From: Catellatospora paridis
Lineage (GTDB): Bacteria; Actinomycetota; Actinomycetes; Mycobacteriales; Micromonosporaceae
NCBI RefSeq assembly: GCF_009720365.1
Contig: NZ_WBZD01000017.1
Span: forward strand, 248,001-312,000
DNA length: 64,000 nt
Direction: 5' to 3'
A model generated the notes under the pieces. The model had not been told where the DNA came from. It worked only from the letters and a program-made list of their open reading frames with translations, and ran no database searches. Below, one piece after another: positions 1 through 64,000 of the stretch; position 1 is the stretch's first letter, and every line of letters starts with the position of its first letter. The position numbers and the translations under genes are program-made.

Positions 1-88
1 TCAGTCCGGGGGTCGCGACGGTCGAACGGCCGAGTGAAGATCGCGCGGAACCGCCTTATGCTGATGGCGGCACAACCTCCGGTGCGGA

Positions 89-1330
89 TCAGACCGGGGG
101 CCGCCGGGTGACGGTGGAGGACTTCTTCAGCTGGAAGTCGTCGCAGGCCGAGTCGGCGACCTCGCCGCGGATGCTCTGCCCGGCCCGGGGCGAGAACGAG
201 GCTTCCAGCCCGACCATGACGTAGTCGCCCGGCCGCTTCACCCAGTGGCCCGGCCGCAGCGTGAAGCCGCTCGCCGTGTAGGTCCCCTCCAGCACGAACG
301 ATCCGCGCGGCACGTCCGGGTTGCTGCTCACCGGATAGAACTCGAACAGGGCCTCCACCTCGTGGTCGTCGACCACGAAGACGGTGAGCTTGACCCCGGT
401 CAGGCCCTGCCGGCAGCGGTAGGTGCCCTCCCAGGTCCCGGACAGGAAGGCCCGCGCCGCCGTGAGGTCGTCCGAGGCGGCGGACGGGCTGGGGGAGGCC
501 GCGGCCGAGGCGTATGCCGATCGCGAGGGCGCGACCACGAGGTCCCCGTCGGACGGTTCGTCGATCTGCTGGATCAGAAACCACGCGCCGCCGGCGAGCA
601 GGGCGATGGCGACCAGGGCCGCCACCCCGGCGAGCACCCAGGTGAGCGACTGCGACGACGAGCCGGCGGCGGCCTTCGCCGGGGGCGGCGACCACGGCGG
701 CAGGGGCTCGCCCGGCGGCGGATACGGGCCGGGGGCCAGCGGCAGCCCGCCGGTCATCGCGAGGGTGGGCGGGGCGAGGTCGTTGAGCAGCGCCTCGAGC
801 CATGTCGCGAGGCTGTTCGGCCGGTCCGCGGGCGGGGCGACCAGCGCATTGAGGATCCGGTGCTGGAACGCGGGGAAGGCGGCGCACAGCGGGTGGGTGC
901 GCAGCTGCTCGGCGAGCTGCTGGAGATCGGGACCCTGGTGGGCGAGGCGGACCGGGGGTGGCCCGCCCAGCGCGGCATGCGCGACGGCGGCGGCGAAGGC
1001 GAAGCGGTCCGCGGCGGGGCTGGTCACCGCGCCGGGCAGGAACAGCTCCGGAGCGGCGTACGGGGTGCTGCGGGCGGCTACCAGGGAGCCGTCGACGGTC
1101 CACAGCTGGCCCAGGTCGGCGGGGCTGGACGAGCCGTCGGGGCGCACCACGACCGTGGCCGGTTTGACGTCCCCGTGGGCCACCGGCACGCCGGTGCGGC
1201 GGCCGGAGTGCATCTCGTCCAGGATCACGGCGGTGCCGGCGAGCACCCGCAGCCGGTGCGACAGCCCTTCGTACGGGTTGAGCGCCAGCCAGTCGAGATA
1301 GGACTGATCGCCGAACCGGTTGTCGTACAC
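89..1330 (-). CDS. Protein-kinase-like membrane protein lacking an N-lobe
   Basis: About 413 residues from a GTG start with AGGGGG 6 nt upstream. Residues 10-110 resemble a kinase C-lobe: catalytic-loop-like HGDVKPATVVV (H52, D54), DLG at 72-74 where DFG is expected, and YAAPEL near 91-96 in place of the APE motif. The Asn that normally follows the catalytic loop is Thr. No glycine-rich loop or VAIK lysine is present, and only 186 bp separate this start from the divergent HEAT gene, so a full N-lobe cannot fit. A proline-rich linker leads to one membrane helix (~229-252) and an outer domain with WEGTYRC (~290-413). Kinase-like homology may begin slightly upstream of this GTG (a YIV hinge-like stretch), so the gene may be 5'-truncated. 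A signalling or scaffold role is inference; catalysis is doubtful. Confidence 0.6.
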   Translation of the reverse strand: MYDNRFGDQSYLDWLALNPYEGLSHRLRVLAGTAVILDEMHSGRRTGVPVAHGDVKPATVVVRPDGSSSPADLGQLWTVDGSLVAARSTPYAAPELFLPGAVTSPAADRFAFAAAVAHAALGGPPPVRLAHQGPDLQQLAEQLRTHPLCAAFPAFQHRILNALVAPPADRPNSLATWLEALLNDLAPPTLAMTGGLPLAPGPYPPPGEPLPPWSPPPAKAAAGSSSQSLTWVLAGVAALVAIALLAGGAWFLIQQIDEPSDGDLVVAPSRSAYASAAASPSPSAASDDLTAARAFLSGTWEGTYRCRQGLTGVKLTVFVVDDHEVEALFEFYPVSSNPDVPRGSFVLEGTYTASGFTLRPGHWVKRPGDYVMVGLEASFSPRAGQSIRGEVADSACDDFQLKKSSTVTRRPPV

Positions 1331-1516
1331 GGCATCCCCCTGTCGCGGCGCGAGCCCGTCGACAATATAGACGGCCGTGTCACCGCGAGCGCGCCGCCCG
1401 CGCCCCGGGGGCGGGCGGCGCACTCGGGCCTCAGGCGGAGGCCTCCGATGCCCGCTGCGGTCGGGTGCCGCGAAACAGGTCTGCCGTGGCCTGGGACGCG
1501 GTGACAGTATGTCCCG

Positions 1517-2536
1517 GTGAACTCCCGAGAGCAGATGTTCGACCAGGCCGTGTCTGCCTGGCAGGCGGAGCCCCGCGACGGCGAGGCCGTCGACGCGCTG
1601 CTCGAGACGATCGTCAGGCCGGATCCGGCGGTGGCAGTGGACCAGGCGCGGGCGCACCTTGCCGCGGCGGACGATGCCGTGCGCGGCGTCGCCTGGCAGT
1701 TGCTCGGGATCGCGGCGCAGCTGGGCGACGAGCACGTCCATCATGACGTCGCCGGTCTGGCGATCGCGGCGTACGCCGGGGAGGAGTGTGCCGACGTGCT
1801 GGAGGGCATCGCCTGGGCGCTCGGCGGCGCGGGGGAGGCCCGTGGGGTGCCCGCGCTGATCGCGCTGTCCGGGTGCGCCGACGCCTCACTCAGGATCAAG
1901 GTGGCCGCAGCGCTGCCGTCGGCGATGAGCGACCCGCCCGAGGAGGCCGGGGTCGCCGCGCTGATCCGGCTCACCACCGATCCCGACCAGGAGGTCCGGA
2001 ACTGGGCGACATTCGCGCTCGGCAGGCAGACCGCCGCCGACTCCGCCGCCGTGCGCGCCGCGCTGTGGGCGCGGATCGACGACCCGTACGGCGAGGCGCG
2101 CGACGAGGCCGTGGTGGGGCTCGCGTACCGCGGCGAGCGCGCAGTGCTGCCCGTCCTGGCGGGGCTGCTGGCCCGGCCGATCGCGGGCGACGTGCTGTTC
2201 GAGGCGGCGGCGCTGCTCGGCGACCCGTCCCTGCTCGCCGTGCTGCGCGAGTTCGACGTCACCGACGACCAGGTGCGCGCGGCCGTCGCAGCCTGTGACC
2301 CGCAGGAGCGGGCCCGGCGGGATCGGCTCGACGCCGAACTGCGCGAGGCCGTCGCCGTCCGCCTGTCGGCGGCGGAGGTGGCGCTGCGACCCATGTGGGG
2401 GAGCACGGAGCGGGAGCTGCGCGTGACGGTCGGCGGCCACGAGTCGTGGTACGACGCCGACAGCCTGCTGCGGCGGGCCTCTGGCGACCCGCAGCACGCG
2501 GCGCGACTCGTGCGCGCGGACCTCGGCTCGGCCTGA
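1517..2536 (+). CDS. HEAT-repeat protein
   Basis: A 339-residue soluble protein built of alpha-helical HEAT-like units with recurring patterns such as LRIKVAAALP, VRNWATFALGR and ARDEAVVGLAYRG. Such proteins are scaffolds that bind other proteins; no enzymatic motif is visible. The GTG at 1517 has no clear ribosome-binding site. ATG at 1535 (MFDQAVSAW), preceded by GAGAG, is an alternative that removes six residues. The gene is divergent from the kinase-like gene and its stop lies 4 bp from the stop of the convergent serine hydrolase gene. The partner is unknown. Confidence 0.75.
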   Translation: MNSREQMFDQAVSAWQAEPRDGEAVDALLETIVRPDPAVAVDQARAHLAAADDAVRGVAWQLLGIAAQLGDEHVHHDVAGLAIAAYAGEECADVLEGIAWALGGAGEARGVPALIALSGCADASLRIKVAAALPSAMSDPPEEAGVAALIRLTTDPDQEVRNWATFALGRQTAADSAAVRAALWARIDDPYGEARDEAVVGLAYRGERAVLPVLAGLLARPIAGDVLFEAAALLGDPSLLAVLREFDVTDDQVRAAVAACDPQERARRDRLDAELREAVAVRLSAAEVALRPMWGSTERELRVTVGGHESWYDADSLLRRASGDPQHAARLVRADLGSA

Positions 2537-2540
2537 CCGG

Positions 2541-3455
2541 TCAGATCAGGCTGGACGCGGCGCGCACCTGGGTCGTGACCGACTTGGCGATGTTCACCCC
2601 GTGCGACATCCCCAGACTGATGGGGTATCGGGTCAGCACGGCCATGGTCCAGTCGTCGCCGAGCGCCAAGCAGTTGACGTTCCATACGCCCAGGTCGCCG
2701 CGCTGCACCCACCCGTTCTTGATGGCGATGGCAGGCTGTTCCGCGGCGGGGAAGACGCGGCGGATGCCGAAGTTGCCGTCGCCGCGCACCGCGCGCATCT
2801 CGTCGACGAGGTAGCCGGTCCACTTCGGGCCGGCCGCGGTGCCCGTGCCGATGGCGTGGGCGATGCGGCAGGTGTCGCGGGCGGACAGCAGGGTCTTGCT
2901 CCAGTCCGGGCCGGCCTGGGAGTCGGTCAGCTTGCAGACGGAGATCAGGCGGGTGATCGTGTTGCGCCCGCCGAGCTCGTTCCAGAGCGCCGAGGCCACC
3001 GCGTTGTCGCTGTCGCGGATCATCTTGCGGACGTCGGCCAGCTGCGCCGAGCTCGGGGTCCGGCCGACCTCGGTGGCGCGGCGCAGGTAGTCGGCGGCCA
3101 GCCAAGCCTTGATCATCGAGGCGGTCATGTTCGTCTCGTGCATGTTCTTCGAGCCGACGATCTCGCCCGTGGTGCGGTCCAGCAGCGCCCAGTTGTACCA
3201 GCCGCTGGTGGTCACCTTGACCAGGTCGCCCGCGTTGGCCGCGGTCAGCGCGCCGGCACGCTCCACCCCCGGCGGGCCGGGCTGGGCGGGCACGGTGCCC
3301 GGCGCGGTGTCGCCCGGCGCGGGCGGGTCGTGCCAGACCGGCGCCGCGCCGGGGTCCGCGCCGCCGCGGCCGGCCAGCCAGAGGCCGCCGGTGGCCAGCG
3401 CGGTCACGCCCACGCCGCCGGCCAGCAGGGCACGTCGACGGGTGTGCTCGGTCAT
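2541..3455 (-). CDS. Serine hydrolase, class A beta-lactamase fold, exported
   Basis: 304 residues. The N-terminus has RRR followed by a hydrophobic stretch (residues 6-28), resembling a Tat or Sec signal. The three superfamily motifs are present: S113-M-I-K116 (SxxK nucleophile), S149-D-N151 and K246-N-G248 (KTG-box equivalent). KNG instead of KTG and the long Pro-rich segment after the signal suggest a cell-wall-acting or generic serine hydrolase rather than a true beta-lactamase; drug resistance is not implied. The ATG has GGAG 8 nt upstream. Convergent with the HEAT-repeat gene. Confidence 0.8.
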   Translation of the reverse strand: MTEHTRRRALLAGGVGVTALATGGLWLAGRGGADPGAAPVWHDPPAPGDTAPGTVPAQPGPPGVERAGALTAANAGDLVKVTTSGWYNWALLDRTTGEIVGSKNMHETNMTASMIKAWLAADYLRRATEVGRTPSSAQLADVRKMIRDSDNAVASALWNELGGRNTITRLISVCKLTDSQAGPDWSKTLLSARDTCRIAHAIGTGTAAGPKWTGYLVDEMRAVRGDGNFGIRRVFPAAEQPAIAIKNGWVQRGDLGVWNVNCLALGDDWTMAVLTRYPISLGMSHGVNIAKSVTTQVRAASSLI

Positions 3456-3584
3456 GACGGGGTCTCCGGGGGGTGCGGAGTGGTGGCCGGCGGCGGGGGT
3501 GCGCGTCCGGCGGTTCAGCGCGTGGGTGTGCTTATGCCGTCGATGATGCCCGACGCGGAGCCTTCGTGTGATCCTCGGTCCGGG

Positions 3585-4244
3585 TCAGTCCAGGCTGATC
3601 GTTCCGGTGATGGTGGTCGGGCCGGGCGCGGCGAGCGCGTCGGCGATGCCGCCGGCCCAGCCGCGGATCGCGTCCCAGTCCCGGAAGTCGCCCTCGGGCG
3701 CGCGCAGCGCCACGACAAGGGCCTGCTCGGCGATGCTCAGCCGGCTGTGCTCCAGCCGCCCGGCGAACACCCGGTGCTCGCGGGCTCCGGTGGCCTCGGC
3801 GATGGCGGTGACGTCGACCGGGTCCTCGTCGGGCATCGGCGGGTCGCCGACCGGGCCGCTGGAGAACAGCCACACCGGATGCGAGGACAGCACCGCGGCG
3901 TGGCTCTGCACGAACCAGCGGGCCGGTTGCAGCCAGTGCCCGGAGTACACGGCGCTGCCGATGACGAACGCGTCGAAGCCGTCGGCCTGCACGGACGGGT
4001 CGATCTCGTGGGCTTCGGCGTCGAAGCCGCGTTCGGTGAGGACCTTCGCGATGGCGTTGGCGATCTCCGCGGTCGCCTCGTACTTCGACGCCGCCGCCAC
4101 CAGCACGCGGCGCGGCGGTCCGGTCTGGCCGGTGAGCGCTTCGGGTAGCTCCTCCAGCTGCGCCATGACCAGGCGCTGCAGCGGCGGTTCCAGCAGCGGG
4201 GGCGCGGTGGTCGGGGCGGCGGCGGGAGCGGGAGCCGTGGTCAT
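3585..4244 (-). CDS. Flavodoxin-domain protein
   Basis: 219 residues. After a ~45-residue Ala/Pro-rich N-terminus, the flavodoxin-like core begins with RRVLVAAASKYEATAEIA, the phosphate-binding-loop region, and continues with FVIGSAVYSGHW, the segment that lies over the flavin in HemG-like flavodoxins. It probably binds FMN and carries electrons in the cytoplasm; a protoporphyrinogen-oxidase role is only a family possibility. Its ATG overlaps the stop of the DUF1876 gene in an ATGA, so the two are probably translationally coupled. Confidence 0.8.
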   Translation of the reverse strand: MTTAPAPAAAPTTAPPLLEPPLQRLVMAQLEELPEALTGQTGPPRRVLVAAASKYEATAEIANAIAKVLTERGFDAEAHEIDPSVQADGFDAFVIGSAVYSGHWLQPARWFVQSHAAVLSSHPVWLFSSGPVGDPPMPDEDPVDVTAIAEATGAREHRVFAGRLEHSRLSIAEQALVVALRAPEGDFRDWDAIRGWAGGIADALAAPGPTTITGTISLD

Positions 4245-4492
4245 GCGGGGGTCCGCTCGAGGTCGGCGTCGGCCTGCGCGAGCAGCCGCTGTCCGAGCTC
4301 GACCAGCGCACGGCCGGCGGCCAGCTCGTCGCCGATCGCCGGCACGTCCTCGTCGAACCGGCTGCGCGCCGCGCGGCCGTCGCCGCGCATCGCGGGCGTG
4401 GTGGCGCCGGTGTCGAGGCGGGCGTGCGCCTGCGTACGGCCGGAGCCGTCGTCGTCGATGGTGATGTCGACGGTCCAGTGCTTCGTGCTCAT
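4241..4492 (-). CDS. DUF1876 domain protein
   Basis: 83 residues starting MSTKHWTVDITIDDDG, typical of the DUF1876 family of small actinobacterial proteins (conserved features: DEDVPAIGDELAAGRAL and a C-terminal helix). The ATG at 4492 is preferred because GGGAGG stands 8 nt before it; a longer in-frame reading upstream has no support. Biochemical role unknown; often found near stress or redox genes. First gene of a two-gene operon with the flavodoxin, joined by ATGA. Confidence 0.8.
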   Translation of the reverse strand: MSTKHWTVDITIDDDGSGRTQAHARLDTGATTPAMRGDGRAARSRFDEDVPAIGDELAAGRALVELGQRLLAQADADLERTPA

Positions 4493-4680
4493 CGGCCCGG
4501 CCTCCCGGCAGTCACGCGCCGACACGCCGTCAGGTCGCGTGCCGCCCCTGCCATTGTCGCGCCCGCGGCGCTCGGGTTGGGCCGGTTGGCCTGCACAAAG
4601 GCGTTTTGTCCCAACGAGCGCCCGCCGCGCCCGGCACCGTGATGGCGGCGGAACGGGCCCGTGCTCACTATGGTGTGCGT

Positions 4681-4776
4681 GTGTCCAGCGAACAGGTGTA
4701 CGCGGGTGTCTTCGGCACCATCCTCGGAATCGCGCTGCTCGTGGCCGCCATCCGCTGGATGTTCGGCAAGCGGTGA
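4681..4776 (+). CDS. Small single-pass membrane peptide
   Basis: 31 residues from GTG, reading VSSEQVYAGVFG, then a hydrophobic helix (TILGIALLVAAI), then RWMFGKR. It has the shape of a one-helix membrane peptide with a basic cytoplasmic tail. Support: TATGGT at 4669-4674 lies exactly 6 nt before the GTG, the same spacing as the other leaderless-type starts in this window. An in-frame ATG at 4642 would give 44 residues. No homology can be claimed; function unknown. Confidence 0.4.
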   Translation: MSSEQVYAGVFGTILGIALLVAAIRWMFGKR

Positions 4777-4783
4777 AGCGGGA

Positions 4784-4845
4784 TGTAAAGAATAGCTGAC
4801 ATCGTGTACGCTCGGTCGTACCGGCGATGTCAAGGATTCTTTACA
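4784..4845. promoter_or_regulatory. Two inverted copies of an 18-bp operator
   Basis: Site 1 (4784-4801) reads TGTAAAGAATAGCTGACA. Site 2 (4828-4845) read on the minus strand is TGTAAAGAATCCTTGACA, matching at 16 of 18 positions. Each site is also an imperfect palindrome (TGTnAAG-like halves). The pair forms a large inverted repeat with arms GATGTAAAGAAT and ATTCTTTACATC at 4782-4793 and 4836-4847. It lies 27-90 bp before the membrane-protein/XRE operon, so autoregulation by the XRE protein is the natural inference. Confidence 0.65.
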
Positions 4846-4871
4846 TCGTCGGCCGACCGAGAGGATCTGCC

Positions 4872-5345
4872 ATGACCTCGTGCAAGCCCGCGCCCGCCGC
4901 CGACACCGACCGCGTCCCGACCACCTTCGAGGAACGCAACACCTGGTGGGTGGCCATCCTGGTGCCCGCAACGACGCTGGTGTACTTCGCCGTGGTGCTC
5001 CCGCGGCTGTTGAGCCGGCCCGCCGCCGAGGTCGCCTGGGTGACGCCGATGCTGTGGGCGATCGGCGTCACGTTCGTCGGCACGATCCTCGGCTCGATCG
5101 TGTCGGCGATGGTCGCCCGGGACGGCCACACCGAATCCGACGTGCGGGACAAGCAGATCGTGCGGCACGGCGACCGGATCGCCCAGGGCGTCATGGCCTT
5201 CGGCGCCGCCGCGGTGCTGGTGCTGGCGATGGTGCGGGCCGACCAGTTCTGGATCGGCAACGTCCTGTTCCTGATCGGCGCCGTCGGCACCACCTGGGGC
5301 GCGATCGCCAAGATCCGGGCGTACCGCGGCGCGTTCCATGGTTAA
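4872..5345 (+). CDS. Four-helix membrane protein of an XRE-regulated pair
   Basis: 157 residues. Four hydrophobic segments can be read, near residues 20-40, 52-78, 105-122 and 128-143 (for example LVYFAVVLP, VTFVGTILGSIVSAMV and AAAVLVLAMV). The ATG at 4872 is chosen because GAGAGG precedes it and the duplicated operator ends just upstream. The last 8 nt overlap the start of the XRE regulator gene, an arrangement common for DUF2178-like membrane proteins with a small helix-turn-helix partner. Substrate and function unknown. Confidence 0.75.
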   Translation: MTSCKPAPAADTDRVPTTFEERNTWWVAILVPATTLVYFAVVLPRLLSRPAAEVAWVTPMLWAIGVTFVGTILGSIVSAMVARDGHTESDVRDKQIVRHGDRIAQGVMAFGAAAVLVLAMVRADQFWIGNVLFLIGAVGTTWGAIAKIRAYRGAFHG

Positions 5346-5562
5346 GCCCACCCGCGTCACCAATCGCATCCGGCTGCTGCGCGCCGAGCACGGCGAGATG
5401 ACGCAGGCCGAGCTGGCGGAGCGGGTGGGCGTCACCCGCCAGACCGTCATCGCCATCGAGCAGGGCCGCTACTCGCCGTCGCTGGAGATGGCGTTCCAGC
5501 TCGCCCACGTCTTCAAGGTGCCCCTCGACGACGTGTTCCAGTACCCCGGCGACGCCGCGTAG
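5338..5562 (+). CDS. XRE-family transcriptional regulator, 74 aa
   Basis: A minimal helix-turn-helix protein: TQAELAERVGVTRQTVIAIEQGRYSPSLEMAFQLAHVF is the canonical XRE/Cro fold, followed by the VPLDDVFQY ending seen in small regulators of this class. There is no sensor domain, so it may respond through its membrane-protein partner. ATG overlaps the upstream gene by 8 nt. Probable operators are the two 18-bp sites at 4784-4845. Confidence 0.9.
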   Translation: MVKPTRVTNRIRLLRAEHGEMTQAELAERVGVTRQTVIAIEQGRYSPSLEMAFQLAHVFKVPLDDVFQYPGDAA

Positions 5563-5621
5563 CTGCTCCTGGGCCGACGGCCCCCGCCCCGGCCCGGGCC
5601 GGGTGATGGCATCATGGCCCG

Positions 5622-6734
5622 ATGGCTGCTGAGGATCCGGCGGAGCGCCGCTGGCGGACGATGCGCGGCTGCGACCGGATCCTGTCCGGGCACCGCACGC
5701 CGTCCCTGCGCGAACGGCTCGAGGACCTCGCCGCCGTCGACTACGACGGTCTCGACGACCGGCCCGACTTCTACGGCGGCGGACCGGTCGCGGCGCTGGA
5801 GCGGCGCGTCGCCGGGCTGCTCGGCAAACCGGACGCGGTGTTCTTCCCGACCGGCACCATGGCCCAGCAGGTGGCGCTGCGCTGCTGGGCCGAGCGCACC
5901 GGGAACCGCGCCGTGGCCCTGCACCCGCTCGGGCACCTGGAGGTGCACGAGCGCAAGGCCTATCAGACGCTGACCGGGTTGCGCGGGGTGTGGCCGACGA
6001 CGGACCCGCGCCAGCCGACCGCGCAGGAGGTACGCGACCTCGACGAGCCGTTCGGCACGCTGCTGGTCGAGCTGCCGCTGCGCGACGCGGGCTTCCTGCT
6101 GCCCACCTGGGACGAGCTGAACGCCCTGGTGGCGGCGGCCCGGTCGCGCGGCGCGAAGGTGCACTTCGACGGGGCCCGGCTGTGGGAGTCGGTGTTCCAC
6201 CTGGGCCGGGACCTGCCGACGGTGGCCGGGCTGGCCGACAGCGTCTACGTCTCGCTGTACAAGACCCTCGGCGGGCTGTCCGGTGCGCTGCTGGCCGGGG
6301 CCGAGGACTTCACCGCGCAGGCGCGCGCCTGGCGGCACCGCTACGGCGGGCAGCTGTTCCAGCAGTGGCCGGCAGTGCTGGCCGCGCTGGGCGGCCTCGA
6401 CCGCGAGCTGCCCCGCCTGCCCGAATACGTCGCCCACGCGAAGACCGTGGCCGCGGCGCTGGGCGCACTGCCCGGCGCGCGGGTGTTCCCGCACGAGCCG
6501 CACACCCACCAGTTCCAGCTGTGGCTGCCCGGCCCGGCGACGGCGCTCAACCAGGCGGTGCTGGCCCTGGCCGAGCAGCAGAAGACGTGGTTCGCCAACT
6601 CGTTCACCGACCGGTCCCCGGGGATGGCGATGACCGAGATCACGGTGGCCGCCCCGGCGCTGGAGTGGACCGCCGCCGACGTCACCGCGGCCGGTCTAGG
6701 CCTGCTGGAACTGGTCGCCGCGGTAGCGGGCTGA
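5622..6734 (+). CDS. Threonine-aldolase family PLP enzyme (beta-eliminating lyase)
   Basis: 370 residues with the fold-type I PLP pattern of the low-specificity threonine aldolase group: DFYGGGPVAALERRVAGLLG near the N-terminus, FPTGTMAQQVALR in the cofactor-phosphate region, VHFDGARLWES holding the Asp that contacts the pyridine nitrogen, and SLYKTLGG with the presumed Schiff-base Lys. The family cleaves beta-hydroxy amino acids to glycine and an aldehyde; the substrate here is unproven. It is followed 10 bp later by a nucleoside-kinase-like gene on the same strand. Confidence 0.85.
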   Translation: MAAEDPAERRWRTMRGCDRILSGHRTPSLRERLEDLAAVDYDGLDDRPDFYGGGPVAALERRVAGLLGKPDAVFFPTGTMAQQVALRCWAERTGNRAVALHPLGHLEVHERKAYQTLTGLRGVWPTTDPRQPTAQEVRDLDEPFGTLLVELPLRDAGFLLPTWDELNALVAAARSRGAKVHFDGARLWESVFHLGRDLPTVAGLADSVYVSLYKTLGGLSGALLAGAEDFTAQARAWRHRYGGQLFQQWPAVLAALGGLDRELPRLPEYVAHAKTVAAALGALPGARVFPHEPHTHQFQLWLPGPATALNQAVLALAEQQKTWFANSFTDRSPGMAMTEITVAAPALEWTAADVTAAGLGLLELVAAVAG

Positions 6735-6744
6735 GAGACTGGCC

Positions 6745-7359
6745 GTGATGCTGACGACGCTGCTCGACGAGGTGGACCGGCTGCGCGCGGCCCGGCCGGG
6801 CCGGCTGCTGATCGGCATCGCCGGCGCACCCGGCGCGGGCAAGTCGACGCTGGCCCTGGCCTTGGCCGCGAAGCTCGGCCACGCCGTGATGGTGCCGATG
6901 GACGGGTTCCACCTGGCCAACGCGGAGCTGCGGCGGCTGGGCCGGGCCGACCGCAAGGGCGCCCCCGACACCTTCGACGCCGCCGGCTACGCCGCACTGC
7001 TGCGCCGGCTGCGCGAGGCGACCGGCGAGACGGTGTACGCCCCGACGTTCGACCACGTCCTCAACGAGCCCGTCGCCGGGTCGATCCCCGTCCCGCCGGA
7101 CACCGAGGTGATCGTCACCGAGGGCAACTACCTGCTGCTGGACACCCCGCCGTGGGACCGCGTCCGGCAGCTGCTCGACCTCGCGGTCTACCTGTCGGCC
7201 GACGACGGCCCCCGGGTCGACGGGCTGCTCGCCCGCCAGCACGCCAAGGGCCTGGACCCCGACGCCGCCCGCGACTGGGTGCACCGCAGCGACGAGGCCA
7301 ACGCCCGCGTCGTCGAAGCCACCGCCACCCGCGCGGATCTGCGCCTGCACCGCGCCTGA
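6745..7359 (+). CDS. Nucleoside/nucleotide kinase family protein
   Basis: 204 residues. P-loop GAPGAGKST at ~28-36, then VPMDGFHLAN, the substrate-binding stretch of the uridine-kinase/pantothenate-kinase-like (FrcK/YggC) group, and VIVTEGNYLLLD, the Walker-B-like segment. It probably phosphorylates a small sugar or nucleoside-like molecule; the substrate cannot be read. GTG at 6745 sits 7 nt after GAGAG; ATG at 6748 is equally possible. Likely cotranscribed with the aldolase-like gene. Confidence 0.8.
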   Translation: MMLTTLLDEVDRLRAARPGRLLIGIAGAPGAGKSTLALALAAKLGHAVMVPMDGFHLANAELRRLGRADRKGAPDTFDAAGYAALLRRLREATGETVYAPTFDHVLNEPVAGSIPVPPDTEVIVTEGNYLLLDTPPWDRVRQLLDLAVYLSADDGPRVDGLLARQHAKGLDPDAARDWVHRSDEANARVVEATATRADLRLHRA

Positions 7360-7400
7360 CCACCCCGGCACGATTTGCGGCTTATGTGGAGATGTTCCGC

Positions 7401-7412
7401 TAGCCTGCCAGG
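7401..7412 (+). promoter_or_regulatory. Leaderless-type -10 element of lexA
   Basis: TAGCCT at 7401-7406 lies 6 nt before the GTG start of lexA, fitting an actinobacterial -10 (TAnnnT) whose transcript begins at the start codon. No Shine-Dalgarno sequence is present. No SOS box could be recognised between 7360 and 7412. Confidence 0.45.
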
Positions 7413-8042
7413 GTGCATTCGAAGCTCAGCGAGCGGCAGCGGCGCATCCTCGAAGTGATCCAGGACGGCGTGACCAGCCGCGGTTACCCGCCCACGCTGC
7501 GGGAGATCGGCCGGGCGGTCGGCCTGGCCGCGTCCTCATCGGTCGCGTACCACCTGCGCGAGCTGGAGGAGAAGGGCCTGCTGCAGCGCGACCGGGGCCG
7601 GCCGCGGGCGCTGAGCGTGCGGCTGCCGCTGGACGACGACGGCATCCCGCAGCAGCGCACCGCGGCGACGGTGCAGGTGCCGCTGCTCGGCACGATCGCC
7701 GCGGGCGGGCCGGTCCTGGCCGAGGAGTCCCTGGAGGAGACGCTGACGCTGTCGCGGGACCTGGTCGGCCACGGCACGCTGTTCTCCCTGCGGGTGCGCG
7801 GTGACTCGATGGTCGACGCGGCGATCTGCGACGGCGACGTGGTGGTGATCCGCCAGCAGCCGACCGCGTGCAGCGGGGAGATCGTCGCGGCGATGATCGA
7901 CGGCGAGGCGACGGTGAAGGTGTACCGGGTCAGCCGCGGGCATGTGGAGCTGGTGCCGTGCAACCCGGCGTACGACCCCATCCCCGGCGACGACGCCGTC
8001 GTGCTGGGCAAGGTGGTGGCGGTCGTACGCCGGGTGCGCTAG
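7413..8042 (+). CDS. lexA: LexA repressor
   Basis: 209 residues. The winged helix-turn-helix includes [23 protein letters not shown]. The self-cleavage site is Ala-Gly in [13 protein letters not shown]. The protease Ser is in [14 protein letters not shown] and the Lys in EATVKVYR, so all autoproteolysis residues are present. LexA represses DNA-damage genes and cleaves itself when RecA filaments form. The protein lacks the extra N-terminal residues many actinobacterial LexAs carry. No SOS box is visible in its promoter, so either autoregulation is weak or this is a second copy. Confidence 0.93.
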
Positions 8043-8852
8043 CTATCCGCCCAGGCGGGCGCGCTCGGCGGCGTACTGCTCGTCGGTCAGCTCGCCCCGC
8101 TCGCGGCGGCGCTCCAGGGTGGCCAGTGCCTCCGCGAGCTGCTCGGGGGTGAGCGGCGCGGCAGCCGGCGACGGTGCGACCGGGTACTGCGCGGCCGGGT
8201 ACGGGCCGGGTGCGGGGTAGCCGGGCGGCGTGCCGTACGGGCCGGTCACGAAGCGGGGCGTGCGGCGGAAGTAGGCGTTCGCGGCGGGCATGGCCAGCAG
8301 CACGGCGGCGGCGATCAGGGCCAGCGCGCCGAGGGCGAACAGCGCCAGGCTGCCGTACCGGTACCAGTCCGGGTATCCGTCGGGCAGGCGCTGGGCGAAC
8401 ATGTGCACGCCGGACCGGTCGCGGCTGGACGCGTTGACGTACGCGATGCTGCTGAACGCGGGCGTGCCCGCCGAGCCGAGCCCGCACACGTTGCACAGCA
8501 GCGCGAAGCCGACGGCGATCCAGGTCAGGATTCGGCCGACGGCACTGCCGCGGCGGACGAGCGCCGCCATGATCAGCACCACGACGGCCGAGACGACACC
8601 GAACCCGGCGACGACGACCGGCAGTGCGCCGGTGAACCCGCCGATGATCTGCCAGGCCCGGGCGTCGACGTCGGAGGCTTCCAGCGCCTCGCGCACGCGG
8701 TCCGGGTAACCCCCGGCCCCCGCGATGAGCATGATCGCGTCGATCAGGTAGGCGGCGGCCACGGAGACCAGCAGCCAGGTCGCCGCGGTCACCACCGTCG
8801 GGCGCAGCTTGGGTGTGGGCGGCGCAGGGTGGGGCGCGGCGATGTCGGTCAT
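8043..8852 (-). CDS. Four-helix membrane protein with C-terminal SHOCT-like domain
   Basis: 269 residues from ATG with GGGAGG 4 nt upstream. A short Pro-rich N-terminus is followed by helices near 20-45, 70-95, 108-128 and 160-185. A Pro/Tyr-rich linker (GPYGTPPGYPAPGPYP) leads to LTPEQLAEALATLERRRERG and ELTDEQYAAERARL, the short C-terminal SHOCT-type domain seen in many actinobacterial membrane proteins. Function unknown. Its stop directly abuts the lexA stop (convergent). Confidence 0.75.
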   Translation of the reverse strand: MTDIAAPHPAPPTPKLRPTVVTAATWLLVSVAAAYLIDAIMLIAGAGGYPDRVREALEASDVDARAWQIIGGFTGALPVVVAGFGVVSAVVVLIMAALVRRGSAVGRILTWIAVGFALLCNVCGLGSAGTPAFSSIAYVNASSRDRSGVHMFAQRLPDGYPDWYRYGSLALFALGALALIAAAVLLAMPAANAYFRRTPRFVTGPYGTPPGYPAPGPYPAAQYPVAPSPAAAPLTPEQLAEALATLERRRERGELTDEQYAAERARLGG

Positions 8853-8944
8853 GGATCCTCCCGTGGACAGGGCTGCGAGGGTAACAGCCACCCACCAGCC
8901 GGGATGACCTGCGGTCGGACGCATCCATTGTGTTAACTGTCGGG

Positions 8945-10063
8945 ATGCGGGCCTGGGAGGACGAGTACGCCGAGTTCGCCACCGCGCTGGCCCCGGCGCT
9001 GCGGCGGCAGGCACGGGAGCGGTGCGGCGACTGGGCGGTGGCCGAGGACCTCGTCCGGCGCACCCTGCTGCGGCTGTACCGGCGCTGGCCGGCGCTGGGC
9101 TTCGAGCCGCCCGAGGCGTACGCCCAGCGGTTCCTGCTGCGGGCGCTGCGCCGCCACCGTCCCGGCGAGCCGCCCGAGGGGCCCGAGCCGCCGCTGGGCC
9201 TGGCCACGGCGGAGCTGGTCACCGCCGGACGGCGGCTGCGCCGCCGCGACCTCGCGGTGAGCACCCTGCTCACGGTCGCGCTCGCGGCCGGCGTCGGATT
9301 CGCGGTGATCATGCTGCGGCCCGATCCCGGCGGCACGCCGCCGCCCGAGGAGGTCGACTGCATGGCCGGGGTCCCCGGGCCGACCCCGCTGCCGTCGCTG
9401 ACCCGCTCGCCGGTCCCGCCCGCGCCCCCGCAGGCCGGGGGCCGGACCGGCGTCGACCGGTTCGCGGTGCTGTCCGGCGCCCTGCCGCTGCCCCAGGCCG
9501 GGCCGGTCACCGCGGACAAGGCGCTGACCGAGCGCTACACCTGCCTGATGGCCGAACTGGTCCTCACCCGGGTCAACCCTCTCGGCCTGCGCCGCAACGA
9601 CCTGGGGCTGGCCGACGGCGGGGACACCCGCGAACTCGCCCCGCTGCCCGACCCCGCGCTGGCCCCCGGCGCGCTGACGGTGAGCCTGCAACTGGTCAAC
9701 GGCAACGGCTACGGCACCCTGACCATCTCGGTCGCGCCGACGACGTACGTGCCCGACCTGAGCCACTGCGAGCGCCTGACCTGGTGCGGGTTCAGCACCG
9801 AGCTGGACAGCGGCGCGGTGCTGGAGCAGTACGGCGTGCGCGAGCAGCCCGAGGACCGCCGCGCCGGCTTCGCCCTCGGCCCCGACGCCCAACTGTGGAC
9901 GGTGGCCGTCTTCACCGGGCACTCCCTGGTCATGGTCACCATCACCAACACCCCCGACCCCCTCGCCGCCCAACCCGCCAGCCAGCGCAACCCCGCCCTG
10001 GGCATGTCCGTGACCCAATTCACCGCCGACCCCCGCCTAGCCCTCTTCGACCCCCCAGCCTAG
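8945..10063 (+). CDS. Sigma-region-2-like domain fused to a membrane helix and outer domain
   Basis: 372 residues. Residues ~1-75 (FATALAPALRRQARERCGDW, then AVAEDLVRRTLLRLYRRWPA and PEAYAQRFLLRAL) match the region-2 pattern of SigE-type ECF sigma factors. No region 4 follows. Instead a basic RRLRRRD stretch leads to a membrane helix (STLLTVALAAGVGFAVIML, ~101-120) and a long, Pro-rich outer domain with three widely spaced Cys. It probably cannot act as a sigma factor, but might bind RNA polymerase or an anti-sigma partner at the membrane. ATG 8945 is preferred; GTG 8930 is possible. Confidence 0.6.
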   Translation: MRAWEDEYAEFATALAPALRRQARERCGDWAVAEDLVRRTLLRLYRRWPALGFEPPEAYAQRFLLRALRRHRPGEPPEGPEPPLGLATAELVTAGRRLRRRDLAVSTLLTVALAAGVGFAVIMLRPDPGGTPPPEEVDCMAGVPGPTPLPSLTRSPVPPAPPQAGGRTGVDRFAVLSGALPLPQAGPVTADKALTERYTCLMAELVLTRVNPLGLRRNDLGLADGGDTRELAPLPDPALAPGALTVSLQLVNGNGYGTLTISVAPTTYVPDLSHCERLTWCGFSTELDSGAVLEQYGVREQPEDRRAGFALGPDAQLWTVAVFTGHSLVMVTITNTPDPLAAQPASQRNPALGMSVTQFTADPRLALFDPPA

Positions 10064-10126
10064 AGTTGATCATGAACTTATGGCACGGCTCGTCGGCGTG
10101 TCACTGCCACAACCTCATGATCGACT
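10064..10126. terminator. Bidirectional stem-loop terminator between convergent genes
   Basis: Arms 10064-10085 and 10105-10126 are 22 nt each and pair at 18 positions, with TGATCATGA in one arm answered by TCATGATC in the other. A 19-nt loop separates them. The stem starts directly after the stop of the sigma-like fusion gene and reaches into the stop of the convergent ROK gene. Confidence 0.6.
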
Positions 10127-11093
10127 AGGTGCGGCGCGCCCAGTACGGGTCGGGGGAGTGGATGAGGGCGGCCGCGCCGATGAGGCCGGCGTCGCCGCCG
10201 AGGTGGGCGGCGCGTACGCCGATGTCGGAGAGGAAGCCGAGGCGGCCGAAGCGGGCCAGGCCCTCCTTCAGGGGTGGGAAGAGCAGGTCGGCGGCGTTGG
10301 CGACGCCGCCGCCGATCACCACCTGGTTCAGGTCGCACATCGCGGCGGCCGAGACGATGCCCGCGGCCAGGGCGTCCGCCGCGCGGCTGAACGCGCGCAG
10401 GGCCACCGGGTCGCCGACGCGCGCCGCGTCGGCCAGGTCACGGGCGGTGCCGTCGCCGGTCGGTCGCCAGCCCTCGCGCAGGGCGTACCGGACCATGCTC
10501 GGACCGCTCGCGATCGCCTCCACGCAGCCGCGCCCCCCGCACGGGCAGTCGTCGCCGTCGAGGTCGACGACCATGTGGCCGACGTGCCCGGCATTGCCGG
10601 ACGCCCCGGTGAAGGGCCGCCCGCCGTGTACGAGTCCGCCGCCGACCCCGGTCGACACCACGAGCACCAGCAGGTCGTCGTGCCCCCGCCCGGCGCCGCG
10701 CCAGTGCTCGCCGATCGCCGCGCACACCCCGTCTCCGGCCAGCCGCACCGGCACGCCGGGCACCTGTGCGGCGATCCGGTCCACCAGCGGGAAGCCGCGC
10801 CAGGCGGTGATGTTGACCGGGCTGACCGTCGCGCCGGCCAGGTCGAACGGGCCGGCGGTGCTGGTGCCGACCCCGATGATCGGCCGCCCGGCGGTGCGGT
10901 CGAGCAGGCCGTCGAGCATCGCCGACAGGCCCGCCCACACCTGCTCGCCCGCGTCCGGGCCCGGCAGCGGCCGCGGCGTCGGGATGCGGTCGGCGGCCAG
11001 CACGGTTCCGTCGGCGTCGACGAGCCCGGCGGCCATCTTGGTGCCGCCGATGTCGACGGCGAGAGCGAGCGGTCCGGCAGCGCGGTGCGGCAT
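10125..11093 (-). CDS. ROK-family sugar kinase (glucokinase-like)
   Basis: 322 residues. AVDIGGTKMAAGLVD is the N-terminal phosphate-binding motif, STAGPFD and GNAGHVGHMVVD are typical ROK segments, and CPCGGRGCVEAIASG is the ROK zinc-binding signature. The enzyme should phosphorylate glucose, N-acetylglucosamine or a related sugar with ATP. No helix-turn-helix precedes the kinase domain, so it is an enzyme rather than a ROK repressor. ATG has AGGAG 5 nt upstream. A LacI-type operator overlaps its promoter region and the LacI gene is divergent. Confidence 0.9.
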   Translation of the reverse strand: MPHRAAGPLALAVDIGGTKMAAGLVDADGTVLAADRIPTPRPLPGPDAGEQVWAGLSAMLDGLLDRTAGRPIIGVGTSTAGPFDLAGATVSPVNITAWRGFPLVDRIAAQVPGVPVRLAGDGVCAAIGEHWRGAGRGHDDLLVLVVSTGVGGGLVHGGRPFTGASGNAGHVGHMVVDLDGDDCPCGGRGCVEAIASGPSMVRYALREGWRPTGDGTARDLADAARVGDPVALRAFSRAADALAAGIVSAAAMCDLNQVVIGGGVANAADLLFPPLKEGLARFGRLGFLSDIGVRAAHLGGDAGLIGAAALIHSPDPYWARRT

Positions 11094-11129
11094 GAGGGCT
11101 CCTGTGGAGGCGGGTGTTGGAAAGAGTAT

Positions 11130-11141
11130 GACAACGTTGTC
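11130..11141. promoter_or_regulatory. LacI-type operator
   Basis: GACAACGTTGTC is a perfect 12-bp palindrome with a central CpG, the classic form of LacI/GalR-family operators. It sits in the 93-bp gap between the divergent ROK kinase and LacI genes, close to CATACT-like promoter hexamers for the kinase strand, so it can control both genes. Confidence 0.75.
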
Positions 11142-11186
11142 CGACCGCCGCCGCCCCGGCCTCGGCAACCGGGTACCGTTCGTGCC

Positions 11187-12227
11187 GTGACGAGCGAGCA
11201 CAGCGAACCCCCGAACCGGGCCGGCCGCCGCCCCACCATGGTCGACGTCGCCCGGCTCGCCGGGGTCAGCCTGAAGACCGTGTCGCGGGTCGTCAACGGC
11301 GAGCCGCACGTGCAGCGCGCCATGGCCGACCGGGTGCTGGCCGCCGTCGCCGAACTCGGCTTCCAGCGCAACCACATGGCCAGCGCGCTGCGCGCGGGCC
11401 GGGCCAGCGCCACCATCGGCCTGATCATCGAAGAGCTGGCCAACCCGTTCTACTCCACCATCGCCCACGTCACCGCCGAGATGGCCCGCGACCGCGACAC
11501 CCTGCTGCTGTCGGCCTCCTCCGAGGAGGACCCGGTCCGCGAGGAGCAGCTGTTGCGCGACCTGTGCTCCCGCCGCGTCGACGGGCTGCTGGTCGTGCCC
11601 GCCGGCTGCGACCACTCGTTCCTGAACTCGCAGGTCGAGATGGGCATCCCGGTGGTGTTCCTGGACCGTCCGGGCACCAACATCGAGGCCGACGCGGTGC
11701 TGCTCGACAACCGCGGCGGCGCGCGCAGCGGGGTGCGCAGGCTCGTCGCCGACGGCCACCGCCGCATCGGCGTGCTGCTCGACTCCGTCGACGTGCACAC
11801 CATGCGCGAACGTCTCGCCGGTGCGCAGGACGCCCTCGCCGACGCCGGCATCGGCTACGACGGAGCGCTGGTGCGCGGCGGCGTACGCGACCCGGCCACC
11901 GCCGCGGCCGCCGTCGCCGACATGCTCACCCAGCCGAACCCGCCGACCGCGTTCCTCGCCCTGAACAACCGCATCACCGTCGGCGCGGTCCAGGAACTGT
12001 GGCGCAGGGGCAGCGACGCCGCCCTGGTCGGCTTCGACGACTTCGAGCTGTCGCACCTCATGCCGCGGCCGCTGACGGTGATCGGATACGACACCCGTGA
12101 ACTGGCTCGCCGGGCCGCCCAGCTGCTGTTCGCCCGGATCGACGGGGACCGGTCGCGGCCGCGTACCGTCGTGCTGCCCACGGAGCTGATCGAGCGCGGC
12201 CTGACCGCGGCCGGCGCGACGGCCTGA
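11187..12227 (+). CDS. LacI-family transcriptional regulator
   Basis: 346 residues. The N-terminal TMVDVARLAGVSLKTVSRVV is the LacI helix-turn-helix, followed by the hinge-helix region MASALRAGRA. A periplasmic-binding-protein-like sugar-sensing domain fills the rest, ending PTELIERGLTAAG. GTG at 11187 has TACCGT (11174-11179) 7 nt upstream and no Shine-Dalgarno, suggesting a leaderless transcript. It likely represses the divergent ROK kinase through the operator at 11130-11141; the inducer sugar is unknown. Confidence 0.92.
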   Translation: MTSEHSEPPNRAGRRPTMVDVARLAGVSLKTVSRVVNGEPHVQRAMADRVLAAVAELGFQRNHMASALRAGRASATIGLIIEELANPFYSTIAHVTAEMARDRDTLLLSASSEEDPVREEQLLRDLCSRRVDGLLVVPAGCDHSFLNSQVEMGIPVVFLDRPGTNIEADAVLLDNRGGARSGVRRLVADGHRRIGVLLDSVDVHTMRERLAGAQDALADAGIGYDGALVRGGVRDPATAAAAVADMLTQPNPPTAFLALNNRITVGAVQELWRRGSDAALVGFDDFELSHLMPRPLTVIGYDTRELARRAAQLLFARIDGDRSRPRTVVLPTELIERGLTAAGATA

Positions 12228-12268
12228 CCGATCGCGCCGGCCGCGCGCGGCGTGATGCCGGTCCGGGC

Positions 12269-15200
12269 TCAGGCCGCGGGGTCGGTCGGGCGGGCGGCCA
12301 GCGCGAGCGCCGCAGTGTGGCGCACCTCCTCGTCGGAGTCGGTGTCGGCGCGTTCGCGCAGCGCGGTCAGCGCACTCGGCTGGTCGGGCCAGCGGTCGGC
12401 GAGCGCCTGTGTGGCGGCCTGCCGGACCGCGGGATGAGTGTCACGGGTCGCGCGGTCGATGGTCAGCGACAGGCTCCGGTCGTCGTACGTCCAGCCGAGC
12501 ACGACGGTGCGCAGCAACTCCAGCCGCACGGGCGGGCGTTCGTCGGCTGCGGCCCGCTCGACCAGGAGGGTCAGCGTGGCGGGGTCGTCGTGCCGGTGCG
12601 CGGCGATGGCCTGCAGCGCGGTGTGCCGGACGTAGCCGTCCGGGTCGGCGACGGCGCGTTCGCGCAGCAGCGGCAGGGTGCCGGGGTGGTCGTGCCAGTC
12701 CGCGGCCAGCGCCTGCACCGCGGCCGTGCGGACGTGGTGGTGCCGGTCGGCGGTGCTGTCACGCAGCGCGGGCAGGGTCGCGTCGTCGTCGGGCCAGCCG
12801 TTGGCGAGGCTCCAGACCGCGGCCCGGCGCACGTTCTCCCGCGGGTCGCCGCTCATCCGCTCACGCAGGAACACCGGCGTGTCCGGGTCGTCGCGCCAGT
12901 GCGCGGCGATCGCGCGCAGGGCGGCCCGGCGCACGTGCGCGCTCCGGTCGGCCAGGGCCAACTCGCGCAGCCAGGCCAGGGTACGGAGGTCACCCGGCCA
13001 CCCGGCGACGATCGCCTGCACGGCGGCGTGCCGCACGTCGGCGTCGGGGTCCTCCACGGTGCGGTCGTGCAGCCACAGCCGGGTCGCGTTGTCGCGCCGG
13101 CCCGCAGCGACGGTCTGCAGTGCGGCCCGGCGTACCCCGAGGGAGTCGTCACCGGACGCCTTCTCCCGCAGCCAGGCCGACGTGTCGGGCGAGGGCGTCC
13201 GGGCATCGGCGATCATCCGCACCGCGGTCCGGCGGACCTGCTCGTCGGCGGCGGTGTCCGCGACCTGGCGCAGCCAGGGCAGCGTACGCGGATCCTCGCG
13301 GCGCGGGTCGGCGACGGCCCGGACCGCCGCCTGACGAACCTCCGGGCTCGGGTCGTAGGCGGCGATGGCGCGCAGCCGCTCGGGCAGCTCGACGTCGCCG
13401 ACCCCGACCGTGTGCAGCGCGTCGATCGCGGCCTCCCGCACGTCGGCGCTGGGGTCGTCGGCGGCGCGGTCGGCCAGCAGCGCCGACGTGTCGGCCCGCT
13501 CGGGCCAACCGGCGGCGATCGCCTGCAGCGCGGTCTGCCGGATGCCAGGGTTCCGGTCGTCGACCTGGGCACGCAGCCAGGGCAGCGTCACCAGGTCGGT
13601 GCGCCAGCCTTCGGCGACGAGCTTCGTCGCGGCGCGGCGGACGTCGATGCTGCCGTCGATCTCCGCGCGGGTGCGCAGCAGCCGCAGCGTCGCGATGTCA
13701 CGCGGACGGATCGCGGCGACCGCCCGCAGCGCGGTCGCGCGCACGTCCTCCGACTCGTCCTCGACGGCCCACCGGCGCAGCCGTTCGACCGTCGACGGGT
13801 CACCGGACGTGTAGTCGGCCACCGCCTGCACGGCGGCATGCCGTACGTGGCCGGACGCGGACTCCTCGGCCAGTTCACGCAGCAGGCGCAGGGTGCCGGG
13901 ATCCTCGCGGCGGCCGTGGGCGATCGCGTGCAGGGCGGATCGGCGGACCTCCTCGTGGCGGTCGGCGACGGCGGTCCGGCGCAGCAGGGCCGCGGTCTGC
14001 GGGTCGTCGGGCCGCGCGGCGGCGATGGCCTGCACGGCGGTGAGCCGCACCGCCGGGTCCGGATCGGTGCCGGCCCGGTCCCGGACCAGGGCCACCCCGT
14101 CGGCGTCGTCCGACCAGGCCGTCGCGACGGCCCATACCGCCGCCTGCCGGTGATGGACGCTCCAGCCGTGGTAGGCCTTGGTGCGCAGGAACTGGTACAG
14201 CGCCGGGTCGTCGCCGAGCAGCGCCAAGGCCAGCCGGGTGGCCAGCGCGCTGGTGGTCGGATCGTCGGTGTCGACGAGCCCGCTGCGGGTGTACCAGGCC
14301 AGGTAGCGTTCCCGCCCCGGCCAGTGCCCAGCGGACGCCGCGAGGACCGGCAGCGCACTCCGTTCGACCGCGCGGTTCAGCGCGTCGTCGAAGTCATGAG
14401 CCACCCGCCGGTGCGCCACCGTGAGCACCCTGATGACCTGGTCGACCGCGGCCCGGCAGGCGTCGGCCGCGGCCACGCCGGTGCGGCCCAGCTCGCCGAG
14501 GCACCGGATGGCCAGCAGCACGTGCTGCGGTTCGGCATGGTCATCGGCGGCCCAGTGCGGGTCGGCGGCCAGCATGCGCGCCACCGCCCGCGCCGCCATC
14601 CGCTCGTGGAGCAGGCCGGCGGTCAGCACGAGCACCTCGTGCCAGGCCGGGTCGCGCCAGCGGGTGCCGAAGAGGTCCTCGACGAGTTCGGTCTCGGTGA
14701 TGCTGTGTTCGTCGTTGAACCGCTGGCAGATGTCGTCGGCGACGAGGTACTCGAGGAACGAGCGGTGCACGAAGCCGTACACGTCGTCGCCGAACTGGCT
14801 GAGGATGAAGTTGCGTTCGTGGAACTGCCGCAGCATCGCGTTGGCGGCATACTTGGCACGGTCGACGGTGAGGCCGCTGTCGCGGCTGCGCAGGTAGCCG
14901 GTTATCTCGTCGATCAGCTCCGGTTCGGAGATGAAATTGCCGGCCAGGCCCCCCGGCGCGTGCTGCATCCGCCGCGCGACCAGCCGCAGCAGCTGCAAGC
15001 GGTCTCGCGCGTTGAGGAAGGGCAGCGCCCGGTCTGCCTGCGGTGGACGCAGCTGCTTGCCCCGATCCCACTGCTCCACCAGCACGCCCACCGCGTGGCG
15101 GTAGACGGAGACGCGGTCGCGAGGCAACTTCCGGCGCCTGCCCATGATGGCGAGAATGGTGAGCAGCAGGGGATTGCCCGCCAGCTCCCGCACCGCCGCG

Positions 15201-16360
15201 GAGCCGTCGATGGCCGTCAGCAGACTGCCGGTCAGCCGGGCGGCCTTCGCCGGGTCCTGGGGAAAGGTCGCGCGGTACCACCGGGTGACGAACGCCCCGA
15301 TCTGGTCGCGGTCGAGGTCGGCCAGCTTGTGCCGGGTGAACCCCGGCAGCACCGTGCTCTGGTCGTCCAGCGGCCGGGACGTGACGACGACGCGGGTGCG
15401 GGGGAAGCGCTCGGCGAACCACGCGATCTCCTGCGCGGTCTGCTCCCGGGTGTCGGGGTCGAACACCTCGTCCAGACCGTCGAAGATGACGAGCGCTCGG
15501 CCGTCCTCGGCGAGATACTGCTCCAGCTGCTGCTTGGGCAGTCCGGCGCCCTCCTTGTGATGCAGGTGGTCCAGGAAGTCGAGAAAGGTCCCACCGCCGC
15601 GCTGGGTGAATTTGCGCAGCTCGACCAGCACCGGCAGCCACCCCGACAGGGCCCGCAGCGAGCCGTCCGGGTCGTCGTCGGCCAGGGTGAGCGCGACGTA
15701 TCTCGCCAGGGTGGACTTGCCCGCCCCGGCGTCACCCAACACCATGAGCCGGTGGCCGTCGCCGGCCAGCAGGTCCAGCACCGGGGCGGCCTGCCGCTGC
15801 TGGAACGCCTGCCGGGCGCGTTCCAGGTCGGCGTGGTCGATGCCCTCCGGCAGGTGGCGGACGGGCGCCGTCTCGTCCGCCGCGAGCTGGAGCACCAGTT
15901 CGCGGGGCAGTTCCAGCAGCGGCGGGTCGGCCTGTGCGGACGGCCCGACGAAGATCTCGGCCAGCGAGACGGGCGGATTCTCGTCCCGCTCGGGTCGGGG
16001 CGTCAGCACACCGATGTCCAGCTCCCGATAGCGCTGCCGCATCCGGTCCAGATAGCCCGATCGCACGGTCGCCAGTGGTTCGGGCTGACCGCCGTCCGCG
16101 GATGACGGCTGGTCCTCGCCCGGCCGGCCGTCGGCGGGATCGGCGGTCTCCGCCGCCCAGGCCGCGAGCGGCAGCGTGATCACGGCCATGACGGCACCCG
16201 CGATGGCGGATCCCATGTCGGAAGTGAGGCCGAAAACGCCCTGGCACAGCGCCCACGCCCCGGAGAATGTCACCGGGCCGACCATGGATACGACGGCCCA
16301 CCGACGTCTAGTTGAGATCACCTTCACCCACCGGTCGCACCGAGTCCGGACGTCCTCCAT
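12269..16360 (-). CDS. Membrane-anchored NACHT NTPase with C-terminal HEAT repeats
   Basis: 1363 residues from ATG 16360. Two hydrophobic segments (~22-45 and ~50-75) come first. A NACHT-type STAND domain follows, with Walker A GDAGAGKST at ~208, Walker B ALVIFDGLDE at ~288, a sensor-like RVVVTSRPLDD, and a winged-helix region containing FGFVHRSF-like and FLEYLVADDI segments. Residues ~730-1360 hold about 19 HEAT units with a 34-residue period (VRxxALxAIA). STAND NTPases of this layout are signal-responsive switches; several bacterial NACHT proteins act in phage defence. The sensor would be the HEAT array and the membrane segment a possible effector or anchor. It is divergent from the FxSxx cassette. 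TTG at 16378 is an alternative start. Confidence 0.85.
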   Translation of the reverse strand: MEDVRTRCDRWVKVISTRRRWAVVSMVGPVTFSGAWALCQGVFGLTSDMGSAIAGAVMAVITLPLAAWAAETADPADGRPGEDQPSSADGGQPEPLATVRSGYLDRMRQRYRELDIGVLTPRPERDENPPVSLAEIFVGPSAQADPPLLELPRELVLQLAADETAPVRHLPEGIDHADLERARQAFQQRQAAPVLDLLAGDGHRLMVLGDAGAGKSTLARYVALTLADDDPDGSLRALSGWLPVLVELRKFTQRGGGTFLDFLDHLHHKEGAGLPKQQLEQYLAEDGRALVIFDGLDEVFDPDTREQTAQEIAWFAERFPRTRVVVTSRPLDDQSTVLPGFTRHKLADLDRDQIGAFVTRWYRATFPQDPAKAARLTGSLLTAIDGSAAVRELAGNPLLLTILAIMGRRRKLPRDRVSVYRHAVGVLVEQWDRGKQLRPPQADRALPFLNARDRLQLLRLVARRMQHAPGGLAGNFISEPELIDEITGYLRSRDSGLTVDRAKYAANAMLRQFHERNFILSQFGDDVYGFVHRSFLEYLVADDICQRFNDEHSITETELVEDLFGTRWRDPAWHEVLVLTAGLLHERMAARAVARMLAADPHWAADDHAEPQHVLLAIRCLGELGRTGVAAADACRAAVDQVIRVLTVAHRRVAHDFDDALNRAVERSALPVLAASAGHWPGRERYLAWYTRSGLVDTDDPTTSALATRLALALLGDDPALYQFLRTKAYHGWSVHHRQAAVWAVATAWSDDADGVALVRDRAGTDPDPAVRLTAVQAIAAARPDDPQTAALLRRTAVADRHEEVRRSALHAIAHGRREDPGTLRLLRELAEESASGHVRHAAVQAVADYTSGDPSTVERLRRWAVEDESEDVRATALRAVAAIRPRDIATLRLLRTRAEIDGSIDVRRAATKLVAEGWRTDLVTLPWLRAQVDDRNPGIRQTALQAIAAGWPERADTSALLADRAADDPSADVREAAIDALHTVGVGDVELPERLRAIAAYDPSPEVRQAAVRAVADPRREDPRTLPWLRQVADTAADEQVRRTAVRMIADARTPSPDTSAWLREKASGDDSLGVRRAALQTVAAGRRDNATRLWLHDRTVEDPDADVRHAAVQAIVAGWPGDLRTLAWLRELALADRSAHVRRAALRAIAAHWRDDPDTPVFLRERMSGDPRENVRRAAVWSLANGWPDDDATLPALRDSTADRHHHVRTAAVQALAADWHDHPGTLPLLRERAVADPDGYVRHTALQAIAAHRHDDPATLTLLVERAAADERPPVRLELLRTVVLGWTYDDRSLSLTIDRATRDTHPAVRQAATQALADRWPDQPSALTALRERADTDSDEEVRHTAALALAARPTDPAA

Positions 16361-16652
16361 GGCAACACATGCAATCAACGAAAGTCGATAGCATGATCGG
16401 CCCGGAAAGAGATCTTGGGCGATGTCGGGCTAACCCGTTCGGTCACCCTGCGTCACACTCGGGGGTGCATTCTCGCGCCGGACGCCTCGTGTGAGTGCTG
16501 AGCTCGGCGATTCTAGCGCGGACGGTGGTGTGTAGACCCCATACTGGCCGTGAGGTCGCGGATGTGACCTAACCGTGATCTGACATCTATGTGTATCGCA
16601 ATGCAGACGTGATGCGCTTGGTCGATCTCTGTGACCATCGTTGGGAGAACCA
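16361..16652. promoter_or_regulatory. Divergent promoter region of the NACHT gene and fxsA
   Basis: 292 bp with no supportable gene. Base composition is visibly less GC-rich than the neighbours (for example TCTGACATCTATGTGTATCG near 16577-16596, where CTGACA could serve as a -35). The GGGAG at 16643-16647 is the Shine-Dalgarno of fxsA. No clear operator was found. Confidence 0.4.
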
Positions 16653-16826
16653 GTGAAGACAACCGTGCGGGCTGAGAGCAAGGCGGGCTCGTTCGAAAAT
16701 CTCAGGCGGTTGCATACCCGCACCGCCCAGTCCGACCGGATCGCCGAGGACGCCGCACGTCGCGTCGCCGATCCTCAGCCACGTGCGCAGACCCTGGTGG
16801 TGGCCGCCTTCCAGTCGTCGATCTGA
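16653..16826 (+). CDS. fxsA: FxSxx-COOH RiPP precursor peptide
   Basis: 57 residues from GTG with GGGAG 5 nt upstream. The peptide is charged and leader-like (for example SFENLRRLHTRTAQSDRI) and ends VVAAFQSSI, matching the F-x-S-x-x-COOH signature that names this family. In characterised Fxs systems the radical SAM enzyme installs a three-residue cyclophane at this motif; here Phe-Gln-Ser would be the target. The gene ends 5 bp before the fxsB start. What is done to the matured peptide (cleavage, export) is not known. Confidence 0.85.
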   Translation: MKTTVRAESKAGSFENLRRLHTRTAQSDRIAEDAARRVADPQPRAQTLVVAAFQSSI

Positions 16827-16831
16827 ACTTC

Positions 16832-19195
16832 ATGCCGGCCGCATCGGCGACATCGCGGCTATGGACCTTGAGCCAGTTCGTGCTCAAGGTCCATAGCCGT
16901 TGTGACCTGGCGTGTGATCACTGCTACATGTACGAGCACGCCGACCAGAGCTGGCAGCGGCGGCCCAGAGCGATGTCCCCGGAGACTTTGCGGGTCACCG
17001 CTGAGCGAATCGCCGAACACGCGGCCGCGCACCGGCTCCACAGCGTCCGGGTGGTGATCCACGGTGGCGAGCCGCTCCTGCTCGGACCCGCCACGCTGGG
17101 TGAGCGACTGGCCGGTCTGCGTGCCGCGATCGATCCGGTGACCAAGCTCGACCTTCGTATGCAGACCAACGGCGTGCTGTTGTCCGAGGCCTTCTGCGAG
17201 GTGCTCGCCGAGCACGATGTCATGGTCGGCGTCTCGCTCGACGGCGACCGCGCCGCCAACGACCTGCATCGCCGCTACGCCAACGGCGCCAGCAGCTACG
17301 ACAAGGTCCGCAATGCCCTGGCGCTGCTGCGTCGTCCGGAGTACCGGCGGCTCTACGCGGGCATTCTCTGCACGATCGATGTTCGCGCGGACCCGATCGC
17401 TGTGTACGAGGCCCTGCTCGCCGAGGAGCCGCCGCGCCTCGACCTGCTGCTGCCGCATGCGACCTGGGACGCGCCGCCACTGCGGCCCGACGGCGACCGC
17501 ACGCCGTACGCCACCTGGCTGCGCCGGATCTACGACCGGTGGACCGCGGACGGCCGCCCGGTCCCGATCCGGATGTTCGACTCCGTCCTGTCCACCGCCG
17601 TAGGCGGTCCCAGCGGCGGCGAGCAGCTGGGCCTGGACCCGGTGGACCTTGCGGTCGTGGAGACCGACGGCGAGTGGGAGCAGGGCGACTCACTCAAGAT
17701 CGCTTTCGAGGGCGGTCCCGCCACCGGGCTCACCGTGTTCACGCACAGCGTGGACGAGGTCGCGGTCCTACCCGAGATAGTCCGGCGGCAGGGCGGTGTC
17801 GAGCAGCTCAGCGCCGAGTGCCAGGCGTGCCCGGTGGTGCGCCAATGCGGTGGCGGGCTGTTCGCTCACCGATACCGCACCGGCAGCGGTTTCGATAACC
17901 CGTCCGTGTTCTGTGCGGATCTGAAGGAGTTCATCCAGATCATGAATACCTCCGTCGCACCAGCGGCCGGGTCTGCCGCCGCGCTGTCCGGCGCAGATCC
18001 GCTGTCCGAGCTGATCGACCAGATCGGATCCGGGTTCGGTGACGAGGCAACCATGCTGGAACTCGCCGACACCCAGCTGCTGATGACACTCAAGCTGTTG
18101 AAGCGGGTGGCGGACGCTGGTCCACACCCGTACGCCGGTGAGGGCTGGAAGGTGCTGCAGTGGCTGGACGGTGAGCACCCGGAGGCGGTCGGCGCGGTGC
18201 TGGCCCACCCCTACGTGCGGGCATGGGCGGTGCGCTGCCTGACGGCCCGTGAGGAAACGGCTCCCGCGGCCATGGCGCTCGCTCCGCGCGGCGGAACCGG
18301 GCGCGACGACGCCGGCTATCTGAACTCCCTGGCCGCTGCTGCCGCGTTGCGCGCTGGGCTGGAGACGGAGCTGCAGGTGCCGGTCTTCGCAGGCCGAGTG
18401 CACCTGCCGACGGTGGGCACCGGGTATCTGCCTTCGCCGGCGGGCGACGTTGCGCGGCTCTCGTCGACCGGGCGGGGATTCATCCTGCGCGCGGGGACCG
18501 TCGAAGTGGACATCGACGACATCGCCACGGCCGGTCTGGCGTGGCAGCCCGCGCGGTTGCTGGAGACCGCCGGACTGGCCGTGCTCATCGAGGACGGCGA
18601 TCCCTACCGGGACTGCCACCAGTGGACGCCCGCTGAGCGGATCTCCGCGGCGGAGGACCTGTGCTGGCGCGAGCACCTCACGCAGGCCTGGCGGCTCATC
18701 CGCGACGACGCCGCGGAGTACGTGCCGGGTCTGCAGCTCGGGCTGCGTACGGTGGCGCCGCTGGTGGCCGAACCGGGCGGACTGATGCGGGCCTCCACGT
18801 CCCGGGACGCCTTCGGCTCGGTGGCCTCGGTGCTGGCCGAGCCCGCCGAGCTCGCGGTGATCCTGGTGCACGAGTTCCAGCACGGGAAGCTGGGCGCGCT
18901 GCTGGACATGTGCGAACTGCTCGATCCGCGTCGCACCGAGCGGTTCGTCATTCCGTGGCGGGCGGATCCGCGCCCGCTGGAGGGCGTGCTGCAGGGTACC
19001 TACGCGCACATCGCGGTGGCGGACATGTGGCGGCGCCGCGCGGATCAGTCCGCCAAGGCGCGCGAGCACTACCTGGACTATCGTGCCTGGAGCGAGGCGG
19101 GGCTGGACGTGCTGCTGCGCAGCGGTGCGCTCACCGCGCCCGGCGCGCGGCTGGTGGAGGCGATGGCCCGGGCGGTGGCCGGATGGGCGGTCTGA
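16832..19195 (+). CDS. fxsB: FxsB radical SAM/SPASM cyclophane-forming maturase with HEXXH extension
   Basis: 787 residues. C24-x3-C28-x2-C31 in CDLACDHCYMYE binds the radical-SAM iron-sulfur cluster. The SPASM-type cysteines are in CQACPVVRQCGGG and FCADL, near 330-370. The second half is the HEXXH-containing extension typical of FxsB; H680-E-F-Q-H684 (HEFQH) keeps the metal-binding pattern. The enzyme uses S-adenosylmethionine to form a carbon-carbon crosslink in the FxsA C-terminus. The first ~23 codons overlap a perfect 18-bp hairpin. The stop overlaps the AAC(3)-like gene by 13 nt. Confidence 0.92.
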   Translation: MPAASATSRLWTLSQFVLKVHSRCDLACDHCYMYEHADQSWQRRPRAMSPETLRVTAERIAEHAAAHRLHSVRVVIHGGEPLLLGPATLGERLAGLRAAIDPVTKLDLRMQTNGVLLSEAFCEVLAEHDVMVGVSLDGDRAANDLHRRYANGASSYDKVRNALALLRRPEYRRLYAGILCTIDVRADPIAVYEALLAEEPPRLDLLLPHATWDAPPLRPDGDRTPYATWLRRIYDRWTADGRPVPIRMFDSVLSTAVGGPSGGEQLGLDPVDLAVVETDGEWEQGDSLKIAFEGGPATGLTVFTHSVDEVAVLPEIVRRQGGVEQLSAECQACPVVRQCGGGLFAHRYRTGSGFDNPSVFCADLKEFIQIMNTSVAPAAGSAAALSGADPLSELIDQIGSGFGDEATMLELADTQLLMTLKLLKRVADAGPHPYAGEGWKVLQWLDGEHPEAVGAVLAHPYVRAWAVRCLTAREETAPAAMALAPRGGTGRDDAGYLNSLAAAAALRAGLETELQVPVFAGRVHLPTVGTGYLPSPAGDVARLSSTGRGFILRAGTVEVDIDDIATAGLAWQPARLLETAGLAVLIEDGDPYRDCHQWTPAERISAAEDLCWREHLTQAWRLIRDDAAEYVPGLQLGLRTVAPLVAEPGGLMRASTSRDAFGSVASVLAEPAELAVILVHEFQHGKLGALLDMCELLDPRRTERFVIPWRADPRPLEGVLQGTYAHIAVADMWRRRADQSAKAREHYLDYRAWSEAGLDVLLRSGALTAPGARLVEAMARAVAGWAV
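16856..16899 (+). repeat. Perfect 18-bp stem-loop in the first codons of fxsB
   Basis: Arms 16856-16873 and 16882-16899 are exact reverse complements (CGGCTATGGACCTTGAGC and its partner) around an 8-nt loop. The structure starts 24 nt after the fxsB ATG and 29 nt after the fxsA stop. It could slow transcription or translation between precursor and maturase, making FxsA more abundant than FxsB; that role is inference. Confidence 0.8.
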
Positions 19196-19992
19196 CCGCG
19201 ACGCGGCTGCGCACGGCCCACGATCAGGCGAGTCTGGTGCGGGATCTGGCCGCGCTGGGCCTGCCCGCGGGGCGGGACGTGTTGATCCACTGCTCCCTGC
19301 GGCGGCTCGGCCGGGTCGACGGCGGGCCGGCTGCGCTGCTGGACGCGGTACGCGAGGTCATCGGTCCGCGGGCGACGGTCGTCGTGCCGACGCAGACGGC
19401 GGACAATTCAACGACGAGTCGCGCATTCCGCGTGGCCACCGAAGGCATGGACGCCGCCGGTCGGGCCGCATATGAATCGGCGTTGAAAGGCTTCGACCGC
19501 GATGCGACTCCATCGTATGGGATGGGCGCGTTCGCCGAACACGTGCGGCGTCATCCCGGCGCGATGCGCAGTGCCCACCCGCAGACCTCTTTCGCCGCAC
19601 TCGGTCCCCGTGCGGAGTCGCTGACGGCGGGGCACCTCATGGAGAGCCATCTGGGCGAGCAGTCCCCGCTGGCGGGTCTGTATGCGGCCGGTGCGGTGAC
19701 CCTGCTGCTCGGCGTCGGCTACGAGGCCTGCACCGCCCTTCACCTGGCCGAATACCGCCTGCGCACCCCCCGGCCGACCCGGTGGTACCGGTGTTATGTC
19801 AACGTCGGGGGCCGGCGCGTGGGACACGACTTCCTCGGGGCCGATCTGGACGACAGCTCATTCCCGGAGCTGGGCGCGGCAATGGACGGCAGACCATTCG
19901 TGCGCCGTAGGGCGTTCGGCGACGCCGAGGCCAGGCTCATCGACATCCGTGCCGCAGTGGATTTCGCCGCCGACTGGTTGAGTGATCGTTAA
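19183..19992 (+). CDS. AAC(3)-family acetyltransferase of the Fxs cassette
   Basis: 269 residues with the aminoglycoside N(3)-acetyltransferase fold signature: VLIHCSLRRLGRVDGG near the start, then HPQTSFAALGPRAESLT and SPLAGLYAAGAVTLLLGVGY, with TALHLAEY closing the acetyl-CoA site. The family moves acetyl from acetyl-CoA to an amine. The 13-nt overlap with fxsB and the cassette position argue for a role on the Fxs product or a linked metabolite rather than dedicated antibiotic resistance; this is inference. The cassette then has a 194-bp gap before fxsC. Confidence 0.85.
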   Translation: MGGLTATRLRTAHDQASLVRDLAALGLPAGRDVLIHCSLRRLGRVDGGPAALLDAVREVIGPRATVVVPTQTADNSTTSRAFRVATEGMDAAGRAAYESALKGFDRDATPSYGMGAFAEHVRRHPGAMRSAHPQTSFAALGPRAESLTAGHLMESHLGEQSPLAGLYAAGAVTLLLGVGYEACTALHLAEYRLRTPRPTRWYRCYVNVGGRRVGHDFLGADLDDSSFPELGAAMDGRPFVRRRAFGDAEARLIDIRAAVDFAADWLSDR

Positions 19993-20186
19993 GTTCATTC
20001 ATGTACAGACGTAGATATCGGCACTAGACTATTCCCTCTATGCTGGCGCGTAGCCGGATGACGGGAGTGCCGAATGCGCGGCGGGACGTCCACGGCTGCC
20101 CAGGTGTCCCGATCGTCGTGCCACAGCGCCGGCGGTGAGGCACCACGGGCCGCGCAGGCCGACCGCCCGCGCGAGTGGGCGGGCTC
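19993..20186 (+). promoter_or_regulatory. Probable internal promoter before fxsC
   Basis: 194 bp between the AAC(3)-like gene and fxsC, less GC-rich in its first 60 bp (TAGATATCGGCACTAGACTA). TAGACT near 20023-20028 fits a -10 hexamer. No strong terminator stem is seen, so read-through plus a second promoter is likely. Confidence 0.35.
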
Positions 20187-21422
20187 GTGACGGCCGCCGA
20201 ATCCGCGCCGGAGATATGTTTCTTCCTCAGCTACGCCCGCCCGCCGTCGGCGGCGGGCGAGCACTGGGTGCGCATGTTCTTCAAGGAGCTGCAGGCGCAG
20301 GTCGCCCACGAGGCGCGCCGGGCGGGCCGGCTGCAGCCGGGCGGGGAGCTCGGGCAGGGGTTCGCGGACTTCCTGCCGCGCGGACCCGAGCGCGACACCG
20401 CCGTGGCACGGGCCCTCGGCTCCGCCCGGGTCCTGGTCCCGCTGTACTCGCCGGAATATCTCGAACGTTCGACGACCCGCCGGGAGAGGGCCACCTTCCT
20501 GCAACGGGTGATGAACGGGTCGGACAGCCCGCCCTGGTGGCGCATCCAGGCGGTGCTCTGGACGCCGGTGAGCGCCACCGGGCACGTCTCCGACCTGTCC
20601 CGGTCGCTGGAACTGGGCGAGGACTTCCCGGAGTACGCCCGGCACGGGCTGGAGGCGATGCGCCGGCTCAGCGAGCACCGGGAACACTACGACGCGGTGG
20701 TGCGGCGGCTCGCCGGACGGATCGTCGCCGCGGCGCACCAGCCACTGCCGGTCGCCGCCGAGCCGGTCGCCGAGGCCGAGCTGCCGGGCGAGGCGCCCGC
20801 GGACGCCACCACGCCGTTCGTGATCGCCGTGGTGGCACCCTCGGAGGGGGAGCTCCCGGCGCAGCGGCTGCCCGCCTGCTACGGGTTGCACAGCGTGCTC
20901 TGGCGGCCGTACCGCACCAGCCAGCTGCTCGGCATCGCCGACCGGACGGCACAGGTCGCCCGGCAGTTCCGGATGCCGGACCGGATCGTCGACTTCGCCG
21001 ACCGGGATCACCTGCTCGTGATGTATCCGGGCGTGATCCTGATCGACCCGTGGATCCTCGCCCGCGAGGACGGCCGCAGGCGGTTGCAGGCCGCCGTCGA
21101 GATCGCGGTGTCGCGGCAGTGGGTGACCCTGATGGTCGTCGTCGACCGCAACGACCCGCAGTACGCCGGACGTGGCTCGGATCTGGCGCGGGAGGCGATG
21201 AGCATGGCGAGTGCGGCACAGGGCAGCAAGCTGACGCGTGAGGCACTCGAGTTCGAGCAGAACATCAGCAAGGTGGTGGCCCGCAACCGGCGGCGTTACC
21301 TGAGCGAGCGCCCCCCGCCCGACGGGCCGCCACCGACGCCGCGACCGCGGCTGCGCGACCCGGACGACACCGGCGACCCGGCCGACCCCGGGCCGGACCC
21401 CACTGTGGGAGAGGACCGATGA
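20187..21422 (+). CDS. fxsC: TIR-like protein FxsC
   Basis: 411 residues from GTG 20187 (GTG 20175 is possible). The N-terminal part reads ICFFLSYARPP and later SARVLVPLYSPEYLE, with WWRIQAVLWTPV, the TIR-like pattern of FxsC proteins. The C-terminal part (~200-375) is the family-specific FxsC domain, followed by a Pro/Asp-rich tail. TIR-like domains bind partners or hydrolyse NAD; no clear catalytic Glu could be assigned, so an adaptor role is as likely. Its stop overlaps the fxsT start in an ATGA. Confidence 0.85.
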   Translation: MTAAESAPEICFFLSYARPPSAAGEHWVRMFFKELQAQVAHEARRAGRLQPGGELGQGFADFLPRGPERDTAVARALGSARVLVPLYSPEYLERSTTRRERATFLQRVMNGSDSPPWWRIQAVLWTPVSATGHVSDLSRSLELGEDFPEYARHGLEAMRRLSEHREHYDAVVRRLAGRIVAAAHQPLPVAAEPVAEAELPGEAPADATTPFVIAVVAPSEGELPAQRLPACYGLHSVLWRPYRTSQLLGIADRTAQVARQFRMPDRIVDFADRDHLLVMYPGVILIDPWILAREDGRRRLQAAVEIAVSRQWVTLMVVVDRNDPQYAGRGSDLAREAMSMASAAQGSKLTREALEFEQNISKVVARNRRRYLSERPPPDGPPPTPRPRLRDPDDTGDPADPGPDPTVGEDR

Positions 21423-24400
21423 CAGACAATCGCGACGGTCAGGTTGTCACCTTCTACTCCTACAAGGGCGGCACCGGCCGCACCATGGCGCTGGCCAACG
21501 TCGCCTGGATCCTGGCCGCGAACGGCAAGCGGGTCCTGGTGGTGGATTGGGACCTCGAGTCGCCCGGGCTGCACCGGTTCTTCACCCCGTTCATCGGCGC
21601 CACGGTGCTGTCCAGCACCGGCGGGGTGATCGACTTGATCCGCGACTACGAGTGGGCGACCACCCGGGAAGGGCGCCGCCAGGGCGAGAGCGGCACCTGG
21701 CACGAGCGCTACGGGTCCTATGCCAGCGTGCAGAAGTACTCGTTCTCGCTGGACTGGCGCCGCTTCCCGCCCGGCGGGACGCTGGACTTCCTCTCCGCGG
21801 GCCTGCAGAACCACGAGTACGCCTCGACCCTGGCCGGGATGAACTGGGACGACTTCTACGAGAACCAGGACGGCGGCCAGTTCTTCGACGCGCTGCGCGC
21901 GGACATGAAGCGGCACTACGACTACACGCTGATCGACAGCCGCACCGGCCTGAGCGACGTCGCCGACATCTGCACCATCCACCTTCCGGATGTGCTGGTC
22001 GACTGCTTCACCCTCAGCGACCAGGGCATCGACGGCTCGGCGCAGGTGGCCCGGACCATCCAGGGCAAGTACGGCGAGCGCAACATCCGGATCCTGCCGG
22101 TGCCGATGCGGGTCGACCCGGCGGAGAAGGGCAAGGCGGACGCCGGGCGCACCGTCGCCCGGCAGCGGTTCACCGGCCTGCCCGCGGACATGTCCGATGC
22201 GGAGCGGCACGCGTACTGGAGCGCCATGCAGGTGCCGTACCAGGCCTACTACGCGTACGAGGAGTCGCTGGCCACGTTCGGCGACGACCCGGGCGCGCTG
22301 GGCACGCTGCTGCATTCGTACGAGCTGCTGACGTCGCACATCACCCTGGGCGAGGTCGCCGAGCTGCCGCCGCTGGAGGACGCGGTACGCAGCCGCGTCG
22401 CCGCCCGCTTCGAGCGCCGTCCCACCGCCATCGAGGACGAGGTGAGCCTGCGTTACGCGCCCGAGGACCAGGTCTGGGCGGAGTGGATCGAGAACATGCT
22501 GGTCGCCTCCGGCATGCGGGTGAACAACCCGTGGGCGTCGGGCACCGAGGACGGTGAGGACGCGCCGGCCGGCTCGGCCCGTACCATGACCATCATCTCG
22601 CAGGCCAACGCGGACGACGAGGCTGCCGTGGTGTCCCCGGACCACCACACCTCCCGGGCGCCCCTGGCGGTGTACGTCGCCGACATCCCGCCGCTGCTCA
22701 ATGTCCCGATCTCGCACTCGGCGTTCCTGGCCGGAGTCACCGCCACCACCGCCGCCGAGCGGGTCATGGCGCTGGTCGGCCGGACCGTCACCGAGGCCGA
22801 GGAACTGCTGGCGGGCAGCCCGCGCTATCCGGGCGAGGACAGCCGGGTGTTCAACGTGCCGGCGCGAAACACCCGTTTCACCGGCCGCGAGGGCGACCTG
22901 CGCAGGCTGCGTGCCCAGCTGCGGGCGCGGGCCCGGGCCACCGTGGTGCTGTCCGGCGCGCAGCCGATCGCGTTGCAGGGCATGGGCGGCATCGGCAAGA
23001 CCCAGCTGGCCATCGAGTACGCCCACCGGTTCCGTTCGTCCTACGACGTCGTCTGGTGGATCAACGCCGATCAGGTCGGTGACATCGAGAGCTCGCTGGT
23101 GGACCTCGGCGGGCAGCTGAGCATCCCGATGGAGTCCTCGACGCCGGAGAACGCCCGCGCCGTACTGCAGGCGCTGAGCCGCGGCAAGCTGCGCTGGCTG
23201 CTGATCCTCGACAACGCCGAGGATCCGGATGCGATGGAGCGGCTGCTCAAGTACACCCAGGGCCGGGTGCTGATCACGTCGCGGAATCCGTCCTGGGGCG
23301 AGTGGGCGACGCCCATGCAGGTCGACGTGTTCCAGCGGCGGGAGAGCGTCAACCACCTCAGCCAGCGTGTGCCGTCGATCGTGCCCGACGAGGCGTACCA
23401 GATCGCGGAGCTGCTCGGCGACCTGCCGATCGCGATCGCGGCCGCGGGCGCCTGGCTCGCCGACACCGGCACCCGTCCGGAGGAGTATCTGCGGCTGATC
23501 CAGAGCCGTGGCGCCAGCGCCGTGCTGGAGGCCGCGTCCGAGGAGGTCGAACGCACCTGGGACCTGTCGCTGAGCCGGCTTCGCGAGCGTTCGCAGGCGG
23601 CGTACCGGCTGTTCCAGCTGTGCTCGGTGCTGGCACCGGAGATCTCGCTGGAACTCATCTACAGCGACCGGCTCGCCGCCGCGCTGGAGCCGTTCGACCC
23701 CAGCGTCACCGAGCCCATGGTCCGGCAGTCCCTGGTGCAGCAGATCAACCGACTGGCGCTGCTGCGGGTCGACCAGCGCGGCGAGAGCGGCCAGGGTCGC
23801 GACCGCGGCGGTCACATCCTGGTGCACCGGGTCGTGCAGCACGTGGTCCGCTCCCGGATGACCGAGCAGGAGGTCGTCGAGGCGCGCCGGCAGGTGCAGC
23901 AGGTCCTCGCGGCGGCCCGTCCCGACGGCGAGGTCGACGACCCGAAGACGTGGCACCGGTTCCGCCTGCTGTGGCCGCATCTCGACGTGTCCGATGCGAT
24001 CAACAGCTCGGACGAGGGCGTGCGACGGCTGCTCATCGACCGCCTGCGCTACCAGTGGCTGCTGGGCGACCTGGCCTCCGGCCGGGTCCGCGGCGAGCAG
24101 ATCAGCCAGAACTGGGCGGCGCGCCTGGACACGCTCACCGACGAGGCCGAGCGCACCCGACTGCTGCGACAGCTGCTCCACCTGCGCTTCAACCTGGCCA
24201 ACATCCTCCGCGAGCAGGGCCTGTTGGAGGAGGCGAAGGCCATGAACGAGGCGGTGCTGGCCGAGCAGGAGCGCCTGCTCGGTCCCGAGCACCCGCACAC
24301 GCTGATGACCGCGGGCGGTCTGGCCGCGGACCTGCGCGGCCTCGGCCGCTACCAGGAGGCGCTGGAGCGGGACACGGTCACCTACGGGTCCTGGCTGGAG

Positions 24401-25363
24401 AGATTCGGCGACGACTACCCGCGCACTCTCGCCGCGCTCAACAACCTCGCCACCACCTACCGGCTCATGGGCGACTTCCGCGCCGCCCGCGACCGTGACG
24501 AGCAGGTGTACCGGCGTAGCCGGATCGTGCGCGGGGAGAGCCACTTCAACACCCTCAACTCGCTCGGCAACATCGCCCGCGACGTGCGGGACGGGGGCGA
24601 CTACGAGCGGTCGGTGGCGATGCTGCGCACGGTGCACGAGTCGTACGTGGCCGTGCACGGCGAGGAGGCCAAGGGCGTCCTGATCGCGCTGTCGAACCTG
24701 GCGATCTCGCTGCGCAGCGCCGGCCACATCGAGGAGGCGCTGGACCTGCACGAGAGGGCGTACGAACGGCTCAACGAGCGGGTCGGCCCGGAGAACCCGG
24801 ACACGCTCACCTGCCGGCTCAGCCTCGCGCTGAGCCTGCTGGTGCAGGAGGAGAACGCCCGCGCCGAGCGGGAACTGGAGGCGCTCACCGAGAAGAACCG
24901 GGAGAACCTGGGTCCCCGCCACCCGCACGTGCTGGTGTGCCAGTACAACCTGGCCATCGCCTACCGGGTGTCCGGCAAGCCGGAGCGGGCGGTGGAACTG
25001 GCCCGGACCGCGGCCGACGGCCTCGACGAGGTGCTGGGCCGGATGCATCCGTATGCGCTGTCGGCGCAGATGAACCTGGCCATCTGCCTGGCTGCCACCG
25101 GCGCGGTCGAACCGGCCGCGGTGCTGCTCGACGAGGTCTCCGCGAGGATGGCGGAGGTGCTCGGCCCCGAGCACCCGAACACGCTTCGGTGCGTGGGCAA
25201 CCGCGCGCTGGTGGCCGCCGACCGCGGCGAGGCCGACGCCGAGGCGCAACTCGCGCGGGTCCTGGAGCGCCTGGTGAAGCGGGTGGGCCCGACGCACCCG
25301 ATCATCGAGGCACTGCGCCAACGGCGCTACCTCAACCGCATCATCGATCCGCACCCGCTGTGA
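21419..25363 (+). CDS. fxsT: FxsT: KGG-ATPase, TIR-like, NB-ARC and TPR protein
   Basis: 1314 residues, in order. (1) ParA/MinD-like ATPase with deviant P-loop K16-GGTGRT and VDWDLESPGLH (~1-300). (2) TIR-like region beginning VSLRYAPEDQVWAEWIE (~342-450). (3) NB-ARC STAND domain with P-loop GMGGIGKT near 521 and Walker B LLILDNAED near 595 (~480-780). (4) Kinesin-light-chain-type TPRs, each ~42 residues with LxxLGxYxEAL-like helices (~915-1290). This matches the FxSxx-COOH system tetratricopeptide protein. STAND proteins switch state on signal binding; here it presumably links FxsC and the peptide to a response, which is inference. Convergent with an alpha/beta hydrolase gene. Confidence 0.9.
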   Translation: MTDNRDGQVVTFYSYKGGTGRTMALANVAWILAANGKRVLVVDWDLESPGLHRFFTPFIGATVLSSTGGVIDLIRDYEWATTREGRRQGESGTWHERYGSYASVQKYSFSLDWRRFPPGGTLDFLSAGLQNHEYASTLAGMNWDDFYENQDGGQFFDALRADMKRHYDYTLIDSRTGLSDVADICTIHLPDVLVDCFTLSDQGIDGSAQVARTIQGKYGERNIRILPVPMRVDPAEKGKADAGRTVARQRFTGLPADMSDAERHAYWSAMQVPYQAYYAYEESLATFGDDPGALGTLLHSYELLTSHITLGEVAELPPLEDAVRSRVAARFERRPTAIEDEVSLRYAPEDQVWAEWIENMLVASGMRVNNPWASGTEDGEDAPAGSARTMTIISQANADDEAAVVSPDHHTSRAPLAVYVADIPPLLNVPISHSAFLAGVTATTAAERVMALVGRTVTEAEELLAGSPRYPGEDSRVFNVPARNTRFTGREGDLRRLRAQLRARARATVVLSGAQPIALQGMGGIGKTQLAIEYAHRFRSSYDVVWWINADQVGDIESSLVDLGGQLSIPMESSTPENARAVLQALSRGKLRWLLILDNAEDPDAMERLLKYTQGRVLITSRNPSWGEWATPMQVDVFQRRESVNHLSQRVPSIVPDEAYQIAELLGDLPIAIAAAGAWLADTGTRPEEYLRLIQSRGASAVLEAASEEVERTWDLSLSRLRERSQAAYRLFQLCSVLAPEISLELIYSDRLAAALEPFDPSVTEPMVRQSLVQQINRLALLRVDQRGESGQGRDRGGHILVHRVVQHVVRSRMTEQEVVEARRQVQQVLAAARPDGEVDDPKTWHRFRLLWPHLDVSDAINSSDEGVRRLLIDRLRYQWLLGDLASGRVRGEQISQNWAARLDTLTDEAERTRLLRQLLHLRFNLANILREQGLLEEAKAMNEAVLAEQERLLGPEHPHTLMTAGGLAADLRGLGRYQEALERDTVTYGSWLERFGDDYPRTLAALNNLATTYRLMGDFRAARDRDEQVYRRSRIVRGESHFNTLNSLGNIARDVRDGGDYERSVAMLRTVHESYVAVHGEEAKGVLIALSNLAISLRSAGHIEEALDLHERAYERLNERVGPENPDTLTCRLSLALSLLVQEENARAERELEALTEKNRENLGPRHPHVLVCQYNLAIAYRVSGKPERAVELARTAADGLDEVLGRMHPYALSAQMNLAICLAATGAVEPAAVLLDEVSARMAEVLGPEHPNTLRCVGNRALVAADRGEADAEAQLARVLERLVKRVGPTHPIIEALRQRRYLNRIIDPHPL

Positions 25364-25382
25364 GGCGGCGGTCGGGTCGGGA

Positions 25383-26342
25383 CTATCGGTGCAGGTAGTC
25401 GGGCTGCGCGGTCAGCCAGGCGAGAATCTCCGGCAGCACCTCGACCGCGCCGAAATGCGCGGTGTCGGTGCGCACCTGGACCTCGGCGTGCGGGATCTGC
25501 CGTGCCAGCCAGCGGGTGTGCCCGGCGGGGGAGAAGGTGTCGTCCTCGCCGTGCCACAGTTTCACCGGTCCGCCGATGGTGTCGAGGTTGAAGCCCCAGT
25601 CCTCACGAAAGGCCAGCACATCGTCGAACCACCCGTACGGACCGCCGCGCAACGCTTCGGTGTAGGTGGCGGCGAGCAGGCGCCGGATGGCGATCCGGTC
25701 GACGAAGCGCCGGTCTGCCTCGGCCATCTGGCTGCGCAGCATCTCCAGCAGGCTCTCCGGGTCGTGCAGCACCCGTTCCGCGCGCAGCCGCAGCCGCTCG
25801 GCGAGGACGGCCAGGTCGTTGTCGGCGGTCTCGTACTCGTGCACGTTGTCCTGGGCCATGCCGTCGAACCAGTCCAGGCCCTCGGCGTTGGACGGCGCGA
25901 TGCCGACGAGCACGGCGGTCCGGTGCACCCGCTCGGGCAGTAGCGCCGAGCAGGCCAGCGCGTGCGGCCCACCGCCGGAGCGGCCGACCACGGAGAACCG
26001 GTCCAGGCGGAGGTCGTCGGCGATCGCGGCGACGTCGGCCGCGGCGTCGGCGACGCGCCGGCCGGGGTGCCGGTTCGAACCGCCGTATCCCGGCCGGTCA
26101 TAGCAGATCAGCTTGATGCCGAGCCGGTACAGCACGCTGCTGCGCGGTTTGGGCCCCTGCCGGGAGCCGGGTGTGCCGTGCAGCAGGAAGACCGGTGATC
26201 CGTTCGGGGCGCCCGAGACGCTCACCTGCAACAATCTGCCGTCTGGAAGGACAACTTCATGCTCGGTCAGTCGTTGGTGGTGCAAACCTGGAGTCCTCCG
26301 TTTGTCTTCCTCGACGACAGTGACGAAGTGAGGGTCTCTCAT
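25383..26342 (-). CDS. Alpha/beta hydrolase, divergent paralogue 1
   Basis: 319 residues from ATG 26342 (ATG 26405 would add 21). Oxyanion region HGTPGSRQG, nucleophile Ser in VVGRSGGGPHALA, acid Asp in LWHGEDDTFSP and His in TAHFGAVE form a full catalytic set. It shares many blocks with the neighbouring hydrolase (DRPGYG, VADAAADVAAIAD, GRSGGGPHALAC, FDDVLAFR versus IDDVLAFR), showing a local duplication with inversion. Substrate unknown; esterase, lipase or proline-iminopeptidase-like activity is possible. Its stop is 20 bp from the fxsT stop. Confidence 0.8.
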   Translation of the reverse strand: MRDPHFVTVVEEDKRRTPGLHHQRLTEHEVVLPDGRLLQVSVSGAPNGSPVFLLHGTPGSRQGPKPRSSVLYRLGIKLICYDRPGYGGSNRHPGRRVADAAADVAAIADDLRLDRFSVVGRSGGGPHALACSALLPERVHRTAVLVGIAPSNAEGLDWFDGMAQDNVHEYETADNDLAVLAERLRLRAERVLHDPESLLEMLRSQMAEADRRFVDRIAIRRLLAATYTEALRGGPYGWFDDVLAFREDWGFNLDTIGGPVKLWHGEDDTFSPAGHTRWLARQIPHAEVQVRTDTAHFGAVEVLPEILAWLTAQPDYLHR

Positions 26343-26616
26343 GCTATCCGATGCATGGAGGTCAAAGTAATGTTGAGCTACGCGATGTTCACTCTCCGCG
26401 TTCATTTGTCGAGTTGCCAGGGGTTCTCGCACCTCGGCGCGCCCATCGGCGGCGTCATGTTCTTTCCATTGCCGACGGTGTAGGTTCAGCGAACCCCAGA
26501 CCGCCACCGCTGGTTGTCGTCTCGCCGGCGGCCTGCCGAGCCGCCGCCCGCGACTCCGCCGGCTGGTTCCGCTGTGCGCGCCATCCCCGCGCGACATCAC
26601 GAACCGAGGATGTGTG
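26343..26616. promoter_or_regulatory. Shared promoter region of the two alpha/beta hydrolases
   Basis: 274 bp of notably less GC-rich sequence (ATGTTGAGCTACGCGATGTT, TTCATTTGTCGAG) between two divergent genes. An N-terminal extension of the left hydrolase up to 26405 is possible. CCGAGG before ATG 26617 is the Shine-Dalgarno of the right gene. No operator could be recognised. Confidence 0.35.
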
Positions 26617-27522
26617 ATGGACTCGCTGTACGTGGAGACGCCCGACGGCCGTTGGCTGGCGGTCGAGTCCACCGGAGCCCGCGACGGACGTCCGGTTGTT
26701 CTGATGCACGGCACACCGGGCAGCAAGGCTGGTCCCCGACTGCGCTCGATGCTGCTGAACAGTCTGGGGATCTGGCTCATCAGTTACGACCGGCCGGGAT
26801 ACGGCAGCTCGACGCGAAAACAGGGGCGCAGTGTGGCCGACGCCGCCGCCGACGTCGCGGCGATCGCCGATCAGCTGGGGCTGGCGAAGTTCGCGGTGGT
26901 GGGCCGCTCGGGTGGTGGCCCGCACGCGCTGGCGTGCGCGGAGCTGCTCGGCGATCGGGTAACCCGGACTGCCGTGCTGGTCAGCCTCGCGCCCGCCACT
27001 GCGGATGGCCTGAACTGGTCTGACGGAATGGCGCCTTCGAATGTCGAAGCGTACGAGGAGACGCAGACGGAGGAGGCCCTGATCCACACGCTGACCGATC
27101 GGGCGGCGGCAATGCGCGACGATCCGGAGACCATGCTGGACTTCCTGAAACCGCAGATGGGGGAGCAGGACTGGGCGATCGTCGAGGACATGAGGCGACC
27201 GTTGCACGAGGCCTACCGCGAGGCCGTGCAAGGAGGGCCGTGGGGGTGGATCGATGACGTCCTCGCCTTCCGCAAGCCCTGGGGATTCGCGCTGACCAGT
27301 ATCAAGACCCCGGTGCGGCTGTGGCACGGGGATGGCGACACGTTCTCGCCCGTGAGCCACAGCCGCTGGCTGAAGGATCAGATGCCGACCGCGGAACTCG
27401 AGATCCAGGTGGGCAAAGGACACTTCGCGGCCATGGAGACGCTGCCACGCATGCTGCAGTGGTGCGTGGGCCAGGCTCAACAACCCGAATCCACGCTCGA
27501 GCCGTCTACCGGCGCGGCCTAA
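26617..27522 (+). CDS. Alpha/beta hydrolase, divergent paralogue 2
   Basis: 301 residues. HGTPGSKAG (oxyanion region), nucleophile S98 in VVGRSGGGPHALA, Asp in LWHGDGDTFSP and His in GKGHFAAME complete the triad. It aligns over its whole length with the hydrolase encoded at 25383-26342. GAGG lies 7 nt before the ATG. The KGG-motif ATPase gene follows on the same strand after 50 bp, so the two may be cotranscribed. Substrate unknown; its place next to the Fxs cassette suggests an accessory step but does not prove one. Confidence 0.85.
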   Translation: MDSLYVETPDGRWLAVESTGARDGRPVVLMHGTPGSKAGPRLRSMLLNSLGIWLISYDRPGYGSSTRKQGRSVADAAADVAAIADQLGLAKFAVVGRSGGGPHALACAELLGDRVTRTAVLVSLAPATADGLNWSDGMAPSNVEAYEETQTEEALIHTLTDRAAAMRDDPETMLDFLKPQMGEQDWAIVEDMRRPLHEAYREAVQGGPWGWIDDVLAFRKPWGFALTSIKTPVRLWHGDGDTFSPVSHSRWLKDQMPTAELEIQVGKGHFAAMETLPRMLQWCVGQAQQPESTLEPSTGAA

Positions 27523-27572
27523 GCGCCGTGCCGCCTACCAGCAGACCTCTCGCCAGAACGGAGTCAGGATCG

Positions 27573-28472
27573 ATGGACCGGATGTCGACCGGCCAGGTGG
27601 TCACGTTCCACTCGGTCAAGGGTGGAACCGGGCGCACCATGGCGCTGGCCAACGTCGCCTGGATTCTCGCCACCAGCGGCAAGCGAGTGCTGGCCGCCGA
27701 CTGGAATCTCGTGTCGCCCGGCCTGCACCGGCTGTTCCGGCCGTTCCTGAGGGCGGAGGCTGCCGAGCAGCAGATCGGCGTGATCAACATGGTGCGGGGT
27801 TTCGAGGATCAGGCAACGGGCAGCCGCCGGTCGACGGCCCTGAGCGATCAGGTACAGGTCGCGCGCCACGTCATGGCCGTCGACGGCGGATTTCCCGGCG
27901 GCGGCGGTATCGACCTCCTCCCGGCAGGCCGGGAGAACACCGACTACGCCGCCCCGCTGAGCGCGATGAACTGGGACCGGTTCTACCACGCGGGTGACGG
28001 CGCGAGGTTCTTCGATGCCGTGCGGACACAGCTGCGACGCGACTACGACGTCGCCCTGATCGACGGCTGCAGCGGCCAGGGCGACCTTGCCGACATCTGC
28101 ACCGCTCACCTTCCGGACACCCTCGTGGCCTGCTTCACCCTCAGTCGCCAGGGCATGGAGAGCGCTGCCACCGCCGCCGCGAAGGTCCAGGAACGGTATC
28201 CGCGGATCCGCGTCCTGCCGGTGCCGATGCGGGTCGATCTCGCCGAGCGGCAGAAGGCCGATGCCGGCCGCGCGGTGGCGCGGCGGCTGTTCGCGGGCCT
28301 GCCGACCGGCATGACCGAACAGGAGCGGGCGGCGTACTGGCACGCGGTGGAGGTTCCGTACCAGCCTGTTTACGCGTACGAGGACAGGCTTGCCGTGTTC
28401 GGCGAGGCGCCGGACGAGAAGAACCGGTTGCGCGAGGCGTTCGAGAATCTGGCCGCCCACCTCACCAGGTGA
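27573..28472 (+). CDS. Stand-alone KGG-motif ParA-like ATPase, paralogue of the FxsT N-terminus
   Basis: 299 residues almost entirely matching the first ~300 of FxsT: VKGGTGRTMALANVAWILA, SPGLHRLFRPF, MNWDRFYHAGDGARFFDAVR, LADICTAHLPDTLVACFTLS, and VLPVPMRVDLAERQKADAGR. Two places differ where FxsT keeps conserved acidic residues: DWNLVSPG here versus DWDLESPG, and IDGCSGQGD versus IDSRTGLSD. ATP hydrolysis may be weakened, so a regulatory or decoy role is possible. CAGGA precedes the ATG. A strong stem-loop follows its stop. Confidence 0.85.
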   Translation: MDRMSTGQVVTFHSVKGGTGRTMALANVAWILATSGKRVLAADWNLVSPGLHRLFRPFLRAEAAEQQIGVINMVRGFEDQATGSRRSTALSDQVQVARHVMAVDGGFPGGGGIDLLPAGRENTDYAAPLSAMNWDRFYHAGDGARFFDAVRTQLRRDYDVALIDGCSGQGDLADICTAHLPDTLVACFTLSRQGMESAATAAAKVQERYPRIRVLPVPMRVDLAERQKADAGRAVARRLFAGLPTGMTEQERAAYWHAVEVPYQPVYAYEDRLAVFGEAPDEKNRLREAFENLAAHLTR

Positions 28473-28505
28473 CTGCGGACGGTTGGTGCGTCGTCTACGG
28501 CCGAA

Positions 28506-28550
28506 CGAAGGGCGCCTTCGACTCGACATGGCGGGTGAAGGCGCCCTTCG
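28506..28550. terminator. Bidirectional hairpin terminator
   Basis: Arms 28506-28519 and 28537-28550 (14 bp, core GAAGGGCGCCTTC and its complement) surround a 17-nt loop. It lies between the converging stops at 28472 and 28555. No T-run follows, as usual in high-GC actinobacteria. Confidence 0.8.
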
Positions 28551-28554
28551 CGCG

Positions 28555-29358
28555 TCAGGCGGCGGCGGTGCGGAAGACGGGGTAGTAGCCGCCGGAGTGG
28601 CCGGTGGCCATGGGGTGGTAGGAGATGCCGAGGCTGGCGAAGTTGAGGGCGTGCAGCCACTTGTCGCCGCTGCAGAGCTGGTGGCCGACGAAGATGGAGC
28701 GCACGTCGGCGAAGGTGAACCCGTGGCGGCCGGCGGCGGTGCGGGTGAGGTCGTCGACCAGGTTGATGCCTTCGTTGATCTTCGCGTGGGACGTGGCGCT
28801 GAGCCCGACGCACACGGTGCCGAGCTGGTAGAAGACCGGGTAGCCCAGGACCACGACGCGGGCGTTGGGGGCGCGGGAGCGGATCGCGTTGTAGACGTTG
28901 TCGAGCAGCCCGGGCAGGCTGGCGCGGGCCTTGTCCTCGGCGGTCTGCACGGCGGCGACGCACTGCGTGGTGCCCTTGAGGGCGCAGGTCGACATGATGT
29001 CGGCGAAGCCGACGTCGTTGCCGCCGACGGTGATGCTGACCAGCGTGGTGGAGCTGCTGAGGGCGGACAGCTGCGAGCTGGTGACGCTGGTGGTGGTCGC
29101 GCCGGAGCAGGCGACGAAGGCGTACGCGGCGGGGGCGTTGGCGGCGGCCCACAGGGCGGGGTAGGCCTTGGTGCTGCGCTGGCACGCGCCGCTCTCGGAG
29201 GTGTAGCTGCCGGCGCCGACGCCGGAGGAGTAGGAGTCGCCGAGGGCGACGTAGCGGACGGTGGAAGCAGCCTGGGCGGGGGTGGCTGCCAGGGCGACCA
29301 GCACGGTGAAGGCGGTGGTGAGGCTCGCCGTGAGGGTCAGCAGGCGCGATCGGGTCAA
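28555..29358 (-). CDS. Secreted SGNH/GDSL hydrolase
   Basis: 267 residues. The TTG start at 29358 is chosen because GGAGG lies 5 nt upstream and a typical signal peptide follows (basic MTRSR, hydrophobic core to ATPAQA, cleavage near 30/31). Block I ALGDSYSSGVGAG holds the nucleophile S42, block III has ITVGGNDVGF, and block V is SYHPMATGH with the catalytic His. Six Cys in the mature part suggest disulfides, as in secreted Streptomyces lipases/esterases of this type. Expected to cleave ester bonds outside the cell. Confidence 0.88.
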   Translation of the reverse strand: MTRSRLLTLTASLTTAFTVLVALAATPAQAASTVRYVALGDSYSSGVGAGSYTSESGACQRSTKAYPALWAAANAPAAYAFVACSGATTTSVTSSQLSALSSSTTLVSITVGGNDVGFADIMSTCALKGTTQCVAAVQTAEDKARASLPGLLDNVYNAIRSRAPNARVVVLGYPVFYQLGTVCVGLSATSHAKINEGINLVDDLTRTAAGRHGFTFADVRSIFVGHQLCSGDKWLHALNFASLGISYHPMATGHSGGYYPVFRTAAA

Positions 29359-29686
29359 GTCGTCCTCCGGGTCAGGGGTCGATCGATCGCATATAGATAT
29401 CAGCTGAATCGCCGATTGTGAAGATCCCAATTCGCAAGTGTTGCAAGATGTTTCGGGGGTCTGGTGCGGCCGCGTCAGGATGGCTACATTGGATCCGTTT
29501 GCCCAGCCAGTGAGCGTGTTCAGGGGCCTTGCCACCGGCGTGCCACGGGACCGGGCATCGATCGACTCATGACCTGGCAGCGCCGTGGAGCGGCCGCTGC
29601 CGGTCAACTTCTTGCAAGAAGCAGCGAGCGACGACCTCGACGCCGTGTTCATGGTCCGAGCCCGACTGCTGGTTAGGCTGACCGCC
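29359..29686. promoter_or_regulatory. Intergenic region with a 14-bp palindrome
   Basis: 328 bp between divergent genes. It contains an AT-rich patch (TATAGATATCAGCTGAA near 29392-29408), a perfect palindrome CTTCTTGCAAGAAG at 29608-29621, and a related TTGCAAGATG at 29441-29450, possibly two binding sites of one regulator. TAGGCT at 29674-29679 is a -10 candidate 7 nt before the cupin ATG. No gene is supportable here. Confidence 0.4.
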
Positions 29687-30031
29687 ATGCAGATCATCGA
29701 GGGGGCCGGGCGGTGGACGCCGCCGCCGGCGGGCACGGCCAACGACTGGGTGGAGCATCTGAAGACACCCGACCTGTCCGTGGGCACGTACTGCATCCCG
29801 GCGGGCGGGCTCGACGACCAGAGCCCGCACACCGAGGACGAGGTCTACGTGGTCACCGCAGGCCGGGCCCGGATCGTGACACCGGGCGGCGAGGCCGCAG
29901 TGGGCCCCGGTGCGGTCATCTTCGTACCGGCCGGGGAGGAGCACCGGTTCGTCGACGTCACCGAGGACCTGGCACTGCTGGTGTTCTTCGGCCCGGCCTA
30001 CGGCTCGCGCGGCCGGAGCGCGGCCGCGTGA
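29687..30031 (+). CDS. Cupin-domain protein
   Basis: 114 residues. A single conserved beta-barrel cupin: SPHTEDEVYVVTAGRARI gives a metal-ligand-like H-x3-E set, and VPAGEEHRFVDV holds the second motif His. ATG 29687 is preferred over longer in-frame readings because the cupin pattern starts soon after and TAGGCT sits 7 nt upstream, implying a leaderless transcript. Small cupins of this type bind metal and act as isomerases, dioxygenases or ligand sensors; which one cannot be read. Confidence 0.8.
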   Translation: MQIIEGAGRWTPPPAGTANDWVEHLKTPDLSVGTYCIPAGGLDDQSPHTEDEVYVVTAGRARIVTPGGEAAVGPGAVIFVPAGEEHRFVDVTEDLALLVFFGPAYGSRGRSAAA

Positions 30032-30086
30032 CGGCCCGGGCCTGACGGGGACAGCGCCGCGTGCGCCGTTCTGGTGTACTGCGAGC

Positions 30087-30737
30087 ATGTCTCGGGGGCG
30101 GAAGATCTTCGCGGTGGTGCTTGCGGCGGTCCTCGTGGCCACCGGGTTCGGCGGCTACCGCTGGTGGCATGAACGGCCGCCGTACGGGCCGGAGGCGCTG
30201 GAGTTCGCCGCCACGGCGGAGCAGCTGCCGTCCGGTGGACGTCCCGGGAGTGAGTACCACGGCGTGAAGTACCACTCCGGCGAGGGCTCGGCGGCAGTCG
30301 GCGGGCGGATCACCTGGCGGCCGCCGACCGGGCGCGGCGCCGACTGGAGTGAAGACGGCTGGTTCATGATCTTCGTGGTGGACAGGCGCGTCGACCTCAT
30401 GCCGTCGTGGGTGTGGGGTGTCTCCACGAGCGGACACGAAGTGGTGTCCGGCGGCGACGGCGTGCAGAACCGGATCGCGAAGAAGTATCCGTGGCTGCGG
30501 GGCGCGGGCGACATCCAAATCGACGACGACACCTGGCGCGACGGCGGCATGGCCCTGGCGACGACGCCCGCTGCCGGCGGGTTCGACTTCGTCGCCATGT
30601 TCTCGCCGATCCCGGACGGCGACCCGGAGCGGCGGTTCCTGGCCGCCGCCCCGATCGCCCTGTCCGACATCATGATCGCCGTCGCGTTCGTCGGCCCTGA
30701 CCGGCAGGTCTACTGGGCCGAGCGGGTGTACGGCTAG
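30087..30737 (+). CDS. Membrane-anchored hypothetical protein
   Basis: 216 residues. A basic start (MSRGRK) and one hydrophobic helix (residues 7-24) suggest an uncleaved anchor or signal peptide; the rest is a hydrophilic, Trp-rich outer domain (SEDGWFMIFVVDRR, LMPSWVWGVS). No family was recognised. Its stop overlaps the stop of the convergent membrane lipase-like gene by 4 nt. Confidence 0.6.
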   Translation: MSRGRKIFAVVLAAVLVATGFGGYRWWHERPPYGPEALEFAATAEQLPSGGRPGSEYHGVKYHSGEGSAAVGGRITWRPPTGRGADWSEDGWFMIFVVDRRVDLMPSWVWGVSTSGHEVVSGGDGVQNRIAKKYPWLRGAGDIQIDDDTWRDGGMALATTPAAGGFDFVAMFSPIPDGDPERRFLAAAPIALSDIMIAVAFVGPDRQVYWAERVYG

Positions 30738-33079
30738 AGGCCGACCTCGCTCTCGGTCATCGGCGGGCCGGGCTGCACCGGCACCTGGGGTCCGGCGGCG
30801 AGTGCCGCGGCCAGCTCGTCGACCTGCCGCCACACCGCCGGGTCGTCCCAGTAGCCGGTGTGCCGCCGGGCCAGCGGCAGCGGCTGGCCGTAGATGTACC
30901 AGCAGGTCTCCGGGTCCGGCAGCAGCACGTCCACGGCCTGCTTCGGCTCGGCGGCCAGCGCCGCCCCGCCGATGTAGTCGGTGTCGTAGTGGAAGTTGCG
31001 CCACGCGTGCAGCCGCGGCTCCAGCGAGCGCAGCACGGTGTCGGTGAAGTACGCCGGGAACGCCCACCCGTACAGCGTGCGCAGCGGTGAGCCGAAGGTG
31101 ACCAGCGCGTACCGGCCGTCGGCGGGCAGGTTGTCCCGCTGCAGCAGCGCGGCCGCGGCGATGACGCTGCCCTGGCTGTGCGCCGCCACGACGACCTTGC
31201 CGCCGTTGCTGTGCAGCCGCCACAGCCGCCGCTGCACCTCGGGCACGGCCCGCTCGGCGTACGACGGCGGCGCGAGCGGGTGGAACGCGCGCGGCCAGAA
31301 CGTGCACACGTCCCAGATCACGCCGATGCGTCGGCGGCTGGCCAGGTTGGTCCAGCCGCGCCGCAGCAGCAGCACGACCAGGATCGGCAGCGCCGCGGTG
31401 AGGTAGCTGCCCGCGGTGACCGTCCACTGCGTACCCCAGGGGAGCTGGTGGAACACCCAGTAGCGGATCTGGATCGCGATCAGCAGGAGCACGCCGACGG
31501 CCGCCATCGCGGTGAGCAGCCGGTCGATGTGGCGCGGCATCTGCGCGACCACCCGGGCCCGCACCACGCTCGCGATCCAGCGCCGCTGCGCGGCCGCGTT
31601 GTCGTACCAGTGCGGCTCGCCGTCGGGCTGGGGGTAGCGGTCGACGGCGTAGAACTTCTCGGCCTGCGCGCGGGCCTTGCGGCTCGCGCCGGCCCGCCAG
31701 TACGCGATCAGCTCGAAGACGCCGAACAGCAGGATCAGGGCCAGCGGAACCAGGGTCAGGTACTGGTGCAGCGTGGTGATGATCGGGTACACGTACAGCT
31801 CGCCGGGTGCGGCCGGCACGACCGGCACCAGCGACAGCGAGTTCACCTCGCCGAACAGGTCGGTGATGCGCAGCATCGCGCCCAGCATCACCGCGTTGAG
31901 CAGCGCGATGCTGACCGCGAGCACCACGAACGGGCCGAAGATGAAGAACACGCCCCGCTTCCAGCCGCCCAGCAGCGTGGACACCAGGGTCAGCCCGAGC
32001 GCGCCGAAGATGCCGCCGAAGGCGAAGTTGATGGTGTACCGCATGTTCGGCAGGTAGCCCCAGGGGTGCCCCAGCTCGGGCTGGGCCAGCAGGAACACGG
32101 CCGCGGCGGCCAGCGCGGCGACGGCCAGGGCGATCAGCAGCCCGGCCGCCCACCGGCGGCAGGCGTCCAGCGCGGTCACGATCAGCGCGCCGAGCACCGC
32201 GGCGCCGCCGAGGCCGAGCGCGGCGAGCAGCGCCCATCGGGCGGCCGGTCCGGGCAGGTCGCTGCCGGACACCATGCCGTGGCCCGTGTAGGCCAGGGCC
32301 AGCGCGATGAAGGCCAGCGCCGCGGCGACGTGCGCGCAGCCCAGGTCGAAGGCGCTGCGGCGGCCGTCCCAGAAGGCGCGGTCGGCCAGCGTCAGCTTGG
32401 GCTGGGCGGCGCTGGTCGCGGCCCGCGGCGGCTTGTCGCCCACCTGGTACGGCGGGTCGACCTCCTCGTACCGGTTGATGCTGCGCAGGGTCAGCACCGC
32501 CAGGAAGGCCACGAACAGCACCGGCACCAGCGCGCCGATCAGCACCCGCCGCCCGGCGTGCTCGGCCAGCAGCGGGCCGCGCAGCCAGCTCAGCAGCCAG
32601 TTGTCACCGGCGCAGTCGTCGCGCCCGCCGCACTGGTAGGCCAGCAGCTCCATGGTGCCCATCGCCATGACCAGCACCACGTTCACGGTGATGCCCAGCG
32701 CGGTCCAGCGTACGAAGGTGCGGTGCAGCCGGAACCGCCAGCCGGAGCCGTGGGTCTTCGGCGTGCACATCCACCCGGCCAGGTTGGCCATCGCGAACGG
32801 CAGCAGCAGCAGCCACAGCACGCGCGAACCGCTGCGGGAGGTGAGGCCGCCCCACGAGTAGGCCTCGACGTGGCGGGTGGGCAGGTCGGCGGTGCGGTAG
32901 AAGCCGGCGATGCGATCGCCGGAGACCTGCTGCGGGGCGAGGTCGCCGAGCAGGTCCTCCGCGGTGGTGCCGCCGACGCCGTGCAGGCGCAGCTCGGTCA
33001 CCCCGGACAGGTCGACGGGAGGAGGGATCAGGCCGGACGGGCGGTCCACCGGCGCGGAGTCGTAGCGGGGCACGGGCAT
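30734..33079 (-). CDS. Large multi-pass membrane protein with a lipase-like serine motif
   Basis: 781 residues. The N-terminus has LRLHGVGGTTAEDLLG, a His-Gly region like the oxyanion segment of lipases, and VVVAAHSQGSVIAAAALL near 645 carries a G/A-x-S-x-G nucleophile elbow. Between them are about ten or more hydrophobic helices. C-terminal conserved segments include FGSPLRTLYGWAFPAYF. This resembles actinobacterial integral-membrane alpha/beta-hydrolase-like proteins of unknown substrate. ATG 33079 has AGGGTG 6 nt upstream. Confidence 0.7.
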   Translation of the reverse strand: MPVPRYDSAPVDRPSGLIPPPVDLSGVTELRLHGVGGTTAEDLLGDLAPQQVSGDRIAGFYRTADLPTRHVEAYSWGGLTSRSGSRVLWLLLLPFAMANLAGWMCTPKTHGSGWRFRLHRTFVRWTALGITVNVVLVMAMGTMELLAYQCGGRDDCAGDNWLLSWLRGPLLAEHAGRRVLIGALVPVLFVAFLAVLTLRSINRYEEVDPPYQVGDKPPRAATSAAQPKLTLADRAFWDGRRSAFDLGCAHVAAALAFIALALAYTGHGMVSGSDLPGPAARWALLAALGLGGAAVLGALIVTALDACRRWAAGLLIALAVAALAAAAVFLLAQPELGHPWGYLPNMRYTINFAFGGIFGALGLTLVSTLLGGWKRGVFFIFGPFVVLAVSIALLNAVMLGAMLRITDLFGEVNSLSLVPVVPAAPGELYVYPIITTLHQYLTLVPLALILLFGVFELIAYWRAGASRKARAQAEKFYAVDRYPQPDGEPHWYDNAAAQRRWIASVVRARVVAQMPRHIDRLLTAMAAVGVLLLIAIQIRYWVFHQLPWGTQWTVTAGSYLTAALPILVVLLLRRGWTNLASRRRIGVIWDVCTFWPRAFHPLAPPSYAERAVPEVQRRLWRLHSNGGKVVVAAHSQGSVIAAAALLQRDNLPADGRYALVTFGSPLRTLYGWAFPAYFTDTVLRSLEPRLHAWRNFHYDTDYIGGAALAAEPKQAVDVLLPDPETCWYIYGQPLPLARRHTGYWDDPAVWRQVDELAAALAAGPQVPVQPGPPMTESEVGL

Positions 33080-33190
33080 GGGGACACCCTGTTGCCGGGC
33101 AACGGGTCTGGCAACCGTCCGAATCGGCATACCGCGGGTCGCGAGCGCGACAGGGCGGCGGCCGATCACCCGATGGGGGAGGATGGCGGC

Positions 33191-34120
33191 ATGGCGCGCG
33201 CTGTGATGATCGACTGCGATCCGGGTATCGACGACATGATGGCGCTGCTCACCATCTGCGCCAGCCCCGAACTCGACCTGCGCGGCGTCACCACCGTCGG
33301 CGGCAACGTCGGCATCGAGCTGACCACCCGCAACGCCAGATCCGTGCTCGCCCTGGCCGGCCGGGGCGACGTCGCGGTCGCCGCGGGCGCGGCCCGCTCG
33401 CTGGTACGCGTACCCGTCAGCGAGAAGAAGGGCGCCCACGGCGACGACGGGCTCGGCGGCATCACGCTGCCGGAGCCGCCCGGCTCGGCCGACGCCCGGC
33501 CGGCGGCCGAGTTCCTGGCCGCGACGGTGGCCGCCGCCGCGGAGCCGGTCACCCTGTTCGCGGTCGGGCCGCTCACCAACGTGGCCCTGTTCTACGCGAT
33601 GTTTCCCCAGGTCGCCGCGCGGCTCGAACGGCTCGTGGTGATGGGCGGGTCGATCGGCGAGGGCAACATGACCCCGGCGGCGGAGTTCAACGTGTGGTTC
33701 GACCCGGAGGCCGCGCACCGAGTGCTGACCGACCCCGGCGTGCCCGTGCCGACCACCCTGGTGCCGCTGGACGTCACCCGCCGCACCGGCCTCGGCGACG
33801 CCGACCTCGCCGCGCTCGCCGGGTCCGGCCGGATCGGCGGGCTGACCGCGCGGGCGCTGGGCGGCTACCGGCACGGCCTCGGCGCGGTCACCCCCGTGCA
33901 CGACGCGGTCGCGGTGCTGGCCCTGCTGCACCCGGAGCTGATGACGACGCGGCCCGCCCGGATCCACGTCGACGCGGGCGACGGCCCCAGCCGCGGCAAC
34001 ACCGTGGTCGACCTGCACCCCGGCACCGGCCCGACCGTCGACGTGGTCGTCGACGCCGACCACCGCGCGGTGGTCGACGCGCTGCTCGACCGGGTGACCC
34101 GCCTCGACCGGCGGGTTTAG
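33191..34120 (+). CDS. Inosine-uridine-preferring nucleoside hydrolase
   Basis: 309 residues. DCDPGIDDMMALL is the calcium-binding Asp-rich motif of the family; VTTVGGNVG, FAVGPLTNVAL, VVMGGSIGEGNMTPAAEFN and HDAVAVLALL with a catalytic-like His complete the pattern. It hydrolyses the N-glycosidic bond of ribonucleosides, releasing base and ribose, for purine or pyrimidine salvage. The ATG has GGGGGAGG upstream. Confidence 0.92.
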   Translation: MARAVMIDCDPGIDDMMALLTICASPELDLRGVTTVGGNVGIELTTRNARSVLALAGRGDVAVAAGAARSLVRVPVSEKKGAHGDDGLGGITLPEPPGSADARPAAEFLAATVAAAAEPVTLFAVGPLTNVALFYAMFPQVAARLERLVVMGGSIGEGNMTPAAEFNVWFDPEAAHRVLTDPGVPVPTTLVPLDVTRRTGLGDADLAALAGSGRIGGLTARALGGYRHGLGAVTPVHDAVAVLALLHPELMTTRPARIHVDAGDGPSRGNTVVDLHPGTGPTVDVVVDADHRAVVDALLDRVTRLDRRV

Positions 34121-34149
34121 GGACGGCTTCGGCGAGGTAGCCGTCAGTC

Positions 34150-34335
34150 ATGGACGAGGACCGCACCACCTCACGCGCCGAGAAGCTGCTGCCCGAGGAA
34201 CTGGCCGTCGGCAGCGACGATCCCCAGGCCCAGGCGGAGGCGATCCTGGCCGAGTCGGACATCCGCACCCTGCGTGCCGAGCGCGGCCCCGACCTCTACA
34301 CCGAGCGCCGCACCTCGGAGCAGGCCGCCGAGTAA
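34150..34335 (+). CDS. Small conserved actinobacterial protein, 61 aa
   Basis: Highly charged 61-residue protein, TSRAEKLLPEELAVGSDDPQ then QAEAILAESDIRTLRAE, closing ERRTSEQAAE. Short proteins of this composition are recalled from many Streptomyces and Micromonospora genomes, with no assigned function. A short stem (GACGGCT / AGCCGTC at 34122-34145) lies just before it and may end the nucleoside hydrolase transcript. Confidence 0.6.
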   Translation: MDEDRTTSRAEKLLPEELAVGSDDPQAQAEAILAESDIRTLRAERGPDLYTERRTSEQAAE

Positions 34336-34353
34336 CCGCCCCGCGAGGGCTTG

Positions 34354-35382
34354 TCAGCCGGGCGGGGTGAACTCGGCGCGGACGCCGAGCAGGCGGACCG
34401 GGCGGTCGGCGGGGAAGGCGGCCAGAGCTGCCAGGGCGGCCCGTTCGACGGCCGCCGGGTCGGTGGTGGGCGCGTCGAGGGTGTGGCCGTGGGTGCGGGT
34501 GGTGAACGGGGCGTAGCGCACCTTCACCACCACCCGCCCCACCGCGCGCTCCTGCGCCGCCACCGCGTCGGCGACCCGCACGGCCAGCACCAGCACCTCC
34601 CGGCGCACCTCGGCCCAGTCTTCGAGGTCGGCCTGGAACGTCGTCTCCTTGCTCAGCGACCGCGCGACGTAGGGCGCTCCTGTCACCGGGGTGTCGTCCT
34701 CGCCGTGCGCGAGCCGCACCAGCCAGGGCCCGGTGGCCGGCCCCAGTGCGGCGGCCAGTTCCTGCGGGTCGGCGGCGGCCAGCTCGGCGACGGTGTGCAG
34801 GCCCCGCGAGGCGAGCCGTTTCGCGGTCTTCGCACCGATGCCCCACAGCGCGTCGGTGGGCCGGGCGTCCATCACCTCGCCCCAGTTCGACCGCGTCAGC
34901 CGGAACACGCCGGCGGGCTTGCCGAACCCGGTGGCGAGCTTGGCGCGCAGGCGGTTGTCGCCGATGCCGACGGTGCAGTCGAGGCCGGTCGCGTCCCGCA
35001 CCCGCCGCTGGACGTCGCGGGCGGCGGCCTCCGGGTCGCCGGTGTCCAGGGCGAGGAACGCCTCGTCCCAGCCGAGCACCTCCACCACCGCGCCGGTGTC
35101 CCGCAGCGCCGCCATGACCAGCGCCGACGCCTGCTCGTACGCGGCGGAGTCGACGGGCAGGAACACCGCGTCCGGGCACCTGCGGGCGGCGACGCGCAAC
35201 GGCTGCCCCGAGTGCACGCCGTACTCCCGCGCCTCGTACGAGGCGGTGCTGACCACGCCGCGTTTGCTCGGGTCGCCGTCCCCACCCACCACCACCGGCC
35301 GCCCGCGCAGCTCCGGACGGCGCAGCACCTCGACCGCGGCCACGAACTGGTCCAGGTCCACGTGCAGCACCCAGCCGGTCAC
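34354..35382 (-). CDS. dinB: DNA polymerase IV, DinB2-type Y-family polymerase
   Basis: 342 residues from GTG. VLHVDLDQFVAAVE holds the first catalytic Asp (D9); SYEAREYGVHSGQPL is the finger region; LGWDEAFLALD holds the Asp-Glu pair in the GWDEA form seen in mycobacterial DinB2; a helix-hairpin-helix (ALWGIGAKTAKRLASRGLHT) and little-finger domain follow. The residue at position 14, occupied by an aromatic steric gate in most Y-family enzymes and by Leu in mycobacterial DinB2, is Val, predicting weak discrimination against ribonucleotides. No beta-clamp motif of the usual C-terminal kind is visible. Confidence 0.9.
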   Translation of the reverse strand: MTGWVLHVDLDQFVAAVEVLRRPELRGRPVVVGGDGDPSKRGVVSTASYEAREYGVHSGQPLRVAARRCPDAVFLPVDSAAYEQASALVMAALRDTGAVVEVLGWDEAFLALDTGDPEAAARDVQRRVRDATGLDCTVGIGDNRLRAKLATGFGKPAGVFRLTRSNWGEVMDARPTDALWGIGAKTAKRLASRGLHTVAELAAADPQELAAALGPATGPWLVRLAHGEDDTPVTGAPYVARSLSKETTFQADLEDWAEVRREVLVLAVRVADAVAAQERAVGRVVVKVRYAPFTTRTHGHTLDAPTTDPAAVERAALAALAAFPADRPVRLLGVRAEFTPPG

Positions 35383-35446
35383 CGACCCATCGTCGCCCGG
35401 TCAGGCTGCCGAGCGCGGCGAACCGGCGGATAATGGGCTGAGGAAC

Positions 35447-35719
35447 ATGATCAATGGGGGGTGGTCGGTGTCCTCGAATCGCCGGCCCCGACCGGCACTG
35501 GCACTGGGCGTCGTGGCGCTGCTGGCGGCGGCGTTCGCGGCCACCGCTGACCCGGCCGGTTCGCGGGCGCTGCCCGGCCCCTCGGTCTCCGACACCGTGC
35601 AGGCCGAACCCCTGGCGCGACCCTGGCCGCCACCACGGCCCGACGTTCACGATGCGCAGTCCGGCCCGTCGCACGCGCGTCCGTGGCCGCCGCCCCAGCC
35701 GGCCGCGCCCGGCGTGTAG
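35447..35719 (+). CDS. Short secreted or membrane-anchored Pro-rich protein
   Basis: 90 residues. After a short Arg-containing start, one hydrophobic segment (ALALGVVALLAAAFAATA, ~18-35) resembles a signal peptide; the mature part repeats RPWPPPRP and RPWPPPQP. A GATAAT hexamer stands 11 nt upstream and GAGG precedes the ATG. The final 73 nt overlap the 3' end of the convergent MFS gene. No family recognised; could be spurious. Confidence 0.4.
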   Translation: MINGGWSVSSNRRPRPALALGVVALLAAAFAATADPAGSRALPGPSVSDTVQAEPLARPWPPPRPDVHDAQSGPSHARPWPPPQPAAPGV

Positions 35720-36939
35720 CCGTCGCGGTCGGCAGGACGCGGGGAGGGCGCATCGGTCTCGGGTCGGCGGCCGATGCGCGTTGCGGCCAGGAAGGTGAGA
35801 GCCGCGGCGACGCCGAGCACGACGCGGTGGTCGAGCAGTTCGACCGCGCCCGCGCCGACGGCGATGGTCAGCGCCGTCGGGGCGAACAGGGCGGTGCCGG
35901 CCGTCGCGGCGACCCGGCCGATCAGCTCCGCGGGCGTATACCGCTGCACGGCCGTCATCGCGGCGACGACCGTCCACGGCAGACCCACGCCGAGCAGCAC
36001 CCGGCCCAGGGCGACGGCCGGCGTCGACGGTACGCACTGCAGCGCCAGGCCGAGCGCGGACAGCGCGGCGCCCCACCACGCCACGGCGGGCTCGCCGCGG
36101 CGGTCCAGCAGCCGCCCGCACAGCAGCCCGCCCGCGACCGACCCGGCGCCCTGCGCCGCGGCCAGCACGCCGGCGAACTCGGGCGCCCGCCCCAGATCCT
36201 CGACGATGACCAGGTATGCCGCCGCGTTGGACAGCCCCGACATCGCCACCGCCGCCGAACCGGTCGCCACGAGCGCGCGCAGCGTCGGGTGCCGCCACAG
36301 GAAGCCCATGCCCTCGCGGGTGTGCCGCAGCAGCGAGCCCGTGCCGGGTGTGGTCGCGGGCAGGGCGCCGGGGCGGATGGCCGCGTAGCAGGCGGCGGCC
36401 AGGGCCAGCGCCAGCGCGGCGAGCACGGCCACCGAGGGGCCGCCGTGCAGCGTGAACAGCGCCGCCCCGGCCAGCGGCGCGACGAGTTTCAAGCCCTCCT
36501 GCAGGCTCATCCGCAGGCTGTTCACGCCGCCGAGCCGGTCGGCGGGCACGGCCGCCTGGAGGATCACGGCCTCGCCCGCGTCGAGCAGCACGAAGCTGAC
36601 GCCGTAGCCGAGCATCACCGCGAAGATCAGCCAGGTCTGGGCGGGTCCGCGTACGGCGAGCAGGGTCAGCAGGACGGCGGCCATGGCGATGCTGGTCGTC
36701 ACCAGCAGCCGCTGCCGGGGCAGCCGGTCGACCAGGGCGCCCAGCACCGGGCCGGCCAGCGACGGCAGGTAGACGCACAGGCCGCACAGCGCGGCGAGGC
36801 TCGCCGAGCCGGTCAGCGTGAGCACCCACACCGACGCGGCCAGCGACATGGCCGTGCTGCCGAATCCGGAAGCGAGGGTGACCCCGAGAAACAGCCTGGC
36901 ATTGCGGTCGCCGAGCACCGCCGTCGGTCCGCCGCCCAT
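35647..36939 (-). CDS. MFS transporter
   Basis: 430 residues with about twelve hydrophobic helices. Between helices 2 and 3, GALVDRLPRQRLLV is the MFS signature loop (G-x3-D-R-x-G/R-R type). NSLRMSLQEG and RHTREGMGFLWRHPTLR are typical of the MFS_3/enterobactin-exporter-like group, so small-molecule efflux is likely. The ATG has a strong GGAGGAAG Shine-Dalgarno. The C-terminal ~25 residues are an uncommon Gly/Asp-rich tail that overlaps the opposing small gene. Confidence 0.87.
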   Translation of the reverse strand: MGGGPTAVLGDRNARLFLGVTLASGFGSTAMSLAASVWVLTLTGSASLAALCGLCVYLPSLAGPVLGALVDRLPRQRLLVTTSIAMAAVLLTLLAVRGPAQTWLIFAVMLGYGVSFVLLDAGEAVILQAAVPADRLGGVNSLRMSLQEGLKLVAPLAGAALFTLHGGPSVAVLAALALALAAACYAAIRPGALPATTPGTGSLLRHTREGMGFLWRHPTLRALVATGSAAVAMSGLSNAAAYLVIVEDLGRAPEFAGVLAAAQGAGSVAGGLLCGRLLDRRGEPAVAWWGAALSALGLALQCVPSTPAVALGRVLLGVGLPWTVVAAMTAVQRYTPAELIGRVAATAGTALFAPTALTIAVGAGAVELLDHRVVLGVAAALTFLAATRIGRRPETDAPSPRPADRDGYTPGAAGWGGGHGRACDGPDCAS

Positions 36940-37009
36940 GACTTCCTCCCCATAGTTGAGTCCGAGCGGCTCATCATGGGCGGCCCGCGGTGGCCTGTCA
37001 ATGTGGACG

Positions 37010-37708
37010 TCAGCCGGCGTGGACTCCGGTGCCGGCACCGGGCGTAGCGGCCCGGTACGCCCGGCGCAGCTCGGCCACGGCGACCCGCAGCAGCACCGGA
37101 CGGCCGTCCAGATCGACGGTGTCGAGGTCGTCCACTGCGTGTTTAACCAGGGAATACAGTGCTCCAGCCGGGGCGTCGGCGGCCGCGGTGAGACCCGTGC
37201 GCACCAGCGCGGCGCGTGGGCGGGTGCCGTCCCAGGGCGGGTCCGCGGCCATCCGCGCCGCCGCGGAACGGGCGGCGGCGCGCAGCGCGGCGACCGGGGC
37301 AGTGTCAACGCAGTGTTGACAATCGCGATCGTCGGTGGCGGCCGCCTGCTCGCCGAGCCGGGCCGCGCGCTGCTCCGCGGCCTGGCGCGAGCGCAGGCCG
37401 AGCGCCGCCGCGACCCGATTCCAGCTCACGCCCCGCCGACGGGCGGCGGCCAGCAGGTCGCGCTCCGCGTCGTCGATCGCGGCGCGCAGGCTGCGCAGGT
37501 CCGCCAGCGCGCCGACGATCTCCTCCGCGTCGCCCCGCACGGCCGCCAGCACGCGCCGGTGCTGGTCCAGGCCGACCGTGCCGACATGATGACGATGCGG
37601 CTCTCCGCTGGGAGCCGGCGTGCCGTGACGGAGCCGGTCCAGGCCGCCGGCGGCAGAGGCCGAGCCGGAACGGTGCGAGTCCAGGTCGTCGATGGCGGAG
37701 GGGGTCAC
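37010..37708 (-). CDS. HSP18-type transcriptional regulator-like protein
   Basis: 232 residues from GTG 37708 (TTG 37744 would extend it). The core ALADLRSLRAAIDDAERDLL then AAARRRGVSWNRVAAALGL and RSRQAAEQRAARL is the helix-turn-helix pattern of proteins labelled HSP18 transcriptional regulators in Micromonosporaceae. The C-terminal half has a Cys pair (DCQHCVD) unlike typical members. An operator-like motif TGTCAAC-N5-GTTGACA lies just upstream and recurs inside the gene. No hsp18 gene is adjacent. Confidence 0.6.
   Translation of the reverse strand: MTPSAIDDLDSHRSGSASAAGGLDRLRHGTPAPSGEPHRHHVGTVGLDQHRRVLAAVRGDAEEIVGALADLRSLRAAIDDAERDLLAAARRRGVSWNRVAAALGLRSRQAAEQRAARLGEQAAATDDRDCQHCVDTAPVAALRAAARSAAARMAADPPWDGTRPRAALVRTGLTAAADAPAGALYSLVKHAVDDLDTVDLDGRPVLLRVAVAELRRAYRAATPGAGTGVHAG
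37303..37321. promoter_or_regulatory. Operator-like inverted repeat, intragenic copy
   Basis: TGTCAAC, 5-nt spacer, GTTGACA, exactly the same arms and spacing as the copy at 37739-37757. It lies inside the HSP18-type regulator gene, where it encodes CQHCVD. Confidence 0.45.
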
Positions 37709-37738
37709 GGCGCCATGGTCGTCGGCCGACCATCGCGG

Positions 37739-37757
37739 TGTCAACGTCGCGTTGACA
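37739..37757. promoter_or_regulatory. Operator-like inverted repeat, promoter copy
   Basis: TGTCAAC-N5-GTTGACA, extended by one more pair to GTGTCAACG/CGTTGACAC (37738-37758). It occupies the gap just upstream of the HSP18-type regulator and just after the phosphotransferase stop. TTGACA in the arm may also be the -35 element, so binding would block RNA polymerase. Confidence 0.6.
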
Positions 37758-37759
37758 CG

Positions 37760-38716
37760 TCAGCGGGTGAGCAGCTCGACCTCTTCGGTCAGCAGGCGGG
37801 CCAGGCCGGTCTGCCGCCACTCGTCGGTGATGCCGCGGCTGGGCACCTCCACCGTCATCAGCAGGTAGAGGTAGAGGCGGTACAGCGCGAGCCGGCGCCG
37901 GGCCGCGGCGTCGAAGGCCACCGGCGCGCCGGTCGCGGCGGCGTAGCCGCGCACGAACGGATGCTCCGGCTCGTCCTCGACCCGGCGCAGCAGCAGCGGC
38001 GACACGAAGTCGACCAGGGGGTCGCCGTACAGGTAGCGCTCGCCGTCGACCAGGCCGGTGAGCCGGCCGCCCGCGGCGAGCACGTTGCCGTCCCACAGGT
38101 CGAAGTGGACCAGCGCGGGCCGCTCGACCTCGTCCAGCTCGGGACTGTCCGCGACCACGCGGCGGATCACGTCGGCGGGCACGGGCAGGGCCACCTGCCA
38201 GGCGGCCGCGTCGGCGAGCATCGCCTCGACCATCGCGGTGAACGCCGCGCGCCAGGTGGCCGCCTGCGGCCGCGAGCCGGGGTAGCCGAGGCGGTCGCCG
38301 GTGACCGTGTGCACGCGGGCCACGGCCGCGCCGAGGTGTGCGCGCACCGCGTCGTGGTCGCCGTCGCGGTCGGCGCTGAGCGCCACACCGGGCAGGAACG
38401 TGGTGAACAGCCAGCCGTCGCCGTGGTGCAGCACGCGCGGGACGGGCACGTCGGGCACCTGGCCGGCGACCAGCCGGAAGTACGCCGCCTCGCAGGCGAT
38501 CATGCCTTGCTCGTAGGTGAGCAGCGGGATCTCGGGGGACGGGCCGACCTTGAGCACGACCTCGCGGCCGTCGGACAGGCGTACCCGCCACACCGCCGCG
38601 AACCCGCCGCCGGACAGCTCCGCGCGAGCCGCGACGGTCAGGCCGGACCCGAAGGCCGCGCGCACCATCGCCGCGACGTCGTCGGGGGTGAGCTCAGGCT
38701 GGGTGGGGCTGCGCAT
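37760..38716 (-). CDS. Aminoglycoside phosphotransferase (APH) family protein
   Basis: 318 residues. Kinase-like N-lobe with EVVLKVGPS (ATP-binding Lys); catalytic loop ALVHFDLWDGNVLA containing the H-x-D-x5-N pattern; and LVDGERYLYGDPLVDF, where the usual IDWE is VDGE. The family phosphorylates aminoglycosides, sugars, choline or other small molecules, and most chromosomal members have unknown substrates. ATG 38716 is chosen with GGAAGAA upstream. Confidence 0.85.
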   Translation of the reverse strand: MRSPTQPELTPDDVAAMVRAAFGSGLTVAARAELSGGGFAAVWRVRLSDGREVVLKVGPSPEIPLLTYEQGMIACEAAYFRLVAGQVPDVPVPRVLHHGDGWLFTTFLPGVALSADRDGDHDAVRAHLGAAVARVHTVTGDRLGYPGSRPQAATWRAAFTAMVEAMLADAAAWQVALPVPADVIRRVVADSPELDEVERPALVHFDLWDGNVLAAGGRLTGLVDGERYLYGDPLVDFVSPLLLRRVEDEPEHPFVRGYAAATGAPVAFDAAARRRLALYRLYLYLLMTVEVPSRGITDEWRQTGLARLLTEEVELLTR

Positions 38717-38998
38717 CGCGCGATTCTTCCACGGCCCCCGGCGCGCGGCGGTCCGCCGACCGCACCGAGGACGATGGGCGGGGAGTGGGAACGTCGAGCC
38801 GACCAGCGCGTTGTGCAACGCGCGTGCCGGGCAGGGCCTGCCGTCCGGTGTGACTGCCGACGGCGGACCGGGCAACCGGCGCAGTCGGCTCGCCGTCCAC
38901 AAAGTCCAGTGAAGCACGCTGTATGCGGTTTCGCGCATGCGTTCGCATGGATGTTACATGAACGTTGTGTTATAGATCGATGGCAGACGGTAGCCGGA
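38717..38998 (-). promoter_or_regulatory. Upstream region of the APH-family gene
   Basis: 282 bp with no convincing gene. A less GC-rich stretch (GTTACATGAACGTTGTGTTA near 38952-38971) and a small palindrome CATGCGTTCGCATG (38936-38949) lie near the end of the GNAT gene. No regulator can be assigned. Confidence 0.3.
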
Positions 38999-39733
38999 TC
39001 AGCGGTGGCGGACCCAGATGTTGGGTTCGGTGTACACCCCGGTGTCGGCCGCGCGATCGACGCGCAGGGTGCTCAGCCCGGCGGGGATGACGTAGTCGCC
39101 CGAGTCGGGCAGCGCCAGGCCGGTCCAGCTCTCCCAGTCGGCCACCGTGCCGGTGATGACCTGCGAGCGGGGCGCGGCGGCCAGCACCTGCGCGCCCATC
39201 CGGACATGGGTGCGCAGCCACGGGTCCTGCGGCAGCCCGTCCGGCCGGGTCCACTCCTGGTAGCGCTCGATCGGGGTGAGCGGGTAGCGGGCCTTGTGCG
39301 TGGGCCGGACCGGGCAGATCACCCGGGTGCGGCCGCGCCGCGCGGCGTCCTCGCACAGTGCGGTGAGCAGCTTCGCGGCCAGTCCCGCGCCCGTCCGGTC
39401 GGGGTGCACCTGCGCGGCGAGCACGGCGTGCGTATCCGGCGTGCGCCCGGCGTCATGCGCCGCCAGGGCGCGGGCGAGGCTGTCGTTGTACCCGGTGGGC
39501 AGGTCGTCGACCTCGCCGTTCCAGCACAGCGGCACCGCCCAGCCCGCCGCGACGGGCTCGTCGCCGTCGAGCAGCACCAACTCCAGCTCGGCGAACAGCT
39601 CACGGACGCGTCCGATGTGCAGTCCGGTCTCCTGGTCGTGGAAGATGAACTCCGGCCAGCCGCCGTCGAACAGCCGGTCGAGCTGCTCCTGCGGGCGGGG
39701 GCGGGCGTGCAGGGGCTCCGTGGTGAGGCTCAC
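38999..39733 (-). CDS. GNAT-family acetyltransferase
   Basis: 244 residues. AVLAAQVHPDRTGAGLAAKLL is the acetyl-CoA binding motif A (Q/R-x-x-G-x-G/A; here with a partly divergent R-T-G-A-G-L), preceded by a beta-strand-rich N-terminus and followed by CEDAARRGRTRVICPV. Cytoplasmic enzyme using acetyl-CoA; acceptor unknown. GTG start with TAGCCT (minus strand, 39740-39745) 6 nt upstream, fitting a leaderless transcript. It is 9 bp downstream of the DUF3159 gene, so read-through from there is also possible. Confidence 0.8.
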   Translation of the reverse strand: MSLTTEPLHARPRPQEQLDRLFDGGWPEFIFHDQETGLHIGRVRELFAELELVLLDGDEPVAAGWAVPLCWNGEVDDLPTGYNDSLARALAAHDAGRTPDTHAVLAAQVHPDRTGAGLAAKLLTALCEDAARRGRTRVICPVRPTHKARYPLTPIERYQEWTRPDGLPQDPWLRTHVRMGAQVLAAAPRSQVITGTVADWESWTGLALPDSGDYVIPAGLSTLRVDRAADTGVYTEPNIWVRHR

Positions 39734-39742
39734 CGGGCGAGG

Positions 39743-40408
39743 CTAGACCTCGGCGGGCGCGGTTTTGATCACGGGGTGGCGCAGGCCGGGGTGGTCCTCG
39801 GGCAGGGATCGGCGCATCACGTACCAGCTGACGGCCAGGCACGCCGCGACCACCGGCCAGGTCAGCGCCACGAAGCTGAACGCCAGCGCCTCGGTCTGGC
39901 CCGCCCAGGCCAGCGGCAGCCAGACCGCGAGCCGCACGACGTACTGCATCACCCAGATCCAGCTGGCCCGGCTGTACGCGCGCAGCAGCGCCGGGTCGCG
40001 CCGCCACGAACTGCGCTGGCCGAGCACCCCGCCGACGACCACGCCGAGCAGCGGCCAGCGCAGCACGATGCTGACCGCCCAGGCCAGCGCGCTGGCGGCG
40101 TTGGTGGCGATGCGGATCAGGAAGAACGCCTCGGGGCGGTCGGTGTACAGCGCGATCAGCGCGGCGACGACCACGCCGAGCAGACCGACCAGCACCGCGC
40201 CGAGCTTGTCGCCGCGCAGCACCCGCCACACCCCGATCACCACGGTGACCGCGACCGCCGCACCCGCGCCCCACTCGATCGAGCGGTCGCCGGCCACGAA
40301 GGCGATGCCGAAGGCCAGGGGGCCGAGCGTGGCGTCCAGCGCGGCGCGGCGTCCGCCGAGCAGTTCGGCGAAGCTCTCACCGGCGGGTTCGGGCCGGGTG
40401 GCGGTCAC
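39743..40408 (-). CDS. DUF3159 family membrane protein
   Basis: 221 residues with the typical six-helix DUF3159 layout: FAELLGGRRAALDATLGPLAF before helix 1, then RGDKLGAVLVGLLGVVVAAL, and a C-terminal YVVRLAVWLPLAWAG and VSWYVMRRSLPEDHPG. Function unknown; conserved in actinobacteria. GTG start. An iron-box-like sequence lies 24-42 bp upstream. Confidence 0.85.
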   Translation of the reverse strand: MTATRPEPAGESFAELLGGRRAALDATLGPLAFGIAFVAGDRSIEWGAGAAVAVTVVIGVWRVLRGDKLGAVLVGLLGVVVAALIALYTDRPEAFFLIRIATNAASALAWAVSIVLRWPLLGVVVGGVLGQRSSWRRDPALLRAYSRASWIWVMQYVVRLAVWLPLAWAGQTEALAFSFVALTWPVVAACLAVSWYVMRRSLPEDHPGLRHPVIKTAPAEV

Positions 40409-40431
40409 GGGTTCTCCAGCGGTCGTCGGGG

Positions 40432-40450
40432 TTAGGTGAGCCTAGCCTGT
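40432..40450. promoter_or_regulatory. Iron-box-like site (DtxR/IdeR/DmdR family)
   Basis: The minus strand of 40432-40450 matches the Streptomyces DmdR1-type consensus TTAGGTTAGGCTCACCTAA at 16 of 19 positions. It lies between the divergent DUF3159 and M20 hydrolase genes and would block promoter access when iron is abundant. The consensus is recalled knowledge; binding is inference. Confidence 0.5.
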
Positions 40451-40520
40451 TCTGCATCGAGCGGGAAGCGGCCGCGTCCTGCGCTGGGACATTCCGCCCC
40501 GACCTGGTAGGAAGATCCTT

Positions 40521-41828
40521 ATGCGTACGCCCGCCACTGACGAGGTTATCGACCTCTGCCGCGACCTGATCCGCATCGACACCACCAACACGGGTGATCT
40601 GGCCACCAGCGCCGGGGAGCGGGGCGCCGCCGAGTACGTCGCGACCAAGCTCAGCGAGGTCGGCCTCGACCCGCAGCTGCTGGAGAGCCGGCCGGGCCGG
40701 GCCAGCGTGGTCACCCGCATCCCGGGCGCGGACTCCTCGCGCGGGGCGCTGCTGATCCACGGGCACCTGGACGTGGTGCCGGCCGACGCGAGCGAGTGGT
40801 CGGTGCACCCGTTCTCGGGGGAGATCAAGGACGACTTCATCTGGGGTCGCGGCGCGGTCGACATGAAGGACTTCGACGCCATGTCGCTGGCCGTGGTGCG
40901 CGACTGGCAGCGGACCGGCTACGTGCCGCCGCGCGACATCGTGCTCGCCTACACCGCCGACGAGGAGGCGGGCAGCGACTACGGCGCGGCGTTCCTCGTC
41001 GACGAGCACCGGGACCTGTTCGAGGGCTGCACCGAGGCGATCGGCGAGGTCGGCGGCTTCTCCTACACGGTCAGCAACGACCTGCGCCTCTACATGATCC
41101 AGACGGCCGAGAAGGGCATCGACTGGCTGCGCGTGCACGCCACCGGCCGCCCCGGCCACGGCTCCTTCGTGCACGACGACAACGCCGTGACGGCGCTGTC
41201 CGAGGCCGTCGCGCGCGTCGGCCGCCACCGCTTCCCGGTCGTGGTGACCCCGACCGTGCGGGCCTTCCTGGAGGAGGTCGGCGAGGCGCTGCAGATCGAG
41301 ATCGACCCGGACGACCCCGAGGCGGCCATCGCCAAGCTCGGCCCGATCGCCACCATGATCGGCGCCACGATCCGCAACACCGCCAACCCGACCCGCCTGA
41401 ACGCCGGTTACAAGGACAACGTCATCCCCGGGCGGGCGAGCGCCACGATCGACTGCCGGACCCTGCCGGGGCAGTTCGAGCTGTTCCGCGAGCAGCTGGT
41501 GGAGGTGCTCGGGCCGGATCTGGAGATAGAGTCGATTCACCGCCAGCCCGCGCTGGAGACCGGGTTCGACGGGGCGCTGGTGGATGCGATGGCACTGGCG
41601 CTCAAGGCCGAGGACCCGGGCGCGCACGCAGTCCCGTACATGCTTTCGGGTGGCACCGACGCCAAGTCGTTCGCCCGGCTCGGTATCCGCTGCTTCGGTT
41701 TCGCCCCGCTGCGCCTGCCGCCCGACCTGAACTTCTCCGCGTTGTTCCATGGCATCGACGAGCGCGTGCCGGTGGAGGGACTACAGTTCGGCGTGCGGGT
41801 ACTGGACAGGTTCCTGCGGCAGAGTTAG
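40521..41828 (+). CDS. M20/M25/M40-family metallohydrolase
   Basis: 435 residues. LLIHGHLDVVPAD (first metal His and Asp), IWGRGAVDMKDFDAM (bridging Asp), YTADEEAGSDYGA (catalytic and metal Glu), and SGGTDAKSFARLGIRCFGF are the conserved M20 blocks; the dimerisation lid lies between (~190-310). It cleaves amide bonds of dipeptides or N-acyl amino acids using two zinc ions. Its promoter may overlap the iron-box-like site at 40432-40450. ATG at 40521. Confidence 0.9.
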   Translation: MRTPATDEVIDLCRDLIRIDTTNTGDLATSAGERGAAEYVATKLSEVGLDPQLLESRPGRASVVTRIPGADSSRGALLIHGHLDVVPADASEWSVHPFSGEIKDDFIWGRGAVDMKDFDAMSLAVVRDWQRTGYVPPRDIVLAYTADEEAGSDYGAAFLVDEHRDLFEGCTEAIGEVGGFSYTVSNDLRLYMIQTAEKGIDWLRVHATGRPGHGSFVHDDNAVTALSEAVARVGRHRFPVVVTPTVRAFLEEVGEALQIEIDPDDPEAAIAKLGPIATMIGATIRNTANPTRLNAGYKDNVIPGRASATIDCRTLPGQFELFREQLVEVLGPDLEIESIHRQPALETGFDGALVDAMALALKAEDPGAHAVPYMLSGGTDAKSFARLGIRCFGFAPLRLPPDLNFSALFHGIDERVPVEGLQFGVRVLDRFLRQS

Positions 41829-41887
41829 GCCCGGTCGTGCGCGGCCGGGAACCGGCCTGTCTCGTCGTATGAAGGAGTAACCGAGTA

Positions 41888-42538
41888 ATGAGCGACAACC
41901 ACGCCGCCGTCGAGGCCGCGCTGGAAGAGATGATCACCGCCGCCCGGGCGCACCTGGCCGCTGTACGCGACGCCAAGGGTGAGGTCGACAGCGATGACGT
42001 CTGGCGTGCCTACGTGGCGTTCAACAACGCCGCCGTCACCTACGACGACGCCCTCTCGGAGACGTACGGCGAGCCGCTGCCCTGGGAGGTGGAGCCGATC
42101 GACCTGGAGAAGGCCGACCGGTTCATGGCCGACCTCGTCGCCGCCGAGCAGGCCCCGACCGACCCGCACCCGAAGGTGATCTCGGTCCGGCAGCGCCGCG
42201 ACTACCTGATCCCGAGCGTGTCCGCGCTGATCAGCGCCGCCGAGCTGGCCCGCCGTGAGGCCGGTCTCAGCGACGCCGACTCCGAGCCGGTGGCCTCGGT
42301 CGCCGACGCGGTGCTGGAGCTGCTGCAGAGCTCCGACGGCTCGCTCGCCGCGCTGGACATCCCGGAGCTGGAGCCGCTGGACGGCATCGTCACCGTCGCC
42401 GAGGTGGACAAGTCCCTGGAGCCCGACGACTTCGAGGAGACCGACGCCAACGGCCCGTTCACCCTGGGCGCCTCCGACAAGCTGGTGGCCCGCCTGGACG
42501 AGCACCTCAACGGCGACATCATGGAGGACCAGGACTGA
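41888..42538 (+). CDS. Conserved acidic hypothetical protein
   Basis: 216 residues, strongly acidic and helical: ALEEMITAARAHLAAVRDAK at the N-terminus, and VDKSLEPDDFEETDANG near the end. No catalytic motif, signal or membrane segment. AAGGAG is 9 nt before the ATG, and the gene lies 59 bp after the M20 hydrolase, so they are probably cotranscribed. Function unknown. Confidence 0.7.
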   Translation: MSDNHAAVEAALEEMITAARAHLAAVRDAKGEVDSDDVWRAYVAFNNAAVTYDDALSETYGEPLPWEVEPIDLEKADRFMADLVAAEQAPTDPHPKVISVRQRRDYLIPSVSALISAAELARREAGLSDADSEPVASVADAVLELLQSSDGSLAALDIPELEPLDGIVTVAEVDKSLEPDDFEETDANGPFTLGASDKLVARLDEHLNGDIMEDQD

Positions 42539-42556
42539 CGTCCTGATCCATCGGCT

Positions 42557-42587
42557 GCGGCGCGTACCCGGACGGGGTGCGCGCCGC
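42557..42587 (+). terminator. Hairpin terminator
   Basis: Arms GCGGCGCGTACCC (42557-42569) and GGGTGCGCGCCGC (42575-42587) pair at all 13 positions, with one G-U pair and a 5-nt loop, 18 nt after the stop of the acidic protein gene. Confidence 0.7.
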
Positions 42588-42775
42588 CTGCGTTTCGGGG
42601 CGGGGCGACCCGGTCGGCTTCCGTGCGCCGCGCGAGCAGGCCTGGGCCTCGCTCCTGACCGCTTTCGGGTCCCAGACGGGCGGATGGGAGCACGTTCCGT
42701 CGGCCGGCGGTGCGTCGTTCGTCGCACGTCGGCTCCGCCCCGCCGCCGACCGGGCGGGTGCGCCTGGTCGCAGCG

Positions 42776-42967
42776 TCAGACGGAGAGGCCGGGCAAGGGG
42801 AAGGCCCGCAGCGGCCGGCGGAGCAGCACCTTGCGGGTGCCGTCCTTCATCAGCTGCACGCGGGCCAGTTCCCAGCCGCCGTACTCAGCCTGGATCGCGA
42901 GCCGCACCGCGGCGGTCAACCGATCTACATCCGGAGGTAACCGCAGCGGTGCGTATTCGTAGTCCAT
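42776..42967 (-). CDS. DUF5703 family protein
   Basis: 63 residues starting MDYEYAPLRLPPDVDR, with AIQAEYGGWELARV and a basic RKVLLRRPLR end, the complete pattern of the small DUF5703 family of actinobacteria. ATG 42967 is chosen from the conserved start; no longer reading is needed. Function unknown. The 190 bp between the preceding hairpin and this gene hold no other supportable feature. Confidence 0.8.
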   Translation of the reverse strand: MDYEYAPLRLPPDVDRLTAAVRLAIQAEYGGWELARVQLMKDGTRKVLLRRPLRAFPLPGLSV

Positions 42968-43105
42968 AGAGCGATGGTGCACCTCTGTCCCAGGTCAGGC
43001 AAGCAGGACGGGGATCCCATCTAGCCGTATTAAGCCCGTTCGAGTACCGAATGCGGCAGAACATCCCGTTCCGCGGCCCCGACAACGCGATCCGGGGTCG
43101 GTGGG

Positions 43106-44074
43106 CTATTCGAGTTCGGGGTAGCCGACGGTGATCGCGGAGACGTCGTCGAGCGCGCGGGAGATCTCCAGGGGGAGTTCGATCTCTTCGACCTGCAGTG
43201 CCGCCACCAGCTGGCCGACGTTGCGGGCGCCGAGGATCGGCGCGGTGACGCCGGGACGGTCGCGCACCCAGGCCAGCGCGACCTCGGCGGCCGACACGCC
43301 CAGGCCGTCGGCGGCGGTCGCCACCGCCTCCACGATCGCTGAGCAGCGCGGCTGCAGGTATGGCAGCACCGAGCGCTCGAAGTGTGGCGACGCGGCCCGT
43401 GAGTCGGCCGGGCGGCCGTGGCGGTACTTGCCGGTCAGCACCCCGCGGCCCAGCGGTGACCACGGCAGCACGCCCAGGCCCAGTGCCGCGCACGCGGGCA
43501 GCACCTCCCGCTCGATGCCGCGCTGCAGCAGCGAGTATTCCATCTGGGTGGCCGTGATCGGGGCCCGGCCGGGCCAGGCCCGCTGCCAGGTCGCGGCGCG
43601 GGCGGTCTGCCAGCCTGAGAAGTTCGACACACCGGCGTAGCGGGCCTTGCCCGAGCTGACCGCGTGGTCGAGCGCGGCCAGCGTCTCCTCCCACGGGGTG
43701 TCCGGGTCCTGGCCGTGCACCTGCCACAGGTCCACATAGGTCACGCCGAGGCGGCGCAGGGTGGTGTCGAGCGTGCGCAGCAGGTGCCCGCGGGAGCCGT
43801 CGTGGCGGCGGCCGGCTCGCGCCCGCAGCCCCGCCTTGGCTACGATCAACACGTCGTCGCGCGACACCATGGCGTCCAGCAGCGTGCCCAGCACCGCTTC
43901 TGCCTCGCCGTCGGCGTACACGTCGGCGGTGTCGAGCAGCGTGCCGCCGGCGTCCACATAAGCCTTGAGCTGCGCGCCCGCGTCATCCGGATCGGTGTCC
44001 AGACCCCAGGTCATGGTGCCCAGGGCGAGGCGGGAGACCACCAGCCCGCTACGGCCGAGCGGTCGTTGCTGCAT
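43106..44074 (-). CDS. Aldo/keto reductase
   Basis: 322 residues. LALGTMTWG at the start, the catalytic Asp/Tyr stretch LLDTADVYADG (D and Y of the tetrad), VAKAGLRARAG (Lys), and WQVHGQDPDTPWEE (His) make a full AKR tetrad. C-terminal TAPILGARNVGQL contacts NADPH. It reduces aldehydes or ketones; the substrate is unknown. TACAGT lies 7 nt before the ATG with no Shine-Dalgarno, suggesting a leaderless transcript. Confidence 0.9.
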   Translation of the reverse strand: MQQRPLGRSGLVVSRLALGTMTWGLDTDPDDAGAQLKAYVDAGGTLLDTADVYADGEAEAVLGTLLDAMVSRDDVLIVAKAGLRARAGRRHDGSRGHLLRTLDTTLRRLGVTYVDLWQVHGQDPDTPWEETLAALDHAVSSGKARYAGVSNFSGWQTARAATWQRAWPGRAPITATQMEYSLLQRGIEREVLPACAALGLGVLPWSPLGRGVLTGKYRHGRPADSRAASPHFERSVLPYLQPRCSAIVEAVATAADGLGVSAAEVALAWVRDRPGVTAPILGARNVGQLVAALQVEEIELPLEISRALDDVSAITVGYPELE

Positions 44075-44240
44075 GGGGTGAACTGTATTCGGCTTGACAC
44101 CGCGGCGGCGATCGGTGGGTGGCGCGTGCGCAGTGCGGGCGAAAACCAGGCGCCGGAGCGGTTTACCGAGCCGGCTTTGAGGGAAGGGGGCTTTGGTTGA
44201 GGTGCACGGTCGACCCAGCCCCCAGGAGCGCCGAACCATC

Positions 44241-45329
44241 ATGACCACCACGGCCAGCGGCAGTCCGGCTGAGCCGGCCACCGTCCGCCCCCGCAGTCCC
44301 TACATCGACATCCTGCGCGCCGCCGCGATAGTCCGGGTGTTCCTGCAGCACACGGTGCCGCTGGGCGCGCTGACCGCGCTGCTGCCCGCGATGTGGGTCA
44401 TGTTCGGGCTCGCCGGTTACCTGACCGCGGTGTCGCTGCGGCGGGGCGGCCCGGGGCGCACCGTGCGCTCGCGACTGCGCCGCCTGCTGCCGCCGCTGTG
44501 GATGCTGGGCGCGATCGGGGTGCCGCTGATGCTGCTGCACGGCTGGCACCCGTTCGTCTGGAGCGATCTGATTCCGTGGGTGTTCCCGCTGGTGAACCCG
44601 CCGGGCAGCGAGTGGGGCGCGGCCTTCGTCATCACGCTGTGGTATCTGCGCGTCTACCTGTGGTTCGTGCTGCTCTCGCCCCTGCTGTGGTGGCTGTTCC
44701 AGCGCGCGCCGGTGGCGACGCTGCTGACGCCGCTCGGGGCGGCCGTGCTCTTTTCGACCGTGCTCACGCTACCGGGCTCCCGGGTCACCGATGTGATCTG
44801 GAGCACCGCCGCGTACGGCACCGCCTGGGTGCTCGGGTACGCCCGCGAGTCCGGTCTGCTGGACCGGCTGGCCTGGCCCGCCTGCCTGGCCGTGGCGGGG
44901 GCGCTGGGCCTGGCCGCGCTGCTGCGCGCCGCCGCCGACCCGGATGGGCTGCAGGATCCGCTGGTACTGGTGCTGTGGGGCACCGGGGTGGTGCTGGTGG
45001 CGCTGCGGGCCCGCCCACGGCTGGCCTGGCTCGCCGCGGCGGTGCAGCTGCGCCGGGCGGTCGCGCTGCTCAACGCGCGGGCGGTGACCGTCTACGTGTG
45101 GCAGCTGCCGATGGTGGCGTTCGGCACCTGGCTGCTCCGCGGGCTGGCCGGGCCGCCCGCGCTCACGGCGGCGGTCGCGGCGATGCTGACGGCCTGCGCG
45201 GTGCTGTGCTTCGGCTGGGTCGAGGACCTCGCCGCGAAGCGGCCGCCGGCGCTGGTGCCGACCGTTCCCGCGCCCCGCCGTCCCGCCGCCGAGGGTCTGC
45301 GGACGCCGTCCGGCGCGACCGCGGCCTGA
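44241..45329 (+). CDS. Acyltransferase-3-like integral membrane protein
   Basis: 362 residues with about ten membrane helices. The N-terminal SPYIDILRAAAIVRVFLQHT has the D-x-LRA-x-A-I-x-x-V-x-x-x-H pattern of the acyltransferase 3 family, where the His is thought to be catalytic. LRRLLPPLWMLG follows. Such proteins acylate sugars or lipids at the membrane. AGGAG is 13 nt upstream of the ATG, rather far, so an earlier in-frame start near 44193 cannot be excluded. Confidence 0.75.
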   Translation: MTTTASGSPAEPATVRPRSPYIDILRAAAIVRVFLQHTVPLGALTALLPAMWVMFGLAGYLTAVSLRRGGPGRTVRSRLRRLLPPLWMLGAIGVPLMLLHGWHPFVWSDLIPWVFPLVNPPGSEWGAAFVITLWYLRVYLWFVLLSPLLWWLFQRAPVATLLTPLGAAVLFSTVLTLPGSRVTDVIWSTAAYGTAWVLGYARESGLLDRLAWPACLAVAGALGLAALLRAAADPDGLQDPLVLVLWGTGVVLVALRARPRLAWLAAAVQLRRAVALLNARAVTVYVWQLPMVAFGTWLLRGLAGPPALTAAVAAMLTACAVLCFGWVEDLAAKRPPALVPTVPAPRRPAAEGLRTPSGATAA

Positions 45330-45415
45330 GACCGGGGGTCGTCCTTCCCAAGATTCTTACTACTCGGTAACCTTGGCCCACCGCCGCCGACGCGGCCCGG
45401 CCAACGGAGGTCACC

Positions 45416-46468
45416 ATGCGACTCGGTCTCAACATCGGCTATCTGACGCCGTGGTCCACACCCGTTAGCCTGCTGGCGCTGGCCCAGGAGGCCGACCGGC
45501 TCGGCTTCTCGGTGGTCTGGGCGGCCGAGTCGTACGGCTCGGACTCGCCGACCCTGCTCTCCTGGATCGCCGCGCAGACCGAGCGCATCGACATCGGCAG
45601 CGCCGTCATGCAGATCCCCGGGCGCACCCCGGCCGCGACCGCGATGACCGCCGCCACCCTCGACACGCTGTCCGGCGGCCGCTTCCGCCTCGGTCTGGGC
45701 GTGTCCGGCCCGCAGGTCTCCGAGGGCTGGCACGGCGTGCGCTTCGCCAAGCCCCTGGCCCGCACCCGTGAGTACGTCGACGTCGTCAAGCTGGCCCTGT
45801 CCGGCAAGCAGGTCACCTACGACGGCGAGTTCCACACCCTGCCGCTGCCCGACGGCCCCGGCAAGGCGCTGCGCCTGAACTTCCACCCGCTGCGCAGCGA
45901 GATCCCGGTCTACCTCGCCGCGGTCGGCCCGAAGAACCTCGAACTGGCCGGCGAGATCGCGGACGGCTGGCTCGCCGTGTTCTACACGCCCGAGTTCGCG
46001 CAGGAGCAGCTGGCCCAGATCGCCGCCGGCCGGGCCAAGGCGGGCAAGACGATGGACGGCTTCGACGTCGTGCCCAGCGTGCCCGTCGTCGTGGGCGACG
46101 ACGTCGAGATGTGCGCCGAACTCGTGCGCGCCTACGCGGCGCTCTACGTCGGCGGCATGGGCAGCCGCCAGCAGAACTTCTACAACGATCTCGCCACCCG
46201 CATGGGCTACGGCGAGGCCGCCGCGCAGGTCCAGGAGCTGTACCTGGCCAAGCGCCATCGCGACGCCGCCGCGGCCATCCCGATGGAGTTCATCGACCGC
46301 ACTTCATTGCTGGGGCCCAAGGAGCGCATTGCGCGACGCCTGCGTGACTTCGCCGATTCGGGCGTGACTACGCTGTCGCTGGCGCTGTTCGTGGCAGACG
46401 CCGACTCCGGCAGGGAGACCTTGCGTACGGTGGCCGAAGCGTACGCGGAGAGCGGACTGGGAGACTAA
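45416..46468 (+). CDS. LLM-class F420-dependent oxidoreductase
   Basis: 350 residues. The luciferase-like barrel begins LGLNIGYLTPWSTP and contains DRLGFSVVWAAESYGSDSP and TLDTLSGGRFRLGLGVSGPQ, the coenzyme-F420-type pattern of actinobacterial LLM enzymes. It would transfer hydride between F420 and an unknown substrate. GGAGG stands 6 nt before the ATG. The stop TAA is followed immediately by the GTG of uppP. Confidence 0.88.
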   Translation: MRLGLNIGYLTPWSTPVSLLALAQEADRLGFSVVWAAESYGSDSPTLLSWIAAQTERIDIGSAVMQIPGRTPAATAMTAATLDTLSGGRFRLGLGVSGPQVSEGWHGVRFAKPLARTREYVDVVKLALSGKQVTYDGEFHTLPLPDGPGKALRLNFHPLRSEIPVYLAAVGPKNLELAGEIADGWLAVFYTPEFAQEQLAQIAAGRAKAGKTMDGFDVVPSVPVVVGDDVEMCAELVRAYAALYVGGMGSRQQNFYNDLATRMGYGEAAAQVQELYLAKRHRDAAAAIPMEFIDRTSLLGPKERIARRLRDFADSGVTTLSLALFVADADSGRETLRTVAEAYAESGLGD

Positions 46469-47305
46469 GTGGAAATCGAGATCTGGCAGGCGATCGTGCT
46501 GGGCATCGTGGAGGGGATCACCGAATTCCTCCCGATCTCCTCAACGGGCCACCTGACCATCACCGAGAAGTTGATGGGCCTGCCGATCGACGATCCCGCA
46601 GTCACCGCCTTCACCGCCGTGATCCAGATCGGAGCGATCGCGGCGGTGCTGGTGTACTTCTTCAAGGACATCACCCGCCTGGCCGGGGCCTGGTTCAAAG
46701 GCCTGTTCTCCGCCGAGGCGCGCCAGATCTTCGACTACAAGTTCGCCTGGTACGTCATCGCCGGCTCGATCCCGATCGGCATCGTCGGCTTCCTCGGCCG
46801 GGACCTCATCACCGGTCCGCTGCGCAGCATGTGGTTCGTGGCCGGGTCGCTGATCGTGTGGAGCGGCGTGATGGCCTTCGCCGAGTACGCCGCCACCCAG
46901 GTCCGCGGGGAGAAGCAGCTGCGCCTGGCCGACACGCTCGTCATCGGCTTCGCCCAGTGCCTGGCCCTGATCCCGGGCGTGTCCCGGTCCGGCGCCACCA
47001 TCACCACCGGCCTGCTGCGCGACATCGACCGGGTCACCGCCACCCGGCTGTCGTTCTTCCTCGGCGTGCCCGCACTCGTCGCCGCCGGCATCTACGAGCT
47101 GCCCGAGGCGCTGGGCAGCCCCACCGTGACCGTGGCCTCGCTGATCGTCGGCACGATCGTCAGCTTCCTCGTGGCGTACGCCTCGATCGCCTGGCTGCTC
47201 AAGTTCGTCGCACACCACTCGCTGATGGCATTCGTGTGGTATCGCGTGATTCTGGGCGGCGCGATCATCGCATTGCTCGCCACGAACACCATCTCCGCCA
47301 CCTAG
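46469..47305 (+). CDS. uppP: Undecaprenyl-diphosphatase UppP/BacA
   Basis: 278 residues, about eight helices. VEGITEFLPISSTGHL near residue 13 is the E-rich active-site motif and PGVSRSGATITTGL the second signature. The enzyme removes a phosphate from undecaprenyl diphosphate, recycling the lipid carrier for cell-wall synthesis, and contributes to bacitracin tolerance. The GTG start abuts the preceding stop with no gap, indicating translational coupling. Confidence 0.95.
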   Translation: MEIEIWQAIVLGIVEGITEFLPISSTGHLTITEKLMGLPIDDPAVTAFTAVIQIGAIAAVLVYFFKDITRLAGAWFKGLFSAEARQIFDYKFAWYVIAGSIPIGIVGFLGRDLITGPLRSMWFVAGSLIVWSGVMAFAEYAATQVRGEKQLRLADTLVIGFAQCLALIPGVSRSGATITTGLLRDIDRVTATRLSFFLGVPALVAAGIYELPEALGSPTVTVASLIVGTIVSFLVAYASIAWLLKFVAHHSLMAFVWYRVILGGAIIALLATNTISAT

Positions 47306-47315
47306 GCTGGCGATC

Positions 47316-47999
47316 GTGGCCACGCTACTGCTGCTGCGGCACGGACGCACGACCGCCAACGCCGACGGCATCCTCGCCGGGGACCTGCCCGTCGAGCTGG
47401 ACGAAGTGGGCGTCGCCCAGGCCGAGCAGGCCCGGGGGCGGCTGGCCGGGCTGCCCCTGGCCGTCGTCGTGAGCAGCCCACTGGTCCGCTGCAAGCAGAC
47501 CCTGGAACTCGCGCTGCCCGGCGTCGTGCCGGTGGCCGAGGAGGGGCTGCGCGAATGCGGCTACGGCGAGTGGTCCGGGCGCTCGCTCAAGGAACTCGCG
47601 GACAACCCGCTGTGGTCGACCGTGCAGCACCATCCGGCCGCGGTCGTGTTCCCGGGCGGGGAGGCGATGGCGGCCATGGCCAACCGCGCCGTCACCGCCG
47701 TACGTGCCTGGGACGCCCGGATCACCGAGTCGCACGGCCCTGACGCGGTGTGGCTGGCCTGCAGCCACGGCGACGTGATCAAGGCGATCGTGGCGGACGC
47801 GCTGGGCATGCACCTGGACCTGTTCCAGCGCATCTCGGTCGAGCCGTCGTCGGTGACCGCGATCCGCTACACCCCGCAGCGGCCGTTCGTGCTCCGCGTC
47901 AACGACACCGGCACCCCGGTCTCCGCGCTGCTGCACAAGCACCGCCCGCCCGCCGAGGAGACCGCCGAGAGCGACGCCGTCCTCGGCGGCGGCGCCTGA
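47316..47999 (+). CDS. Histidine-phosphatase family protein (MSMEG_4193-like)
   Basis: 227 residues. LLLRHGRTTANADG is the RHG phospho-acceptor motif; SSPLVRCKQTLEL, ECGYGEWSGRSLKEL and WLACSHGDVIKAI (second His) complete the acid-phosphatase/phosphoglycerate-mutase pattern. Matches the MSMEG_4193 putative phosphomutase group found beside LLM and DUF3090 genes in actinobacteria. TAGGCT (47303-47308), overlapping the uppP stop, is 7 nt before the GTG, suggesting a leaderless promoter inside the operon. Confidence 0.88.
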   Translation: MATLLLLRHGRTTANADGILAGDLPVELDEVGVAQAEQARGRLAGLPLAVVVSSPLVRCKQTLELALPGVVPVAEEGLRECGYGEWSGRSLKELADNPLWSTVQHHPAAVVFPGGEAMAAMANRAVTAVRAWDARITESHGPDAVWLACSHGDVIKAIVADALGMHLDLFQRISVEPSSVTAIRYTPQRPFVLRVNDTGTPVSALLHKHRPPAEETAESDAVLGGGA

Positions 48000-48006
48000 C
48001 CGGCTG

Positions 48007-48609
48007 TCAAGCGCCCGGCAGGGGTGTGGCCGCCGTGGTGCGCAGGCCGTCGAGGGAGACGTGCAGGATGCGGCGCCAGGCGGGTTCGGGCACGACCGGG
48101 GCGATCCGGCCGAGGGCCACCAGCAGCAGGGAGACGTCCTCGGCGGTGATGTCGGGGCGTAGTTCACCGGACTCGTGGGCGGCCCGCACCAGCTCCGCGA
48201 TCAGCGGGCCGACCTGCTGGCGGCAGTGCTGGCGGGCGGTGTTGCCGGCCTGGCCGGGCAGCGCCTGGCAGTAGGCGTCGAGCAGCCCTGGGGACGCCGT
48301 CTGCCGGGTCAGCGCGTCGGCGAGGAACCGGCTCAGGTCGGGCCAGGCCCGGCCGGTCAGCGAGGCCGTCGCCGCAGTGGCCCATGAGGTGAACACGTGC
48401 TCCAGCGCCGCGTCGAGCAGCGCCTCCTTGGTGGGGAAGTGCCGGTAGAGGGTGCCCATGCCGACCTCGGCCCGGCGCGCGATCTCGCGTACGTCGACGT
48501 CGCTGCCGCGCTCGGCGATCAGCCCGGCCGCGGCGTCGAGCAGCCGGCCGCGGTTGCGGGCGGCGTCGCTGCGCGCTGCTCTGGCTGCGGCGGCCGGGAG
48601 TGACGTCAT
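48007..48609 (-). CDS. TetR-family transcriptional regulator
   Basis: 200 residues. RGRLLDAAAGLIAERGSDV plus DVREIARRAEVGMGTLYRHF is the TetR helix-turn-helix, followed by a variable ligand domain. It is divergent from the LLM oxidoreductase gene and two near-identical 16-bp palindromes lie between them, so it probably represses both genes until a ligand binds. ATG 48609 is chosen; GTG 48618 is possible. Confidence 0.9.
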   Translation of the reverse strand: MTSLPAAAARAARSDAARNRGRLLDAAAGLIAERGSDVDVREIARRAEVGMGTLYRHFPTKEALLDAALEHVFTSWATAATASLTGRAWPDLSRFLADALTRQTASPGLLDAYCQALPGQAGNTARQHCRQQVGPLIAELVRAAHESGELRPDITAEDVSLLLVALGRIAPVVPEPAWRRILHVSLDGLRTTAATPLPGA

Positions 48610-48623
48610 GCACAACACCCTAC

Positions 48624-48681
48624 CGGAGCGGCTGCTCCGTTTCGGTGCTACGGTCGGGGAGCAGGCGGAGCAAGTGCTCCG
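48624..48681. promoter_or_regulatory. Twin TetR operators
   Basis: CGGAGCGGCTGCTCCG (48624-48639) and CGGAGCAAGTGCTCCG (48666-48681) are two 16-bp inverted repeats, each followed by TTTC. Their centres are 42 bp apart, about four helical turns, so two dimers would sit on the same face. They lie in the divergent TetR/LLM region. Confidence 0.7.
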
Positions 48682-48710
48682 TTTCACGCCGGACCGGCAG
48701 CACCGGCCGC

Positions 48711-48742
48711 GGCCCGCGAGACCGTGCCAGGTCTCGCGGGCC
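48711..48742 (+). other. Perfect 13-bp hairpin in the leader of the LLM gene
   Basis: Arms 48711-48723 (GGCCCGCGAGACC) and 48730-48742 with a 6-nt loop. It lies in the presumed 5' leader, 42 nt before the LLM start codon. It might be a terminator for the divergent side or a leader attenuator; neither can be decided from sequence. Confidence 0.5.
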
Positions 48743-48784
48743 GACCGGCCCGCCGGTGCCCGTTCGAGTCAGAAGGACAGCCGC

Positions 48785-49771
48785 ATGACGATCCCGCTCT
48801 CCATCCTCGACCTGGCCCGCATCGGCCCCGGCGAGACCGCGCACGACAGCATCGCGGCCAGCGTCGACCTCGCCCGCACCGCGGAGCAGCACGGCTACCG
48901 GCGCGTCTGGTACGCCGAGCACCACAACATGCCCACCATCGCGTCCTCGGCACCCGCCGTGCTGATCGCACACGTCGGCACGTTCACCCGCGAGATCCGG
49001 CTCGGCGCGGGCGGCGTCATGCTGCCCAACCACACGCCGCTGACCATCGCCGAGCAGTACGGCACCCTCGACGCGATGTACCCGGGGCGCATCGACCTGG
49101 GCCTGGGCCGGGCTCCCGGCTCGGACCAGAACACGATGCGCGCGCTGCGCCGCGACGCGCAGTCGGCCGAGGGCTTCCCGAACGACGTGCTGGAACTGCA
49201 GGCCTACCTGGCCGGGAAGTCGCGGATCCCCGGCGTGGACGCGGTGCCGGGCAAGGGCTCCCAGGTCCCGCTGTACATCCTGGGCTCGTCGATGTTCGGC
49301 GCGACGCTGGCCGCCGCGCTCGGGCTGCCGTACGCGTTCGCCTCGCACTTCGCGCCGCAGGCCCTGGAGGCGGCGGTGGCCGCGTACCGGCGGGAGTTCC
49401 GGCCCTCCGAGCAGCTCGACCGGCCGCACGTGATCGTCGGGGTCAACGTCGTCGCCGCGGACACCGCGGCCGCCGCTCGGGAGCAGTTCCAGGGCACCCG
49501 GCGGGCGTTCGCGACGGGGCTGTTCGGGCGCGGGCAGACCTTCACCGACGAGCAGGCCGACCAGCTCCTGGCCCAGGGCGCGGGCCAGCACGTCGACCAG
49601 ATGCTGCAGTACTCCGCGCTCGGCACACCCGCCGAGGTGCGCGACTACCTCGACGCGTTCGTCCGGCACGCGGGCGCCGACGAGCTGATCGTCGCCCACC
49701 ACGCCACCGGCGAGGCCCGCCTGCGCTCGGTCGCCCTGCTCGCCGAGGCGATGTCGCCCGCCCACGCGTGA
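48785..49771 (+). CDS. LLM-class flavin-dependent oxidoreductase (MsnO8 group-like)
   Basis: 328 residues. LSILDLARIGPGETAHDSI at the N-terminus, RVWYAEHHNMPTIASSAPAV, and LGAGGVMLPNHTPLTIAEQYG are typical of the flavin-dependent LLM group with an LxxLDxAP-like start. It probably oxidises a small organic substrate with reduced flavin. AGGA lies 6 nt before the ATG. Control by the divergent TetR is expected. Confidence 0.88.
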   Translation: MTIPLSILDLARIGPGETAHDSIAASVDLARTAEQHGYRRVWYAEHHNMPTIASSAPAVLIAHVGTFTREIRLGAGGVMLPNHTPLTIAEQYGTLDAMYPGRIDLGLGRAPGSDQNTMRALRRDAQSAEGFPNDVLELQAYLAGKSRIPGVDAVPGKGSQVPLYILGSSMFGATLAAALGLPYAFASHFAPQALEAAVAAYRREFRPSEQLDRPHVIVGVNVVAADTAAAAREQFQGTRRAFATGLFGRGQTFTDEQADQLLAQGAGQHVDQMLQYSALGTPAEVRDYLDAFVRHAGADELIVAHHATGEARLRSVALLAEAMSPAHA

Positions 49772-49787
49772 CGCGGCGGCCGGGAGG

Positions 49788-51341
49788 CTACGCGTCCAGG
49801 CGGAGGGCGAGGTAGAGGTCGACGCGGTCGGCGAAGCGGTCCAGGTCGCGGCCGGTCAGGTCGGCGATGCGGCGGATGCGGTAGCGCAGCGTGTTGACGT
49901 GCAGGTGCATCGCGCTCGCGCAGCGCGTCCACGAGCCGTCGCAGGCCAGGAACGTCTGCAGGGTGCGCACCAGGTCGGCGTGGTGGTCGGCGTCGTAGGC
50001 GCGCAGCGGGGCGAGCAGCCGATCGGCGAACGCCTGCCGCACCGCCCGGGGCACGCCCGCGAGCAGCAGGTCGTGCGAGGCCAGCTCGTCGCTGCCGACG
50101 ACCGACACCCGGTCCGGCCGGTCGAGCGCATACCCATGGGCGTACCGGGCCTGTGACAATGCCCCGGCCAGCTCGGCGACGCCCGCAGCGGGTTCGCTCA
50201 CGCCCGCCGCGAATCGCGTCCCCCGGGCCGCCGTCGTGAGATGCCGTGCCGTCTCGCGCAGCCCACCGAGCCGGTCCGGTCCCACGACCACCGCCACGAC
50301 CTCACCCGCCACCATCGCGACGGCCGCTCCCGGCACCATCTCCTCCACCACCGCGACAGCGGCGCCGTCCGCGTCGTGCGGTTTCGGGGAGACCGCACCC
50401 TTCGCGAAGCCGATTCCTGCGGTCTCCCCGAAACCGCCGGCGACCGTAGCGGAGCCGGCGTGGAGGGAGGCGACGAGGACGGTGTACGGGCCGGTGGTCG
50501 GCAGGCCGCAGGCGTGCAGGGCGGCGGCGATCTCGGCCGGGTCGGCGGCGGCCGCCAACACGTCGGCGAGCTGGGCGGCGAGTCGGCGTTCGATCCTGCG
50601 GGCGCGATCCTGGCGGGCCGCGTCGAGGGCGATCAGCTCGACGAGTTCTTCGAGCAGCGCCGGGTCGGCGCAGGCGACGAAGCGGGTGCCCGGCGTCGCG
50701 GCGGGCCCGGGCGCGTCGAGGTGGAACTCCCGGTCGCCGATCCGGCAGCGGGTGGGCAGGGCGTCCGCGCGCAGGAACGCCGTGGCGAGCCGCTGCCCGG
50801 TGGCGAGGTCGTGCGGCGTGCCGGCGGGGTCGCCCACGACGGCACGCCCGGTGCAGGTCAGCACCCAGGCTCCGGTGGCGGGCCACACCTCGGCCAGGTC
50901 GGCTCCGGCGGCGAGGGTGGCGACCCGGCCGCGGCGGCGGCTGCGGGCGGCCAGCGCGCCGGCTTCGCGTTCGGCCCAGAGCACCGTGTTGATCCGTTCG
51001 GTCACCTCGCGGAACGACACCTCGGCGGGCACCGCGAACAGCGGCAGCCGGTGCCGCCGGCAGGCTTCCACCAGATCGGCGGGGACCGGCCCGAGCAGCG
51101 CCTCGCCCGCGCCGAGCGCGGCCACCCCGGCCCCGGCCAGCGCGGCGACGAACAGCTCGGAGTCGGCGGGTTCGCGCCGCCACATCATCCCGGTCAGCAC
51201 GACCTCGCCGCCCGCCAGATAACGCGCCGGGTCGAGCAGGTCGGTGGTGTACGCGAGGTGGGCGGGTCGGTCCAGCTCGCCCTCCCCGGCGAGCACCGGC
51301 AGCCGGACACCCGGCTGTTCCAGCACGTCACGTAGCCGCAT
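49788..51341 (-). CDS. PucR-family transcriptional regulator
   Basis: 517 residues. The N-terminal PucR domain (VLEQPGVRLPVLAG through EVTERINTVLWAERE), a central CdaR/GGDEF-like part, and a C-terminal helix-turn-helix (LQTFLACDGSWTRCASAMHL, HVNTLRYRIRRI) match purine-catabolism activators. Divergent from the ureide operon, which it likely controls in response to a purine metabolite. Residues ~302-321 (GGFGETAG-GFAKGAVSPK-like) are encoded by a 20-bp perfect inverted repeat that appears inserted in frame. Confidence 0.92.
   Translation of the reverse strand: MRLRDVLEQPGVRLPVLAGEGELDRPAHLAYTTDLLDPARYLAGGEVVLTGMMWRREPADSELFVAALAGAGVAALGAGEALLGPVPADLVEACRRHRLPLFAVPAEVSFREVTERINTVLWAEREAGALAARSRRRGRVATLAAGADLAEVWPATGAWVLTCTGRAVVGDPAGTPHDLATGQRLATAFLRADALPTRCRIGDREFHLDAPGPAATPGTRFVACADPALLEELVELIALDAARQDRARRIERRLAAQLADVLAAAADPAEIAAALHACGLPTTGPYTVLVASLHAGSATVAGGFGETAGIGFAKGAVSPKPHDADGAAVAVVEEMVPGAAVAMVAGEVVAVVVGPDRLGGLRETARHLTTAARGTRFAAGVSEPAAGVAELAGALSQARYAHGYALDRPDRVSVVGSDELASHDLLLAGVPRAVRQAFADRLLAPLRAYDADHHADLVRTLQTFLACDGSWTRCASAMHLHVNTLRYRIRRIADLTGRDLDRFADRVDLYLALRLDA
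50378..50437. repeat. 20-bp perfect inverted repeat inside the pucR gene
   Basis: Arms 50378-50397 (GCGGTTTCGGGGAGACCGCA) and 50418-50437 are exact complements around a 20-nt spacer containing TTCGCGAA. It looks like a REP-type palindromic element or small insertion sitting in frame in a variable loop of the protein. No second copy was noticed elsewhere in the window. Confidence 0.7.
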
Positions 51342-51447
51342 GCGGCACCACCTTTGTCGTAACCTCCAAAGAGCCTAGCCAGGCTTTGTTGCAGTTTCGG
51401 TCCTTCTCACCCTTCAGCGCCAGGGGGCGGGGCAGTTGACTCATTCC
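51342..51447. promoter_or_regulatory. Divergent promoter region of pucR and the ureide operon
   Basis: About 106 bp. Contains AGCCTAGCCAGGCT (51372-51385, palindromic arms) and direct CTTTGTYG copies near 51352 and 51384, plausible PucR contact sites. A GGGGGCGGGG stretch precedes the uraD start. Confidence 0.4.
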
Positions 51448-51945
51448 ATGTCGCCGGCCGAGTTCAACGCTCTGCCCGCCCCCGACGCCGAACGCGAGTT
51501 GCTGACCTGCAACGCGTCGAGTGCGTGGGCGCGGGCGGTGGCGGCCGCGCGGCCCTATACGGACCTTGCTGAGCTGCGCGAAGTCGCCGCCGGGGCGGTC
51601 GCGGCACTGTCCTGGCCGGACGTGCGGCAGGCGCTCGACGCCCACCCGCGCATCGGCGCGCGGGCCGCGGGCACGAGCCGCGAGGCGGCCTGGTCGCGGC
51701 GCGAGCAGTCCGGCGCCGCGTCCGCCGACGAGCAGACCGCGGCCGCGCTGGTCGAGGCCAACCGGGCGTACGAGGACCGTTTCGGCCACGTGTTCCTCAT
51801 CTTCGCCAGCGGCAAGTCGGCCGAGCAGATGCTCGCTGCGACCCGGCAGCGGCTGGCCAACGACGAGGCCGCCGAGCGCGACGTGGTACGCCGCGAGCTG
51901 ACGGCGATCACCTTGCTGCGCCTTGATCGGTTGTTCGGGTCGTGA
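51448..51945 (+). CDS. uraD: OHCU decarboxylase
   Basis: 165 residues from ATG 51448; TTG 51436 with a better-spaced G-rich stretch would add four. MSPAEFNALPAPDAERELL, LDAHPRIGARAAGTSREAAW (HPRIG with the catalytic His) and VEANRAYEDRFGHVFLIFASG then the C-terminal REL-x-AI-x-L-LRL are the UraD pattern. It decarboxylates 2-oxo-4-hydroxy-4-carboxy-5-ureidoimidazoline to S-allantoin, the third step after urate oxidase. First gene of the operon; followed by an NTGA-linked pair of mini reading frames. Confidence 0.92.
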   Translation: MSPAEFNALPAPDAERELLTCNASSAWARAVAAARPYTDLAELREVAAGAVAALSWPDVRQALDAHPRIGARAAGTSREAAWSRREQSGAASADEQTAAALVEANRAYEDRFGHVFLIFASGKSAEQMLAATRQRLANDEAAERDVVRRELTAITLLRLDRLFGS

Positions 51946-52028
51946 GCGAGAGCAGCGGGCGAACCATGTCGCAGGTTTTCTCATGCCGCCGACGAGCGCA
52001 ACGAGGAGAAGGCGTGAGCAAGCGATGA
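51942..52028 (+). CDS. Mini-ORF bridging uraD to uraH, first link
   Basis: 28 codons from a GTG that overlaps the uraD stop (GTGA at 51942-51945), ending in a TGA (52026-52028) that overlaps the next mini-ORF in an ATGA. Peptide has no recognised family and includes VFSCRRRAQRGEG. Probably a translation-coupling device rather than a functional peptide; see the matching chain at 62219-62337. Confidence 0.35.
   Translation: MSESSGRTMSQVFSCRRRAQRGEGVSKR
51982..52024 (+). repeat. Repeated intergenic element, copy A
   Basis: 43 nt starting CATGCCGCCGACGAGCGCA and carrying GAGGAGAAGG. It matches copy B (62231-62273) at 38 of 43 positions. The element is GAGCG/AGCGAG-rich, as in intergenic repeats recalled from Micromonosporaceae. 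Confidence 0.6.
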
Positions 52029-52048
52029 CGAGGGGATACGCGGGATGA
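52025..52048 (+). CDS. Mini-ORF bridging uraD to uraH, second link
   Basis: Seven codons (MTRGYAG) from ATG 52025, sharing ATGA with the end of the first link and with the start of uraH (52045). Contains GAGGGG upstream of the uraH ATG. Likely a coupling relay only. Confidence 0.25.
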   Translation: MTRGYAG

Positions 52049-52371
52049 CCCTGTCGACCCATGTGCTGGACACCTGCCGCGGCGAGCCCGCTGCGGACGT
52101 GCAGGTGACGTTGCAGCGGCTGGGGCAGTACGGCTGGGTCACGATCGCGACCGGGACCACGAACACCGACGGGCGGCTCGCCGACTGGGTGCCGGCCGAG
52201 CAGTGGCTGGTGGGCCGGTACGGGCTGCGCTTCGACGTCGCCGCATACCAGGGGCTCGGCAGCTTCTTCCCCGAGGTGACCGTGGTCTTCGACGTCACCG
52301 ACACCGACCGGCACCTGCACGTGCCACTGCTGCTGAGCAAGTTCGGCTACACCACCTACCGGGGGTCCTGA
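52045..52371 (+). CDS. uraH: 5-hydroxyisourate hydrolase
   Basis: 108 residues. LSTHVLDTCRGEPAADV opens the transthyretin-like fold with its catalytic His; the middle RYGLRFDVAAYQGLGSFFPE and the C-terminal YTTYRGS tetrapeptide (YRGS) are the family hallmarks. It hydrolyses 5-hydroxyisourate to OHCU, the step between urate oxidase and UraD. Its stop overlaps the urate oxidase start (TGATG). Confidence 0.96.
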   Translation: MTLSTHVLDTCRGEPAADVQVTLQRLGQYGWVTIATGTTNTDGRLADWVPAEQWLVGRYGLRFDVAAYQGLGSFFPEVTVVFDVTDTDRHLHVPLLLSKFGYTTYRGS

Positions 52372-53237
52372 TGACGATCCGACTGGGACCCAACCGCTAC
52401 GGCAAGGCCGAGTGCCGCCTGGTCACCGTGGTCCGCGACGGCGAGCGCCACGAGCTGACCGACCTCAACGTCAGCACCCGGCTCGCGGGCCGCCTCGACG
52501 CCACACATCTGACCGGCAACAACGCCGACGTGCTGCCGACCGACACGCAGAAGAACACGGTGTACGCGTTCGCCCGGGACGGCTTCGCGAGCATCGAGCA
52601 GTTCGGCCTGCGCCTGGCCCGCCACTTCGTCGCCGAGCAGGACGCGATCGAGCTGGCCCAGGTGCACGTGGAGTCGTACGGCTGGCGGCGTCTGGGTGGC
52701 CACTCGTTCGCCCGCGCCGGGGACGAGGTGCGCACCGCGACGGTTACCGCGACCGCGGCGCAGGCTTGGGTCGTGGGCGGGCTGCACGGGCTGACGTTGC
52801 TGAACACGACGGGCTCGATGTTCAAGGGCTTCCCGCGGGACCGGTACACCACGCTGCCGGAGGCCGAGGACCGCATCCTGGCCACGGCCGTCGACGCCCG
52901 CTGGCGTTTCGCCTCGGCCGAGGTGGACTGGAACGCCGCGTTCGAGGCGGTCCGGGACGGGCTGGTGGGCGCGTTCGTCGACACGTACAGCCGCTCGCTG
53001 CAGCAGACCCTGTATGCGATGGGGGAGCGGGTGCTCCAGCAGGTGCCCGAGGTGGCCGAGGTGCGGCTGGCGCTGCCGAACCGGCACCACTTCCTGGTCG
53101 ACCTGTCCCCGTTCGGGCTGGACAATCCCGACGCGGTGTACTTCGCGGCCGACCGCCCGTACGGCCTGATCGAGGGCACGGTGCTGCGGGACGACGCGCC
53201 CTCTCCGGGGCCGGCGTGGGACCTGGGGGTGGCCTGA
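52371..53237 (+). CDS. pucL: Factor-independent urate oxidase
   Basis: 288 residues. NRYGKAECRLV near the N-terminus, LPTDTQKNTVYAFAR with the conserved Thr (ThDTxKNTVY), and NRHHFLVDLSPFGLDNPDAVYFAADRPYG near the C-terminus are the uricase signatures; it needs no cofactor. Oxidises urate with O2 to 5-hydroxyisourate and H2O2. Start and stop both overlap neighbouring genes in TGATG. Confidence 0.96.
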   Translation: MTIRLGPNRYGKAECRLVTVVRDGERHELTDLNVSTRLAGRLDATHLTGNNADVLPTDTQKNTVYAFARDGFASIEQFGLRLARHFVAEQDAIELAQVHVESYGWRRLGGHSFARAGDEVRTATVTATAAQAWVVGGLHGLTLLNTTGSMFKGFPRDRYTTLPEAEDRILATAVDARWRFASAEVDWNAAFEAVRDGLVGAFVDTYSRSLQQTLYAMGERVLQQVPEVAEVRLALPNRHHFLVDLSPFGLDNPDAVYFAADRPYGLIEGTVLRDDAPSPGPAWDLGVA

Positions 53238-54088
53238 TGGACTTCATCACCCCGTCGACCTGGGCCGACGCCCTGGCGATCAGGGCCGACCGGCCGGACG
53301 CGGTGCCGCTCGCCGGCGGCACCGACGTGATGGTCGAGCTGAACTTCCACCGGCGGCGGCCGGGCGTGCTGCTCGACCTGACCCGCATCGGCGACCTGAC
53401 CACCTGGGCACAGGATGGTGAGCTGCTGCGCGTCGGCGCGGGCGTCTCGTACACCCGGCTCATCGAGGAGCTGGGCGACCGGCTGCCGGGGCTGGCCATG
53501 GCCGCGCGCACGGTCGGTTCGCCGCAGATCCGCAACCGGGGCACGCTCGGCGGCAACCTGGGCTCGGCGTCACCCGCCGGGGACGGACACCCGCCGCTGC
53601 TGGCCGCCGACGCGCAGGTGGAGCTGGCGTCGGTGCGCGGCACCCGGCTGGTGCCGATCGGCGAGTTCTTCACCGGGCCCAAACACAGCGTGCTCGCCCC
53701 GGACGAGCTGATCGCCGCGGTGTGGGTGCGGCCCGCCGACGGTCCGGAGCAGTTCTCGAAGATCGGCACCCGCAACGCGATGGTGATCGCGGTCAGCTCG
53801 TTCGCCCTCGCGCTGCACCCCGGCCGCCGCGCGGTCGGCACCGGCATCGGCTCGGCCGCGCCCACCCCGCGCCGGGCCGCCGAGGCGGAGCTGTTCGCCG
53901 CCGGGCAGCTGCCCTGGGACACCCTCGCCGCGCTCGACCCCGACGTGGCGCGGCGCTTCGGCGAGCTGGTCGCCGCGTCCGCCGCCCCGATCGACGACGT
54001 GCGCGGCACGGCCGCGTACCGCCGCCACGCGCTGGCCGTCCTGGCTCAGCGCACCCTGACCTGGGCCTGGAGGGACCTATGCGGGTGA
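53237..54088 (+). CDS. Xanthine dehydrogenase FAD-binding subunit
   Basis: 283 residues. PLAGGTDVMVELNFHRRRPG is the first FAD-contact loop (GGTD), and TVGSPQIRNRGTLGGNLGSASPAGD the second, typical of the FAD subunit of molybdenum hydroxylases. The C-terminal CO-dehydrogenase flavoprotein-like domain follows. Passes electrons from the iron-sulfur subunit to NAD. The gene ends 10 nt inside the iron-sulfur subunit gene. Confidence 0.93.
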   Translation: MDFITPSTWADALAIRADRPDAVPLAGGTDVMVELNFHRRRPGVLLDLTRIGDLTTWAQDGELLRVGAGVSYTRLIEELGDRLPGLAMAARTVGSPQIRNRGTLGGNLGSASPAGDGHPPLLAADAQVELASVRGTRLVPIGEFFTGPKHSVLAPDELIAAVWVRPADGPEQFSKIGTRNAMVIAVSSFALALHPGRRAVGTGIGSAAPTPRRAAEAELFAAGQLPWDTLAALDPDVARRFGELVAASAAPIDDVRGTAAYRRHALAVLAQRTLTWAWRDLCG

Positions 54089-54555
54089 CCTGCACGGTCA
54101 ACGGAACTACCCGGACCGCCGACGACGTGTGGCCGGGTGAGAGCCTGCTCTACGTGCTGCGTGAGCGGCTCGGCCTGCCTGGCAGCAAGAACGCCTGCGA
54201 GCAGGGCGAATGCGGTTCGTGCACGGTGTACCTGGACGGGACCGCGGTCTGCGCCTGCCTGGTCGCCGCGGGCCAGGCCGCCGGGCGCGACGTGCGCACC
54301 GTGGAGGGCCTGGCCCCCGAGGGCGAGCTGGACCCGGTGCAGCGGGCGTTCCTGCAGACCGGCGCGGTCCAGTGCGGCTTCTGCACGCCGGGGCTGATCG
54401 TCTCGGTGCACGACCTGCTCGCCCGCGTGCCCAAGCCCACCGATCCGCAGATCCGCGAGGCCCTGGCCGGCAACCTGTGCCGCTGCACGGGCTACGAGAA
54501 GATCATGGATGCGGTACGCCTGGCCGCCTCCTCGGCCGGGACGGAGACGCGGTGA
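54079..54555 (+). CDS. Xanthine dehydrogenase iron-sulfur subunit
   Basis: 158 residues with two [2Fe-2S] clusters: plant-type C40-x4-C45-x2-C48 plus C58 (CEQGECGSC), and the alpha-helical cluster in CGFCTPG and CRCTGY near 100-137. It relays electrons from the molybdenum centre to FAD. Overlaps the FAD subunit gene by 10 nt and the deaminase start in a GTGA. Confidence 0.96.
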   Translation: MRVTCTVNGTTRTADDVWPGESLLYVLRERLGLPGSKNACEQGECGSCTVYLDGTAVCACLVAAGQAAGRDVRTVEGLAPEGELDPVQRAFLQTGAVQCGFCTPGLIVSVHDLLARVPKPTDPQIREALAGNLCRCTGYEKIMDAVRLAASSAGTETR

Positions 54556-55904
54556 GGACCGTCATCAACGGCTGTGCGATCGCGACCGTCGACGCGGCGG
54601 GCGCGGAATACCCGCGCGGGCATGTGGTGGTCGACGGCGACCGGATCACCGCGGTCGGCGGCGGGGACTTCGAGGGACCCGCTGACCAGGTCATCGACGG
54701 CCGGGGCTGCCTGGCCACGCCCGGCCTGGTCAACACCCACCACCACCTCTACCAGTGGGCCACCCGAGGGCTCGCCCAGCAGAGCAACCTGTTCGACTGG
54801 CTGGTCGAGCTGTATCCGGTGTGGGCCGGGCTCGACGACGAACTCGTGTACGTCACGACCACCGCGGGCCTGAGCGCGCTGGCGCTGTCGGGCTGCACCA
54901 CCGCCGCCGACCACCACTACGTCTTCCCGCGCGGCTCCGGTGACCTGATCGGGACCCAGGTCGAGGCGGCCGCGTCGGTCGGCGTACGGCTGCACGCCTG
55001 CCGCGGCTCGATGGACCTCGGCGTGTCGCAGGGCGGGCTGCCGCCGGACAACGTCGTCGAGTCGACCGACGCGGCGCTGGCCGCGACCGCCGCCGCGATC
55101 GAGCAGCACCACGACCCGTCGCCGTCGGCGATGGTGCGCGTCGCCGTCGCGCCGTGCTCGCCGTTCTCGGTCACCTCCGACCTGATGCGCGAGGCCGCGT
55201 CCCTGGCCCGCGCGCACGGTGTGCGGCTGCACACGCACCTGGCCGAGACGGTCGAGGAGGACGCATTCTGCCGCGACCGCTTCGGCTGCACCCCCGTGGA
55301 GTACGCGGAGAAGCTCGGCTGGCTCGGCGACGACGTGTGGCTGGCCCACGGGGTGCACCTCGACGACGCCGCGGTGGCCCGGCTCGGCGCGACCGGCACC
55401 GGCGTGGCGCACTGCCCCAGCTCGAACGCCCGCCTCGGCGCGGGCATCGCCCGGGTGCGCGACCTGCTCGACGCCGGCGCGCCGGTCGGCCTCGGCGTCG
55501 ACGGCGCGGCCTCGCAGGAGGCCGGTGAGCTGGGCCCGGAGCTGCGCCAGGCGATGCTCGCGGCGCGCCTGCGCGGCGGCCCGGCCGCGCTGACCGCCCG
55601 TGAGGCGCTCGCCCTGGCCACCACCGGCGGGGCCCGCTGCCTGGGCCGCGACGGCGAGCTGGGCATCCTGGAGCCGGGCCGGCTCGCGGACGTCGCACTG
55701 TGGCGGATCGACGGCCTCGGCCACGCCGGCATCGAGGACCCGGTCGCCGCCCTGGTCTTCGGCCCGCCCGCCCGCGTCGAAGCGCTGCTCGTCGGCGGCG
55801 ACGTCGTCGTCCGCGGCGGCCGCCTCGTGCACGCCGACGAGGAGTCCCTGGCCCGCGACCTGACCCGGGTCAGCCGCACCCTGCTCCGAAAGGCCGGCCG
55901 ATGA
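54552..55904 (+). CDS. 8-oxoguanine deaminase-like amidohydrolase
   Basis: 450 residues from GTG. LVNTHHHLYQWATRGLAQQ has the metal-binding HxH motif, THLAETVEEDAFC a further His/Glu, LAHGVHLDD the next His, and LGVDGAASQEAG the active-site Asp. This pattern is typical of 8-oxoguanine/guanine deaminase-type amidohydrolases that feed xanthine or urate into catabolism. It sits between the iron-sulfur and molybdenum subunits of xanthine dehydrogenase, joined by GTGA and ATGA. Confidence 0.88.
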   Translation: MRTVINGCAIATVDAAGAEYPRGHVVVDGDRITAVGGGDFEGPADQVIDGRGCLATPGLVNTHHHLYQWATRGLAQQSNLFDWLVELYPVWAGLDDELVYVTTTAGLSALALSGCTTAADHHYVFPRGSGDLIGTQVEAAASVGVRLHACRGSMDLGVSQGGLPPDNVVESTDAALAATAAAIEQHHDPSPSAMVRVAVAPCSPFSVTSDLMREAASLARAHGVRLHTHLAETVEEDAFCRDRFGCTPVEYAEKLGWLGDDVWLAHGVHLDDAAVARLGATGTGVAHCPSSNARLGAGIARVRDLLDAGAPVGLGVDGAASQEAGELGPELRQAMLAARLRGGPAALTAREALALATTGGARCLGRDGELGILEPGRLADVALWRIDGLGHAGIEDPVAALVFGPPARVEALLVGGDVVVRGGRLVHADEESLARDLTRVSRTLLRKAGR

Positions 55905-58171
55905 GCGCGACGGTGCACGTGGGGCTGGCGGCCACCGTGACGGGCGGGGTGGGGGCCTCCCCGCTGCGGCCCGACGGGCGGCTGAAGGTGACGGGGGAGT
56001 TCGCGTTCTCGTCCGACCTGTGGGCCGACGACATGCTCTGGGGCGCGACGCTGCGCAGCCCGCATCCGCGGGCGCGGATCACCGAGCTGGATCTCGGTCC
56101 GGCGCTGCGGATTCCGGGCGTGTACGCGGTGCTCACCCACGAGGACGTGCCCGGCCGGAGGCTCTACGGACTGGAGCACGTCGACCAGCCGGTGCTGGCC
56201 GCCGACGAGGTCCGCTACCAGGGCGAGCCGATCGTGGTCGTGGCCGCCGACCACCCGGAGACCGCGCGTCGCGCCGTCAAGGCGATCGGGATCGCCTACG
56301 ACGTGCTCGACCCGGTCACCGATCCCGAGGCGGCGCTGCACGCCGACCGCGCGCCCCGGGTGCACGCCGACCGGCCGAACCTGCTGCGCCACGTGCCGAT
56401 CCGCCGCGGCGACCCGCACGCCGCCGCCGCGGTCGTGGTGACCGGGGAGTACGAGGTCGGCATGCAGGACCAGGCCTTCCTCGGCCCCGAGTCGGGCCTG
56501 GCCGTGCCCGCCGACGACGGCGGCGTCGACCTCTACATCGCCACCCAGTGGCTGCACGTCGACCAGCAGCAGGTCGCCGCGTGCCTGGACCTGCCCGCCG
56601 ACAAGGTCCGGCTCACCCTGGCCGGGGTCGGCGGCGCGTTCGGCGCGCGGGAGGACCTGTCCATGCAGGTCCACGCCTGCCTGCTGGCGCTGCGCACGGG
56701 CCGCCCGGTGAAGATGGTGTACGGCCGTGAGGAGTCGTTCTTCGGCCACGTGCACCGGCACCCGGCCCGGCTGCGCTACGAGCACGGCGCGGACGCCGAC
56801 GGCCGCCTGGTCTACGTGAAGGCCCGCATCCTGCTCGACGGCGGCGCGTACGCGTCCAGTTCCGGCGCGGTCGTGGCCAACGCGGCGACGCTGGGCATCG
56901 GCCCCTACGACGTGCCGAACGTGGTGATGGACGCGTACGGGCTCTACACCAACAACCCGCCGTGCGGGGCGATGCGCGGCTTCGGCGCGGTGCAGGCGTG
57001 CTTCGCGTACGAGTCGCAGATGGACAAGCTCGCCGCGGCGCTGGGCCTCGACCCCGTGGAGGTGCGGGTCCGTAACGCCCTGCACACCGGCGACCGCATG
57101 CCGACCGGCCAGCTCGTCGAAGGTCCCGCCCCGGTCGCCGAGCTGCTCCGCCTGGTGCAGTCCAAGCCACCCGCCGGTGCGGCGGACTTCCCGCCCGGCG
57201 GCACCGCCAACACCACCCGCGGGGAGGGCGTGGTCCGCGGCGTCGGCTACGGCATCGGCATCAAGAACGTCTGCTTCTCCGAGGGCTTCGACGACTACGC
57301 CACCGCCCGCGTCCGCCTGGAACTGATCGGCGGCCGGCCCGCGGTGCTGGTGCACACCGCCGCCGCCGAGGTGGGCCAGGGCCTGGTCACCGTCCAGGCC
57401 CAGATCGTGCGCACCGAACTCGGCGTCGACCAGGTCACCATCGCCCCCGCCGACACCGCCGTCGGCAGCGCCGGCTCCTCCTCCGCCTCCCGCCAGACCT
57501 ACATGACCGGCGGCGCCGTCCGCGCCGCCTGCCAGGCCATCCGCACCCGCCTGCTGGACCGCCTCGACGGCCTCGCGGGCGAGCTGCGCCTGGTCGACGG
57601 GCAGGTGCGGGACGCCGACGGCGGGACCGTCGCCGACGTCGCGGAGCTGCTGGGCGACGAGGCGATCGAGGAGACGGTGCAGTGGCGGCACCGGCCGACC
57701 CATCCCCTCGACCCGGAGACGGGCCAGGGCGACGCGCACGTGCAGTACGCCTTCGCCGCGCACCGCGCCACCGTCGACGTCGACACCGAGCTCGGCCTGG
57801 TCAAAGTCGTCGAGATCGTCACCGCGCAGGACGTCGGCAAGGCCGTCAACCCGGCCGCGGTCACCGGCCAGATCCACGGCGGCACCGCCCAGGGACTCGG
57901 CCTGGCGCTGATGGAGGAGATCCAGCTCGTGGACGGGAAGGTGCGCAATCCCTCCTTCACCGACTATCTGCTCCCTACGATCATGGACATGCCGCCGATG
58001 ACAGTGGACGTGCTCGAACTGGCCGACCCGCACTCGCCCTACGGCCTGCGCGGGGTCGGCGAGCCGCCCACGATCTCGTCCACACCCGCCGTCGTCGCGG
58101 CGATCCGGGCGGCCACCGGGGCCGCGCTGACCAGGGTGCCGGTCCGGCCCGAACACATCGTGGGGGTATGA
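55901..58171 (+). CDS. Xanthine dehydrogenase molybdopterin-binding subunit
   Basis: 756 residues. RLKVTGEFAFSSDLW begins the subunit; AGVGGAFGAREDLSMQVHAC and GSAGSSSASRQTYMTGG line the molybdopterin site; GVGEPPTISSTPAVVAAI holds the catalytic Glu. Oxidises hypoxanthine and xanthine to urate. The start overlaps the deaminase stop (ATGA); the stop abuts the aceB GTG with no gap. Confidence 0.95.
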   Translation: MSATVHVGLAATVTGGVGASPLRPDGRLKVTGEFAFSSDLWADDMLWGATLRSPHPRARITELDLGPALRIPGVYAVLTHEDVPGRRLYGLEHVDQPVLAADEVRYQGEPIVVVAADHPETARRAVKAIGIAYDVLDPVTDPEAALHADRAPRVHADRPNLLRHVPIRRGDPHAAAAVVVTGEYEVGMQDQAFLGPESGLAVPADDGGVDLYIATQWLHVDQQQVAACLDLPADKVRLTLAGVGGAFGAREDLSMQVHACLLALRTGRPVKMVYGREESFFGHVHRHPARLRYEHGADADGRLVYVKARILLDGGAYASSSGAVVANAATLGIGPYDVPNVVMDAYGLYTNNPPCGAMRGFGAVQACFAYESQMDKLAAALGLDPVEVRVRNALHTGDRMPTGQLVEGPAPVAELLRLVQSKPPAGAADFPPGGTANTTRGEGVVRGVGYGIGIKNVCFSEGFDDYATARVRLELIGGRPAVLVHTAAAEVGQGLVTVQAQIVRTELGVDQVTIAPADTAVGSAGSSSASRQTYMTGGAVRAACQAIRTRLLDRLDGLAGELRLVDGQVRDADGGTVADVAELLGDEAIEETVQWRHRPTHPLDPETGQGDAHVQYAFAAHRATVDVDTELGLVKVVEIVTAQDVGKAVNPAAVTGQIHGGTAQGLGLALMEEIQLVDGKVRNPSFTDYLLPTIMDMPPMTVDVLELADPHSPYGLRGVGEPPTISSTPAVVAAIRAATGAALTRVPVRPEHIVGV

Positions 58172-59692
58172 GTGACCGAGATCCTGACGCCCGAGGCGGT
58201 CCAGTTCGTCACCGAGCTGCAGCACCGCTTCCGCCCCCGCCGCGACGAGCTGCTCGCGGCGCGCCGGGCCCGGCAGGCGGAGATCGACCGCACCGGCACG
58301 CTGGACTTCCTGCCGGAGACCGCGCAGATCCGCGAGAGCGAGTGGACCGTCGCGCCCGCCCCGGCCGACCTGGTCGACCGCCGGGTCGAGATCACCGGCC
58401 CGACCGACCGCAAGATGACCATCAACGCGCTGAACTCGGGCGCGAAGGTGTGGCTGGCCGACCTGGAGGACGCAAACACCCCGCACTGGGCGAACGTGAT
58501 CGGCGGCCAGCAGAGCCTGTACGAGGCGGTCCGCCGCACGATCAGCCTGCAGCAGGGCGACAAGCTGTACGCGCTGCACCCCGGCCCGCTGCCCACCATC
58601 GTGGTGCGGCCCCGCGGCTGGCACCTCGACGAGCGCCACTTCGAGGTCGACGGGGAGCCCGGCGTCGCCGCGCTGGTCGACTTCGGGCTGCACTTCTTCC
58701 ACAACGCCGCCGAGCTGCTGGCCCGGGGCAGCGGCCCGTACTTCTACCTGCCGAAGATGGAGAGCCACCTCGAAGCGAGGCTGTGGCAGGACGTGTTCAC
58801 GGCCGCGCAGGAGCTGCTGGGCATCCCGTACGGCAGCATCCGGGCCACCGTGCTCATCGAGACGATCACGGCCGCGTTCGAGATGGACGAGATCCTGTGG
58901 GAGTTGCGCGACCACGCCAGCGGCCTGAACGCGGGGCGCTGGGACTACCTGTTCAGCCTGATCAAGAAGTTCCGCGCGTTCCCGGCATACACGCTGCCCG
59001 ATCGCGGGCAGGTGACGATGGCCGCGCCGTTCCTGCGGGCATACGCGCAGCTGCTGGTCAAGACGTGTCACCGGCGTGGCGCGTACGCGATGGGGGGCAT
59101 GGCCGCCTTCATCCCGAACCGGCGCGACCCGGGTGTCACCGCGACGGCGCTGGCCAAGGTCCGCCAGGACAAGGAACGCGAGGCCGCCGACGGCTTCGAC
59201 GGCTCCTGGGTGGCGCACCCCGACCTGGTGCCGCTCTGCCTGGAGGTGTTCGAGCAGGCGCTGGGCGGGGCCCCGAACCAGCTCTCCCGCCAGCGCCCGG
59301 ACGTGCACGTCGACGCGCACGACCTGCTCGACGTGCGGACCACCGAGGGTGAGCCGACGATGGCGGGGGCCCGCGCCAACATCCACGTCGGTATCCGCTA
59401 CATCCAGTCGTGGCTCAACGGCAACGGCGCGGCGGCGATCGACAATCTGATGGAGGACGCCGCCACCGCCGAGATCTCCCGCTCCCAGCTGTGGCAGTGG
59501 CTGCACAACGGCGCGCTCCTCGACGGCGGCACCACCCCGGTCACCCGCGAGCTGCTGGAAGAGCTGATCGAGGGCGAGATGGCCGTGCTGGGGTCCGAAT
59601 ACGCCCCCGCCCGCAGGATCTTCGAGCAGGTCGCGCTCGCCGACGACTTCGTCGAGTTCCTGACCCTGCCGGCCGGGGAGCTGATCGACTGA
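58172..59692 (+). CDS. aceB: Malate synthase A
   Basis: 506 residues. [28 protein letters not shown] (Glu ligand in ADLEDA), [36 protein letters not shown] and [12 protein letters not shown] are the family motifs. It condenses glyoxylate with acetyl-CoA to malate. Within this operon its glyoxylate would come from ureidoglycolate rather than the isocitrate route. No isocitrate lyase is nearby. Confidence 0.95.
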
Positions 59693-60924
59693 TGAAGCCC
59701 GCCGGAACCGACGAGTTCCTCGGGGTGCCGCGCGAGCCGCGCGACGGGGCGGCCCGGGTCCCCGCGCGGGAGCTGGACCGCATCCTGGCCGCGGCCGACG
59801 GGCTGCGCCGCGACCGCTACCCGGGCGAGGAGCCCGGCCGCCAGCCGCTGCACACCGTGTACGTGCCGGCCGACCGGGTGCGCACCGGGCTGGGGCAGCG
59901 CTGGGGCGAGCAGGCGCTGGCCGCGCTGGCCGAGCACGGCCTGCCGTATCCGGACGAGCTGCACGAGCGGATCACCCGCAAGCTGGCCACCGAGCCGATC
60001 GAGGACCTGCGGGTCGACTTCGAGGACGGCTACGGCCGCCGCGAGGACGCCACCGAGGACGCGCACGCCCGCAGCGTCGCCGCATTCCTCGCCGCCCGCC
60101 CGGCCCCGTTCACCGGCGTACGGATCAAGAGCCTGGAGCCCGACACCCGGCCCCGGGCGTTGCGCACCCTCGATCGGCTGCTCGACGCGCTGGGCACCAT
60201 CCCGCCGAACTTCGTGATCACGCTGCCGAAGGTCAGCTCGGTGGAGCAGGTCGAGGCGCTGGTGTGGCTGTGCCGCCACCTCGAACCGGCCGCCGGGCAG
60301 CTGCGCTTCGAGCTGCAGGTGGAGATGCCGCAGGCGATCCTCGGCCCGGACGGGGTCTGCCCGCTGCCCGCGATGATCCATGCGTCCCAGGGGCGCTGCG
60401 TGGGGCTGCACTACGGCACCTACGACTACTCGGCGGCGCTGGGCATCGCGGCGGCGTACCAGTCCATGGAGCATCCCGCCGCCGATCACGCCAAGCAGGT
60501 GATGCAGGTCGCCGCGGCGGGCACGGGGGTGCGCGTGGTCGACGGCTCCACCAACGTGCTGCCGATCGGGGACACCGCCGCCGTGCAGGCCGCCTGGGCG
60601 CTGCACCTGCGCCTGGTCCGCCGCAGCCTGGAACGCGGCTTCTACCAGGGTTGGGACCTGCATCCGGCGCAGCTTCCGACGCGCTACGCGGCCGCGTACG
60701 GCTTCTTCCGCCAGGGCGCGCCGTCGGCCGCGAACCGGTTGCGGGCCTGGCTGGCCGGGCGCGACAGCGCCGCGCAGCGCGACAGTGGTGCGCGCGGCAC
60801 GGGCTACCTGGACGAACCCGCGACGGCGCGGGCGCTGTCCGGATTCCTGCGACGCGCCGTGCTGTGCGGTGCGGTGGATGTCGGCGAATTCGGCATCGAT
60901 CGATCTATGCTGGAGCCGCTGTGA
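59692..60924 (+). CDS. DUF6986/CitE-like aldolase-family protein
   Basis: 410 residues. LRVDFEDGYGRREDATEDAH and FELQVEMPQAILGPDG are the conserved acidic blocks of this HpcH/CitE-like TIM-barrel family (predicted metal ligands Glu and Asp). RCVGLHYGTYDYSAALGIA follows. Found beside malate synthase and allantoinase in this operon, it probably acts on glyoxylate or a ureide-derived C2 unit, but the reaction is unknown. Joined by TGATG upstream and GTGA downstream. Confidence 0.75.
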   Translation: MKPAGTDEFLGVPREPRDGAARVPARELDRILAAADGLRRDRYPGEEPGRQPLHTVYVPADRVRTGLGQRWGEQALAALAEHGLPYPDELHERITRKLATEPIEDLRVDFEDGYGRREDATEDAHARSVAAFLAARPAPFTGVRIKSLEPDTRPRALRTLDRLLDALGTIPPNFVITLPKVSSVEQVEALVWLCRHLEPAAGQLRFELQVEMPQAILGPDGVCPLPAMIHASQGRCVGLHYGTYDYSAALGIAAAYQSMEHPAADHAKQVMQVAAAGTGVRVVDGSTNVLPIGDTAAVQAAWALHLRLVRRSLERGFYQGWDLHPAQLPTRYAAAYGFFRQGAPSAANRLRAWLAGRDSAAQRDSGARGTGYLDEPATARALSGFLRRAVLCGAVDVGEFGIDRSMLEPL

Positions 60925-62222
60925 ACTACGACCTCATCCTGCGCTCGCACCGCACGCTCACCCCGGACGGTGAGCGGCCCGCCGACGTCGGCATCCGCGA
61001 CGGCGTCATCGCCGCGGTAGCCGGGTTCCAGGCGCTGGCCGGCAACGACGCCATCGACCTGGGGGACTGCGCGCTGCTGCCCGGCCTGGTCGACACCCAC
61101 GTGCACGTCAACGAGCCGGGGCGCACCCAGTGGGAGGGCTTCGACAGCGCCACCCGGGCGGCCGCCGCGGGCGGCGTGACGACCATCGTCGACATGCCGC
61201 TGAACTCGGTTCCGCCGACGGTCGACGTGCAGGCGCTGCACGTCAAGCGCGCCGCGGCCGTCGAGCAGTGCTTCGTGGACGTCGGTTTCTGGGGCGGCGC
61301 CGTGCCCGGCAACGCCCGGCAGCTGCCCGCACTGCATCAGCAGGGCGTGTTCGGGTTCAAGGCGTTCCTCATCGACTCGGGTGTGCCCGAGTTCCCGCCG
61401 CTGGACCCGGCCGGGCTGGAGGAGGCGCTCGGCGCGGTCGACGCGCTGTTCGTGCTGCACGCCGAGGACCCGTCGCTGGTCACCGCCGCGCATGGCGACC
61501 ACTTCGCGGACTTCGTCGCCTCGCGCCCGCCGCGGGCCGAGCGCCGGGCCGTCGCCGCCGTGATCGAAGCGGCCCAGCGCACCGGGGCGCGGGTGCACAT
61601 CCTGCACCTGGCCGCCGCCGACGCGCTCCCGCTGATCGCCGCGGCCCGCCGGGAGGGCGTCCGCATCACCGCCGAGACCTGCCCGCACTACCTGACCCTG
61701 GACGCGTCCCAGGTGCCCGACGGCGCCACGCAGTACAAGTGCTGCCCGCCGATCCGGGACAAGTCCCATCAGGACGCGCTGTGGCAGGCGCTGGCCGACG
61801 GCGTGATCGACTGCGTGGTGTCCGACCACTCGCCGTGCCCGCCCGAGCTGAAGGCGGGCGACTTCGGCACCGCCTGGGGCGGGATCGCGTCCGTGCAGCT
61901 CGGGCTGCCGCTGATCTGGACCGCGGCGGCGCAGCGCGGGCACAGCCTCGCCGACGTGGTGCGCTGGATGGCCGGCAACACCGCGGACCTGGTCGGCCTG
62001 CCCCGCAAGGGGCGCATCGTCGAGGGCGCCGACGCGGACCTGGTCGCCTTCGACCCGGACGCCGAGTTCACCGTCGACGCGACGCGGCTGCTGCACCGGC
62101 ACCACGTCTCGCCGTACGACGGCCGCCACCTGCGCGGCGTCGTCCGCGACACCTGGCTGCGCGGCCGCCTCGCCGGCGTCGAGCCGATCGGCCGCCTGAT
62201 CCGGCCGGGAGGCGGTGCATGA
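60921..62222 (+). CDS. allB: Allantoinase
   Basis: 433 residues. LLPGLVDTHVHVNEPGRTQWEGF holds the first metal HxH; GVFGFKAFLIDSGVPEFP contains the carbamylated Lys; HAEDPSL, HILHLAAADA and VSDHSPCPPELK (catalytic Asp) complete the cyclic amidohydrolase set. Hydrolyses allantoin to allantoate. GTG start shares GTGA with the preceding gene; its TGA shares ATGA with the first bridging mini-ORF. Confidence 0.96.
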   Translation: MNYDLILRSHRTLTPDGERPADVGIRDGVIAAVAGFQALAGNDAIDLGDCALLPGLVDTHVHVNEPGRTQWEGFDSATRAAAAGGVTTIVDMPLNSVPPTVDVQALHVKRAAAVEQCFVDVGFWGGAVPGNARQLPALHQQGVFGFKAFLIDSGVPEFPPLDPAGLEEALGAVDALFVLHAEDPSLVTAAHGDHFADFVASRPPRAERRAVAAVIEAAQRTGARVHILHLAAADALPLIAAARREGVRITAETCPHYLTLDASQVPDGATQYKCCPPIRDKSHQDALWQALADGVIDCVVSDHSPCPPELKAGDFGTAWGGIASVQLGLPLIWTAAAQRGHSLADVVRWMAGNTADLVGLPRKGRIVEGADADLVAFDPDAEFTVDATRLLHRHHVSPYDGRHLRGVVRDTWLRGRLAGVEPIGRLIRPGGGA

Positions 62223-62266
62223 GCGTCCGCCATGCCGCCGACGAGCGCAGCGGGGAGAGGGCATGA
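62219..62266 (+). CDS. Mini-ORF bridging allB to alc, first link
   Basis: 15 codons (MSVRHAADERSGERA) from ATG 62219, overlapping the allB stop (ATGA) and ending in a TGA that overlaps the second link (ATGA). Contains GGGGAGAGG before the next ATG. Probably a re-initiation relay. Confidence 0.35.
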   Translation: MSVRHAADERSGERA

Positions 62267-62273
62267 GCGAGCG
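62231..62273 (+). repeat. Repeated intergenic element, copy B
   Basis: 38 of 43 positions match copy A in the uraD-uraH gap. A partial third copy (GCCGGCGACGAGCGTAGCGA and GGAGTGGGCATGAGC) covers 62305-62339 and supplies the Shine-Dalgarno and start codon of alc. Confidence 0.65.
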
Positions 62274-62337
62274 GAGCGAGCGAATCAGCAGGCATGGCAC
62301 TCGCGCCGGCGACGAGCGTAGCGAGGAGTGGGCATGA
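62263..62337 (+). CDS. Mini-ORF bridging allB to alc, second link
   Basis: 24 codons from ATG 62263 (MSERSERISRHG, ending GDERSEEWA); its TGA overlaps the alc ATG at 62334 (ATGA). The C-terminal DERS-E pattern repeats that of the first link because both arise from the same repeated DNA element. Confidence 0.35.
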   Translation: MSERSERISRHGTRAGDERSEEWA

Positions 62338-63320
62338 GCTTCGAGGAGCTGCTCGACCTCGCGTCGCGGGCCGTCGGCGGCAGCGTCGTCGGGGCCAACG
62401 ACGAGTTCTTCGCCGAGCGCGACAACCTGGTCAACCCGTGGGCGCCGACCTTCACCCCGCGCACCTTCGGCGCGAAAGGCCAGGTGTACGACGGCTGGGA
62501 GACCCGTCGCCGCCGCGAACCCGGCCACGACCACGCCCTGCTCCGGCTCGGCGCGCCCGGTCACGTACACGGCGTCGTCGTCGACACCGCGTTCTTCACC
62601 GGCAACTACCCGCCCGAGGCGTCCGTCGAGGGCTGCCGGGCCGACGGCTACCCCTCGCCCGCCGAGCTGGCCGACGCGGACTGGTTCCCGCTGGTCGAGC
62701 GCTCGGCACTGCTGGGCGACACCCGCAACCGCTTCCCGGTCGACGCGGGGCCGCTGGTCACCCATGTCCGGCTGACCATCCACCCCGACGGCGGCGTGGC
62801 CCGGCTGCGGGTGCACGGCACCCCGGCCCCCGATCCGCGCCTGCTGCCCGACACCGTCGACCTCGCCGCCGCCGAGCTGGGCGGCCGGGTCGTCGACTGC
62901 AGCGACCGGTTCTACGGCTCACCCGGCAACCTGCTGCTGCCCGCACTCGCGGCCAGCATGGGCGAGGGCTGGGAGACCCGGCGGCGGCGCGACGGCGGCA
63001 ACGACTGGGTCCAGGTGCGGCTCGCCGCGGCCGGCGTGATCGCGCTGGCCGAGCTGGACACCTCGCACTTCAAAGGCAACGCCCCCGGCTGGGCGGCGCT
63101 GACCGGGCCCGGCGGCGAACCGCTGCTGGCGCGCACCCGGCTGCAGCCCGACACCCGCCACCGGTTCCGCCTGTCGTACGACGGCCCGGTCGACGGGGCA
63201 CGCCTGGACATCTACCCCGACGGCGGCATGGCCCGGCTGCGCCTGTACGGCAGCCTGACGGCCTCCGCCCGGGACAGACTCGCCGCACCGTGGACGGATC
63301 AGGAGGCTGGGGGAGGCTGA
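62334..63320 (+). CDS. alc: Allantoicase
   Basis: 328 residues made of two similar halves: GQVYDGWETRRRREPGHDHAL and EGWETRRRRDGGNDWVQVRL, with VVVDTAFFTGNYPPEA and AELDTSHFKGNAPGW, and HPDGGVARLRVHG and YPDGGMARLRLYG. This internal duplication is typical of allantoicase. Converts allantoate to ureidoglycolate and urea. Shine-Dalgarno GAGGAG stands 5 nt before the ATG. Confidence 0.96.
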   Translation: MSFEELLDLASRAVGGSVVGANDEFFAERDNLVNPWAPTFTPRTFGAKGQVYDGWETRRRREPGHDHALLRLGAPGHVHGVVVDTAFFTGNYPPEASVEGCRADGYPSPAELADADWFPLVERSALLGDTRNRFPVDAGPLVTHVRLTIHPDGGVARLRVHGTPAPDPRLLPDTVDLAAAELGGRVVDCSDRFYGSPGNLLLPALAASMGEGWETRRRRDGGNDWVQVRLAAAGVIALAELDTSHFKGNAPGWAALTGPGGEPLLARTRLQPDTRHRFRLSYDGPVDGARLDIYPDGGMARLRLYGSLTASARDRLAAPWTDQEAGGG

Positions 63321-63321
63321 C

Positions 63322-63873
63322 ATGGCTGTCGGGGGATTGCTGCTCGCGGCGGGGGCCGGGCGGCGGTACGGGATGCCCAAGGCGCTGGCCGTGGTGCCGG
63401 GCGACGGGGAGCTGATGGTGCAACACGCGCTGCGGACGCTGCGCGACGGACAGTGCGATCCGGTCGTGGTCGTGCTCGGTGCGGGAGCCGGGCGTGCCCC
63501 GGCGCTGCCCGGCGCGCTCGTGGTGATCAACAAGGAGTGGCGGACCGGCATGGGCTCGTCCCTGCGCGCCGGTTTGGCGGCGCTGCCGCCACAGGTGGAC
63601 GCTGTAGTGGTGCTGCTGGTGGACACACCGGGGATCACCGCCGAGGCGGTACGCCGGGTCGGCGCGGGAGCGAAGCCGGACACGCTGCGGGTGGCGACCT
63701 ACGGCGGGGACGGCGGGCATCCGGTGCTGCTCGGACGCGACCACTGGGCCGGGGCGGCCGAACTCGCCGTGGGCGACGTCGGAGCCCGGCCCTACCTGGC
63801 CAGGCACGAGGTGGAGACGGTGCCCTGCGACGATGTCTCCGACGGTGCGGACCTGGACGTCCCCCGTGCGTGA
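63322..63873 (+). CDS. MocA-like molybdenum cofactor cytidylyltransferase
   Basis: 183 residues. GLLLAAGAGRRYGMPKALA is the nucleotide-binding motif of the MobA/MocA family; NKEWRTGMGSSLRAGLAAL, VVLLVDTPGITAEAV and DGGHPVLLGRDHW are conserved further on. Likely adds CMP to molybdopterin to make the cytosine form used by some molybdenum hydroxylases, or otherwise matures xanthine dehydrogenase. Starts 1 nt after the alc stop. Confidence 0.87.
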   Translation: MAVGGLLLAAGAGRRYGMPKALAVVPGDGELMVQHALRTLRDGQCDPVVVVLGAGAGRAPALPGALVVINKEWRTGMGSSLRAGLAALPPQVDAVVVLLVDTPGITAEAVRRVGAGAKPDTLRVATYGGDGGHPVLLGRDHWAGAAELAVGDVGARPYLARHEVETVPCDDVSDGADLDVPRA

Positions 63874-64000
63874 CGTGCTCGACGACCTGTTCCGCGGCTG
63901 GGAGTCCGGCGCGGTCGCGGGCGTGGCGACCGTGGTGCGCACCTGGCAGTCCGCGCCGCGGCGACCGGGCGCGTCGATGCTCGTCGCGGCGGACGGGGAG
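63866..64000 (+). CDS. XdhC family protein, cut by the window end
   Basis: GTG 63866 overlaps the MocA-like stop by 8 nt. The 45 codons seen read VRDVLDDLFRGWESGAVAG and VATVVRTWQSAPRRPGASM, the typical XdhC/CoxI N-terminus. XdhC proteins bind and deliver sulfurated molybdenum cofactor to xanthine dehydrogenase. The C-terminal part lies outside the window. Confidence 0.85.
   Translation, partial: MRDVLDDLFRGWESGAVAGVATVVRTWQSAPRRPGASMLVAADGE

Follow-up and report, generated by a model that had tools for sequence, protein, structure and literature searches.

The gap between the allantoinase gene allB and the allantoicase gene alc in the window, by which we mean the whole 64,000-nt stretch of Catellatospora paridis DNA analysed here, consists of one and a half copies of a dispersed repeat (62219-62337; a truncated 44-bp copy followed by a full copy of 71 bp). 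We read this repeat, with a probability of about 0.86, as a MIRU-type mobile element, small and apparently non-autonomous, that acts as a portable micro-cistron and relays ribosomes. The kind of element is already known, since mycobacterial MIRUs are described in the same terms in the available parts of PMC12548453. Apparently new are its spread over at least 26 genus-level labels and its covarying terminal hairpins, which have RTGA at their feet and contain G.A pairs.

All features of the gap lie on the plus strand. The stop of allB (60921..62222; NCBIfam TIGR03178, AllB) is the TGA within the first ATGA, and alc (NCBIfam TIGR02961, allantoicase) occupies 62334..63320; both protein matches exceed the NCBIfam cut-off. 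ATGA tetranucleotides at 62219, 62263 and 62334 link the end of allB to the start of alc through two micro-ORFs, which bears out the relay of 15 and 24 codons proposed in the initial annotation. The truncated unit (62219..62262) runs from ATGA to ATGA and is mostly the right half of the element; the first micro-ORF (62219..62266, 15 codons, MSVRHAADERSGERA and a stop) overlaps the allB stop with its start. The second (62263..62337, 24 codons, MSERSERISRHGTRAGDERSEEWA and a stop) starts with the full unit (62263..62333) and overlaps the alc start with its stop. At the left end of the full unit lies a hairpin, RTGAGCGAGC-NNN-GCGAGCGAAY (62263..62285), in which A62263 pairs with T62285, the positions that are columns 0 and 22 of the covariation analysis below. 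The right end is an imperfect palindrome identified by family covariation (62293..62336, with arms from 62293 and to 62336), which encloses both the alc start and the Shine-Dalgarno-like core AGGAG (62324..62328, 5 nt before the alc ATG), itself recognised from the sequence and a family statistic. The palindrome of this copy has a shifted register, without the usual Y-R pair, and its minimum-energy DNA fold has a z of 0.76. No Rfam family was detected within 60800-62600, up to E 1.

The repeat recurs throughout the C. paridis genome (8.97 Mb, 35 contigs). A pattern for the left-end core found 67 copies, 34 forward and 33 reverse, and an RTGA-led pattern found 74, with no match in the reversed control of either. 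The genome-wide search with mismatches suggested earlier, for which the right-half element was lengthened to 27 nt and allowed up to 3 mismatches, returned 76 copies (42/34 by strand) and a single match in its reversed control; the copy sets from the different patterns overlap. The consensus of the 52 copies of 68, 71 or 74 bp reads RTGAGCGAGCGCAGCGAGCGAATCATG, a variable middle, then TGCCGCCGACGAGCGCAGCGAGGAGAAGGCRTGA, and the micro-ORF peptide has the form MSERSERI...DERSEE.. followed by a stop. A right end was recognised in 56 of the 67 copies, the other 11 being excluded from the length count, and 54 of these 56 lengths are 2 mod 3; a micro-ORF runs from the left RTGA to a stop in the right RTGA in 53 of the 56 two-ended units. 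For the length rule, the binomial p against an expectation of 1/3 is 1e-23, for copies that are not independent. The Shine-Dalgarno-like tracts that had been remarked on recur in each of the 52 units used for the consensus, where a core reading AGGAG, GAGG or GGAGG sits 4-7 nt before the right start codon. In a sample of named records (at least 117 stretches, 80 loci read, genus labels taken from record titles), the right-end pattern fits 31 of 96 units among the matches listed; the length is 2 mod 3 in 26 of the 31 and 0 mod 3 in the other 5. Pseudonocardia MAG units L174 and L207, with a length or period of 75 bp (0 mod 3), are exceptions to the frame rule.

A diverged GTGA-type copy lies in the uraD-uraH gap of the window (51942..52048). 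We recovered the reported match of 38 out of 43 nucleotides between the two gaps (62231 against 51982); as a control, 295 pairs of 122-bp segments drawn at random from the window gave 43-mer matches of 30/43 at best, with a mean of 24. The initial annotation further held that the uraD-uraH copy is read in another frame, so that the nucleotide element and not the peptide is shared. The reading in another frame is correct, because 72 bp (0 mod 3) separate the GTGA ends of that copy; the frame does matter, since nearly all two-ended units keep it. In this odd 72-bp copy the relay to uraH is restored, running from GTGA 51942 through ATGA 52025 to ATGA 52045.

The 67 copies fall into 59 arrays, 8 of which hold two recognised units, and their placement follows genes, which were called without annotation, using open reading frames and the GC content of third positions within flanks of 240 nt. 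The right RTGA was the exact start of the downstream gene in 45 of the 59 arrays and the left RTGA the exact stop of the upstream gene in 30; both ends were exact in 25/59, against 44/3885 for control RTGA sites at the same loci. Right flanks were sense in 53 arrays, antisense in 1 and unassigned in 5, and left flanks were sense in 31, antisense in 2 and unassigned in 26, figures that are low on the left, where the window array itself counts as unassigned because of the truncated unit upstream of it. Random placement on both strands without start/stop overlap, named earlier as the outcome that would speak against a coupling element, was not found. The downstream gene was not exactly abutted in 14/59 arrays, and 29/59 had no recognised gene stop at the left RTGA; some of these arrays are tandem or truncated, and others may be leader insertions. 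Among the matches listed for the named records, 92 of 95 units were examined for NTGA ends (the remaining ones lay too close to the locus end), and in 77 of them a micro-ORF no longer than 45 codons terminates at NTGA, which opens a gene in 64. The corresponding counts at loci of a Mycobacterium-like genus (that of genome G038) were 11/18 and 6/18.

Coupling by relay is the best-supported function of the repeat. On this reading it inserts at an RTGA stop/start overlap and comes to be flanked by RTGA on both sides; its length of 2 mod 3 gives an ORF, mostly of 23-25 codons, from the left RTGA to the right one, and its right end places a Shine-Dalgarno core 4-7 nt ahead of the downstream start. 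A ribosome that terminates at allB could reinitiate on the first micro-ORF, terminate again at the following RTGA, pass the second unit and reinitiate on alc, and insertion therefore need not break translational coupling. Translation of the micro-ORFs, and coupling as the trait under selection, are inferred from the sequences.

The earlier suggestion of a mobile or amplified coupling element gains support from bare RTGA sites in relatives as well as from the gene-oriented placement. At allB-alc, a bare ATGA overlap is present in the same-genus genomes G350, G354 and G355, G348 has one full 71-bp unit, and some other relatives have inserts without a clear element. Bare RTGA was found at four junctions, which were our choice from the 59 arrays and were compared across genomes of one genus that are not independent, and its first base R matches the element type in most rows at three of them. 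L055, an insertion of GTGA type, corresponds to a bare GTGA in G348, G347 and G350 and to a bare ATGA in G354; for L057, also of GTGA type, the bare site is GTGA in G346, G353, G349 and G352 and ATGA in G347. The L057 flank in G349, G352 and C. paridis itself is an older right-end remnant, and loss or gain of a tandem unit in G349/G352 is possible. At L039, which carries an ATGA-type element, the bare site in G353, G354 and G355 is GTGA and mismatches the element type. In these alignments identical rows were printed once, partial rows and the spurious L389 (contig end) were set aside, and for G347 at L039 the start was taken to be the GTGA that precedes the aligned start by three bases.

The relay from upstream stop to downstream start is complete in 21 of the 22 inserts at the four junctions, a count that omits the ambiguous G348 and G351 rows at L057. 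It is kept in 9 of the 10 inserts without recognisable element sequence, and the only insert that lacks it is the 84-bp one at allB-alc in G346. The 7-nt terminal palindrome has two or more mismatches in all 10 element-less inserts and in 5 of the 12 element-like ones. At these junctions the frame outlasts the element sequence, and there is a hint, no more, that the hairpin is lost along with that sequence. Such persistence of the frame is evolutionary evidence for coupling as what is kept. Several single inserts deserve mention. The allB-alc junction of G351 (L253) contains a minimal unit of 26 bp with the frame kept, consistent with deletion between two internal GAGCGCAGCGAG repeats. At the L039 ortholog of G352 and G351 (L429/L430), a 125-bp insert unlike the element keeps the coupling frame, and in G352 it has an inverted repeat of its own (GGAAGGGCGCCTT...AAGGCGCCCTTCC); it is perhaps another mobile relay family. 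In the L057 ortholog of G351 (L408), the downstream N-terminus apparently carries an element remnant fused in frame.

The case for the terminal hairpins relies on covariation and not on folding energy. The left hairpin reads, in order, RT, GA, GC, GA, GC, a three-base loop, GC, GA, GC, GA and AY, such that Watson-Crick pairs alternate with tandem G.A pairs and the feet contain RTGA. Tandem G.A pairs can be stable. Over 94 distinct left ends from C. paridis and the named records, columns 0 and 22 are the strongest coupled pair (A-T 55, G-C 28, A-C 6, G-T 5), and columns 8-14 are G-C in 92 and A-T in 2; the 95 named units among the matches listed have A-T 49, G-C 39, A-C 4 and G-T 3 at 0-22. In the right ends of 47 distinct C. 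paridis units, the loop-centred register gave 60 percent Watson-Crick and 27 percent G.A pairs, compared with 14-29 percent Watson-Crick in eight slid registers, and a covariation of 0.036 against at most 0.006 when slid; pair 3-33 is T-A in 35, C-G in 7 and something else in 4 of 46. An upstream complement to the last 7 nt, with at most one mismatch, is present in 38/59 C. paridis, 39/73 named and 2/7 Mycobacterium-like distinct units, for which shuffles predict 1.5, 3.2 and 0.4. None of eight sequences folded as DNA was significant (z 1.48 to -1.29). Folded as RNA, two right-end sequences of the same eight stand out (z -2.63 and -3.65), the L131 unit has a z of -1.85 (9 of 200 shuffles), and the remaining folds are not significant, that of the window unit having a z of -0.87. 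The left hairpin reached significance by folding energy neither as DNA nor as RNA, though the proposed structure is the one of minimum energy when its GTGA form is folded as RNA.

The terminal hairpins may serve movement, expression or both. The covariation may be kept by a role in RNA, in which the right hairpin would hide the Shine-Dalgarno core and the start codon until a ribosome translating the micro-ORF opened it; this is compatible with the relay and a rival to guide-paired targeting, and we consider it a serious contender at somewhat below even odds. Coupling via hidden start sites is an accepted model according to PMC12548453, and two typed right ends fold well as RNA with the start codon included. 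Moreover, G.U makes up 4.1 percent of the right stem (2-14 in slid registers) and A.C 3.6 percent (5-20 slid); A.C is thus further below the slid registers than G.U, as an RNA allows, which leans to RNA. The left hairpin behaves otherwise, as G.T at 0-22 is no commoner than A.C (3 versus 4 of 95; 5 versus 6 of 94). Whole units folded as RNA are not exceptional. Every element-less insert mismatches the palindrome, yet 9 of those 10 keep the frame, an argument weakened by the five element-like inserts that mismatch it as well.

The covariation of the terminal hairpins suggests, but does not prove, base-paired recognition of the target, and the fact that R pairs with Y22 even in distant genera, where G.T does not exceed A.C, speaks for a role in movement or in the choice of target. 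We propose, tentatively and with more doubt than confidence, that MIRU-like elements pick their site by base pairing, taking RTGA into the foot of a terminal hairpin. Within the guide GAAY, the Y would read the target R, as T where the target is ATGA and as C where it is GTGA, and the right end would repeat the pairing with TCAY against RTGA; the element would then be a mobile micro-cistron, perhaps moving as a single strand, that a guide directs to stop/start overlaps across actinomycetes. Guide pairing, if true, would explain how MIRUs spread inside operons without breaking them, and the covariation makes the mechanism testable, as it predicts one-base target switching.

Shared ancestry is an improbable source of the 0-22 covariation. 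On this account GTGA/AACC and ATGA/AATC would be two old subfamilies, and indeed copies within a genome are related by descent, copy counts are not event counts, and in the C. paridis set alone 0-22 ranks fifth, behind four column pairs that lie in the loop and immediately beyond the hairpin. Both R-Y states nevertheless occur in 10 of at least 26 genus-level labels (some at family or MAG level, one Mycobacterium), including, among the matches listed, Micromonospora (9 and 9, plus one G-T) and Nocardia (7 and 7), and the two Nocardia forms share, by eye, genus-typical bodies. Both also occur in the diverged family of the Mycobacterium-like genus, where the form RTGAGCGANGCNNGCGAGCGAAY has A-T in 31 and G-C in 11 of 42 strings, tandem and related copies included; the reversed control of that scan matched 14/148 genomes, making single matches uninformative, and the 42 strings share a tighter form. 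Compensating changes at columns 8-14 and at right-end pair 3-33 further disfavour two subfamilies.

It is very unlikely that the micro-peptide itself is the selected product. Intact units do encode similar peptides, but the loop codon takes many forms (among them GCA, ATC, TTC, CTC and TAC), the middle differs between units in both sequence and length, different peptides serve in the element-less inserts that keep the relay, and NCBIfam has no match to the peptide. For annotation there is a warning here: micro-ORFs in actinomycete operons may in many cases be mobile relays and not conserved peptides. That the gaps are ordinary intergenic sequence, similar by chance or GC bias in a GC-rich genome with common purine-rich words, is refuted for practical purposes by 67-76 copies versus 0-1 in reversed controls and by the bare sites in relatives.

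As a portable relay, the window element works like a MIRU. According to a 2025 review (PMC12548453), MIRUs appear mobile, insert at start codons and hold an ORF that is coupled to the gene at a spacing of -4; like them, the window element is a short repeat (40-100 bp) found at many loci and often in tandem (PMC12548453 and PMC2734929). The original MIRU report, judging by its title in a reference list, concerned a two-component operon locus. The window element likewise lies in sense between co-oriented genes, with ORF ends overlapping by -4 and a tetranucleotide on both sides. It differs in its host families, in its lengths (68, 71, 74, 77 and 80 bp) and in the R-Y covariation between a target base and an internal base. 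The 1997 MIRU paper (Supply et al.) reportedly describes no dyad symmetry, a feature that the right-end palindrome gives the window family; this is one ground for treating the family as a variant, although lack of dyad symmetry may not truly define MIRUs.

The C. paridis RegX3, used as query, matched in 146/148 genomes of G038's genus, and 45 of 50 junction loci were readable. Some senX3-regX3 junctions there carry 53-bp units, ATGACYCGCGCCGACGACGATGCAGAGCGAAGCGATGAGGAGGAGTGGCGC plus two variable bases, which are clearly tandem in L372, L373, L354 and L356. These units (lengths counted by eye) are 2 mod 3, are bounded by ATGA, and contain both a GAGGAG tract and the core CA-GA-GC(GAA)GC-GA-TG. 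We take senX3-regX3 to be the two-component operon of the MIRU report and, since the 53-bp units sit at this original MIRU locus, we infer that the genus of G038 is Mycobacterium. By eye, a GAGCGNAGCGA core and a GAGGAG tract seem to be shared by the window family and the senX3-regX3 units; the left-end hairpin is present in the former and absent from the 53-bp units. We therefore file the window element as a variant, on account of its extra left hairpin and base covariation, its kinship to the classical MIRU having been compared only by eye. Near position 4000 of L061, an element unit lies, by eye, between response regulator- and histidine kinase-like genes, recalling the senX3-regX3 MIRU.

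Other known systems share single features with the element. In IS200/IS605, internal guide bases match the target. REP/BIME elements, which go with REP-associated tyrosine transposases, resemble the window family in having non-autonomous copies with terminal hairpins adjoining a tetranucleotide; the window stem differs from REP and IS200/IS605 in its tandem G.A pairs, and the window unit is a micro-ORF. RTGA-coupled small ORFs, in which the TGA overlaps the RTG start of the next gene, are over-represented in mycobacteria according to PMC4633059; they are described there as single ORFs and not as a dispersed repeat, and its main text does not mention MIRU. A Y1 transposase was considered as the mobiliser, and no tie to copy number was seen in 61 genomes: 13 of the 61 have a match, C. 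paridis has two partial matches only, and G352 has 30 element copies and no match. Neither hairpin-core pattern occurred in 17 Y1 loci, 5 of which had the loose TCAY...RTGA pattern. No mobilising enzyme was found among these candidates, which leaves room for a lost or Y1-unrelated one.

The element belongs to a wider MIRU-like family across actinomycetes, with bare insertion sites documented. The RTGA-led pattern was found in 23 of 61 relatives, C. paridis included, and all 10 same-genus genomes searched carry the element in 5 to 60 copies; phylum-wide it was found in 5 of 346 genomes, again with C. paridis included, three of the others having a single two-mismatch match. The named genera include at least Catellatospora, Micromonospora, Phytohabitans, Plantactinospora, Nocardia, Nonomuraea, Microbispora, Actinoallomurus, Actinopolymorpha, Aeromicrobium, Nocardioides, Pseudonocardia and one Mycobacterium, besides others, and the named Catellatospora records have the same element type as the window. 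Among the matches listed in a search of open-access titles and abstract starts, none described the element outside mycobacteria; a sequence match in the available part of PMC10886168 is a primer and not the element, and MIRU is among the terms absent from the text of PMC2229807. Finally, the Mycobacterium-like loci L319, L320 and L321 contain a second, 65-bp tandem MIRU-like family, whose bulged left hairpin (RTGAGCGANGCTTGCGAGCGAAY) has the same R-Y linkage.
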